Shown here piece by piece: positions 1 to 43,234 of a DNA stretch of 43,234 nt (position 1 is its first letter; the number at the start of each line of letters is the position of its first letter). The stretch comes from an uncultured Mycoplasmatota bacterium (lineage in GTDB: Bacteria; Bacillota_I; Bacilli_A; RF39; UBA660). The DNA is taken from contig CANORV010000003.1 of NCBI GenBank assembly GCA_947569245.1, positions 1-43,234 on the forward strand. The letters run 5' to 3'. A program made the translations under genes and the position numbers. The notes below the pieces were generated by a model that saw only the letters and a program-made list of their open reading frames with translations, was not told the DNA's origin and did not search any database.

Positions 1-261
1 GGGATTTTTTTTTATTATCTTTGCTATCTTAGATTTTGACAAAGTATAATATGATGGATAATTTATTAAATTTGTATCAATCATTATTTTATTATCTGTT
101 AGAATATCGTTATTTTTAATATAAATATTTTTAGTTGGTACCTCTAATATAAATTTAGTAAGGAAGAATAGGCATGTTAAAGTTATAATTAATATTAGAA
201 TACTACCCCAATGAATTTTGATTTTCTTCTTTAATATTTTCTTTTGTGCCATTTCTTTCAT
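1..261 (-). CDS. ftsQ: Cell division protein FtsQ/DivIB, N-terminal part (cut by window)
   Basis: The frame is open from an ATG at 261 to the window edge (87 codons). It begins with a Lys-rich cytoplasmic stretch, then one membrane segment at about residues 19-38. After that comes VPTKNIYIKNN, which fits the start of an extracytoplasmic POTRA domain. This is the layout of the bitopic divisome protein FtsQ/DivIB, which bridges FtsL/FtsB to other division proteins. Position right after murG-murB matches the usual dcw order murG-murB-divIB. The start was chosen because GGGAG lies 7 nt upstream; a second in-frame ATG at 252 has no good ribosome site. The gene overlaps the 3' end of murB by 59 nt. 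The C-terminal two thirds are not visible, so the beta domain cannot be checked. Confidence 0.82.
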   Translation of the reverse strand, partial: MKEMAQKKILKKKIKIHWGSILILIITLTCLFFLTKFILEVPTKNIYIKNNDILTDNKIMIDTNLINYPSYYTLSKSKIAKIIKKNP

Positions 262-1174
262 CTTTATGCTCCCAATTTACAAATTCTTGTTCTACTTTTA
301 AATCAATATTGTATTTATCTTGCACTTGTTTTTTTATAAAAGTTATTAATTCTTTAATATCTTTGGAGGTTGCGTTTTTATAATTTATAATAAAGTTAGC
401 ATGTTTTTGACTAACCATAGCTCCTCCTCTTATTAGGCCTTTATATCCCAATTCTTCAATTAGTCTTCCAGCAAAATCGTTATTTGGGTTTCTAAAGACA
501 CTTCCAGCAGATGGATATTCTAGAGGTTGACTTTCTAGTCTTCTTTCTCTTCTTGTTCTAACTAACTCTTCTATTTCTTCTCTTTTTCCTTTTTTTAGCA
601 TAATAGTTGCTTCTAGACAAATGTAGTTTTTATGCGTTTTTAGAAACGATGTACGATAATGAAATTCTAATTCACTGTTTACCATAGTAATGACTCTATA
701 GTCTGGTGTTAAAACTTTAATTCTTTTTACAACATAACCCATATCACTTTTATAGGCTCCGGCATTCATATAAATTGCTCCACCAATTGTTCCAGGAATT
801 CCTGTTGCAAATTCTAAACCACTCATTGCTTTTCGGCAACTTGATAATGCTACTTTCATAAGCTGACATCCAGCTCCACAAATAAGCATATTTCCTCGTT
901 CTTTGATTGTATTAAATTCATCTAATTTGATTATTACTCCATCAAATACATCATCACTAAACAGTGTGTTAGAACCATTTCCTAAAACAATATATTTTAC
1001 TTTTTCTTTATCTAAGTATTTAATAAGTTTTATTAATGCTTCTATATTTTTTGGAAAAACCATTGCTTTACATATTCCCCCAACCTTGTATGAGGTATAG
1101 TTTTTTAAAGAAACATTTTCTAAGGTCTTTCCTATATTCATTCTTTTTATTTCTTTTAATGTATCATTAGTCAT
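203..1174 (-). CDS. murB: UDP-N-acetylenolpyruvoylglucosamine reductase MurB
   Basis: MurB uses FAD and NADPH to reduce UDP-GlcNAc-enolpyruvate to UDP-MurNAc in cytoplasmic murein precursor synthesis. Visible marks are the FAD-binding LGNGSNTL (64-71), GIPGTIGGAIYMNAGA (125-140), Arg174 in FHYRTS, the catalytic Ser225 in PSAGSVFRNP and a C-terminal Glu295 in DLKVEQ. The protein has 323 residues. About 20 charged residues at the end go beyond the usual C-terminus and are encoded in the overlap with ftsQ. The ATG at 1174 is preferred because GGTGA sits 5 nt upstream; an ATG at 1186 would add four residues and overlap murG. The gap to the murG stop is 1 nt, so translational coupling is likely. 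Confidence 0.96.
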   Translation of the reverse strand: MTNDTLKEIKRMNIGKTLENVSLKNYTSYKVGGICKAMVFPKNIEALIKLIKYLDKEKVKYIVLGNGSNTLFSDDVFDGVIIKLDEFNTIKERGNMLICGAGCQLMKVALSSCRKAMSGLEFATGIPGTIGGAIYMNAGAYKSDMGYVVKRIKVLTPDYRVITMVNSELEFHYRTSFLKTHKNYICLEATIMLKKGKREEIEELVRTRRERRLESQPLEYPSAGSVFRNPNNDFAGRLIEELGYKGLIRGGAMVSQKHANFIINYKNATSKDIKELITFIKKQVQDKYNIDLKVEQEFVNWEHKDERNGTKENIKEENQNSLG

Positions 1175-1175
1175 G

Positions 1176-2258
1176 TCAATCACCATCTATTAAACTTCTT
1201 ATTTCATTATATACTTTTGTAGCACTTGTTGCAACTTTTAATTTTCCACTGGCATCTCTCATTTTTTGATACTTAATTTTATCATTTAATATTTCATCAA
1301 TTGCACAAACCAATCTTTCTTCAGTAAAATCTTTTTCTTCTATAATAACACAAGCATTTTTGTCTTCTAAAACCTTAGCATTTTTATATTGATGATTGTT
1401 AGTTACATATGGACTTGGTATTAAAATACTAGGAAGGGATGCTGCAGTTATTTCTACCAAGCTACTTGCACCAGCACGTGATACAATTAAACTAGCATCT
1501 TTCATTAATGAAATTAAATCTTTAGCAAAAGGAACGATTTTAACATTTTTGGATACTTTTAAATCTTTATATGAATCATAATAGGTTTTTCCTGTTATAA
1601 ACAAAACTTCATAATCTTTTTTAGAAAATAGTTTTAATGATGAAGCTAGTTTTTCGTTCATTGTTTTGGAACCAAGGGAACCCATTACAATAATTACTAA
1701 TTTTTTTTCTTTACTTAAACCATACTGGCTTTTATCCTGTTTTTTACAATTAACAACTTCTTCACTACGAGGATTTCCAGTGTAAACAGTTTTATTTTTG
1801 GGAAAACTATCTATTGTTTCTACAAAACTTACTCCTATTTTATCAGCATAGTGAGAAAGAAATTTGTTTGATAGCCCAGGAATTGAATTTTGTTCATGAA
1901 TGAACGTTTTATATCCACATTTTTTAGCAGCATAAATAACTGGAGATGTTACATAGCCTCCAACTCCTATTACAATATCAGGATTAAATTTTTTAATCTC
2001 CTTTTTAGAAATTTTTATAGCTTTTACAAAGTCTGATATAACTTTTATATTACTTAGTGGATTATGACGATTTAGTCCTTTTACCTCTAAGGCTAGATAT
2101 GGAATATTTTCTTTTGGAATTATATCTTTTTCCATTCTATCGGTTGTCCCTATATATAAGAAGATACTATCTGGTTCTTTTTCTTTTATCTTTCTAATAA
2201 TGGCTAAGGCTGGATATATATGACCTCCAGTTCCTCCGGCACTAATTATTGCTCTCAT
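1176..2258 (-). CDS. murG: UDP-GlcNAc--lipid I GlcNAc transferase MurG
   Basis: MurG is a peripheral membrane GT28 glycosyltransferase that adds GlcNAc to lipid I to make lipid II. The N-terminus carries the donor/lipid loop GGTGGHIYPALAI (8-20), followed by a second Gly-rich loop VGGYVTSP. The C-terminal domain has MGSLGSKTMN and the UDP-GlcNAc site SRAGASSLVEI...P.ILIPSP...QYKNA. The length is 360 residues, normal for the family. A longer reading to 2339 exists, but AGGTGAATTGAAC directly before the ATG at 2258 and the family N-terminus favour this start. A TATAAT at about 2271-2276 (read on the minus strand) could be a promoter -10, but I see no good -35. It heads murG-murB-ftsQ here. Confidence 0.96.
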   Translation of the reverse strand: MRAIISAGGTGGHIYPALAIIRKIKEKEPDSIFLYIGTTDRMEKDIIPKENIPYLALEVKGLNRHNPLSNIKVISDFVKAIKISKKEIKKFNPDIVIGVGGYVTSPVIYAAKKCGYKTFIHEQNSIPGLSNKFLSHYADKIGVSFVETIDSFPKNKTVYTGNPRSEEVVNCKKQDKSQYGLSKEKKLVIIVMGSLGSKTMNEKLASSLKLFSKKDYEVLFITGKTYYDSYKDLKVSKNVKIVPFAKDLISLMKDASLIVSRAGASSLVEITAASLPSILIPSPYVTNNHQYKNAKVLEDKNACVIIEEKDFTEERLVCAIDEILNDKIKYQKMRDASGKLKVATSATKVYNEIRSLIDGD

Positions 2259-2332
2259 GTTCAATTCACCTACTAACATTATATCATAATTATATTCTTT
2301 TTTTACGAATATTATTAAGTTTTTATTTTTGC

Positions 2333-2592
2333 TTGACAAAGTCGTTTTTATAATGTAATATTTGGTACATGCCTTTTTAGGAAAACCAATTAATAGTTTA
2401 GATTCATTGATAAAAAGTACATTTTAGAGAGTACTTATTTGATATTGATAGTATATAATATAATTAAGTGTTTCAGAGAAGATGAATTATACATTTGTAG
2501 TATTTAATGTTAAATTATAATCGTTACTATAAAAGGTATAAATTTATAAGGTTTATTGGCTTTAATTTTTTGATTTAAGATGAGGAGGGAAA
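2333..2592 (+). promoter_or_regulatory. Candidate promoter and long 5' leader of the 2593 gene
   Basis: TTGACA (2333-2338) is followed after 17 nt by TAATAT (2356-2361), a plausible vegetative promoter. If used, it would leave a leader of about 225 nt before the ATG at 2593. I see a small hairpin around 2419-2440 (AAGTAC pairing with GTACTT) but no riboswitch or T-box signature I recognise. Further TATAAT-like boxes at about 2453-2466 could give a shorter leader. The stretch holds no convincing gene. Confidence 0.35.
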
Positions 2593-2997
2593 ATGACTAA
2601 TAGCTTTTTTAAAAAATCGTGTTATTTAATACCACTTACTGAGGTAGAAGTAAAACTATTTCATAACAATATTATTTTGTATATGAATGATGAAGATGAA
2701 AAATTGGGTATGGCTATTCCTAGTTTAGAAAAGTATGGGTTTGGTAATATGGAAGGTGCCTTTAGGGCTAATCGTAGATGGTTTCTTTATCCAATTGATG
2801 AAAAGTCTCTTGGATTAATAGTTGATGGTAGACCAATATTTAAACTTGATTTTCGTGAAAAAGATAACTTAAAAGTTACATCGGTCGGTTGTAATACGGA
2901 TTTTGTTACTAGTATAACTAAATTTTTAAGTAGGAATAATAAGGACAATACTAATAATAAAAAAGTAAAAAAAATCGGTAGCATTATACCAGTTTAA
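2593..2997 (+). CDS. Hypothetical protein, 134 aa
   Basis: I do not recognise this family. The ATG has a strong GAGGAGGGAAA ribosome site and a strong terminator follows the stop, so the gene is very likely real. The product is soluble, with no signal peptide or membrane segment. Most of it looks like short beta strands with charged turns (EVEVKLFHNNIILYMND; LGLIVDGRPIFKLDF). The tail from about residue 115 is Asn/Lys-rich and probably disordered. It is a single-gene plus-strand unit between two minus-strand operons, converging with the Hpt-receiver gene. No function is claimed. Confidence 0.75.
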   Translation: MTNSFFKKSCYLIPLTEVEVKLFHNNIILYMNDEDEKLGMAIPSLEKYGFGNMEGAFRANRRWFLYPIDEKSLGLIVDGRPIFKLDFREKDNLKVTSVGCNTDFVTSITKFLSRNNKDNTNNKKVKKIGSIIPV

Positions 2998-3001
2998 TTT
3001 G

Positions 3002-3037
3002 AAAAAGGTAACTCATAATTTAAGAGTTACCTTTTTT
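3002..3037. terminator. Bidirectional rho-independent terminator
   Basis: A perfect 13-bp stem (3002-3014 with 3024-3036) encloses a 9-nt loop, with T runs on both strands. It serves the plus-strand gene ending at 2997 and the minus-strand Hpt-receiver gene ending at 3036. Confidence 0.93.
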
Positions 3038-3815
3038 ATATTTTTGCTGCTATTGTCATTTCGACAACGGCTTTAACATTTTTTTCATTAAATGGTTTTT
3101 CCAAAATAGCTACTATTTCATAAGTACGTGCTCTATTGATTGTTTCTTCTTTACATTCACCTGTTATTATTGATACAGGAATTTTTTTAAACAGATTGTT
3201 TTGCTTAAACCATTCTAAAACTTGAAATCCATCAACGTTTGGCATATTTAAATCTAATAAAACAGCCACTATTTTTCCGTCATTTACGTGTTGACTAATT
3301 AAAGTTAAGGCTTCCATTCCATCTTTGGCTAATAAAACATCATATGTGTTTTGAAAAATCTTACTGGCAAAACTTGTAACTATGTTAGAGTCATCGACAA
3401 CAAGAATGGTTTTGTCTTTTATTACCACTTCTTCTTTTGGCAAAATATTACTTACATCACGTCCTAAGTAATCACTTACTAGTTTGATAATTCTACTTGT
3501 TTCATTCATTAGTTCATCGTAATTCAAATAAACAAAATCCATATCATTAGATTTGCTTCTCATTTCGTGTTCTAAAGCAAGTTCTGCTAGCTTTGTGAAC
3601 CCAAAATATCTAGAGTCACTTTTTAGTGAGTGAACAAGTATAGCATAGTTAGCCATATCAGCGTTTTCTTTAAACATTTTTATTTTAGGTAAACTTTCCT
3701 TCATTCCCTTTAAAAAATCTTCTAGTGTCGAATTGTAAGTTTCCATATCTCCAAATAATTCTAAACTTTTTTGAACATCTACTCCATTATTTGTTAAAAA
3801 ACTAACATCTTTCAT
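3036..3815 (-). CDS. Hpt domain - response regulator receiver protein
   Basis: This is a 259-residue two-domain phosphorelay protein. Residues 1-118 form a histidine phosphotransfer domain with phospho-acceptor His62 in HSLKSDS. Residues 135-259 form a CheY-like receiver with acidic pair Asp141/Asp142, phospho-acceptor Asp188 in LLDLNMP, Thr218 and Lys240. There is no DNA-binding or enzymatic output domain. The Hpt half is clearly paralogous to the C-terminal Hpt of the hybrid kinase at 20863-23169: both show HS(L/I)KSDS(R/K)Y followed by an EHE(M/I) helix. It is therefore a likely phosphate shuttle or sink for that kinase, which is inference. The start has GGAGAGG about 6 nt upstream. It is monocistronic, ending in a bidirectional terminator. 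Confidence 0.88.
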   Translation of the reverse strand: MKDVSFLTNNGVDVQKSLELFGDMETYNSTLEDFLKGMKESLPKIKMFKENADMANYAILVHSLKSDSRYFGFTKLAELALEHEMRSKSNDMDFVYLNYDELMNETSRIIKLVSDYLGRDVSNILPKEEVVIKDKTILVVDDSNIVTSFASKIFQNTYDVLLAKDGMEALTLISQHVNDGKIVAVLLDLNMPNVDGFQVLEWFKQNNLFKKIPVSIITGECKEETINRARTYEIVAILEKPFNEKNVKAVVEMTIAAKI

Positions 3816-3952
3816 ATATATCCTCTCCTATTTCTAATTTGATTATAAACTTTTTTGAAATTATTATCTAGTTATTTTGACAATTTATGTCAAGTAAATA
3901 ATAAACGATGTAAACTAATGCCTTAATTATTTTTACATATTTAGAAAGCAAT

Positions 3953-3982
3953 AAAACCTCGTTTTATTATGAACGAGGTTTT
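3953..3982 (-). terminator. Terminator downstream of the bceB-like gene
   Basis: An 11-bp perfect stem (3953-3963 with 3972-3982, core CCTCGTT/AACGAGG) encloses an 8-nt loop. On the minus strand it ends in GGTTTTATTG, a short T tract, 42 nt past the permease stop. The 3816-4024 gap holds nothing else I can identify. Confidence 0.65.
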
Positions 3983-4024
3983 AGTTAACTTACTATCTAG
4001 TCTCTTTGATATAATTATTTGTTT

Positions 4025-6088
4025 TTATTTTTCTTTAATTATGTTTTTACTCGAAAAATAAGTTATAAGAAAATATCCACCATAAATTATAATTAGAAAT
4101 ATTGAGGTTGTTAAAATTGAGGTTAATAAATTCATGCGTCCAAATGTTTCTAATATTGTATTACAAACTTGAAGACCAAATATGGTATGTACTAGAGCAA
4201 GTGATAATGGTAGAAAGAAGAATATGGCAATTTGTCTATATAAAGCTTTGTTTAGCATCTTTTCATCTGTTCCAATTTTTCTTAGAATCATATATCTTTC
4301 CTTGTTATCACTACTTTCTGATAATTCTTTTAAAGCAAGTATTGCAGCTGATGATATTAAAAAGATAATACCCAAATATAGGCCGATGAAAGTAGCCATG
4401 GCAGTTAATCCTATACTTGCTTCATAAATAGTTATTTTAGTTGATGCATTTAAGATAGTATTATTACTGTTTGGATGATTTTCAAGACTAATTATTTTAT
4501 CTTCTATTTTTTGTTTTTCTTTTTTTGTATCATTTTCTGTTTTATAATTAGCAAATAAATATTTAACTGCCTCAAGGGAATTTTCCAAGGCTTTATCAGG
4601 TACTAAAATAATCCCTGTATTAATGTGATTTGCTGATATGTCAATAAAACCATCCTGACATTCTGTATATTTTGGCAAATATGTTTTACCATTTATTTCA
4701 ATAGGTGTTTTTGATTTTAATGCTCTGTTACGTATTGTTGTCATTTCTTTATAGTCTCCAATAATCATATACTGATTGTCTTCAAGAGAATAAGTTTTTA
4801 TATTATATAACTTGGCAAGCTTATTGTAATTGCTAATTTCAATTAAGATTTCTTTTCCCTGAAGGTTTAAATAAGGGTAATCTTTTTTTATTTTTTCTTT
4901 TTCTTTTCCAAGAGTTTTCTCCCATGTTATATTATCATCGACATAACTTGAAAACTCTACTATATCTTTAAAATTTTTGTTGATATCAAAATCTAAATCC
5001 TCTAAACTTTTTCTTATTGATGTTTTAGAGTTTTTATCTTGTTCTTCTGTTACAGGTTTATAATATGTTTTTTTGGCATTAATTGGTTTAGTAATCTCTA
5101 TATCTACTGGTGTTAATTTTTTTAGATTGGTAGATAGTGATGTTTTTATAGATGATGCACTAGATAAAATGCAAATTGTCATAAAAAGCATGATACAAAT
5201 AATTGACATTGATATAACTGTTGTGTTAATTTGACTATTTAATTGTCTTAATGTAAAAGCATTCAATCCTTTAAGATAGACTCTTTTTGATGATGAAACA
5301 AGTCGTAATATTAGTCCTGAAAAGGACCAAAATATAAGTAATGTTCCTATTGACCCTAAAGCTATCTGGATAAGTAAATCAGAAAATTCGACTAGATTAT
5401 TGACTCCTACAGTTACATTATAATAGGCATAAGCTAATATACATGATGCTATTATAAATACCAAAACACAAACGATCGGATTTTTTATCTTTACTGTTTC
5501 ATTTTTCTTACCTGCTTGAATTAAGTCGATAAGTTTACATTTGCTAACTGATAAAGTATTAAAAATCATTACTAATAAATACATAATACTAAAGTAAATA
5601 ATTGTTTTAATCATAGCACTGTTTGAAAAGGTAAAAGCAAATTGACTCATATCTGCTTCAAACATATTGATTACCAAAATGGACATAGCTTGTGAGCAGA
5701 TAATTCCAAGTACTAGACCTGCTCCTAGAGAAATAACACCAATTGATAATGTTTCATAAAGCAAGATAAGAGATATTTTTCTTTTACTCATTCCAAGGGT
5801 CATATAAATTCCAAATTCTTTTTTTCGTCTTTTTATCAAAAATCTACTGGCATAGATGATTAAAAATCCCAAAACTAATGAAACAAAGATAGAAACTCCT
5901 GATAATATTTGATTCATGAGGTCTATTAAATCATGTGTGTTCTTAGATACATTTAACATTACTGTTTGACTATCTAAAGCATTAAAAATATAAAATATTG
6001 AAACACCTAAAATAAGAGTGAAAAAATAAATAGTATAATCTTTAATACTTTTTTTGAGGTTTTTTAAAGATAGCTTAAATAACATCAT
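4025..6088 (-). CDS. BceB-like ABC transporter permease (FtsX family)
   Basis: This 687-residue membrane protein has the BceB layout. One N-terminal membrane helix follows the typical FKLSLKNLKKSIKDYTIYF start. FtsX-like helices come next, then a large extracytoplasmic domain at about 310-555, and three C-terminal helices at about 558-670. BceB-type permeases, with their ATPase, give resistance to peptide antibiotics that bind lipid II-cycle intermediates, and they also act as the sensor for the partner kinase. The large outer domain is where family members recognise the peptide complex; the exact drug cannot be read from sequence. Its start overlaps the ATPase gene by 14 nt with GGAGG ahead of it. 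The next ATG codon is also Met, so one residue is uncertain. Confidence 0.93.
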   Translation of the reverse strand: MMLFKLSLKNLKKSIKDYTIYFFTLILGVSIFYIFNALDSQTVMLNVSKNTHDLIDLMNQILSGVSIFVSLVLGFLIIYASRFLIKRRKKEFGIYMTLGMSKRKISLILLYETLSIGVISLGAGLVLGIICSQAMSILVINMFEADMSQFAFTFSNSAMIKTIIYFSIMYLLVMIFNTLSVSKCKLIDLIQAGKKNETVKIKNPIVCVLVFIIASCILAYAYYNVTVGVNNLVEFSDLLIQIALGSIGTLLIFWSFSGLILRLVSSSKRVYLKGLNAFTLRQLNSQINTTVISMSIICIMLFMTICILSSASSIKTSLSTNLKKLTPVDIEITKPINAKKTYYKPVTEEQDKNSKTSIRKSLEDLDFDINKNFKDIVEFSSYVDDNITWEKTLGKEKEKIKKDYPYLNLQGKEILIEISNYNKLAKLYNIKTYSLEDNQYMIIGDYKEMTTIRNRALKSKTPIEINGKTYLPKYTECQDGFIDISANHINTGIILVPDKALENSLEAVKYLFANYKTENDTKKEKQKIEDKIISLENHPNSNNTILNASTKITIYEASIGLTAMATFIGLYLGIIFLISSAAILALKELSESSDNKERYMILRKIGTDEKMLNKALYRQIAIFFFLPLSLALVHTIFGLQVCNTILETFGRMNLLTSILTTSIFLIIIYGGYFLITYFSSKNIIKEK

Positions 6089-6842
6089 TTAAATCCCCTC
6101 CAAGAAGTGTAACAGTATCGATAATTTTATCAAAGAATTCTTTTCGTTGACTATTTCCACGATTAATTTCACTAAATATTTTACCATCTTTAATAAATAT
6201 TACACGACTTGCATAACTTGCTGTAAAAGCATCATGGGTAACCATTAAAATAGTTGCAGAAAGTTCTTTATTTAAGTAATTAAAACTCTCAAGTAGCATT
6301 TTGGCACTTTTAGAGTCTAATGCTCCAGTTGGCTCATCAGCTAATACTAATTTGGGATTGGTAATGATTGCTCGTGCTGATGCAACTCGTTGTTTTTGAC
6401 CTCCACTCATTTGATATGGATACTTATTTAAAATACTTTCAATATTTAGTTTTTTGGCTACGTCTTTAACTTGTTCATCAATTTTATTAGCAGGAACATT
6501 TTGAATTGATAATGAAAGTGCTATATTCTCATATGCTGTTAATGTATCTAAAAGATTAAAGTCCTGAAAAATAAAACCTAGTTCTTCTCTTCTAAATTTG
6601 TTTAATTTCCCTCCCTTTAATTTAGTTATATCCTCTTGATCAACAAAAATATGACCACTAGTTACTTTATCAATTGTTGAAATACAATTTAAAAGGGTTG
6701 TTTTTCCACTTCCACTTGCTCCCATTATGGCAACAAATTCACCTTTTTCAACATCAAATGATATATTATTAATAGCTTTTGTCAAACTAGAGCGACTTCC
6801 ATAGTATTTTTCTATTTTTTCTATTTTTAACATATTAGGCAT
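6075..6842 (-). CDS. BceA-like ABC transporter ATP-binding protein
   Basis: This 255-residue nucleotide-binding subunit has Walker A GASGSGKTT (41-49), Q-loop FQDFN, signature MSGGQKQR (145-152), Walker B LVLADEP (165-171) and the switch His in MVTHD. The SGGQKQR/ALDSKSA pattern is that of the MacB/LolD/BceA group of FtsX-partner ATPases. It powers the adjacent permease, and the complex sits at the inner face of the membrane. AAAGGAGAGG lies just before the ATG. An operator and promoter lie in the gap just upstream, so the ATPase-permease pair can be induced separately from the regulator-kinase pair. Confidence 0.95.
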   Translation of the reverse strand: MPNMLKIEKIEKYYGSRSSLTKAINNISFDVEKGEFVAIMGASGSGKTTLLNCISTIDKVTSGHIFVDQEDITKLKGGKLNKFRREELGFIFQDFNLLDTLTAYENIALSLSIQNVPANKIDEQVKDVAKKLNIESILNKYPYQMSGGQKQRVASARAIITNPKLVLADEPTGALDSKSAKMLLESFNYLNKELSATILMVTHDAFTASYASRVIFIKDGKIFSEINRGNSQRKEFFDKIIDTVTLLGGDLNDVI

Positions 6843-6865
6843 AATACCTCTCCTTTCGATAAATA

Positions 6866-6929
6866 ATTATAATTGATTACTTACAATATGTCGTTGTTTT
6901 AATATTACAAAATCTTACATTTATGTAAG
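6866..6929 (-). promoter_or_regulatory. BceR-type operator and promoter of the transporter genes
   Basis: Reading the minus strand, the palindrome CTTACATAAATGTAAG (6929-6914) contains TTACA-N4-TGTAA. As I recall it, TNACA-N4-TGTAA is the motif bound by BceR-type regulators. Downstream lie a -35-like ACGACA (6894-6889) and, after 17 nt, TATAAT (6871-6866). The operator sits about 20 nt upstream of the -35, as expected for an activator. The same half-sites with the same spacing occur before the regulator gene. Confidence 0.75.
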
Positions 6930-7949
6930 TTATTTCAAACAATTATAGTAGTCATTATTATTAAAAATAATATTTACTTTTGTATAGTTTTCAAAAGAAG
7001 ACTCAATGGTTATTCTATGTCCTAATTTTTTTAGTAGTTTTTTAGAAATATATAGCCCCATTCCAGTAGAATTAGCCCCTTTTCTTCCATTAGAACCAGT
7101 AAATGTTTTATCAAAGACACGATTTATATCACTTGTTGGAATTCCTATACCGTTATCATATATTGATAATATTGTTTTATCCTCTTCTTCTTTAATACTT
7201 ATTTCTATATAAGATAAAATACTGGTGTTACGATATTTAATACAATTATTTATTAATTGATTTAATACAAATTCTAACCATTTCGAATCAGTTAAAACAG
7301 TCTCATTATTAATTTTAGTCTTTAAAGTTACTTTGTTATATAAAAGAGTATCTTTATTTTTTAAGGCTACTTGTTTTACTACTGATGATAATTTTACTTC
7401 TTTAATTAAATAGTCTTTTTCTGAGTCTTTGCTTCTAGCATAATATAAGACTTGATCAAGATAATCTTCTAATCTTTTTAATTGTTCTAAAAATCTTTTA
7501 TCTACTAAACTTTTATTGTTATGTGTTATAAGAATTAGATTAGAAAGTGGTATTTTTACTTCATGTATCCACATTTCGATATAATCTTTAAAATCTTCTT
7601 GATTATATTTTAAGTCTTTTATCTTTTCATTGAAAGATTTATTTATTTCATATAATGAATCATAAAAAATTTTTCCTTCTAAAAAGTCAGGATTTTTAAT
7701 TAGTTCTGTTATTAAATATTTTTCTTCTAATAAATTCAAATTGATTTGTAAATTTTTATAAAAACTTCTCTTTCTAAAATAGTTATAGAGTAATACAAAA
7801 ATATCTGTTGTTATTATGATAAAAAGACAGCAGATAATTCCATCTATTGAGACTTTTAATACCATTAATAAAAGGATAAGAAAGATTAGTGATATGATTT
7901 TTATAGAAATTGTAATAATTTTATCTTTTATATAGTTTATAAATTTCAT
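6930..7949 (-). CDS. BceS-like intramembrane-sensing histidine kinase
   Basis: This 339-residue kinase has two N-terminal membrane helices (about 12-32 and 35-57) with almost no extracytoplasmic loop. That is the hallmark of BceS-type kinases, which sense through the transporter rather than by themselves. The DHp box is MWIHEVKIP with phospho-acceptor His129, followed by the N box (NQLINNCIKYR), the G1 box (DNGIGIP) and a G2 box ending in STGMGLYI. It should phosphorylate the adjacent response regulator. Its ATG overlaps the regulator stop codon as ATGA. It is followed by the operator of the ABC genes, giving regulator-kinase-ATPase-permease order. Confidence 0.93.
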   Translation of the reverse strand: MKFINYIKDKIITISIKIISLIFLILLLMVLKVSIDGIICCLFIIITTDIFVLLYNYFRKRSFYKNLQINLNLLEEKYLITELIKNPDFLEGKIFYDSLYEINKSFNEKIKDLKYNQEDFKDYIEMWIHEVKIPLSNLILITHNNKSLVDKRFLEQLKRLEDYLDQVLYYARSKDSEKDYLIKEVKLSSVVKQVALKNKDTLLYNKVTLKTKINNETVLTDSKWLEFVLNQLINNCIKYRNTSILSYIEISIKEEEDKTILSIYDNGIGIPTSDINRVFDKTFTGSNGRKGANSTGMGLYISKKLLKKLGHRITIESSFENYTKVNIIFNNNDYYNCLK

Positions 7950-8608
7950 AATATTATGTAACCCTGATTTTTTCTTGTCTCAATCATATCACTATATCCA
8001 ATATCTCTTAATTTGTTACGAAGTCTACTTATATTTACTGTTAGAGTATTATCATCAATAAATTCATCGTTATCCCATAATTCTGTAACAATCGTTTCTC
8101 TTTCAACTATTTTAGAACGATTATTTATCAGAAGTGTTAAAATCAACATCTCATTTTTAGATAAATAAATGGTTTCATTTTCCTTTATTATAATACCCTT
8201 TCGTGGAATTATTTTTAAATCTTCATATTTTAAAAATTCAGGTTCTTGTTCTATTCTTTTAAATATTGCTGCAACTCTAAGTAAAAGAATCGTAGGGTTA
8301 TATGGTTTTGTTATGTAATCATCGGCACCATAACTCATACATAAAACTTCATCTATTTCTGTATCTTTACTAGTTACCATAATTATTGGAACATTTGATT
8401 CATTTCTAATTTGTTTTAAAAGAACTTCACCATTAATATTAGGAATATTTATATCTAGTAGAATTAAATCTGGATTATTTTTTAAAATAGTATCTTTGGC
8501 ATTAAGAAAATCATCTAAAACAACAGCATTATAATTGGCATTGTTAAGAAGATTTTTTAATTCTTCTTGTAAGGTTTTATCATCTTCAACTATTAAAATC
8601 TTTTTCAT
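7946..8608 (-). CDS. BceR-like OmpR-family response regulator
   Basis: The receiver domain (1-115) has acidic residues in VEDD, phospho-acceptor Asp52 in LLDINIP and a conserved Lys in YITKPYNP. A C-terminal winged helix of the OmpR/PhoB type follows, with DDNTLTVNISRLRNKL as recognition-helix region. The product has 220 residues from the ATG at 8608, which has GGTGA 5 nt upstream; a GTG at 8617 in the same frame is less likely. It should bind the two TTACA-N4-TGTAA sites in this locus and switch on the transporter genes and its own operon. The partner kinase overlaps it by 4 nt. Confidence 0.94.
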   Translation of the reverse strand: MKKILIVEDDKTLQEELKNLLNNANYNAVVLDDFLNAKDTILKNNPDLILLDINIPNINGEVLLKQIRNESNVPIIMVTSKDTEIDEVLCMSYGADDYITKPYNPTILLLRVAAIFKRIEQEPEFLKYEDLKIIPRKGIIIKENETIYLSKNEMLILTLLINNRSKIVERETIVTELWDNDEFIDDNTLTVNISRLRNKLRDIGYSDMIETRKNQGYIIL

Positions 8609-8624
8609 CTTTATCACCGATTAT

Positions 8625-8667
8625 ATTATACAACAAAAAATGGAATATATCTCTTACAAATATGTAA
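8625..8667 (-). promoter_or_regulatory. Second BceR-type operator and bceRS promoter
   Basis: On the minus strand TTACA-TATT-TGTAA (8667-8654) lies about 23 nt upstream of a TATAAT (8630-8625), in the place of a poor -35. This suggests an activator-dependent promoter and autoregulation. It matches the operator before the ATPase gene in both half-sites and spacer length. Confidence 0.68.
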
Positions 8668-8873
8668 TTATTAGAAGTTTGCTTCTTGTAAATCAATTAT
8701 ATTTTTAACAAATATTAGTGTCTATCTACTATCAATTTATTTTGATATATATTAACTTTACTTTTATTTAATCTTGAATTCTTTTTATAGCTTTAAAAGA
8801 GTTCTTATATGTTTACTTTGAATTTTATTAAATTTTTAAGTATTAATAGTTATTATTAAAATTTATTGTATAT

Positions 8874-8906
8874 AAAAAGACTTAGATTCGTGTTCTAAGT
8901 ATTTTT
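8874..8906 (-). terminator. Terminator of the first CotF-like pair
   Basis: A 7-bp stem ACTTAGA/TCTAAGT (8880-8886 with 8894-8900) encloses a 7-nt loop. On the minus strand CTTTTTATA follows, just past the stop at 8925. The 8668-8873 stretch between it and the Bce operator is AT-rich and holds nothing I can recognise. Confidence 0.75.
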
Positions 8907-8924
8907 TATTATTAATGTGTACTT

Positions 8925-9245
8925 TTAATTATTATTCATGTCTGTTAATTCTTGATTTAAAGTTGTCAATTTTTCTTGTACTTTATTTTCTTCAACTTTT
9001 TCTAAACAGTACCAACCATTTTTAAACATAGCTTCATAGATTTTTCTTTGAAGAGAGGTAAGATTATTAAACATTTCTTTATATATTTGATATAGTGTTT
9101 CGTTACTGGCTTCTGTTAGAGCTACAGTATAATTTTTTACCATAGATTTTTCTGTTTCTAGAAGGTCAGTTAAATAATCTTTTTCATTTAGATTTGGTCC
9201 TTTATTTACCTCTGTTTTTTGATTTGTTACTTTATTATTATTCAT
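8925..9245 (-). CDS. CotF-like spore coat protein (larger partner, copy 1)
   Basis: The product has 106 residues from the ATG at 9245, which is preceded by GGGAGG; an upstream reading to 9275 lacks a ribosome site. The core EKDYLTDLLETEKSMVKNY, then helices with ALTEASNETLYQI and FKNGWYCLEKV, is the pattern of the CotF/spore-coat family, a ferritin-like helical bundle (family knowledge). An Asn/Lys-rich N-terminus of about 25 residues precedes it. It overlaps the upstream smaller partner by 8 nt and so should be translationally coupled. A homologous pair occurs at 26199-26691. A role in the spore is inferred from family and from sspI in the same window. Confidence 0.8.
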   Translation of the reverse strand: MNNNKVTNQKTEVNKGPNLNEKDYLTDLLETEKSMVKNYTVALTEASNETLYQIYKEMFNNLTSLQRKIYEAMFKNGWYCLEKVEENKVQEKLTTLNQELTDMNNN

Positions 9246-9462
9246 TAGAACCTCCCATATTATTAATTGTATCAATTATTTTATTTAAATTATCATAGTG
9301 AACTTTTCTTATTTCTTCTACTAATTGTTTTAATTCTTCATTTTGTAATTCATTAAAATAATGATAGGCTTTTTTACATGCTATACTATTCCAATCAAAC
9401 ATGTCTGATAAATAGTCTAAATCTTTACCAGATAGCATTACTGGTACAGTGTCATAATTCAT
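9238..9462 (-). CDS. CotF-like small helical protein (smaller partner, copy 1)
   Basis: This 74-residue protein contains LSGKDLDYLSDMFDWNSIA followed by two long amphipathic helices. It resembles the short half of the split CotF-type coat proteins that are often encoded beside a larger CotF homologue. The ATG at 9462 has AAAGGAG upstream, so it is the first gene of the pair. It ends in a GAATAA whose last bases overlap the start of the larger partner (ATGAATAA shared). It is likely a partner subunit of the 8925-9245 product. The precise family name is my inference. Confidence 0.75.
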   Translation of the reverse strand: MNYDTVPVMLSGKDLDYLSDMFDWNSIACKKAYHYFNELQNEELKQLVEEIRKVHYDNLNKIIDTINNMGGSNE

Positions 9463-9484
9463 ATATTATTTCTCCTTTCGTTTT

Positions 9485-9513
9485 TAGTATGAGCAAATAA
9501 TATAAAGTTAAAC
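9485..9513 (-). promoter_or_regulatory. Candidate sigma-G-like promoter of CotF-like pair 1
   Basis: On the minus strand GTTTA (9513-9509) and CATACTA (9491-9485) are 17 nt apart. CATACTA fits the sigma-G -10 consensus CATWMTA exactly; GTTTA fits GHATR in four of five positions. The second CotF-like pair has GTTTA-N18-CATTATA at the same place. The region is AT-rich, so chance matches are possible. Confidence 0.45.
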
Positions 9514-9623
9514 AAAAAATCAAGTGTTATTTTGATAAATTTAGTTTATTTTAATTTATTTTTATGTTTACGTGTTATAATTTTAATATAATCATTTTTA
9601 TTAGAATGTGAGGTAGTACTTAA

Positions 9624-10142
9624 ATGAAAGATAACAAAATATTAAAAAAAACAGAAGCACATATAAATGGATTATCTTTAACAGATGATGAAAAGCAAAA
9701 GTACTTATATATATTAAACAAGGCTTTAGAAATGACAGATAAAAACATTCGTATAAGTTATTTATATGATGAAATGTGTAATTTTTTGGATGATGAATTT
9801 AGAAAAAAAGATTTATGTGGCTTTTGTAATAATCTTTGTAAGAGAAGAAAAAATCTAATAGATAGAGGTATTAAAAAGGAAAACTATGCTAATGGGTGTT
9901 GTTATAGTTATTCGAAAAAGGAAAATTGTAAGTATCTAGGTGAAGCAGGTTGTACGATAAAATGTTTAGGATGTAAATTATTTACTTGTTTTTATTTACG
10001 AAAAACAGAAAAAGTAAAATATAAAATTGATAGTATTCCTTTTGCAAAGTACTTTTTTAATGCTAGGCAAAAGTTTTATATGGAAAATACTTTTTTTACT
10101 AAGAAAGATATTATTCTTAAAGAAGTTTTAAAACGAGGTTAA
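9624..10142 (+). CDS. Cys-rich hypothetical protein, 172 aa
   Basis: I do not recognise the family. Eleven Cys residues lie between positions 52 and 122: MCNFL, LCGFCNNLC (65, 68, 72), GCC (92, 93), NC (102) and GCTIKCLGCKLFTC (110, 114, 117, 122). The spacing suggests one or two zinc or iron-sulfur sites. The N-terminal 50 residues look helical. No signal peptide or membrane segment is seen, so a cytoplasmic protein is likely. The ribosome site GAGG is 10 nt before the ATG. It is followed 2 nt later by yigZ, whose ribosome site lies inside its last codons, so the two form an operon. Confidence 0.8.
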   Translation: MKDNKILKKTEAHINGLSLTDDEKQKYLYILNKALEMTDKNIRISYLYDEMCNFLDDEFRKKDLCGFCNNLCKRRKNLIDRGIKKENYANGCCYSYSKKENCKYLGEAGCTIKCLGCKLFTCFYLRKTEKVKYKIDSIPFAKYFFNARQKFYMENTFFTKKDIILKEVLKRG

Positions 10143-10144
10143 CT

Positions 10145-10726
10145 ATGTATACAATTAAAAAAAGTGTTAATACGTCAATTGAAATAAAAAAATCGATATT
10201 TATTGGTTTTTTATATAAGGTTCATACAAAGGATGATATAGATAAATGTTTAAGTGATATTAAGGAAAAATATAAAGATGCTACTCATTATTGTTATGCT
10301 TATATTATAGATAATAGTAAAAAAGCATCAGATGATAATGAACCTAGTGGTACTGCTGGAATAGTAATTATGGATGTTTTAGAAAAAAGAAAGCTAAATT
10401 ATATTTTGTGTGTTGTAGTAAGATATTTTGGTGGAATAAAACTTGGTGCTGGTGGTTTGATCAGAGCCTATTCTAAAATTTCTAGAAACGTTAGTGATTT
10501 AGCGGAAATTATAGAATTAGTTGATGGTTATTTAGTTCAAGTAACTGCTAGTTATAATAATATTAAGAGACTGGATTATTTAGTAAAAAGTTGTACCATT
10601 TTAAATAAAACTTTTGAAAAAGATGTTTGTTATACTGTTTTAGTTGATAAGAAAAAATTTGAGGAACTTAAAGAATTTAATGTAAAGATTCTTGATAGTG
10701 TTAAAATAGAAAAAGAAAAATTGTAG
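10145..10726 (+). CDS. yigZ: YigZ/IMPACT family protein
   Basis: The UPF0029 (IMPACT) domain covers about 1-115, with ATHYCYAYI (47-55), DDNEPSGTAG and VVVRYFGGIKLGAGGLIRAY. A DUF1949-type ferredoxin-like domain follows. The length of 193 residues is slightly short for YigZ. The family's eukaryotic relative IMPACT regulates Gcn2; the bacterial role is not settled. It is the second gene of a two-gene plus-strand operon. Its TAG stop (10724-10726) lies inside the left arm of the terminator stem. Confidence 0.93.
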   Translation: MYTIKKSVNTSIEIKKSIFIGFLYKVHTKDDIDKCLSDIKEKYKDATHYCYAYIIDNSKKASDDNEPSGTAGIVIMDVLEKRKLNYILCVVVRYFGGIKLGAGGLIRAYSKISRNVSDLAEIIELVDGYLVQVTASYNNIKRLDYLVKSCTILNKTFEKDVCYTVLVDKKKFEELKEFNVKILDSVKIEKEKL

Positions 10727-10746
10727 GATAATTCCTACAATTTTTT
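10721..10746. terminator. Bidirectional terminator, yigZ / prepilin-like gene
   Basis: Perfect 8-bp stem TTGTAGGA/TCCTACAA (10721-10728 and 10733-10740) with loop TAAT and TTTTTT on the plus strand. On the minus strand TTTTTC follows the stem, so it also serves the convergent gene ending at 10745. Confidence 0.93.
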
Positions 10747-12679
10747 ATTCTATTGTTATCTTCTTTAAAACAACAGTTACCTCTCCTGATAAGCTTTTAG
10801 AACCTCCAACGTAACCGATGTAATAAGAACCACTTAGACTACTTACATTTAAGGTTGCTGTAATAGTAGATGTTGAACCAGTTCCTCTGACATTATGATA
10901 TGTATAAGAATTTGCCTGTGGTTTAATTGGTGGATCATGCCAATAATTTGATCCATAAACTGCTGTTGTATTTGTTGCACCAAATAGTCCACAATCTCCA
11001 GCACCTGTATATCCCCTTTTGCTTCCATGCCTCCAGTAATTTAAATGATTATTAGCAAATAGTTCTATTCTTGTGTCAGTTGGCAGCGGGTTGCGGGTTT
11101 CTGCTGGTTTGATAATATCAAATGTCCAAGATATTTTTGAGTATGGAGTTAAATCTATCATTGAACCTGTTGTAAGACTACATCCGCCACTCCATTCATT
11201 TTGGCTTGGGCCTTGGTAAAACCAATAGCTGGTTCCTGAACATGAGGATTTTCCGTTATAGTAAGTAAATGCGTCTGTTGTTATCCAGTTACTAAATAAA
11301 TTAGTTGTTATTTTATTATTTTCATAAAGTGTTATACTACAACTTTGAGTATTGCAAGCAATTTTTTCACTTGAATTTGTACAGTTTTGATTGTTGTAAT
11401 TAGATTTTCTATATACTTGTTTTACTCCTCCACCACATGTCTTACTACATGTTCCATAGGAAGATATATAAGTACTTGTACAACATCCTTGATTATTACA
11501 TGATTCATACTTATTCTTTTCAGGTATCTTTTTATTGGTGTATTTATCAACTGCTTCATTGGTCTTTAGTCCACCACCACAGCTTACACTACAAGCACCA
11601 AATCCATTTGGATAAATAACTTCTGTTCCTTCTTTATAGGTTGTATAACTTGCCTTAGCAGATTCATCTGATATATTAGAAATATTTCCAACAGAATCCT
11701 TGTACCAAGCATAAAGTGTTCTACTTTTTCCATCAAGGCTTCCTGATAACATCATGTTTTTACTCGTTTTATAGTTTTCCCAACTGCAACTATTAACATC
11801 AGTTGACTCCTGAATACACATTTTACTTACTCCTGAACCTTTTTCATTATCAGTTGCAGATAAGTTTACTTTTACATTTAATGAGTTATATCTATTATCT
11901 GTACTTTGTATTGATACTGTTCCACTTGGTGCTATTTTATCTATCTTAACTTGATAATTTATCGTTTCACTTTCATTTCCTACCAAGTCATATGCTTTAA
12001 AATAGATATTTCCAACATAGGTATTGGTTAGTGTAAAACTTCCAACTCCACTATTTGAATCAGCATTTAAATCTATCCAATCTTTATTGTTATAAGAATA
12101 CATAAACTTACTTATTCCTGCACTTGTTCCTGGTCTTTCTAAGTCATATGCTGTATATTCATTATAAACATTTTCCTTTGTATATTGATGATTATAATAC
12201 TCTCCACTTTGATTGTTTATTCTAACTACATAATCAATCAAAAACTTACCAAAGATACTTACTCCACCTTCTGGCAAGTCACTAGTATTATCGTATATAA
12301 CATTTCCCTTCTTATCCTTACACATTAAGTAAGCATTATAAGTATAGTTATTATTCTTTTTTCTAGTTGCTTGCATAGTTCCAGTACAATGTATATCTTC
12401 TTCTTTTACAAGATTAGTTGTAAGAAGAGACTCATATTTGAAATTATATTTATCATAAGTATCAACAAAACTTTTCTTATAAGTATCGATATAAACATTA
12501 CTTGCTTTTAAGGCACTACTTATTAAAGCACTTAGTTTTTTATCATTTTCATTATGCATTAATTTTGATACATTTGGTATTGTTATTGCTAGTATTATTC
12601 CAATTATTACTAAAACTGTTAATACTTCTATTAAAGTAAAACCCGATTCATAATTATTCTTTTTATTATTTATCTTCAT
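10745..12679 (-). CDS. Prepilin-like surface protein with Ig-like and TSP1-like repeats
   Basis: Residues 13-36 form a class III signal: G13|FTLIEVL with Glu at mature position 5, then a hydrophobic helix. A prepilin peptidase should cut after Gly13. A short pilin-like helix to about residue 90 follows. From 175 to 345 there are Ig-like/Ca-binding-like beta segments (YVGNIYFKAYDLVGNES; TLYAWYKDSVGNIS). Two Cys-rich repeats resemble thrombospondin type 1: 359-399 (GACSVSCGGG...C..QGC) and 408-447 (GTCSKTCGGGVKQVYR...C..QSC). A C-terminal beta-sandwich-like region (about 450-644) rich in Trp, Tyr and Gly ends the protein. At 644 residues it is far larger than a typical pilin. No other type IV pilus genes are in the window. 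The start has AGGAGAG upstream. Confidence 0.85.
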   Translation of the reverse strand: MKINNKKNNYESGFTLIEVLTVLVIIGIILAITIPNVSKLMHNENDKKLSALISSALKASNVYIDTYKKSFVDTYDKYNFKYESLLTTNLVKEEDIHCTGTMQATRKKNNNYTYNAYLMCKDKKGNVIYDNTSDLPEGGVSIFGKFLIDYVVRINNQSGEYYNHQYTKENVYNEYTAYDLERPGTSAGISKFMYSYNNKDWIDLNADSNSGVGSFTLTNTYVGNIYFKAYDLVGNESETINYQVKIDKIAPSGTVSIQSTDNRYNSLNVKVNLSATDNEKGSGVSKMCIQESTDVNSCSWENYKTSKNMMLSGSLDGKSRTLYAWYKDSVGNISNISDESAKASYTTYKEGTEVIYPNGFGACSVSCGGGLKTNEAVDKYTNKKIPEKNKYESCNNQGCCTSTYISSYGTCSKTCGGGVKQVYRKSNYNNQNCTNSSEKIACNTQSCSITLYENNKITTNLFSNWITTDAFTYYNGKSSCSGTSYWFYQGPSQNEWSGGCSLTTGSMIDLTPYSKISWTFDIIKPAETRNPLPTDTRIELFANNHLNYWRHGSKRGYTGAGDCGLFGATNTTAVYGSNYWHDPPIKPQANSYTYHNVRGTGSTSTITATLNVSSLSGSYYIGYVGGSKSLSGEVTVVLKKITIE

Positions 12680-12698
12680 TTTTTTCTCTCCTACTTTA

Positions 12699-13436
12699 TT
12701 ACATATTAAAGAATCCTTTTTGATACATTTTTTGCTTTATTTTATATTCAAGTTCTTTTCCTGAATATTTTTTCATCAATTGTTTTTTGATTTTTTCATA
12801 TTCCTTTTCTCTTAAAAGACTATCATCTATTTTAAAATCTATTAAATTGTTATTTATAACATCTAAATTATATCCCAAGTTAATTAATTGTTGTTTTAAT
12901 TTCAGTTTTAAAGAATTACTACTTTTATTCTTATTTGTTTTACTAATTTTAGATATAATTTTTTTTACTCTTTCATCTTCAAGTTCACTTGTAAATTCTT
13001 TTAAAGTAGAATCTATTATTTTATCATCAATCATGTTTTCGATTAAATATTTTTTTATTTTTAATGGACCGTCATAAGACATATTTATCTTATCATGGAG
13101 ATAACTTGTAGCATATAAAGTATCATCTAAGTATCCTTGTTTTTCTAATAAATTACAAGTAAAGTCGATATCTTCATCAGATATAGCTTTTTTTTCTAAA
13201 TATTTTCTTATCTCAGTAGTACTTCTAAGTCTTGTTTTAATATATTTTAAACCAATGTTATATGCTTCATATTTATTATTTTCATCTCTTATATTATCAA
13301 GTTCTTCTATTGTTAAATCCTTTTTTATTAAAAGATTATACTTTAATATTAAATCTTCGTGAAGTAAAACACTAAATGTATCAAATTGTAGTTTATACAT
13401 GCCATTTGTTTGCTTTTTAAATTTCTTAATCTCCAT
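12699..13436 (-). CDS. recX: Regulatory protein RecX
   Basis: RecX binds RecA filaments and limits recombinase activity. The 245-residue all-helical product has the three-helix repeats of the family: YNIGLKYIKTRLRSTTEIRKYL, then LLEKQGYLDDTLYATSYL, and later KIKKYLIENMIDDKII. The C-terminal part (LINLGYNLDVI...KGF) follows the same pattern. AAGGAG precedes the ATG. It sits 19 nt upstream of the prepilin-like gene and 20 nt downstream of the NatB-like gene in the same direction, so all may share a transcript. Confidence 0.92.
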   Translation of the reverse strand: MEIKKFKKQTNGMYKLQFDTFSVLLHEDLILKYNLLIKKDLTIEELDNIRDENNKYEAYNIGLKYIKTRLRSTTEIRKYLEKKAISDEDIDFTCNLLEKQGYLDDTLYATSYLHDKINMSYDGPLKIKKYLIENMIDDKIIDSTLKEFTSELEDERVKKIISKISKTNKNKSSNSLKLKLKQQLINLGYNLDVINNNLIDFKIDDSLLREKEYEKIKKQLMKKYSGKELEYKIKQKMYQKGFFNM

Positions 13437-13456
13437 AAATAAACTCCTTTTTGATA

Positions 13457-14782
13457 TTAAATTTCTTTTTGTTTTACAGCTTTAAATAACTTGCTCCACA
13501 TTTTATCTGTTGAATAATTTAAAATACCAATCTTATATATTTTTAAACCATATTTTATTGCAATGTAGATAAAACCAATTAGAATTAATATGGCAATTAC
13601 AACATCTATTATTCCGATTTCTCCTGATATTAAAAGAGCTGGTGATAGTAAACACGATAGAAAAGGAACATAACTTAATATTTTAATAAAAATAGATCCT
13701 TTAAACATTGATTGCATAATAGCTAGATAATAACCAACTATACTTACCAACATTATTGGTGTTTGAATTTGTTGGAAGTCTTCCATATTTACAGTCATGC
13801 TAGCAAGAATTCCTGCTACTAGAGAATAAGCAATAAATGATAATATCATAAGTATTATAATAAGTGGAATAACGTAGATTAATTTATCGATGAAACCTGT
13901 TGTTTTTAAAGTATCTAAGTAACCACCAATAGTATCTGTAATACTGTTTGGACTTCCTATCTTATTAGCTAAATTAATTCTAATAAATATTCCTATAAAA
14001 CCGTAGATAAATAATAAGAGTGATTGAATTAGAACAAAAATATTACTTGCTAAAACTTTTGAAAAAAAGTGGACTTTTGGACTTACATTTGAAATAATAA
14101 CTTCCATACTACGTGTTTGTTTTTCTTCATTTATTTCTGCACCAATCATTTGAATTAGAAAGACAACTAAGATAAAAAATGGAAGAATAATAGTTGGAAA
14201 TAAGGCATTAGTAAGCATGGACATTTCTTCATTCTCTTCTGTTTTATCTTCATCTAAAATCGTTCTTTCAACATCAATTAAAGAAGTAATTTTATTTAAT
14301 TCATCTTCATCAATCTCAGTTTTATCTAAAGCTAGTTTCGTCTTTGTTTGTGTTAGGGCCTGTAGTAAAGTATTATAATAAATAGTGTCAATATAATCAT
14401 TTGAAATAATCTTAGCTTTTAATACTTTTTCTTTGCTTTCTTCTAAAACAATTAGTATTTTATTTGTTTCTTTAAGTTTGTCTTTTTCTAATTCAATACT
14501 GTTTTTACTGATTTCAACATTTGTTTTTGCACTAGACTCTAATATATTATTAGTGTTTTCTAAGTTATCTTTAAAGATAGTAGCTGATGATAGATGTGTT
14601 TCATCTATAACGACGATATTGATATCATTATTAAATTCTCCTCCAAAGATAGTAATAATTGAATCGATATTTGTTATTAGGATAAGTCCTAAAAAAATAA
14701 ATATATTAGCTATTAGAAACCATTTTGTCTTAATTTTCTTTTTTAAACTAATGTTTGTTAAATACCAAAATTTATTTCTCAT
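13457..14782 (-). CDS. NatB-like ABC-2 family permease
   Basis: This 441-residue membrane protein has one N-terminal helix (about 21-41) and a large extracytoplasmic domain (about 45-190). Five or six C-terminal helices follow. The segment AEINEEKQTRSMEVIISNVSP after the second helix is the conserved ABC-2/NatB coupling helix region. Family members export Na+ or lipophilic or peptide substrates; the substrate cannot be told from sequence. It overlaps the ATPase gene by 11 nt, with AGGT ahead of its ATG, so the pair makes one exporter. Confidence 0.9.
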   Translation of the reverse strand: MRNKFWYLTNISLKKKIKTKWFLIANIFIFLGLILITNIDSIITIFGGEFNNDINIVVIDETHLSSATIFKDNLENTNNILESSAKTNVEISKNSIELEKDKLKETNKILIVLEESKEKVLKAKIISNDYIDTIYYNTLLQALTQTKTKLALDKTEIDEDELNKITSLIDVERTILDEDKTEENEEMSMLTNALFPTIILPFFILVVFLIQMIGAEINEEKQTRSMEVIISNVSPKVHFFSKVLASNIFVLIQSLLLFIYGFIGIFIRINLANKIGSPNSITDTIGGYLDTLKTTGFIDKLIYVIPLIIILMILSFIAYSLVAGILASMTVNMEDFQQIQTPIMLVSIVGYYLAIMQSMFKGSIFIKILSYVPFLSCLLSPALLISGEIGIIDVVIAILILIGFIYIAIKYGLKIYKIGILNYSTDKMWSKLFKAVKQKEI

Positions 14783-15671
14783 AACAGATACCTACCTTAT
14801 CTATAAATATTTCATTTAAACTTGCTTCTTCAACAACAAACTTAGTAATATTTTTTCCTTTTGATACTATGTTAAAAACCTCGTCTAAACAATCATCATT
14901 TTCTATTTTCACTATATATTGATTGGCATTTTCTTTTATATCAATTACGCCTTTTATTTTTTTTACTTTCTCTTTATCAAATTCTCCTTGAATAAAAATG
15001 TTTTGCTTTTGGTATTTTTTCTTTATATCTTTTAAATTACCTTCTAAAACGACTTTTCCTTTTACTAAAATAACTAACTTCTCACAGAACTGTTCAATAT
15101 GTTCCATTTGATGAGATGAAAAGATGATTGAACAACCTGTGTTTTTCATTTCCATTATAACATCTTTAAACATTTTAACATTAATAGGATCTAGTCCTGT
15201 AAATGGCTCATCAAGAATAAGAAGGACTGGATCATTTAAAATAGCTGAAATAAATTGGACTTTTTGCTGATTTCCTTTAGAAAGTTCCTTTATTTTTCTA
15301 TTTTCATACTCACTTATTTTAAAACGTTTTAACCAATAAGTAATTTTTTCCTCAAGCTTTTCATTACTCATTCCCTTTAAAATGCCATAAAAAGTTAATT
15401 GTTCTTTAACAGTCATTTTTGTAAGTAGACTTCTTTCTTCTGTTACAAATCCTATTTTATCAGTTACTTTATAATCAATTTTTTCTCCATTAAGAGTAAC
15501 TGTACCACTATTTGCATCAAGTAATCCCATGATAATTCTAAAAGTTGTTGTCTTTCCTGCCCCATTTTCTCCTAAAAGACCAAATATACATCCATCATTA
15601 ACTTCAAATGATAGATTTGAAACAGCTAAAGTATCTTTATAATATTTTGTTATATTTGAAACGCTTAACAT
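14772..15671 (-). CDS. NatA-like ABC transporter ATP-binding protein
   Basis: A 299-residue nucleotide-binding subunit with Walker A GENGAGKTT (34-42), signature LSKGNQQK, Walker B LLILDEPFTGLDP and switch His in SSHQMEH. The ABC domain is followed by a C-terminal regulatory domain of about 80 residues, as in NatA/DrrA-type ATPases. The ATG at 15671 was chosen because AGGAG lies before it and the family N-terminus MLSVSNITKYY begins there. The frame stays open to 15719 without support. The gene ends inside the start of the NatB-like permease gene. Confidence 0.93.
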   Translation of the reverse strand: MLSVSNITKYYKDTLAVSNLSFEVNDGCIFGLLGENGAGKTTTFRIIMGLLDANSGTVTLNGEKIDYKVTDKIGFVTEERSLLTKMTVKEQLTFYGILKGMSNEKLEEKITYWLKRFKISEYENRKIKELSKGNQQKVQFISAILNDPVLLILDEPFTGLDPINVKMFKDVIMEMKNTGCSIIFSSHQMEHIEQFCEKLVILVKGKVVLEGNLKDIKKKYQKQNIFIQGEFDKEKVKKIKGVIDIKENANQYIVKIENDDCLDEVFNIVSKGKNITKFVVEEASLNEIFIDKVGICYEK

Positions 15672-15682
15672 AAAATTTCTCC

Positions 15683-17113
15683 TTATACTAAATAATATAT
15701 AACTGTAAATAGTAAACAACTAATTACAATTGATAAAAAATTTACCATACTATTTCCAATGTATTTAAAACCACTTGACTTTTTATATCTATCTTTATCA
15801 TCAAAGTCAAGGGTCTCTACTATTTGTTTTGTTTTTAAATCAAAATATTTGATTTGTAAAAATTCTCCCATAATACTATCAATTAGTGATGATATAGATG
15901 CAAAGATTGATATAGTTATAAAGTAATAAAATTGATTGTTTTGAAAAATGATAAAGCTAAATAGCCCCATTAAGATGGATGCTATTAGTGAACCAATTAT
16001 TCCTTTATATGTTACTCCCCCACTTGAACCTTTTTTTACTTCCTTTCTAGAAATTATATATTTTACTTTTTCGTTTGATGTTTTACCAAACTCTCCACCA
16101 AAAGTATCACTGCAAGAAGATGCTAATCCTAATAAAAAGATGGCCTTATATAAAATATTTTGATTAAAATAATATAAAATAGCTGCTAAAAAGGGAATTA
16201 TTCCGTTAAAGATTACTTGTTTTAGGCCTCTTTCTTCATTTTTTAAATCTCTCTTTTTACTTATTTTGAAAATAATAGCAGTAGAATTTGAAATCAATAA
16301 ATACGAAAGAAGAGCAATATATGAAGATATTCCTAAAATATAATGTACTGTTGTTCCAAGAATAATGGCACCTACTGCTCCTTTTATATCTAACACTTTA
16401 AAACTAATAGCAAAAAGAGCAATCATTAAGTTAATACTAAGTGAAATACTAAAACTTAAAAAAGTAGGATTTTTAGTTAGGAAATATATAATTATAGGAA
16501 GTATAATTGGAAGAATTAAATTGTCAAATCCCTTATTAAATAATACTTCTAAAATACAAGAATAACTTGCTATAATAAAAGAATATATAAAAATACTTTC
16601 ATAATTATTTAAGAATAAAACAAAGTATGAAATTAAATACGAAACGATAAAGACAATAAGACTTCCTTCTAGTGTTTTGTTATTTTTAAATGTTCTTTTA
16701 CTTATTTTTGGACCAATTAATCCAGCAAGACCATCAGCATATCCAAGAATTAAAGTTGTTAAGATACCAATATAAAGATATTTTTTGGTAATAAATAGAC
16801 AAAATGTTAATATAAATAATGATAATGCATAAAAAACGGTTCCTAAACCCTCTTTTTTATCTATTTCAATAGCAGTTATTGTCTTATTTTTATATGAATA
16901 ATAGTTAATAAAAATAAAAAGTAAAGGTAGTATTGATGCATATAAATAGTTATCAAAAAATATACAGGCAATTAAAAAAGTATTACTTAAGCCGATATGG
17001 ATAAGTTTTCGTGATTCATAATTAGTTAGCTTTTTACTTTTTAGAAAACTAGTAATCAAAGTTATAATAAAGAAGATATAAAGGATTTCTACTAATAAAC
17101 CAATATAATTCAT
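15683..17113 (-). CDS. Fused prenol kinase-like (VTE5/SEC59) and DUF92 (VTE6-like) membrane protein
   Basis: This polytopic protein of 476 residues joins two families. Residues 1-210 resemble CTP-dependent phytol/dolichol kinases: SRKLIHIG (34-41), GYADGLAGLIG (124-134), NKTLEGS (145-151). Residues 237-476 are DUF92, whose plant member VTE6 is a phytyl-phosphate kinase: KGAVGAIILG (244-253), SDTFGGEFGK (335-344), KGSSGGVTYKG. In plants the two steps turn phytol into phytyl diphosphate. By analogy this protein could phosphorylate a prenol twice, perhaps to salvage the wall carrier; that is inference. AGGAGGAAT precedes the ATG. It lies between the YgjP-like and NatA-like genes, 11 nt from the latter. 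Confidence 0.82.
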   Translation of the reverse strand: MNYIGLLVEILYIFFIITLITSFLKSKKLTNYESRKLIHIGLSNTFLIACIFFDNYLYASILPLLFIFINYYSYKNKTITAIEIDKKEGLGTVFYALSLFILTFCLFITKKYLYIGILTTLILGYADGLAGLIGPKISKRTFKNNKTLEGSLIVFIVSYLISYFVLFLNNYESIFIYSFIIASYSCILEVLFNKGFDNLILPIILPIIIYFLTKNPTFLSFSISLSINLMIALFAISFKVLDIKGAVGAIILGTTVHYILGISSYIALLSYLLISNSTAIIFKISKKRDLKNEERGLKQVIFNGIIPFLAAILYYFNQNILYKAIFLLGLASSCSDTFGGEFGKTSNEKVKYIISRKEVKKGSSGGVTYKGIIGSLIASILMGLFSFIIFQNNQFYYFITISIFASISSLIDSIMGEFLQIKYFDLKTKQIVETLDFDDKDRYKKSSGFKYIGNSMVNFLSIVISCLLFTVIYYLV

Positions 17114-17149
17114 ATCTTATTCCTCCTATTATAGTATACCATTATTTAT

Positions 17150-17788
17150 TTAATATTTCCTCATTATTCTTCGTATTTCTTTATAAGATTTAAAATTTTC
17201 TTCTACAATACTCCAAAATTTACTAGAATGATTAGCTTCAACTAAATGAGATAATTCGTGAATTGCTACATACTCTAAACATAAAATATCTTTTTTCATT
17301 AATTCTAGATTAAGAGTAATAACATGTGTTTTAGTATTGCAAACACCCCATCTGCTAGTCATTTTTCTAATTCTTAAGGTTGGTCGTGGGATATTTCTAG
17401 TAAAGTTGTCATAACAAGAATATAGGCAATTACTAAAAACTTCTTCTGCCTCTTTTTTATACCACTTATCAATATCTGCTGTTTTTCCAACAAAAACTTT
17501 GTCTTTTCCTAAGCTAATATTATTTCCATTTGTATAAACAACATCATACTCTTTTCCTAAGTAAAAAAATTTTGTTTTTAAATCGTTTTTAAAAAGTTGT
17601 TTATTGTACATATTAACAATAGAGTTATAATTATCTTCAATCATTTTTGAAATAGTACTATCTTTTGTAAAATACGAGGTTGTAACATAAAGATTTAAAT
17701 CTTCTTTTATTCTAAAATATGTATTTTTATTTGATTTTTTCTTTGTAATTATAACATCGTGTTTTATATTATCAATCACTATTTTCAT
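17150..17788 (-). CDS. YgjP-like metallopeptidase-fold protein (DUF45)
   Basis: The 212-residue product carries the zinc motif HELSH (177-181) with a third ligand candidate His187, and the family signature MTSRWGVC (143-150), usually MKSRWGSC. Only H, E and H spacing is seen, typical of DUF45/YgjP proteins, which have an M48-like fold. The family is often annotated as M48 metallopeptidase, and E. coli YgjP has been linked to UTP hydrolysis, so activity is uncertain. There is no signal peptide. It starts with GGTGG before the ATG and heads the long minus-strand gene run that continues to the prepilin-like gene. Confidence 0.88.
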   Translation of the reverse strand: MKIVIDNIKHDVIITKKKSNKNTYFRIKEDLNLYVTTSYFTKDSTISKMIEDNYNSIVNMYNKQLFKNDLKTKFFYLGKEYDVVYTNGNNISLGKDKVFVGKTADIDKWYKKEAEEVFSNCLYSCYDNFTRNIPRPTLRIRKMTSRWGVCNTKTHVITLNLELMKKDILCLEYVAIHELSHLVEANHSSKFWSIVEENFKSYKEIRRIMRKY

Positions 17789-17839
17789 ATTACCACCAAT
17801 ATAATTGTATAATTTTTTTTTAAATATTGCTAGTTAAAT

Positions 17840-17869
17840 GTATAAATATTTAAATTATCTAACAAAATA
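17840..17869 (+). promoter_or_regulatory. Candidate sigma-G promoter of sspI
   Basis: GTATA (17840-17844) and CAAAATA (17863-17869) are 18 nt apart. The -35 fits GHATR fully and the -10 fits CATWMTA in six of seven positions. The predicted start would leave a leader of about 15-17 nt holding the AAGGA ribosome site. This fits forespore expression, as known for sspI. Confidence 0.5.
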
Positions 17870-17892
17870 TTACTAGAAAGGAATGAGTTAAT

Positions 17893-18162
17893 ATGGATTT
17901 AGATATCAGAAGACATATAATTAATAATTTTAAAGGAGATAATATTGAGACTCTTCGTAGTGCAATCGATGAAAGTATAAAAGAAAATGATGAAATTACT
18001 TTACCAGGAATGGGAGTATTTCTTGAAATAATTTGGAGTGATGCAACTGATGAAATGAAAGATGAAATGTTAAAAATAATAGAATCAAGAATCAAGCTTG
18101 AAAACACTTTAGAAAAGGATAATGCAAGTAGTAATCAGTCGGAAAATGATGATAATAATTAA
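17893..18162 (+). CDS. sspI: Small acid-soluble spore protein SspI
   Basis: This 89-residue protein matches SspI along its first 70 residues: MDLDIRRHIINNF, then ENDEITLPGMGVFLEIIW (LPGLGVLFEVIW in Bacillus), then SDATDEMKDEMLKIIE. SspI is a minor spore-core protein made in the forespore under sigma-G. The last 20 residues are Asp/Asn/Ser-rich, an extension beyond the Bacillus protein. AAGGA lies about 9 nt before the ATG. It is a single-gene unit ending in a terminator shared with the convergent P-type ATPase gene. Its presence is the clearest sign that the organism makes or recently made endospores. Confidence 0.93.
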   Translation: MDLDIRRHIINNFKGDNIETLRSAIDESIKENDEITLPGMGVFLEIIWSDATDEMKDEMLKIIESRIKLENTLEKDNASSNQSENDDNN

Positions 18163-18173
18163 TTATACAAAAT

Positions 18174-18204
18174 AAAAAAACAATAGACGATTATTGTTTT
18201 TCTT
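18174..18204. terminator. Bidirectional terminator, sspI / P-type ATPase
   Basis: A 10-bp stem (AAAAACAATA 18176-18185 with TATTGTTTTT 18192-18201) encloses loop GACGAT. The ATPase stop codon (18191-18193) lies at the loop/stem edge. Only two G:C pairs, but T runs flank it on both strands. Confidence 0.75.
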
Positions 18205-20854
18205 TTTTACCTATATATTTATATGACTCCATTACAATTATAATAGGAAGAGCTAGTAAAAAGATTATAACTAAATGTTTTAAAGGGATACTTGATGTCG
18301 ATAGTAGTTTGTTTAAACTGTCAACTTCCATAATAATTATTTGTAAAAGAATTGTTACTGTTATACTTACAAATAGGAAGGGATTATTAATTTTTGTTTT
18401 AAAGATTGATTTATCCTCACTTCGGCAATTAAAGACATGTAAGTTTTGAATGAAAACCATAAGAGTCATTACATAGCCTCTAGCAATTGATATATCAAAG
18501 TTAAATACCTTTAGTAAGATAAACCAAAATATAAAAACAAGTAATCCCATTGTTAAACCTGATACTAAAACTTCTTTTATTAGTGTTTTATCAAATAGAG
18601 GTTCTTTAGTATTTCTAGGCTTTTTGGTCATTACATATTTGTCATTTTTTTCAAAGGATAAAGCCATATCTTGAAAACCGTCTGTAACAATATTAATCCA
18701 TAATAACTGAATAGCTACTAAAGGAAGAGGTAAATCAAAGATAATTGAAAGGGTAAAAAACAATACTTCTGCAAAGCCACTAGATATTAAAAAGTATGCT
18801 ACCTTTCTAATATTACTATAAGCTCCCCTTCCTTCTTCAATTCCTTTAACAATTGAGAGAAAATTATCATCTGTAATAATCATTGTTGCAGTTTCTTTAC
18901 TGACATCTGTTCCACTTCCCATTGCAACACCAAGATTAGCTGTTTTGATTGCTGGAGCATCATTTACTCCATCACCTGTTACTGCAATAAATTCATTTTT
19001 TCTTTTTAGGGAATTTACAATTTCTAATTTTTGGATTGGAGTAACTCTAGCAAAAACTTTTTTATCTTTAATAAAATTATCAAATTCTTTTTCATCTTTG
19101 CTATCTAAGTATGTAGCTAATTCTTTACCTGTTGTTATTTCTTTGTCATTATTAGCTATATTTAATTCTTTTGCAATTGATAGAGCTGTTAAAGGATGAT
19201 CACCTGTTATCATTAAAACATCAATTCCTGCTGTATGGCACTTTTTGATAGCATGTTTTACTTCTTTTCTTACTGGATCAATGAATGAGACTAATCCCAT
19301 AAATGTCATGCTAGGAATATCTTTTTCATCATAAAAATCTTTCTCTTTAAAATTATTAGTAACACCCTTAGCTATAGCAATAACTCGGTAACCGTCTTTG
19401 GCTAATTGTTCATTTTGATTAAGTAATAGGTCTTTATCTATTTTTTTTACTTCTTTAGAGTCTTGCATTTTATCACAGAAAGTTAATACTTTTTCTAGTG
19501 AGCCTTTTATAGTACAATTTATAGTATCACTTTCTTTATAAAAAACTGCTGAGTAGCCCTTTTCTGATTCATAAGGAATTGATACTAAATTAGATTTTTC
19601 TTTAGTTACACCAACCTTTTTACTGAGAGCTAAGAATGCTATATCAATTGTATCTCCAAAAAAATTCCAATTTTTTCCTTGTTTTTCTAGTGTTGCTTCA
19701 TTGTTAATCATTCCAAGATAGGCAATTTCTTTTAATGTTTTATATGATGCTTTTTCATATGCAACAATTTTACCTTTATCATTATAGCCTGTTCCTGTTA
19801 TTTCAAAAATATCACCGTTTGGAAGAAGTACTTTTTTGGCAGTTTGTTCATTTACTGTTAAAGTTCCTGTTTTATCACTAGCTATTACGGTACAGCTTCC
19901 TAGGCTTTCTACAGCATTTAATTTTTTGACAATAACATTTTTCTTAGACATTCTATTTGATGCTATAGTTAAGGCCAAAGTTAAAGCAAGTGGTAGCCCT
20001 TCTGGCATAGCTGATACTCCTAAGGCTACAACGGATAAAAATATTTCTTCAAATTTCATGCCTTTTATTAGCATGATTAAAGTTAAAATAACCGAAATAG
20101 CTAAAATAATTAGAGTAATTTGATGAGAAAATTTTTCCATTCTAATGACAAGTGGTGATTTTTCCTCTTTTGTTTCAATTACTTTTGTTGCAATATGACC
20201 TATTTCAGTATCTGTTTTAATTGCCGTTACAACTCCAATTGCCCTTCCTGTTATAACACTACAACCTGCATAAGCCATGTTTTTGGTATCACTAATAGAA
20301 AATGCTTCTTTAATTGGTAAATGATTCTTAACTACAGAAACACTTTCTCCTGTTAAAACAGATTCATCAACTGTAAAATTGGTTGTTTGTAAAAGTCTTA
20401 TATCTGCAACTATCTTATCTCCTGACTCCATCAGAATAATATCACCAATAGTTACTTCTTCACTGTTTATTAATGTTTCCTTTTTATCTCTTAAAACTTT
20501 TGTCTTTACTTTAATTAATTTTTTTAAAGAATCGGCACTTTTTCCAGCTTTCCATTCTTGAAAAGTACCTAAAATGGCATCTATAAAAATAATAAAAATA
20601 ATTACTATTGCATCAATAACTTCATCAACAATAAATGAAAAGATACATGCTAGTATCATGACCCAAATTATTGGATCTTTAAATTGAGAAAAGAAAATTT
20701 CTATAGCATTTTTCTTTTTCTCTTTTGGCAATAAATTTTTACCATATATTTTTAATCTTTTTAAGGCTTCCTCTGTAGTTAAACCTGAAATATTTGAGTT
20801 AACCTTATCTAGGACCTCTTTTTCTTCCATTTGATAAAATTTATTGTTATCCAT
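18191..20854 (-). CDS. Calcium-type P-type ATPase (P2 class)
   Basis: This 887-residue pump has the N-terminal cation-ATPase domain (about 5-75), the actuator motif TGES (168-171) and the ion-site motif PEGLP (284-288) in membrane helix 4. The phosphorylated Asp327 lies in DKTGTLT; MITGDHP and GDGVNDAPA hinge motifs and a C-terminal set of six helices follow. P2-class enzymes with this PEGLPLALTLAL motif export Ca2+ from the cytoplasm with proton counter-transport; helix-4 Glu285 is present. The exact ion is inferred. It starts 8 nt after the hybrid kinase stop with AGGAAAG before its ATG, so the two are probably one operon. Confidence 0.94.
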   Translation of the reverse strand: MDNNKFYQMEEKEVLDKVNSNISGLTTEEALKRLKIYGKNLLPKEKKKNAIEIFFSQFKDPIIWVMILACIFSFIVDEVIDAIVIIFIIFIDAILGTFQEWKAGKSADSLKKLIKVKTKVLRDKKETLINSEEVTIGDIILMESGDKIVADIRLLQTTNFTVDESVLTGESVSVVKNHLPIKEAFSISDTKNMAYAGCSVITGRAIGVVTAIKTDTEIGHIATKVIETKEEKSPLVIRMEKFSHQITLIILAISVILTLIMLIKGMKFEEIFLSVVALGVSAMPEGLPLALTLALTIASNRMSKKNVIVKKLNAVESLGSCTVIASDKTGTLTVNEQTAKKVLLPNGDIFEITGTGYNDKGKIVAYEKASYKTLKEIAYLGMINNEATLEKQGKNWNFFGDTIDIAFLALSKKVGVTKEKSNLVSIPYESEKGYSAVFYKESDTINCTIKGSLEKVLTFCDKMQDSKEVKKIDKDLLLNQNEQLAKDGYRVIAIAKGVTNNFKEKDFYDEKDIPSMTFMGLVSFIDPVRKEVKHAIKKCHTAGIDVLMITGDHPLTALSIAKELNIANNDKEITTGKELATYLDSKDEKEFDNFIKDKKVFARVTPIQKLEIVNSLKRKNEFIAVTGDGVNDAPAIKTANLGVAMGSGTDVSKETATMIITDDNFLSIVKGIEEGRGAYSNIRKVAYFLISSGFAEVLFFTLSIIFDLPLPLVAIQLLWINIVTDGFQDMALSFEKNDKYVMTKKPRNTKEPLFDKTLIKEVLVSGLTMGLLVFIFWFILLKVFNFDISIARGYVMTLMVFIQNLHVFNCRSEDKSIFKTKINNPFLFVSITVTILLQIIIMEVDSLNKLLSTSSIPLKHLVIIFLLALPIIIVMESYKYIGKKEKQ

Positions 20855-20862
20855 TGTCTTTC

Positions 20863-23169
20863 CTACTTTCTATAATATTCTTCAATTACTTTTATAATGC
20901 GGTCATATTCATCGAGCAATTTTTGAAAGTTTTCATTTACATAGTGGCTGTCATTTTCTTTGGCTTTTATTTCATGTTCAAAGCAAATACTTGCTAAAGT
21001 GTCAATTCCTAAGTATTTACTGTCACTTTTTATACTGTGTGCTAATATACTATAGTTTTCAAAATTTTGTGTTTCAATAAATTTAATTAGTTCTTCTCTT
21101 CTTTTGTTTGATAAAGAATAAAATTCTTCTAATGTTTCAAAGAATAAGTCATTATCCCCTAGAATTTCGATTCCATGAGATATATTTATTCCATTTTTTA
21201 TTAAATAGTCTGTTTTGTTTGAAGATGAATTTGAGACATTATTAGTTTCATTATTTTGATGGTTTTTATAATCAAGTGTTTCTTCATTAGTATTTTTATT
21301 GTTTTTCTTAGTTAGATATGTACTTAATATTCTAACTAATTCCAATTTATCAATTGGTTTTGATAGATAATCATTAAAACCTTCTTTTATGTATGAATCT
21401 TTCATTCCTTCTATAGCATTAGCTGTTAAAGCAATTACTGGAATATTAAAATTTTTATCTTCTTTTAGCTTGTGTAATGTTTCTGTTCCACTCATGTGGG
21501 GCATCATGTCATCCATAAAAATCAAATCATAGTTTTCTTTGTTAGTGATAATCTTTTCAAGACAACTACTACCGCTTTCAACAAGAGTTGATTCTATGTT
21601 AAAACTTGTTAGAATTCTGTTTGCTAGTTTTAAGTTTATTTTATTATCATCGACTACTAGTATTTTTGTATTACTAAAATCTAGAGCTTGTAATTGCTTT
21701 GTTTCACTTAAATAGTCGTCTTTGTCATTTGGACAGTTATAACTTTTTATTATTTGATTTATATATATGGTAAATTTAGAACCTTCTTGAAACTTACTTT
21801 GAACAACAATTTTACCTCCTAACATTTCAACTAGTTTTTTGGTTATTGCAAGTCCTAATCCGGTGCCCTCAATTGTTGTATTTCTTTCTTCATCAAGTCG
21901 TTCAAATTTAGTAAATAATTTATCTATTTTCTCTGGTTTTATTCCTCTTCCAGTATCTTCAATACTGATAATTAATGTTGATTGTTCTTGTTTATTTATG
22001 CATGATACAGTGAAATCAATGTATCCCTTATCTGTATATTTAATAGCATTTGTCAAAATATTAGTAATTATTTGTTTTATTTTTTGAATGTCCCCGTATA
22101 AAACTGCTGGCAAATCGTTACAAAATGATGTTCTTAATTCAATTGGCTTTTCTCCAATTCTAGTTGCTGATAGTTTAGCAAGATTAGATAGTTCTTTTTT
22201 TATATTATACTCTTTATTTATTATTTCCATTTTATTAGCTTCTATTTTAGAAATATCTAAAACACTATTAACAATTTCAAGTAAATTTTGAGAGGCCATT
22301 ATAATATCCTTGGCATCATTTTTTGCTGCGTCTAATGTTTCTTCTTGTAAAATACACTCACTAAAACCGACAACAGCATTAAGTGGTGTTCTTATTTCAT
22401 GAGACATGTTTGATAAAAATTCTGATTTAGCATGATTGGCTTTTTCGGCATGTTCCTTTGCTAAATTTAATTCTCCTATTAATTTTACATCTGGATTTTC
22501 TATAGTAAAATACATAAATATTACGACAAAGTTTAAAAGTGCTGTTACTAATAATAATTCAGGATTAGACATTTGAATTGATATTATTGGGATTGATAAA
22601 ATAATAAATGATATGATAGGTAGAAGACTTTTTTTATTAATTCTATTAATATTAAATATTATATATATTATCCAAGTTAATATAGTTAATCCAGCTGATA
22701 TATATAGGAATGTGGTATTTGGTCCATAAGCATAAATGACTTTTCCGTCTCTATAAAAATAAAATGGTAAAATAATATTAATTATAATAAAAATTATATA
22801 TATTATTGTTACTATATTTATAATTTTTTTGTTTTTATTAGCTTCCATCATAGGATTTTCTTTTTTCATTGCTTTCTTTTTGGGTGTTCTTTTTAAAAGA
22901 AAGATATATAGAGTTATTAAATAGCATATAGTAAGAAGATAAGAATAATATGCTTTTAAGATAAAGAAGCGAAAATAGTGATTATCAGGTAAACTTAGAC
23001 TAGCCCAAATACCAAGTAAATCAAAAACTACTCCAATTATTGATGCTAAAAGTAAATATTTATAGATTTTGTTTTCGATAGTATCAATTCTTTGTTTGCT
23101 TAAATAAACAATTGTTATTAAAACAATATAAAACAGGCTTCCTACTAATAATAATACACTAGCATGCAT
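20863..23169 (-). CDS. Hybrid sensor histidine kinase with receiver and Hpt domains
   Basis: This 768-residue membrane kinase holds a complete phosphorelay. About seven hydrophobic helices fill residues 4-222. The DHp domain has His257 in SHEIRTP. The ATPase domain has the N box ([13 protein letters not shown], 368-380), DTGRGI (405-410) and GTGLGLAI (435-442). The receiver (502-620) has Asp507/508, phospho-acceptor Asp553 in FMDDMMP, Thr582 and Lys604. An Asn-rich linker leads to an Hpt domain (655-768) with His711 in HSIKSDS. No periplasmic sensor is present, so the multi-helix domain itself probably senses. The Hpt is paralogous to that of the 3036-3815 protein. No dedicated output regulator is next to it; the following gene encodes the Ca2+-type pump. 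Confidence 0.93.
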
Positions 23170-23302
23170 TTAATATCACTTCCTCGTATTATATATATAA
23201 TACCATAATTTTTTTAAATATAAAATATTAATTATATCGAAATTTAATTTTGTCCTAAGATTTTTTCTAATGCGTTAGCTTTTTATTTTTTTCTAAAAAA
23301 TT

Positions 23303-23338
23303 AAAAAAACAGTTTCTTATTTATTTCGAAACTGTTTT
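23303..23338 (-). terminator. Terminator of the HAD-PlsC gene
   Basis: An 11-bp perfect stem (AAAACAGTTTC 23306-23316 with GAAACTGTTTT 23328-23338) is followed on the minus strand by TTTTTTTAATTTTTT. The stem's first arm includes the last codons of the gene and the loop its stop codon. The rest of the 23170-23316 gap holds nothing I recognise. Confidence 0.88.
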
Positions 23339-24834
23339 ACTAATTTTTTTACTTCTTTATTTTTTTCTTCTTTATCGGTTATTGTTTCATTTATCTTTCT
23401 CATTTGTTCAATTAAGCTATTTGATTCTTCAATTTGACTATCTACTACTTGATTCCACATAAGAGATATTTCTTTTATATCCTTATTTCTAGTATTTATA
23501 GGAAAGCCATAATTTACAATTGCTTTATTTTCTACATCTAAGTTATCTGGCACCCATACAATAGAAAATGGTTGGATAAATCCATCTTCTGCTTTTACTA
23601 ATCTAAATATTCTGTTTGATTTTAGTGGAAGTATGTTTTGCTTATCTGGCTCTCTATTTAATGTTCCTTCTGGGAATAAGCCTACTGCTCCATCCCACTT
23701 TAGCATCTGCCCTAGCATTTCAATACTTTTTAGATTAATATTCATATAATTTTCATCTGTTTTTCTAGCAATTGGTACGGCTCCAACAGACGTTATAAAA
23801 GCTGCTGACAAATAACATGGTATTGGATGTTTACCCTCACTAAATAAGTTTTCTTTTCCTTGAAACATTCTAAGTAAGGCTCCCCAATGTAGTTTTCTAT
23901 TTTGTGTTGTTGTAACTAAAGCTGGATCAAGCTTATTTCGGTGGCTTCCAACAAAAGCAACTGAACCAGTTTTTAAAATATTTTCATTTCCCTTAACTAT
24001 TGGTTTAATTTTACTATTTAAAATTGGTGTTCCTATTAATTTTACTAAACTGTAATTTGCTTCTGTTAAAATTTTTCTTAGATATAAAGGATTAATAATT
24101 TTGATGTCTGATAATGTTTTAGCTTTTTTATTATTTTTTTCATCTTTTTTTTCATTATTAGCCATATCTAATAATTTTCTTTCAAATTCATGAAGATCAA
24201 AATCGTTTATTCTTGTTACGTTTTCATTTAACTTAGAATTTATGTTATGAGAGTTTGAGATACAATAAATATTAGATTTTGATGTTATGGCATTGATAGT
24301 ATCAGTTTGATCTTCAAATACAAAATCGGGACTCATGGCATTTATGTAGTCAATTTTCTCTTGCTTAGATTTTACAAGTTTTAGTGAATCATAGCTTATA
24401 TTTCCGTTAGCTAATTGTATTTTTGTTAAAAGTGGAACAATTTGTAACCTTATGAAATCTTTTATAAATGATGAATTTTCACTAGATTTTTTTCCTCTTG
24501 TTGAGACAAACTGGATATAGTAATCGTTTAATTTTAAAAAATCAATTAATTCTTTAACTCCTGGCTTTATTGGCATCATACAATATTTTATAAAATTTTG
24601 ATTCCAAAAATCTTGATTTATTTTATCACTTTTTTTGATGGCTTCCTCTTCTGTTAGACCATTTTCTATAAAATATTCCTTTAAGGCAAAAACTTCTTTT
24701 AAGTCATATCCCTCTTTATTTATAATGTCTCTTTCTATTTTATATTTTTTCTTTAGAAATGATGGTGCATTTTCAATCATAAATCTTGTTTCTTCTACAA
24801 TGCTATCATCAATATCAAATATTGCTATTTTCAT
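23317..24834 (-). CDS. HAD phosphatase-like / 1-acylglycerol-3-phosphate acyltransferase fusion
   Basis: This 505-residue protein has two parts. Residues 1-215 look like a HAD-superfamily hydrolase with Asp7 and Asp9 in FDIDDS as motif I, Thr112 in VSTRGKK as motif II and FEDQTDT (173-179) as the acidic motif; the layout is near 5'-nucleotidase-type HADs. A Lys/Asn-rich linker (225-240) leads to a PlsC-type acyltransferase (about 250-460). That domain has the catalytic HRNKLD (H298, D303) and the FPEGT box (387-391), which bind acyl donor and phosphate. It could acylate lysophosphatidic acid while the HAD domain acts on a lipid phosphate or nucleotide; that is inference. No clear membrane span is seen. 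GGGGGAG precedes the ATG. Confidence 0.87.
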   Translation of the reverse strand: MKIAIFDIDDSIVEETRFMIENAPSFLKKKYKIERDIINKEGYDLKEVFALKEYFIENGLTEEEAIKKSDKINQDFWNQNFIKYCMMPIKPGVKELIDFLKLNDYYIQFVSTRGKKSSENSSFIKDFIRLQIVPLLTKIQLANGNISYDSLKLVKSKQEKIDYINAMSPDFVFEDQTDTINAITSKSNIYCISNSHNINSKLNENVTRINDFDLHEFERKLLDMANNEKKDEKNNKKAKTLSDIKIINPLYLRKILTEANYSLVKLIGTPILNSKIKPIVKGNENILKTGSVAFVGSHRNKLDPALVTTTQNRKLHWGALLRMFQGKENLFSEGKHPIPCYLSAAFITSVGAVPIARKTDENYMNINLKSIEMLGQMLKWDGAVGLFPEGTLNREPDKQNILPLKSNRIFRLVKAEDGFIQPFSIVWVPDNLDVENKAIVNYGFPINTRNKDIKEISLMWNQVVDSQIEESNSLIEQMRKINETITDKEEKNKEVKKLVKQFRNK

Positions 24835-24935
24835 GTTTACTCCCCCTTAAATATATTCGTTGCTATTATACTACTAAAATTTCATTAAGTCAACATTTTT
24901 GTTTACTGTGTGTAATCATCTTGAGATAATTAATA

Positions 24936-24964
24936 TTGACATATATGTAATATTTTGATATAAT
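24936..24964 (+). promoter_or_regulatory. Consensus vegetative promoter
   Basis: TTGACA (24936-24941) and TATAAT (24959-24964) are both perfect and 17 nt apart, the ideal sigma-A arrangement. It points to the frameshifted orphan gene, with transcription starting near 24971. Confidence 0.88.
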
Positions 24965-24996
24965 ATCGAGCTATAAAAGAGGGGAATAAATGTTTT

Positions 24997-26057
24997 ATGA
25001 AAGTAAATGATGCTCTTATTAATCACTATCGTAGTAAGATGATTCCAACACATGAACTAAAAAAATTAGTTTCAATTAATGAAGCTTATTTAAGGGAAAA
25101 ACCTACTTGGTATGAGATTAATGATAAACTACAGTATTTTAAAATAAGGAATGATTTTAGATTATTTACTGAATTATTCTATAGCAAATTGGCAGAGAGT
25201 TTTATGCAGTTACAATCACTAAAATATAATATTAGTAGTGTACGTACTATAATTCCTACTGTTCAAAAAAAATAAGGAAGAAGTAAAATGTGGGCCTTTG
25301 TCTGAAAATTTTCAGGATTTATCATATAATCATTATTTGGTAAGTGAATTAATGCAAGCTGAAATTTCTGATTTTGTAAGGTATGGTGGATACAGTTTAG
25401 AAGGGTTATTAAAATTTTTTAAAGATTATCTTAGTAATGATGATTATAAAGTAAATGAACTTTTCTTGATAAAACTATTTATTCTTGATGGCTTTACTTA
25501 TCAAGTTGATAGGAATCCTAATAATATAGCTTTCCAGATTCCAAAAATTGCTAATACATCTTATAAAGATAGACTTCATATAGAAAAGTTAAGAAAGAAT
25601 GATGAGGCTATAAAAAGTGGTGCACTGGAGTATAATCAGGATACTGGAACATATCTTATTAAGGGATTTTCTCCTAATGTTATATTCGATAATGAAAGAA
25701 TATTAGGAGTAGATCATAAGGATGTTCTTAATTACAATGCTGATAATTGTTGGATTCCAGAATTTCCTTATTCTATCGATTTAGAATTTAATAAAAATGA
25801 TATTGAGAAAGCTAATAAAGTAAAAAAAGAAGAATTTGATGGTGTTGATCCTAATTTATGCTCATTATATATGAATCATTATGAACTATGTAAACCATAT
25901 TTTGAAAGGGGTTGCTTATGACGATTCTTATCGTAAAATTTTAGAAGATTTTAAAGATAATAATAGTCCTGTTATTCTTTCTGATAATGATATTGAATAC
26001 GTTACAAATGTCTTAAAGAGTCAGCAAAAAGAATTTCAAAAAGTTATTTCTTTATAA
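24997..26057 (+). pseudogene. Orphan gene broken by two homopolymer frameshifts (about 352 aa if repaired)
   Basis: Three reading-frame pieces join into one protein. Frame one runs from ATG 24997 and stops at 25275, just after an A8 run (25265-25272). Dropping one A continues as NKEEVKCGPLSENF. Frame two stops at 25921, after GGGG near 25909-25912. Dropping one G continues as RVAYDDSYRK and ends at TAA 26055-26057. The repaired length, 1059 nt, is a multiple of three. A third oddity is at the start: GAGGGG is ideally placed for an ATG at 24990, which would join the frame only if TTTT (24993-24996) lost one T. The protein is soluble and mixed helical; I do not recognise it. The strong promoter suggests a working gene, so assembly errors are at least as likely as decay. 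Confidence 0.75.
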
Positions 26058-26070
26058 TATTTTTAATTAT

Positions 26071-26100
26071 ATGTCCTATATTTAATTTAGGACATTTTCT
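26071..26100 (+). terminator. Terminator of the orphan gene
   Basis: An 8-bp stem ATGTCCTA/TAGGACAT (26071-26078 with 26088-26095) is followed by TTTTCTT, 14 nt after the repaired stop codon at 26057. Its position supports 26057 as the true gene end. Confidence 0.78.
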
Positions 26101-26120
26101 TATGTTTTTATGTAATAACA

Positions 26121-26146
26121 TAAAAAAGCCATAAATGACTTTTTTA
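26121..26146 (-). terminator. Terminator of the second CotF-like pair
   Basis: An imperfect hairpin with one mismatch (AAAAAAGCCAT 26122-26132 with ATGACTTTTTT 26135-26145) ends in TTTTTTA on the minus strand, about 50 nt after the stop at 26199. Confidence 0.6.
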
Positions 26147-26198
26147 ATCTATCCTAATTGCTAATTTTAAAATTTTTATAATTAAAAATATATGTCTT

Positions 26199-26477
26199 TT
26201 ATTTACTAATACTTTCTAGTTTTCTAGTCATATTAGCTATTTTTTTATCAATAATTTCATCCTCTACTTCACTATATAAAGCATATTTGTTTCTTATGAT
26301 AAGCTCTTTTAAATCTCTTGTAATTTCTAATTGTTCTTCTAGTAAATCAAAGTATTCTTCATATAGATAGTTGCTTTTAACCATAGATAATTCCTCGATA
26401 TAAGTTTTACATATTTCTTTAGACATGTTGTAAGCATTAAGTAAGATATCTTCTTTGGAAAATGTCAATTCATTCAT
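26199..26477 (-). CDS. CotF-like protein (larger partner, copy 2)
   Basis: The product has 92 residues from ATG 26477 (GGTGGTG upstream; an in-frame ATG at 26495 is less likely). FSKEDILLNAYNMSKEICKTY, then helices with KYALYSEVEDEIIDKKIANM, line up with the EKDYLTDLL...GWYCLEKVEENKVQEKL pattern of the copy at 8925-9245. It lacks that copy's long polar N-terminus. Sequence identity by eye is low, but order, length, predicted helices and the gene junction agree. It overlaps the upstream partner by 8 nt (ATGAATGA). I infer a spore-coat-like helical protein; a direct family match is less clear than for copy 1. Confidence 0.68.
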   Translation of the reverse strand: MNELTFSKEDILLNAYNMSKEICKTYIEELSMVKSNYLYEEYFDLLEEQLEITRDLKELIIRNKYALYSEVEDEIIDKKIANMTRKLESISK

Positions 26478-26691
26478 CAAATAATTCACCACCATTGATA
26501 CAAGTATTTAAGATTTTGATAAAGGTCGTTAAGTGCCTATATAGACAATTTAAAAGTTCATTTAAAAGTTCAATTATAATTTCATCAGTTGTATAATCTA
26601 AATAAAGTGAAAGATTTTTATAATTTAAATAAACTTTATCAAAGCTTTGACTCATACTATTAACTTCTTCTTTAGTAATGCTATAATCCAT
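26470..26691 (-). CDS. CotF-like small helical protein (smaller partner, copy 2)
   Basis: The product has 73 residues from ATG 26691, which has AAAGGA 9 nt upstream; a start at 26709 would add six residues. It begins MDYSITKEEVNSMSQSFD and continues as two amphipathic helices, matching in length and layout the 74-residue protein at 9238-9462 (MNYDTVPVMLSGKDLDYLSD). It ends in GATGAATGA, which contains the next gene's start, as in copy 1. It is likely a partner of the 26199-26477 product. Function is inferred only from the pairing. Confidence 0.65.
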   Translation of the reverse strand: MDYSITKEEVNSMSQSFDKVYLNYKNLSLYLDYTTDEIIIELLNELLNCLYRHLTTFIKILNTCINGGELFDE

Positions 26692-26712
26692 ATTATCAAA
26701 TCCTTTCATATT

Positions 26713-26742
26713 TATAATGTGTAAAAGGTATTTGTTCTAAAC
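26713..26742 (-). promoter_or_regulatory. Candidate sigma-G-like promoter of CotF-like pair 2
   Basis: On the minus strand GTTTA (26742-26738) and CATTATA (26719-26713) are 18 nt apart. CATTATA fits CATWMTA exactly, and GTTTA is identical to the element before pair 1. An overlapping sigma-A -10 (TATAAA) cannot be excluded. Confidence 0.42.
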
Positions 26743-26749
26743 ATAAGAA

Positions 26750-26788
26750 AACTAATAAATATATATTAAATTTATATATTTATTAGTT
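26750..26788. repeat. Long AT-rich perfect inverted repeat
   Basis: Two 16-nt arms (26750-26765 and 26773-26788) are perfect inverse complements around a 7-nt loop, with a single G:C pair. It lies between the BspA-like gene and the promoter of CotF-like pair 2. On the minus strand it is followed by TTTTCTT and could end the BspA-like transcript. The rest of the 26692-26926 gap shows nothing else beyond the candidate promoter. Confidence 0.7.
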
Positions 26789-26926
26789 GGTTTAACCTTA
26801 ACTATAAAAAGCACTAAAAATTTTTGTTGATTATTTTGGTATAAACTACTTCTACAGATTAGTTTATTTAAAAATACACTAGTGTTATCATATACAAATA
26901 GAAGTATTAAAAAACGGCCTTGCTTC

Positions 26927-28194
26927 CTAAAATTTTCCGTTCCATGAAGTACCTGTTGGTTTATTAGCTGGGCAAGTACTAAACATCATATTAACATCAG
27001 CATTATTACATACAAAGTTAGTGCCATATATAATTTTCAATAATTTTTTACAATAATAAAACATAGGATTCATATTTATTACACTACTTGCATCAAAGCT
27101 ACTTACATCTAAGTTTGTTAAACTGCTACAATTTAAAAACATACTTCCTATATTTGTTACACTACTCGTATTAAAGTTACTTACATCTAGGCTGGTTAGG
27201 CTACTACAGTTTGCAAATATACTAGACATACTTGTTACTTGAATGGTATTAAAATTACTTACATTAAGACTAGTTAAACTACTACAATTGTAAAACATAG
27301 CTGCCATATTTGTTACATTTTTTGTATTAAAGTTACTTACATCTAAGCTGGTTAAGCCACTACATCCATTAAACATCTTTCCCATGTCTATTACTTGAGT
27401 TGTATTAAAGTTACTGATATCTAAACTAGTTAATCCTCGACAATTATAAAACATCTGATACATGTTTGTTACCTTTTTTGTATCAAAGTTACTTAAATCA
27501 AGACTGGTTAATACACTACATCCACTAAACATACCTGACATATCTATTGTATTTATTGTACTAAAATTACTTATATCAAGACCTGCTAGGCTACTGCATC
27601 CACTAAACATATTTGACATATTTGTTACCTTACTTGTATCAAAGTTACTTAAATCAAGACTGGTTAATACACTACATTCACTAAACATAGAAAACATATT
27701 ATTGGCTCGACTTGTATCAAAATACTCCAAACCTTCAATACTAGCTAATTTTAAAAATCCAGAAAACAAATATGAACTATCTTCATTTGCTATAACTCTA
27801 CCATTTCCTTGGATATAGGCTGTATAAGCATTTCCCAGATAATTTGGTACGACGTGGGCCATAACTGTATTATCACTAGTCTCTGAAATATCAAAACTTT
27901 CACTTGCTCCTAGTATATCATGAATATTATTTTGAAAAATAACTCTTGTAATAGTTGTCTTATATTTCCATATTCCTGTATTTTCTTTATCTGTTACTTT
28001 CTTTATAATCGATTCCTTTGCAATTTTCATATGATTTATACTTTCTTGATTTACTGAGGTATTCCACAAAGCATAACTATTTTTTGTTAGTATAAAAGAT
28101 ATAACAGATATTATTCCAACTAATGCTAAAAATATAAAAATAATATTTCTTTCTTATTATCATTTAGCATGAGACATTGTTTAATCTTTTCCAT
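26927..28194 (-). pseudogene. BspA-like (DUF285) repeat surface protein with N-terminal frameshift
   Basis: The main frame (28069-26927) encodes a 380-residue protein with eight 26-residue DUF285/BspA-type leucine-rich repeats of the form MFxxCSxLTSLDxSNFxTxxVTNM. Such proteins bind host or matrix ligands in other bacteria. Upstream, an ATG at 28194 with AGAGGTAA before it starts MEKIKQCLMLNDNKKE and then hits a stop. The other frame carries a membrane signal (FLALVGIISVISFIL) leading straight into the repeat protein. One missing base near 28147-28155 explains both, and repair gives 1269 nt (422 residues), a multiple of three. There is no LPXTG or lipobox; the N-terminal helix is the likely anchor. 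Either an assembly error or a switched-off gene. Confidence 0.85.
27065..27688 (-). repeat. Eight tandem 78-bp coding repeats
   Basis: The BspA-like repeats recur every 78 bp; for example, TCCACTAAACAT occurs at 27521 and again at 27599. A degenerate unit precedes them up to about 27766, and a final half unit follows toward 27000. They are protein-coding repeats without spacers. Confidence 0.9.
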
Positions 28195-28212
28195 AAAAAT
28201 TACCTCTTATTG

Positions 28213-29049
28213 CTAATTTAACTTTTTTATTTTATCATTTAATTTATTAATTTTTTTACTTTTTCTAGAATTGTTGGAATCTTTTAATTTTACTATTTTT
28301 TTCTCTATTTTATTTTTCGCTAAATTGCTTTTATACTTCTTTTTTTCAATATTAAAAATCGAAATAAAATTATTAATTACATTTAAAATACTATCTCCGC
28401 TTGGTAATAATATTTTAATTTTAGAAAAAGAATTGAAGAGCCTTTTAATATAGTAATTATTGTTTCTTAAAAAGTTTTCTACTTCACTATCTATAATTGA
28501 GGTAGAGTCTCCTTTTAAATTCTTAAATCTAAGTCTCAATCTAATCATAATTGTAAATGATAAGATATAATCAATGATAAATATTACAAGAAGTAATAAA
28601 CTTAGTATTGTCAAAATATCTTTATCTATTTTAGTAACTATATTATATAATGCTGGGTGAATAACATACATTAAAAGAAATCCTAGAATACCAAAGCCTA
28701 AAATAACTATTAAGCAGATTCTTCCTTCTATATTAAATGGTAAATTAGAATAATCCCACCATCTTACGTTAAATATTTTCTCCATTATAAAACTTGTTAA
28801 GTATTCAAAAAAAGCAGTTGATGTCATGATAAAAATAAAAAGTGCTAATGGATCATTTATGTATTTATTTAAAATTAATATCATAAAAAGTGCACAACAA
28901 CCATAAATAGGACAATATGGTCCTAGAAGAAAGCCTCTATTAAAACAAAGTTTTTTCTGATCAAATGTACTATAAAGACATTCTACTAACCACCCTAAAA
29001 CAGAGTAAATAAAAAAGAAAAAGAAGTAAAATAAAATTTCTTTCATCAT
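28213..29049 (-). CDS. CmpB-like putative ABC transporter permease (PF06541 type)
   Basis: This 278-residue membrane protein has five or six helices in its first 180 residues. Family marks are SVLGWLVECLY (16-26), NRGFLLGPYCPIYG and a WWDYSNLPFNIEGRICL block. These define the putative ABC permease family PF06541, whose transport role has not been shown as far as I know. The last 80 residues are Lys/Asn-rich and cytoplasmic. AGGAGGTAG precedes the ATG; a second Met follows at once. It lies 33 nt after the TasA-like gene and just before the BspA-like gene, all in one direction. Confidence 0.88.
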   Translation of the reverse strand: MMKEILFYFFFFFIYSVLGWLVECLYSTFDQKKLCFNRGFLLGPYCPIYGCCALFMILILNKYINDPLALFIFIMTSTAFFEYLTSFIMEKIFNVRWWDYSNLPFNIEGRICLIVILGFGILGFLLMYVIHPALYNIVTKIDKDILTILSLLLLVIFIIDYILSFTIMIRLRLRFKNLKGDSTSIIDSEVENFLRNNNYYIKRLFNSFSKIKILLPSGDSILNVINNFISIFNIEKKKYKSNLAKNKIEKKIVKLKDSNNSRKSKKINKLNDKIKKLN

Positions 29050-29082
29050 TTACTACCTCCTTCTTTAACTTTACCTTTTTTG

Positions 29083-30246
29083 CTATTTTAATATATTTGT
29101 TTTTTTAGTTTTTATTACAACTCTTAATCCTGTTATACTATCTGCATTTATAGTTGTAAGAATATTGTCATTAACTGCATATAAATCATTTATTGCTGGT
29201 GTTTTTGTATAAAAGTTTGTATTATAAAGCCAAGATTTATTTTCTTCATTACTATTTATTATATTATCGATATCATCTTTAGTAATCAAATCAACTTCTA
29301 AGTCACTAGCATCTCCACCATTATTTACAATACTATCTTTAATTGTAGAATAAAGGGTATTTTTTATGTAATAAGCTACGTTAGTAGATGATGTTTGATC
29401 ATAGGCATTAGAATTAGTTGTATCAAAGGCAAGATCAATACTATTTATATCATCAAATAGGTATACAAAATCATCTTTAGATGATGAATCTTTTATGACA
29501 TGATAACTTTTACCATTAAGTAAGGCTATTTTGTCTCCTAGTTTGTATTCTTTTTCCAACTTTAAAGTAGATGGAGTTATAATACTATCATTTACATAAG
29601 CATTTATTTTAACACTAAATGACATATTGTTATATTTTGCTTCTCCAGTTAAAGAATCAGACTCAGGAGAAATATCTATTTCATCATTTAGCCACATACG
29701 TAATCGAAACATCTTTTCATAATTATTAGTATTTTCTTCGATAAGACCATTATAAATAGTTCTTTCCTCACTGTCTTTTTGATAATTTGATATTTTTAAA
29801 TCAGCATAGGTATTTACCCTATCGATTTTATCATTATAAGTTGTTGCAATTGGTAATTCATCATTTCCATTATACTCAGTTAAATATAATTTTACATAAT
29901 CATTTGGTAGACTATTTTCTCCACTTACCTTTTTAGCTGTTAATTCATAACTTATTTCTGATGATCCACTAGTTGTACCTGTTATTGAAAACTCAAAAAC
30001 GTTATGTGAGCCAAACTGTTTTTTTCCATCCTTATCACTTATTGGTAAGGCATTAGTAATTGAAATACCATTACCACTATTTTCGTGTTCAGTATATAGA
30101 AAACTTATATTTCCTGTTTTTAAAATATTATCAGTTTTTCCTCTACCAATATAAGTAAATATGGCATATGTTGTTCCTGTTGTAACTACAATAAGTAATG
30201 CTAGTGCTACTATTATTAGTAATGTTCTTTTTTCATTTTTTTTCAT
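29083..30246 (-). CDS. TasA/camelysin-like secreted protein with extra C-terminal domain
   Basis: The product has 387 residues from ATG 30246, chosen for AGAGGTAA upstream; the frame runs open to 30303. A signal helix (about 9-27) ends in TTGTTYAIFTY. It leads to TDNILKTGNISFLYTE and a beta-rich region like TasA/camelysin-type matrix proteins (about 40-215). In the last 150 residues YKLGDKIALLNGKSYHVI, SWLYNTNFYT and GLRVVIKTKK resemble the C-terminal module of the truncated gene at 42576-43234. It is probably secreted or membrane-anchored, with a role in the cell surface matrix; this is inferred. It starts 58 nt after the ftsI stop codon. Confidence 0.72.
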   Translation of the reverse strand: MKKNEKRTLLIIVALALLIVVTTGTTYAIFTYIGRGKTDNILKTGNISFLYTEHENSGNGISITNALPISDKDGKKQFGSHNVFEFSITGTTSGSSEISYELTAKKVSGENSLPNDYVKLYLTEYNGNDELPIATTYNDKIDRVNTYADLKISNYQKDSEERTIYNGLIEENTNNYEKMFRLRMWLNDEIDISPESDSLTGEAKYNNMSFSVKINAYVNDSIITPSTLKLEKEYKLGDKIALLNGKSYHVIKDSSSKDDFVYLFDDINSIDLAFDTTNSNAYDQTSSTNVAYYIKNTLYSTIKDSIVNNGGDASDLEVDLITKDDIDNIINSNEENKSWLYNTNFYTKTPAINDLYAVNDNILTTINADSITGLRVVIKTKKTNILK

Positions 30247-30304
30247 TGATATTACCTCTATTCTATATATTATTATAATATCGTTTTCTAAAGTATTTGT
30301 CAAA

Positions 30305-32437
30305 CTAGAATTTTTCTTTTAAGACGATATTTACTGTTGTGTTTTCATCTATTTTTGTATTTTCTTCTACACTTTGACTTACGACATATCCAACATCTTC
30401 AATTGTTGATTTAATTTTTAATAAATCTAATAAAGCCTTAGCATCCTTATATGAATATCCAATTAAATTTGGCATCAATATTTCTTTATCATTTGTAAGT
30501 AGAAAGACTTTATCATTTTTACTAACAACACTTCCCTTTTCGGGATATTGTTTGATTATTTTGTCACCATTTCCAATGATTACTGGTTCTATTTCATTAT
30601 TATTTAAAATACTTTTTATTTTTTCACAATTTTTATTGTAATAAGAAGAGAGTGTGTACGTTTTTAAAACTTCATTTTCATTACTTGCCTCATCATAAAT
30701 ATTTAAATATTTACTTACATTTTTGACAACATCTGTTATGACATACGATAATGGTGTAGCACTTTGATACTCTGGACGTTTTAATGTAGCATAGATTATT
30801 ACCTTTGGATTATCTTTTGGAAACATTCCAGCAAAGCCTCTTATTATGTCGTCTCTTCCTTTTAAATATCCTGTTCCATTAGTACTTGAAATTTGAGCAG
30901 TTCCCGTTTTAGCAATTAAACCATAACCTTCCATATTATAAGATGTTCCAGTACCCTCAGTTACTACATCTTCCATTAATTCTTTCATTTTATCAGTTGT
31001 TGATTTTTTGGCAACTCTTCCAAGTTCCTTTTTTTTATTTTCTAAAACAACATTTCCTTTGGCATCAACTATTTTTTCTACTATGTATGGTTTTAATAAT
31101 ATTCCATCATTAGCAATTGATGTTAAGGCTTGAATATTTTGAATAGATGTTGTTAAAATACCTTGTCCAAAACCAGCATTAAATACTTCTGTTTCATATT
31201 TAAAATCGAGTTTCCCAGAGGTTTCTCTAGCTAACTGTATACCTGTTTTAGAGCCAAATCCTAGTTTTTTATAATATTCTTTTAGGTAAGTTCCATCCAT
31301 ATAATTTTTTATTAGATGAACAACTCCAGTATTACTAGATAAAGCAAAACCTCTATCATAAGTTATTTCACCCCATCCCTTACGATACCAATCACCTATT
31401 TCTGTTTTATCAGTCGTTTGATAAATACCTGACATAAAAGTTTCATTTCCCTGATATTTTCCCTTTTCCATTGCCGCCATATAAGAATATATTTTCATTG
31501 TACTTCCAGGTTCTATGGCAGTTGAGATATTTGGATCTAGATAATCTTTGATATTTCTTTTATTAGGATCAAAGGAAGTAGAAGATGATATACCTAATAT
31601 TTTTCCTGTTTTTGCTTCTGCTACTACAATGTTTAATTCTTCAAAATTATATTTTGATTTAACAGTTTCCAAGGCTTGTTCAATAAAGAATTGGACATTA
31701 GTATCAATTGTTAAATAGATATCTTTACCATCGATAGCCTCTTCTATCTCTTCTTTAGTATTAGCAATTTTGTATCCCTGCAAATCCTTTTGATATAATT
31801 TATAACCATCTCGTCCAGTTAATTCGTCATTATATAATGATTCTAGTCCCATCTTGCCAATTATTTTTCCATCCTGATCTTGAACAGCAAAACCTAGGGT
31901 ATATGATAAAAAGTCCCCTTTAGGATAGTATCTTGATTGACTTTCAATAAAATCAATTCCCGGTAAATTTAGGGCTTCTATTTCTTCTTTAACTAGTTCT
32001 GTTAAATTTTTTCCTTTATTTCCAAAATATGTTTGATAACTATTTTTTTTATCTAGTAAATTATAAACATAATCATAGTCGGCTTTAATTACTTCAGAAA
32101 GCTTTTGTGCTGTAAGTTCTTTATCAACGACATAATTTCCTTCTCCTCTTGATTCTTTTAAATAAGCTATTAAAGTATATGAATAAATATTTTGAGCTAA
32201 AGCTTCTCCTTTACAATCATAAATTGTTGCTCTTTTTGCTCTAATTGTTTCTTTCTTTGTTGTTCTATTACTAGCAAATTCGTTTAGATTTATACCATCT
32301 ATTTCCTTTTTAAGAGCAAGCTCACCAGCTCTTAAAAAAAGGGCACTTAAAAAAAGAGCAATAAAAATAAATAGCCAATTAGGTATTTTTACTTCATTGT
32401 TTAGTTTTTTAACATTTTTTTTATTGTTTTTAGCCAC
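30305..32437 (-). CDS. ftsI: Penicillin-binding protein 2B / FtsI with PASTA domain
   Basis: This class B transpeptidase cross-links septal murein. It has a Lys-rich cytoplasmic start, a membrane helix (20-38) and a dimerisation domain. The transpeptidase motifs are STMK (312-315, catalytic Ser312), SSN (367-369) and KTG (510-512). At the C-terminus, residues 652-710 form a PASTA domain (LMPNLIGYSYKDAKALLD), with a degenerate PASTA-like unit before it (about 593-650). At 710 residues it fits PBP2B or SpoVD; the place right after ftsL favours the division enzyme. It begins with GTG; AAAGGA lies 11 nt upstream. A terminator-like hairpin separates it from ftsL. Confidence 0.92.
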   Translation of the reverse strand: MAKNNKKNVKKLNNEVKIPNWLFIFIALFLSALFLRAGELALKKEIDGINLNEFASNRTTKKETIRAKRATIYDCKGEALAQNIYSYTLIAYLKESRGEGNYVVDKELTAQKLSEVIKADYDYVYNLLDKKNSYQTYFGNKGKNLTELVKEEIEALNLPGIDFIESQSRYYPKGDFLSYTLGFAVQDQDGKIIGKMGLESLYNDELTGRDGYKLYQKDLQGYKIANTKEEIEEAIDGKDIYLTIDTNVQFFIEQALETVKSKYNFEELNIVVAEAKTGKILGISSSTSFDPNKRNIKDYLDPNISTAIEPGSTMKIYSYMAAMEKGKYQGNETFMSGIYQTTDKTEIGDWYRKGWGEITYDRGFALSSNTGVVHLIKNYMDGTYLKEYYKKLGFGSKTGIQLARETSGKLDFKYETEVFNAGFGQGILTTSIQNIQALTSIANDGILLKPYIVEKIVDAKGNVVLENKKKELGRVAKKSTTDKMKELMEDVVTEGTGTSYNMEGYGLIAKTGTAQISSTNGTGYLKGRDDIIRGFAGMFPKDNPKVIIYATLKRPEYQSATPLSYVITDVVKNVSKYLNIYDEASNENEVLKTYTLSSYYNKNCEKIKSILNNNEIEPVIIGNGDKIIKQYPEKGSVVSKNDKVFLLTNDKEILMPNLIGYSYKDAKALLDLLKIKSTIEDVGYVVSQSVEENTKIDENTTVNIVLKEKF

Positions 32438-32468
32438 TAATCATCATATCCTTTAAATAAATTATAAC

Positions 32469-32497
32469 AAAAAATAGTGGCTAATTTCCACTATATT
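32469..32497 (-). terminator. Terminator-like hairpin between ftsL and ftsI
   Basis: On the minus strand ATAGTGG pairs with CCACTAT (32494-32488 with 32480-32474, 7 bp, loop 7 nt) and TTTTTTG follows directly. It sits in the 91-nt gap between two genes that are normally cotranscribed, so it may act as an attenuator. Confidence 0.72.
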
Positions 32498-32528
32498 TAT
32501 AAAAATTTAATGTTCTATATGTAAAGAA

Positions 32529-32822
32529 TTATTTTTGAACATTTTTGATGTTATTATTGTTATATGTCAAACCTTGTTCTTTGGCTACTTCTTGAATTTT
32601 TTCTAATGATGCTAGTTCATCTATTTTCATTGACAAACTTTCATTTTGCTTTTCCTGTTTCTCAATATTTTTTTTAACCTTTTCCACTTCGAAATTTATT
32701 TGTGATAAAGTAGCTTGTGAAAAAATTACTGCTAGTGGTGTTATAAGGCATAAAATAATTGTGAAAACATATAAAAGGCGTTCAAATTTAGACATTTTAA
32801 GTCTTGTTTTTACTTTTCTCAT
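32529..32822 (-). CDS. ftsL: Cell division protein FtsL
   Basis: This 97-residue bitopic protein has a basic N-terminus, one membrane helix (about 16-37) and an extracytoplasmic coiled coil (about 40-85; INFEVEKVKKNIEKQEKQN). It ends in EVAKEQGLTY, typical for FtsL. FtsL forms the FtsQLB complex that activates septal murein synthesis. Identification rests on layout and on its place between rsmH and ftsI, because FtsL sequences diverge. ATG 32822 is preferred over an in-frame GTG at 32828. The gap to the rsmH stop is 19 nt. Confidence 0.88.
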   Translation of the reverse strand: MRKVKTRLKMSKFERLLYVFTIILCLITPLAVIFSQATLSQINFEVEKVKKNIEKQEKQNESLSMKIDELASLEKIQEVAKEQGLTYNNNNIKNVQK

Positions 32823-32841
32823 CACCACATCACCATTCTTT

Positions 32842-33768
32842 CTATTTTATTCTTTCTAATATTCTAAGTTTAGCAGAACGACTTCTGTTATTCTGTTCTA
32901 ATTCTTCTTTACTTGCAACTATTGCTTTATTTACAACTAATTTATAGTCTGGTAAATAAGAATCTGGAATATTTGGTAAACCTTTTACCATCTTGTCGAT
33001 ATTAGATACTTCTTTAAAAATGTTTTTAACAATTCTATCCTCTAAAGAGTGAAATGTTATAACACAGATTCTTCCTTGAACATCTAAAAGTGATAAAGCA
33101 TCTCTTATAGAGTCTTCTAGGATATCTAGTTCATGGTTTACTTCTATTCTAATTGCTTGAAAAATCTTTCTTGCTGGATGTTTTTCTCTTCTTACTTTTT
33201 CAGGAACGGAGTTTCTAATTATTTCTACTAACTCTAAAGTTGTTTCTATTTTTTTTGTTTGTCTTTTTTTAACGATATTTTTAGCAATGTTTTTTGCAAA
33301 TTTTTCCTCTCCATATTTAAAGAAAATATTACTAAGTTCATCAGCGGAATACTCATTTACTACATTATAAGCAGAAAAATTACTATCTAAATCCATTCTC
33401 ATATCTAATTTAGCATCTTGATGGTAGCTAAACCCCCTATAGGAATCATCTAATTGAGCGGATGATACTCCTAAATCAAATAATATACCATCAACTTTTT
33501 CAATATTTCTTTTAGCTAATTCATCTTTTAAGTATTTAAAATTACTTTTTATAATAGTAAAATTACTTCCGATTTCTTTTAATCTTTTTTGAGATGAATC
33601 AATAGCTTCTCGGTCCTGATCGAAGGCGAAAAGTCTTCCCTTTTTTATTCTTTTTAATATTTCACTTGAATGTCCTCCATATCCTAGAGTACAATCGACA
33701 TACGTACCATTTTCTTTGATATTTAAGCCATTAATTGACTCTTCTAATAAGACACTTATATGTTTCAT
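32842..33768 (-). CDS. rsmH: 16S rRNA (cytosine-1402-N4) methyltransferase RsmH (MraW)
   Basis: RsmH methylates C1402 in the ribosomal P site with SAM. The 308-residue protein has the family start KHISVLLEES, the SAM loop DCTLGYGGHS (24-33), FDQDREAI (54-61), the ILFDLGVSSAQLDD motif and the C-terminal HSLEDRIVK and RSAKLRILERI. Its ATG overlaps the mraZ stop as ATGA, the normal dcw arrangement. Confidence 0.96.
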   Translation of the reverse strand: MKHISVLLEESINGLNIKENGTYVDCTLGYGGHSSEILKRIKKGRLFAFDQDREAIDSSQKRLKEIGSNFTIIKSNFKYLKDELAKRNIEKVDGILFDLGVSSAQLDDSYRGFSYHQDAKLDMRMDLDSNFSAYNVVNEYSADELSNIFFKYGEEKFAKNIAKNIVKKRQTKKIETTLELVEIIRNSVPEKVRREKHPARKIFQAIRIEVNHELDILEDSIRDALSLLDVQGRICVITFHSLEDRIVKNIFKEVSNIDKMVKGLPNIPDSYLPDYKLVVNKAIVASKEELEQNNRSRSAKLRILERIK

Positions 33769-34208
33769 AATTCCACATCCAAACTATCATTAAACAAATT
33801 TTCTGCAATATCAGAAAGATTTGTCTCGTTTTCTTTAAGAAATAAGTTCCAGTTAGAATCATTCCATATTTCCAAACGATCCCCTACTCCTATAATAACA
33901 CATTCTTTAGTTAATTCTGCATATTTTATTAAAGTAGGTGTCAAGTTAACACGGCCTTGTTTATCAAATTCTAGTACAGTAGCACCTGAAAGGAAAAATC
34001 TGGAAAAATTACGGGCATCTTTTTTTGTAAAAGGTAGACTGTTTAGTTTCACAGTGAGTTTTTCAAATGTTTCAGGAGTATAGACAAACAAGCATTTTTC
34101 TAAACCTCTTGTTACAACAAATTTGTTTTCTAAATCACTTCTAAATTTTGAAGGTAATGTCAGTCTTCCTTTTTCATCAATGTTATGATGGTACTCACCC
34201 ATAAACAT
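33765..34208 (-). CDS. mraZ: Transcriptional regulator MraZ
   Basis: MraZ is a ring-forming DNA-binding protein that controls the dcw operon. The product has 147 residues from ATG 34208, with GGGGAGG 9 nt upstream; in-frame ATGs at 34217 and 34244 fit the ribosome site less well. Two AbrB-like half domains are visible: GEYHHNIDEKGRLTLPSKFR near the start and LEFDKQGRVNLTPTLIKY in the second half, each with the conserved DxKGR-type turn. Four GTGG-type repeats at a 10-bp period lie just upstream of the gene, matching the known MraZ target, so autoregulation is expected. Confidence 0.96.
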   Translation of the reverse strand: MFMGEYHHNIDEKGRLTLPSKFRSDLENKFVVTRGLEKCLFVYTPETFEKLTVKLNSLPFTKKDARNFSRFFLSGATVLEFDKQGRVNLTPTLIKYAELTKECVIIGVGDRLEIWNDSNWNLFLKENETNLSDIAENLFNDSLDVEL

Positions 34209-34224
34209 TAAAATCATCCTCCCC

Positions 34225-34258
34225 CCACTTTTTGCCACTTTCAACCACTACTTACCAT
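34225..34258 (-). promoter_or_regulatory. mraZ: MraZ operator: four GTGG-type repeats, 10-bp period
   Basis: Reading the minus strand, ATGG, GTGG, GTGG and GTGG begin at 34258, 34248, 34238 and 34228. The last runs into the GGGGAGG ribosome site. MraZ proteins bind such direct repeats upstream of mraZ. A TATAAT (about 34262-34257) overlaps the first repeat, so bound MraZ would cover the -10 and start site. I see no good -35. Confidence 0.85.
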
Positions 34259-34334
34259 TATAATACTACAACTTCAGTTTTTAGTAAATATAATATCGGT
34301 TTGAATAAAAATATTTATGTAAATAGATGTAAAG

Positions 34335-34371
34335 AAAAATAGTTAGGTGTTTTTTACTCCTAACTATTTTT
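34335..34371. terminator. Terminator upstream of mraZ
   Basis: A perfect 13-bp stem (34335-34347 with 34359-34371, core TAGTTAGG/CCTAACTA) with an 11-nt loop and T runs on both sides. It ends the hisS-aspS-orphan gene run and isolates the mraZ promoter. Confidence 0.92.
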
Positions 34372-34383
34372 AATTAACTTAGT

Positions 34384-35661
34384 TTAGTTTTTAAACCATC
34401 TTTGTTGTTTTATTTTAGCTTTTTCATTATGATTAGTTGGTTTTTTCTCATTTTTTGGCAAAATTCTTTTGGGTACAATGGGAATAAACTGTTTTAGAAT
34501 TTTTGCTTCTCTTTTCTTCTTATTTTTATTTTCTTTATCACTATTAATTACTTTTTGTTCTTTGTTTCTTTCGTCATGATAATTACCTTTTTTATTATTA
34601 GCTGTTATATCAAAATTAAAGTTTTTAATTCCTATTTGCTTTAAAATTTTTCTTATTATTATAATAGCATCTTCAGAAAAGTATTTTGTATCGTCTTTTT
34701 CTATATCTATTAGCAAATTTTTATAAGTTTGTAGTATATCATTAAATTCATTTTTATTTAAAGTTTCAAGACCTGCTTCAAAGTATAATTGTTCTAATAT
34801 TGCTGTTGGATCATTTAAGTTTGAAATATCTATTTCTTCTTTTGTAATGAAAGTTTCTATACAATCTTTTAAATCAGCTATCGTTGATGATGATTTTATT
34901 ATATTATATCGTTCTTCTGTAAAGTTTCTTAAAGTGTCAAAGATAATTGATGCTTTTTCTTTTACTTCTGTTGGATATTCGAACCCTTTTTTGATTAATT
35001 TTAATTCATCTGTGTAAACTGTAAATGTTAGCATAAATAATGAATTAAAAACTCTCTCATATAATTTAGCTTCTTGCTTTGTTTTTGGAAGATTATTTTT
35101 TAGCCAGTTATTTATTTTATATGCAAAAAAATGATCAAAATCTTCATAAAAAGCATCTTCTAGTTTTATGGTGTTAAGATAATCTCGTTGAAATTCTTTT
35201 AAGTTTATGCCATAATCTTTGGCAATATATTCATTTTCACTAGTAACTGTAACTAATTTGTCAGATTCATCTGGTAGGACTATCTTTGCATTAAGAGGAT
35301 TTCTTCTATATCTATCGTTTATACGATTAATAATACGACATGGAATTAGAAGAATACTAGCTCTTGGCAAGTTTTCAAAATCAATTTTTTCATCGTTTCC
35401 TCCATTTTCATCGACAATGTATCCACAAAAATCATAAATTTGATTTAAATCAAATTTTCTTTCTATCTCATCATAGATACTTTCTTCTTTCTCTAAGAAT
35501 TCTTCAAGCAATAATAAAATATTATTAAAATCATCTTGCTTTTCTTCTTTTTGATCTAAGCCAGTTAATTTGTATTCGATAATACGTGTATATAAATTAT
35601 ATATTCTTAAAGTTATTGAAAAGGCTTTTTTATAAGCTTCTTCGTATGTCAAATTTTCCAT
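34384..35661 (-). CDS. Hypothetical helical protein with basic tail, 425 aa
   Basis: I do not recognise this family. The first 325 residues are predicted almost all helical, with Glu/Lys/Leu-rich segments, and no membrane helix or signal. The last 95 residues are strongly basic and Asn-rich (KNKKKREAKIL; PIVPKRILPKNEKK), which suggests nucleic acid or ribosome binding, a guess. AAAGGAG precedes the ATG. It starts 3 nt after the previous orphan gene, and both follow aspS in the same direction, so they may be T-box controlled with hisS-aspS. It ends in a strong terminator. Confidence 0.8.
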   Translation of the reverse strand: MENLTYEEAYKKAFSITLRIYNLYTRIIEYKLTGLDQKEEKQDDFNNILLLLEEFLEKEESIYDEIERKFDLNQIYDFCGYIVDENGGNDEKIDFENLPRASILLIPCRIINRINDRYRRNPLNAKIVLPDESDKLVTVTSENEYIAKDYGINLKEFQRDYLNTIKLEDAFYEDFDHFFAYKINNWLKNNLPKTKQEAKLYERVFNSLFMLTFTVYTDELKLIKKGFEYPTEVKEKASIIFDTLRNFTEERYNIIKSSSTIADLKDCIETFITKEEIDISNLNDPTAILEQLYFEAGLETLNKNEFNDILQTYKNLLIDIEKDDTKYFSEDAIIIIRKILKQIGIKNFNFDITANNKKGNYHDERNKEQKVINSDKENKNKKKREAKILKQFIPIVPKRILPKNEKKPTNHNEKAKIKQQRWFKN

Positions 35662-35664
35662 AAA

Positions 35665-36735
35665 CTATCTCCTTTTAACATATATTGAATCTCTTGTTTT
35701 TCTTTTTTCAATAAATTCTATGTTACTAATTATTTCATCTTTTATAGTGTTGCAAACATAATCATCTTTGCTATTTCCTATTTGCAAGAAGTAACAATCT
35801 TCAACAACTTGATAAAGTTCTTGTAAATCCTCTTTGTTTAGCATTACTTGAATTGCTGATAGATATGTTTTAACTACTATTTTAAAAATATCTTTTTTAT
35901 TATCAGGCATTTTAGAATAGTCTTCCTTAAATAGGCACTCAGTACCATAGTCATAACAATTTAAAAGAAATGTTTTTCTTATTAAATCAACATTTTCTTG
36001 ATCTATATTATAAATGTCACTATAGTAATCAGATGAAATTTTAATAATCTTTTTATGAGTATTATATAGTAATTCACTTACATTATCCAGACACTTATTT
36101 AAAAAAATCATGTTTTCTATAAATTTCCTGATAGTTTTATATTCATTAGTATTTTTATCTAAATCAGATGTGTATATATTTAAAAGATGACAATAGACAT
36201 CTAAAACATCCGTTTTGATTTTTTCATGTATAATAAGATAATTAAGTTCTTGGTTTGTTTCATTTTCTGTTATTTTTTTGATTGATTGATTTTGTTCTTT
36301 TAGATATTCTATTTCAGTTTCAGAAAGCTCTTCTTTTAAATACTCTATTAAAAGATTATTGAATCTTTCATCAATTATATCTTTAACTTCTTTTATAGTA
36401 ACTCTTTTTTCTATTTCTTTATATATTCTTAATATAATTAAGTCTTCTGTTTTTATATCAAATAAGGACTTAAAATTTATCTCTTCTATATCATCGTTTG
36501 AAAAATCTTTGCAATCAAGAATAGCATCACTTATATCTGTTAATTCCTGAATGCTAGTATTTTCGTATAATTCGTCTTCTTTTATTATAGACGATACTTC
36601 TTCTTCAGCAATTAATTGCAGTGTTGATTCTTTCTCTTGCTTTATGAATTTTTCATCTAGTCGAAGATCTCTATAGTGCTTTATTTTTCTTGATATTTCA
36701 TATAAGTCTTTTAATCTAGCTGTTAAGCTTGACAT
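35665..36735 (-). CDS. Hypothetical helical protein, 356 aa
   Basis: I do not recognise this family. The sequence is Glu/Lys/Ile/Asp-rich and looks all-helical, with possible coiled-coil stretches (about 40-60 and 110-165). It has no signal peptide, membrane segment or catalytic motif that I can name. Cys residues are scattered (for example CYDYGTEC). AGGGGGG lies before the ATG. It starts 30 nt after aspS and is followed after 3 nt by the other orphan gene, so the two are surely cotranscribed and probably work together. Confidence 0.8.
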   Translation of the reverse strand: MSSLTARLKDLYEISRKIKHYRDLRLDEKFIKQEKESTLQLIAEEEVSSIIKEDELYENTSIQELTDISDAILDCKDFSNDDIEEINFKSLFDIKTEDLIILRIYKEIEKRVTIKEVKDIIDERFNNLLIEYLKEELSETEIEYLKEQNQSIKKITENETNQELNYLIIHEKIKTDVLDVYCHLLNIYTSDLDKNTNEYKTIRKFIENMIFLNKCLDNVSELLYNTHKKIIKISSDYYSDIYNIDQENVDLIRKTFLLNCYDYGTECLFKEDYSKMPDNKKDIFKIVVKTYLSAIQVMLNKEDLQELYQVVEDCYFLQIGNSKDDYVCNTIKDEIISNIEFIEKRKTRDSIYVKRR

Positions 36736-36765
36736 ACTTTTCCCCCCTGATAGTCATATTATTTA

Positions 36766-38514
36766 TTACTTTTTCTTTTCTAGTTGAATTGATAATTCTT
36801 TTAATTGTTTTTCATCTACTATATTTGGTGCATCACTCATTAAACAGGTTGCACTAGTAGTTTTAGGAAAGGCAACTACATCTCTAATGTTATCAGTGTC
36901 TACTAGTAACATAATAAGTCTTTCTAAGCCAATTCCAACGCCACAATGAGGTGGTGCTCCATATTTGAAAGCTTCTAAGAAAAAGCCAAATTTATTAATT
37001 GCTTCTTCATGAGTCATACCAATTGCTTCAAAAACTTTTTCTTGTAATTCTTCTTCATGAATACGAACAGAACCACTTAAAAGTTCATAACCATTTAGTA
37101 CTAAGTCGTATGCTCTTGAATAGCAATTTTCTTTATCAGTTAATAGTTTATCAATGTCTTTTTTATTTGGAGATGTAAAAGGATGATGAGCAGCAACATA
37201 TCTTTCTTCTTCCTCACTATATTCAAACATTGGAAAATCAGTTACCCATAAAAAGTTAAATTTATCTTTTTCAACTAAGTTTAGTTCATGACCTAGTTTT
37301 AATCGTAGTGCTCCAAGGGCAGTTTGGGAAACACTTTTTTTATCGGCAACAATAAATATCAAGTCATTATCTTTAATATTTAATTTTTGAATAATAGAAG
37401 CTTTTTCTTCATCACTTAATACCTTGGCAATTGTTCCTGTTAGTTCATTGTTTTTATACTTTAAAAACGATAGAGCTTTAGCTTTATAAACTTTGACAAA
37501 TTCTGTTAGTTTATCAATATCTTTTCTAGAAAATATATCGGCTTTGTTCTCTACAACAATAGCATTAATTACCCCTTTATTTAAAATGATATCTTTAAAT
37601 ATTTGAAAATCGGTATTATTAAAAATATCAGTTATATCGTTAAGTTCCATTTTAAAACGAGTATCTGGTTTATCACTACCAAATCGACTCATACATTCAG
37701 TATATTTTAATCTAGGGAATTTTTCTAAAGTAACTCCTTTTATTTCTTTAAAAATTTCATTCATTAAACCTTCAACTATATTCCAAATGTCTTCTTCACT
37801 AGCAAAACTCATTTCGATATCAATTTGAGTAAATTCTGGTTGACGATCAGCTCTTAAATCTTCATCTCTAAAACAACGAGCTATTTGAAAGTATTTTTCC
37901 ATTCCACCAATCATTAAAAGCTGCTTATATAATTGTGGTGATTGTGGTAGAGCATAGAAGCAACCCTTAGTAATACGACTTGGTACTAAGTAGTCTCTTG
38001 CTCCTTCTGGTGTTGATTTACAAAGAATTGGTGTTTCTACTTCAGCAAAGCCTAACTTATTTAAATAATTTCTTACAATTAGTGTAACTTTACTTCTAGT
38101 TATTAAATTGTTTTGTAATTGTGGTCTTCTTAAGTCAAGATAACGGTATTTTAATCTTGTATCTTCCAATGCAGTTGTATCATCTGTTAATTCAAATGGT
38201 AAGTCAATTGATTTATTAATTACAGACAAGCTTAAGACATCAACTTCTATTTCTCCTGTTTTAAGTTTAGGATTTTTGCTTTCTCTTTCAACTACTTTTC
38301 CAATTACTTTTATAACGTATTCACTTTTTAAACTGCTAGCAAGATCATAAAACTCATTTTCTGGTTTTACAGCTAATTGAATAATACCACTTCTATCTCT
38401 TAAATCGATGAAGACTAAACCTCCTAAGTTACGTTTTTTTAAAACCCAACCATAAAGCTCTATTTCTTCACCTACGTTTTTAATATTGTAATCTGTATTG
38501 TTTGTTAATTTCAT
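36766..38514 (-). CDS. aspS: Aspartyl-tRNA synthetase
   Basis: A class II synthetase of the bacterial AspRS type, 582 residues. It has the N-terminal OB anticodon domain (about 1-105; ELYGWVLKKRNLGGLVFIDLRDRSG region) and motif 2 RCFRDEDLRADRQPEFTQID. A GAD insertion domain lies near 280-400, and motif 3 GVGIGLERLIMLL near the end. It charges tRNA-Asp. The ATG at 38514 is preferred because AGAGGTG lies 7 nt upstream; an in-frame GTG at 38523 adds three residues. It follows hisS by 14 nt, the common hisS-aspS operon order. Confidence 0.96.
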   Translation of the reverse strand: MKLTNNTDYNIKNVGEEIELYGWVLKKRNLGGLVFIDLRDRSGIIQLAVKPENEFYDLASSLKSEYVIKVIGKVVERESKNPKLKTGEIEVDVLSLSVINKSIDLPFELTDDTTALEDTRLKYRYLDLRRPQLQNNLITRSKVTLIVRNYLNKLGFAEVETPILCKSTPEGARDYLVPSRITKGCFYALPQSPQLYKQLLMIGGMEKYFQIARCFRDEDLRADRQPEFTQIDIEMSFASEEDIWNIVEGLMNEIFKEIKGVTLEKFPRLKYTECMSRFGSDKPDTRFKMELNDITDIFNNTDFQIFKDIILNKGVINAIVVENKADIFSRKDIDKLTEFVKVYKAKALSFLKYKNNELTGTIAKVLSDEEKASIIQKLNIKDNDLIFIVADKKSVSQTALGALRLKLGHELNLVEKDKFNFLWVTDFPMFEYSEEEERYVAAHHPFTSPNKKDIDKLLTDKENCYSRAYDLVLNGYELLSGSVRIHEEELQEKVFEAIGMTHEEAINKFGFFLEAFKYGAPPHCGVGIGLERLIMLLVDTDNIRDVVAFPKTTSATCLMSDAPNIVDEKQLKELSIQLEKKK

Positions 38515-38528
38515 AAGTAACACCTCTT

Positions 38529-39857
38529 CTAATTTTCATGATGATGATTTTCATGATCACAGCTACATTCTTTACAACTACACTCATCATCACCTGCTAA
38601 TTGTTCATCTAAATAATACAAAATATAATCTAAATCAACTGTTTCTTCTTCTTTTGTTATGTTATTTTTTACCTTGATTCTATTTTCTTTTAAGTCTTCA
38701 TCATTTAAAATGATAAGCATTTTACTATTTAGTCTATCTGCTTGTTTAAATTGTGATTTTAGACTTCTATTTGTGTATTCAGTATCACATGAAAAACCAT
38801 TCATTCTTAATTCTTGGATAAGAGTTGTTGCAAATTCTTTTTCTGTTTCTGATACATACATTACAAAAACATCAAGGCTATCATTTATTGGTAAGTTTAT
38901 TTTTGATTCCTCTAAAGCTAACATAAGCCTATCTATACCAGATGCAAAGCCAATTCCAGGAGTAGTTGGTCCACCTAGTGCTTCTACTAAGTCATTATAT
39001 CTTCCACCACCTGCTAAGGCTATTTTGTTTTCAGATCCTTTAATTTTAGCTTCTATTTCAAAAACAGTATGTGAATAATAGTCTAGTCCACGAACAAGAT
39101 TAGAATCAATTTCATATGGTATATCTAATAAAGATAGAAATTTTTGAACTTTTGTAAATCTTTCTTTACTTTCTTTAGTTAAGTAGTCTTTCATATTAGG
39201 TACATTTTTCATAATGTCTAAATCATGATCAACTTTACAATCTAGTACTCTAAGTGGATTTTTTTCAAGTCTTATTTTGCAGTCTTCACATAGTTTATTT
39301 ATATGTGGTTTAAAGTAATCAATTATAGCTTTACGATAATTGTCTCTAGATATTTTATCCCCCAAAGAATTTATTTTTAAAGTTACATCAAGTCCTAAAA
39401 TACGAAAAATATTAAAGGCTAGTGATATTACTTCAGCATCTATCATTTCATCATCACTACCTAAGACTTCTACTCCAAATTGAGTTAATTCTCTATTTCT
39501 TCCTGCTTGTGGTCTTTCATATCTATACATAGTTCCATTGTAGTATAGTTTGGTTGGATTAGTATTATCACCATACATCTTATTTTCAATATAGCTTCTG
39601 ACTACACCAGCTGTTCCTTCTGGTCTAAGAGTTAAGTTTCTTTCTCCTCTATCTTTAAAGTCGTATGTTTCTTTATTAACTATATCACTTGATTCCCCTA
39701 CTGCCCTATGAAACACTTCACTATTTTCAAATAATGGTGTTCTAATATACTGATAGTTATATTTTTCACAAAGTGATGCTAATAAGTTGTTGACATACTC
39801 CCATTTTTTAGCTTCTTTACCATATAGGTCATAACATCCTTTAGCTTTTGTTATCAT
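38529..39857 (-). CDS. hisS: Histidyl-tRNA synthetase with Cys/His-rich tail
   Basis: This class II synthetase charges tRNA-His. Motif 2 is RYERPQAGRNRELTQFG; the histidine-binding motifs are LVRGLDYYSHTVFE and AGGGRYNDL, followed by the anticodon-binding domain (about 325-420). At 442 residues it is about 20 longer than usual. The extra tail (422-442) contains CSCKECSCDHENHHH, four Cys and four His, an obvious metal-binding candidate not found in standard HisRS. GAGGGAT precedes the ATG. A T-box leader lies directly upstream and aspS directly downstream. Confidence 0.95.
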   Translation of the reverse strand: MITKAKGCYDLYGKEAKKWEYVNNLLASLCEKYNYQYIRTPLFENSEVFHRAVGESSDIVNKETYDFKDRGERNLTLRPEGTAGVVRSYIENKMYGDNTNPTKLYYNGTMYRYERPQAGRNRELTQFGVEVLGSDDEMIDAEVISLAFNIFRILGLDVTLKINSLGDKISRDNYRKAIIDYFKPHINKLCEDCKIRLEKNPLRVLDCKVDHDLDIMKNVPNMKDYLTKESKERFTKVQKFLSLLDIPYEIDSNLVRGLDYYSHTVFEIEAKIKGSENKIALAGGGRYNDLVEALGGPTTPGIGFASGIDRLMLALEESKINLPINDSLDVFVMYVSETEKEFATTLIQELRMNGFSCDTEYTNRSLKSQFKQADRLNSKMLIILNDEDLKENRIKVKNNITKEEETVDLDYILYYLDEQLAGDDECSCKECSCDHENHHHEN

Positions 39858-39880
39858 ATTTATCCCTCTTTTCTTTAATC

Positions 39881-40096
39881 AAAAAAGGTGACACAGTATA
39901 AGGACGAGATTACTCGTGGTGCCACCTTAATTTCATGATAGTTATCATGCTTATTATATCTTAACGCGATTTATTATTCACGCTTCTTTTTTTATAAAGT
40001 GTCTTCATTATTAAAATAAACGATATCTTCCACCAAATAATATCTCTCTTTAGTTTTTCTAATAATTACTCCTCTTTAAAGAAGATACTTTTATTT
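39881..40096 (-). promoter_or_regulatory. T-box riboswitch of the hisS-aspS operon
   Basis: Reading the minus strand, the T-box sequence AAGGTGGCACCACG (39928-39915) is plain. It can form the antiterminator (AAGG/CCTT plus ACGAG/CTCGT) or a 10-bp terminator (AAGGTGGCAC with GTGTCACCTT) followed by TTTTTT (39886-39881). Stem I runs from about 40094 and includes an AGTA element, AGAGAG and the apical GGTGGAAG. On its 3' side GAAGACACTT contains the specifier: GAC (Asp, 40003-40001) or, overlapping, CAC (His, 40001-39999). The acceptor-binding TGGC predicts a G discriminator, which fits tRNA-Asp rather than tRNA-His. A stem III-like CATGAT/ATCATG hairpin lies before the T-box. The promoter is not certain. 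Confidence 0.92.
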
Positions 40097-40113
40097 TACT
40101 ACAGGAAGTAAAA

Positions 40114-40800
40114 TCAATCAATAGTTCTTTCAATATTAATTAAGTTTTTTTCGATTAATGACTCATGAATTTGTTCTTCTAAAGTTCCAGTGTAAATTTC
40201 TTCAATTCTATCAACACGGCATTTTTCAGCTAATATAATAGCTTCTATTTTTTTAACAGCTTCATCTACTATATCATTAACAACAACGTAATTGTACTTT
40301 GTTACTTCGTTTAATTCATTGTAAGCACTCTTAAATCTGTCTAATATTTTTTCTTTGTCTTCTAAGCCACGAGCTATAATTCTTCTTTTAACTTCTTCCA
40401 TTGATGGTGCTAAAATAAATATAAGTATGGCATCAGGAAATTTTTCTTTGATGTTTTTGGCTCCCTCTATATTTATTTCTAGTAAGCAGTCAATTCCATT
40501 ATTTAGTTTTTCTAAAATATTAGTTTTTGGTGTTCCATAGTAGTCTTTACCATGAACTATAGCATATTCTAAGAATTCATCGTTTTTTATTTTTTCTAGG
40601 AACTTATCTTTGGTAATAAAGAAGTATTCATTACCTTCAATGTCTCCACCACGAATACTTCTACTAGTATAGGATACACTTCTATATATGTTTTTGTTTT
40701 TCTCTAATAGTTTTTTACTAACTGTACCTTTTCCGGCACAAGTTGTACCGCTTATAATGATAAGATTTCCTTTATTACTAGTTTTAATTGTTTCTCTCAT
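40114..40800 (-). CDS. gmk: Guanylate kinase
   Basis: Gmk phosphorylates GMP to GDP with ATP. The 228-residue product has a P-loop GTTCAGKGT (18-26; usual GPSGVGKGT), the GMP-binding SVSYTSRSIRGGDIEGNEYFF (about 41-61, usual TTRxPRxGE) and HGKDYYGTP. A lid with RGLEDKEKILDRF follows. The length is slightly above the usual 205-210 because of a C-terminal tail. It begins 18 nt after the pyrophosphatase gene, with AAAAGGA upstream, so the two form an operon. A candidate promoter for the T-box transcript overlaps its 3' end. Confidence 0.93.
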   Translation of the reverse strand: MRETIKTSNKGNLIIISGTTCAGKGTVSKKLLEKNKNIYRSVSYTSRSIRGGDIEGNEYFFITKDKFLEKIKNDEFLEYAIVHGKDYYGTPKTNILEKLNNGIDCLLEINIEGAKNIKEKFPDAILIFILAPSMEEVKRRIIARGLEDKEKILDRFKSAYNELNEVTKYNYVVVNDIVDEAVKKIEAIILAEKCRVDRIEEIYTGTLEEQIHESLIEKNLINIERTID

Positions 40801-40818
40801 AGATAATTTTCCTTTTAT

Positions 40819-42441
40819 TTATTTTAGTTTTTCCATAATAGGTGGAACAATTTGTTTTTTTCTAGATACACAACCATCGATATAGTGACCTTGTTCTAAG
40901 GAGTCAATGCCAAAAGCAGATTCTAGCATTTCTTTACTTTTTTCAGTGTATATTATATATGAACCATTTCTTATGATGTCGGTAACTGCTAGTACTACAG
41001 CAGTATAGTCATTCATATCAGCCATATTTTCAATTATTTTTATGTATTCTTCTTTTTCGTTTAAAATATCTTGATAGTTTAGAGTAAAGACTTGACTAAC
41101 AGCAAATTTTAAGTCGTTTACTGGGAATGATTTAATATCAGTTCCAATAATTTCTTCTTTTGTTTTTCCAGCAAGTGAGGTTCCAGCTTTAAACATTTGA
41201 AGTGCGTAGTCAGCATAGTCAAGTTCAGTTATTTCGGCTAGTTTTAGAACAGTTTTTTTATCAAGTTCAGTTGTTGTTGGACTTGTTAATACTAAGGTAT
41301 CAGATAGTATTCCTGATATCATTAATCCCGCTATGTCTTTTGGTATAGGAATATTATTTTCTAAATACATTTGATAGATAATTGTATTAGTACTTCCAAC
41401 GGACATGTTTCTAAAGTTAATTGGGTTGTTTGTTGAAATATTACCTATTTTATGATGGTCTACTACTTCAATAATTTCGGCTTCATCAAGACCTACAGCA
41501 CTTTGTTCTGATTCGTTATGGTCTACTAAAATTACTTTCTTTTTGTTAATGTTAGTTATTCCAGTTATTCTAAGAAGTCCCATACATTTTCCTGTTTTGT
41601 CAATAATTGGATAGTTATTGTGTTTTAATTCCATACTAGTTTTTAAAAAGTCATCATAGTAGTCAGATTCATCAAAGACATGTTGTTTGTTTTTTGGTAT
41701 TAGGTATTTAACGTAGTTACTTAGACCGATAAGTTTGGTAGTATGGAAAGTATCATGATGTGTTCTAATGATGTTGACATGATTCTTTTTAGCTATTTCT
41801 AAATGTTCTTCTTTTATTTCTCCGTTTCCTACAACAATCATAAGTTTGATTTTTGAAGATACGGCATATTCGATAATACTGTGGCGATCTCCTACTATTA
41901 GAATGTGATTATTTTCTAAGTTTATATTGTTTAAAAATGTTGTACTTCTATAAGCTGCAACTAGAAGATTTCCGTTTATTTCATTATCAAATTTTAAGAT
42001 TTCTTCTCCATCAAGTGTTTTTAAGATATTGTCGTATGATGTATTTAAGGTATTAAAGTCTCCACTAATTAAGTCTCTAACGACGTTTTTTACTGTTACA
42101 AGTCCTGAAAACTCTTTATTTTTATCAACGATTGGTACACCTGTTACATTGTGTTCAATCATGTAGTTATAAGTATCATTTACAGATGTATCATCATTGA
42201 TATAAAAGTCTTTTTGATAGTTAACATCTTTTATTTGTAGTTTTACATCGTTTAAATATTTAGGTGTTTTTACTTTGAAATAGTTTAGAACGTATTCGGT
42301 TTCTCTATTTATTTCTCCTAAAACCATTGCTTCAGTATTAAAACCTAATTTATTTTTTAAGTAAGATAAGGCTATAGCACTAGTAACTGAGTCAGTATCT
42401 GGTTTTCTATGTCCAAATATATAAATTTTTTCTTTTTCCAT
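40819..42441 (-). CDS. ppaC: Manganese-dependent inorganic pyrophosphatase with CBS-DRTGG insert
   Basis: Family II pyrophosphatase, 540 residues, which splits PPi with Mn2+ or Co2+. The DHH-type metal site begins FGHRKPDTDS near the N-terminus and continues with VDHHKIGN in the later half. Between them lie two CBS domains (NVTGVPIVDKNKEFSGLV; NNYPIIDKTGKCMGLLR) and a DRTGG-like domain. Such CBS inserts make the enzyme sensitive to adenine nucleotides. The DHHA2 domain ends with the substrate motif SRKKQIVPP. The ATG at 42441 has AAGGAG 8 nt upstream; an in-frame GTG at 42450 is rejected. It leads the ppaC-gmk pair. Confidence 0.95.
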   Translation of the reverse strand: MEKEKIYIFGHRKPDTDSVTSAIALSYLKNKLGFNTEAMVLGEINRETEYVLNYFKVKTPKYLNDVKLQIKDVNYQKDFYINDDTSVNDTYNYMIEHNVTGVPIVDKNKEFSGLVTVKNVVRDLISGDFNTLNTSYDNILKTLDGEEILKFDNEINGNLLVAAYRSTTFLNNINLENNHILIVGDRHSIIEYAVSSKIKLMIVVGNGEIKEEHLEIAKKNHVNIIRTHHDTFHTTKLIGLSNYVKYLIPKNKQHVFDESDYYDDFLKTSMELKHNNYPIIDKTGKCMGLLRITGITNINKKKVILVDHNESEQSAVGLDEAEIIEVVDHHKIGNISTNNPINFRNMSVGSTNTIIYQMYLENNIPIPKDIAGLMISGILSDTLVLTSPTTTELDKKTVLKLAEITELDYADYALQMFKAGTSLAGKTKEEIIGTDIKSFPVNDLKFAVSQVFTLNYQDILNEKEEYIKIIENMADMNDYTAVVLAVTDIIRNGSYIIYTEKSKEMLESAFGIDSLEQGHYIDGCVSRKKQIVPPIMEKLK

Positions 42442-42510
42442 TGTATCCACTCCTTAAATCATGTTATTAAGTTTAAACTTATTTAAGGTATTTGTCAATA
42501 AAACTAACTA

Positions 42511-42549
42511 AAAAATTGTAATCAATTCAAAGTTTTAATGATTACAATT
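42511..42549 (-). terminator. Terminator of the truncated surface-protein gene
   Basis: An 11-bp stem (AATTGTAATCA 42514-42524 with TGATTACAATT 42539-42549) encloses a 14-nt loop and runs into TTTTTTAG on the minus strand, 27 nt after the stop at 42576. Confidence 0.87.
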
Positions 42550-42575
42550 AAAAATGTATTTATATTTTTATTATA

Positions 42576-43234
42576 TTAGTTGAGTGATAACTGGAATGGA
42601 TCTGTACTAGTTCCCGTTCCTGATATGATTTTGATATTTTTAGTTAAGTATAAAGATGGTTTTATTATCCTAATATGTTCGGCATTTTCAGCCCTAACTG
42701 CAAAATTACTATTAAGACTAATAAAATAAATATATCTTTTTTCTACTGGTGTTATAAAATAAAAATTCGATAATGCAAGCCATGAATTTTTGTAACAAAA
42801 TGGATAAGACCCAGAAGAACTCCAGTTATTCATTGTAATTTGTAGACAAGTGTTCTTTTGTTCTATACTTTCTCCACTTGTTGATAAGCCATAGTCACTT
42901 GGATAAATAAGAGCAATCTTTCCAATCCAAGTAGCCGGATTTTCATTATACGTTGTAGTTTCTCGTTCAACATTGTAACTACTAATTGGGTTTAAATAGC
43001 TATTGCTTAAGTTAATAGAACCTAAATTCCACAAACTATTATCTATAATTTGTTTACTTTCTTGTGTTAGTGATTCATAATAAGCAGTGTTTAGGTAATT
43101 GTTTAAAGAGGCATTTTTCCAATTGTTATTACCAGCACTATCCCATGGCAAATTACCAATCGATTGATTTCTTATTATCTTTAGTCTAGTTGCACTATTT
43201 CCTTCACCATCTACTATGTTATTAAAACTTCCAA
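42576..43234 (-). CDS. C-terminal part of a large secreted/surface protein (5' end outside window)
   Basis: The frame is open from the right window edge to TAA 42576-42578, about 219 residues. Visible blocks are LPWDSAGNNNWKNASLNNYLN, WIGKIALIYPSDYG and SWLALSNFYFITPVEKR. It ends RIIKPSLYLTKNIKIISGTGTSTDPFQL. I know this layout from large exported proteins of gut Bacillota, where it follows a signal or prepilin-like N-terminus, but cannot name the family with certainty (DUF6273-like). Parts resemble the C-terminus of the TasA-like protein at 29083-30246. Two Cys (CLQI, PFCYKN) could pair. An apparent start at 43151 is a TTG inside the longer frame and is not the real start. Confidence 0.75.
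   Translation of the reverse strand, partial: GSFNNIVDGEGNSATRLKIIRNQSIGNLPWDSAGNNNWKNASLNNYLNTAYYESLTQESKQIIDNSLWNLGSINLSNSYLNPISSYNVERETTTYNENPATWIGKIALIYPSDYGLSTSGESIEQKNTCLQITMNNWSSSGSYPFCYKNSWLALSNFYFITPVEKRYIYFISLNSNFAVRAENAEHIRIIKPSLYLTKNIKIISGTGTSTDPFQLSLN

Follow-up and report, generated by a model that had tools for sequence, protein, structure and literature searches.

Known T-Box Leaders of hisS–aspS Operons

In the T-box family of leader RNAs, an uncharged tRNA pairs with the leader at two places: its anticodon pairs with a specifier codon, and its NCCA end pairs with a UGGN sequence. This holds an antiterminator in place, and transcription passes. If the tRNA is charged, a terminator forms.

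The closest described systems are the hisS–aspS leaders of bacilli and lactobacilli. In PMC5313534 (citing Gutierrez-Preciado et al. 2009), the word GACAC is given as typical of these leaders and tRNA-Asp as their proposed main ligand. The word can be read as an aspartate codon, GAC, or as a histidine codon, CAC, and a hisS–aspS element has been suggested to sense both tRNA-Asp and tRNA-His via alternative structures (PMC4342826). The idea of a dual response is an old one and is weakly supported.

The earlier note on this DNA mentioned that overlapping specifiers for two tRNAs had been proposed for other T-boxes, and one such case is indeed described. The Asn/Glu T-box of C. acetobutylicum (Saad et al. 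2013, PNAS, via the summary in PMC4052509) likewise has overlapping codons, with the enzymes for both tRNAs in its operon. The leader described here has the parts of the Rfam family RF00230: stem I with a specifier loop and a distal module, a UGGN antiterminator and a terminator. The codon shift in the C. acetobutylicum element is reportedly of one base and stays within the loop. The CAC reading of the present leader would instead be a two-base shift that uses a base closing a helix.

The Leader and Its Operon

The window is the whole stretch of DNA that was analysed, 43,234 nucleotides long. Its T-box leader occupies the gap between gmk (40114–40800) and hisS, which is followed by aspS. The presence of HisRS and AspRS in one operon, as first read from the window, is confirmed by protein family matches.

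40085–39881, minus strand: transcriptional T-box leader RNA, from stem I to terminator (RF00230 match, fold, terminator and U-run)
38529–39857, minus strand: hisS, histidine–tRNA ligase (NCBIfam equivalog TIGR00442, 469 bits, above cutoff)
36766–38523, minus strand: aspS, bacterial-type aspartate–tRNA ligase (NCBIfam equivalog TIGR00459, 801 bits, above cutoff)

The whole RF00230 model matches 40085–39897 with 89.5 bits (E = 2e-20), slightly below the Rfam gathering score of 93. The genome is AT-rich and holds twelve T-boxes at E < 1e-6 against the same model, several of which score near 89.5 bits. The fold of the leader RNA beats 199 of 200 shuffles (z = −3.1). A copy from the same genus is 81% identical and keeps every motif. 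Full-length matches in a DNA search with the leader were confined to this genus, and more distant leaders were located via the hisS and aspS proteins.

The leader is a further member of the known T-box family. Gene order, the GACAC word and the type of T-box are the same as in the bacilli and lactobacilli leaders; the difference is its origin in an uncultured lineage of Bacilli, and its specifier is no different. A promoter-like sequence just before stem I (TTGATT-17-TAAAAT, 40121–40093, minus strand) was also considered, and is no better than chance.

All parts of the leader lie on the minus strand and are given here from 5' to 3'.

40074–40078, minus strand: lower stem I helix, 5' strand UAAAG; this helix covaries, and G40074 pairs with C39999
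40067–40073, minus strand: 5' side of the specifier loop, AGGAGUA, from alignment (AGUA motif 40070–40067)
between AGGAGUA and the distal module, minus strand: upper helix of stem I
40022–40049, minus strand: distal stem I with AGAGA and GGUG, predicted from aligned sequences of relatives to be the module that binds the tRNA elbow
40006–40004, minus strand: GAA, 3' side of the specifier loop, directly before the codon
40003–40001, minus strand: specifier codon GAC (Asp), right after GAA
40000, minus strand: A after the codon, the conserved T-box purine
39999–40001, minus strand: proposed overlapping His codon CAC, the last base of which, C39999, is in the closing pair of the lower helix
39995–39999, minus strand: lower stem I helix, 3' strand CUUUA
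39900–39928, minus strand: antiterminator with the T-box sequence AAGGUGGCACCACG; UGGC at 39924–39921 is the complement of the tRNA-Asp GCCA end
39881–39926, minus strand: competing intrinsic terminator of 8 bp, GGUGGCAC/GUGUCACC, with U6 at 39886–39881

The computed folding energies of the two competing structures are −16.0 kcal/mol for the terminator and −7.9 kcal/mol for the antiterminator.

Reading of the Specifier

Stem I was aligned with 49 others. Its specifier loop has the AGUA and GAA sides, followed by the codon and then by a purine (GAA-GAC-A, 40006–40000). The specifier had been read as GAA-GACAC-UUU, and this reading holds on the minus strand with one correction: the final C of GACAC (40003–39999) pairs with G40074 and lies outside the loop. 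The earlier preference for GAC is also borne out, since the conserved purine stands directly after this codon, as described for T-boxes in PMC7583486.

We judge it roughly 80% probable that the leader is a transcriptional T-box responding to uncharged tRNA-Asp by turning on hisS–aspS, and that the CAC reading is incidental. In this mechanism, the stem I GAC would pair with the GUC anticodon, and A40000 would act as the stacking purine. The GCCA end of uncharged tRNA-Asp would then pair with UGGC in the antiterminator, blocking the terminator, and RNA polymerase would continue into hisS and aspS. Charged tRNA-Asp would let the terminator form and transcription stop. HisRS would simply be carried along in the operon, and we infer that histidine supply draws no response. 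The CAC word would take its first letter from the end of GAC, its second from the general T-box purine A and its third from the base of the stem I closing pair.

The strongest competing explanation is that the leader is a sensor with two codons. Its loop would slide by two bases and bind either tRNA-Asp at GAC or tRNA-His at CAC, balancing both synthetases. The operon does hold the genes for both enzymes, and the Asn/Glu element is a known T-box for two tRNAs. We consider this reading unlikely for the leader at hand. In the CAC frame, the base that follows the codon is U39998 and not the conserved purine. Further evidence comes from the helix in which the third CAC base lies.

The Closing Pair of the Lower Helix

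If the leader read two overlapping codons in the manner of a two-codon loop, both would lie inside the specifier loop. Here the third base of CAC is instead part of a covarying closing pair. The 50-row stem I alignment, 41 rows of which have an Asp codon and whose sequences were partly chosen by pairing, compares this base with the base four before AGUA and gives G-C in 30 rows, A-U in 12, U-A in 1 and other combinations in 7. The whole stem I structure in this alignment far exceeds shuffled and slid controls. As a check on the selection by pairing, leaders aligned by a covariance model were counted by position only. The base after GACA and the base four before AGUA are C-G in 42, U-A in 15 and other in 7.

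For a His codon to be read, the loop would therefore have to shift by two bases and the helix to open. The computed cost of opening the C39999–G40074 pair in this stem I is 3.0 kcal/mol. Two leaders (L207 and L218) retain the C despite a mismatched closing pair, which favours a role for CAC.

A milder form of dual sensing is that in at least some GACAC hisS–aspS leaders, including that of the window, a single pair of the lower helix opens by fraying and CAC can be bound weakly by tRNA-His. We regard this as a slim possibility. If true, the operon would answer a shortage of either charged tRNA.

Conservation of the Codons in hisS Leaders

GAC leaders were the main input to a covariance model (R1), with which 93 distinct hisS leaders of the family and the class were aligned. 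In the canonical frame, the codon is GAC in 85, GAU in 3 (one of which, L067, is poorly aligned) and AAC in 5. CAC occurs in none. The five-base words of the GAC leaders are GACAC in 63, GACAU in 15, GACAA in 4, GACAG in 2 and GACGC in 1, and those of the others are GAUAC in 2, GAUAU in 1, AACAA in 3, AACAU in 1 and AACGC in 1.

Fourteen of the 93 have no histidine codon at all (GACAA, GACAG, GACGC, GAUAC and others). The possibility of reading His has repeatedly gone, in at least seven genera, by way of GACAG (G136 and G011), GACAA (G015 and G043, and G321 outside the family), GACGC (G059, outside the family) and GAUAC (G118 and Scybalousia). Two leaders of this kind, L361 (GAUAC) and L378 (GACAA), nevertheless stand ahead of hisS and a bacterial aspS.

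The earlier note had proposed to align the leaders of relatives, and the outcome is mixed. Several relatives keep the Asp codon and lose CAC or CAU, and none keeps CAC alone. This is the pattern that the note had named as refuting its idea, and the dual response it had entertained is not supported. On the other side, CAC or CAU (together CAY) is present in 78 of the 85 GAC hisS leaders, and leaders from outside the family have GACAC in 33 of 36 cases, close to fixation. The composition of R1 and the selection of sequences by pairing also weaken the case for Asp alone.

Many genomes of the family have, after hisS, a gene whose product shows only about 30% identity to the AspRS of the window, over part of its length (L051, L054, L055, L058, L063, L065, L066, L068, L071, L074, L158, L159 and L166). 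The examples of such genes identified by NCBIfam, L150 and L151, are AspRS of the archaeal or non-discriminating type. Most leaders of the group keep the Asp codon in the T-box.

Is the Histidine Codon More than Incidental?

The excess of CAY was compared with other T-boxes, in each case uncorrected for ancestry. Given an A after the codon, CAY is found in 78 of 84 hisS leaders and in 18 of 22 other NNC T-boxes (p = 0.21), an excess that is not significant and so does not help the two-codon sensor. When A is not conditioned on, the counts are 78 of 85 GAC hisS leaders and 18 of 27 NNC controls (p = 0.003), a difference that stems chiefly from Phe leaders, in which the codon is followed by G.

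Leaders of aspS alone within the family have CAY in 6 of 13, below the proportion in GAC hisS leaders (p = 0.001), which is in favour of two codons. This deficit comes partly from four GAU specifiers. GAU is rare as a specifier among T-boxes. It is found in 4 of the 13 Asp leaders of aspS alone (L282, L270, L286 and L261) and 3 of the 93 hisS leaders.

Incidental CAY can also be seen in unrelated T-boxes, such as AACAC (Asn) and AUCAC (Ile) in the same genome and UACAC (Tyr) elsewhere. The AACAC leader of this genome (L003, C1:41321–41562) lies ahead of a gene that is not a synthetase; its product of 199 aa is presumably YbaK-like, by the look of its sequence.

Taken as a whole, the CAY counts give no clear sign of selection for CAC. 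What remains of the excess leaves a dual reading perhaps one chance in ten.

The Acceptor End

In hisS leaders, the fourth base of UGGN is never G or A: 54 have C and 36 have U. All distinct tRNA-Asp genes found in relatives have G73-CCA, and both tRNA-His genes found there have C73 and an encoded G-1. The always pyrimidine base of UGGN thus fits G73 of tRNA-Asp and not C73 of tRNA-His, and the G discriminator that had been predicted from TGGC is the one found. Searches for tRNA-Asp and tRNA-His genes in the incomplete genome itself and in its congener found neither, so the match is based on relatives.

The mismatch between UGGC and C73 speaks against the use of CAC by tRNA-His. Its weight is lessened by the less strict UGGN match known for the acceptor end of tRNA-His; TBDB waives this criterion for His (PMC7778990).

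Mini T-Boxes and Leaders Switched to Asn

Mini T-boxes precede hisS in seven genomes from four genera (G145; G036 and G430; G008; G128, G470 and G623).

L085:473–600 (G145): mini T-box
L104:102–211 (G036), minus strand: mini T-box
L442 (G430): mini T-box
L118:450–600 (G008): mini T-box
L068:1350–1480 (G128): mini T-box
L448 (G470): mini T-box
L449 (G623): mini T-box

Stem I is reduced in them to a basal helix topped by a short hairpin whose terminal loop contains UGAC, for example GUAAG-AGUGACAG-CUUAC. They have the usual UGGC antiterminator and an intrinsic terminator, and lack the distal elbow module. A mini T-box looks like a normal stem I from which everything above the specifier loop has been removed. 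The Rfam scores of the two that were scanned reach only about 35 bits. Among 40 hisS leaders with no R1 match, an Rfam check gave two T-boxes, both of the mini type. In all seven, GAC is kept in the loop and Asp alone can be read, which counts against a second codon.

Five hisS leaders (L091, L081, L089, L128 and L076) have AAC (Asn) as the canonical specifier, as does one aspS leader (L073/L154). The genes after three of these five include asparagine–tRNA ligase (G049 and G034) or a ligase of the aspartate–tRNA(Asn) type (G049 and G035). The specifier thus follows the Asp or Asn genes and not hisS; in these leaders it has switched from Asp to Asn, as judged from sequence, with hisS still in first place. 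A gatA-like gene (L150) is also found among the genes following AAC leaders.

Remaining Alternatives

It is very improbable that CAC is the real specifier, with GAC there by chance. The position of hisS as first gene would suit a His sensor, and the hisS–aspS T-box of MRSA is labelled as a histidine one in PMC7927825. Against this, the canonical position in hisS leaders is always GAC, GAU or AAC, relatives with GAC or GAU and no CAY exist, mini T-boxes retain GAC only, and the acceptor match is to G73.

A degenerate or non-functional remnant, which the score below the gathering cutoff could suggest, is hardly credible given that all modules are intact down to the terminator and U-run, that the E-value is so low, that comparable scores are seen for several other T-boxes of this AT-rich genome and that the congeneric copy keeps all motifs.

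Significance

Sensing of tRNA-Asp remains the favoured reading of the leader. The second codon in GACAC can be explained structurally, by the closing pair and the conserved purine. The use of GACAC as a dual codon has so far been a suggestion in the literature, and natural leaders that keep the Asp codon and lose the His codon are now listed. According to the review PMC7583486, a transcriptional T-box as a rule requires a long stem I, and an ultrashort one is described mainly in translational T-boxes; the transcriptional mini T-boxes run counter to that rule.
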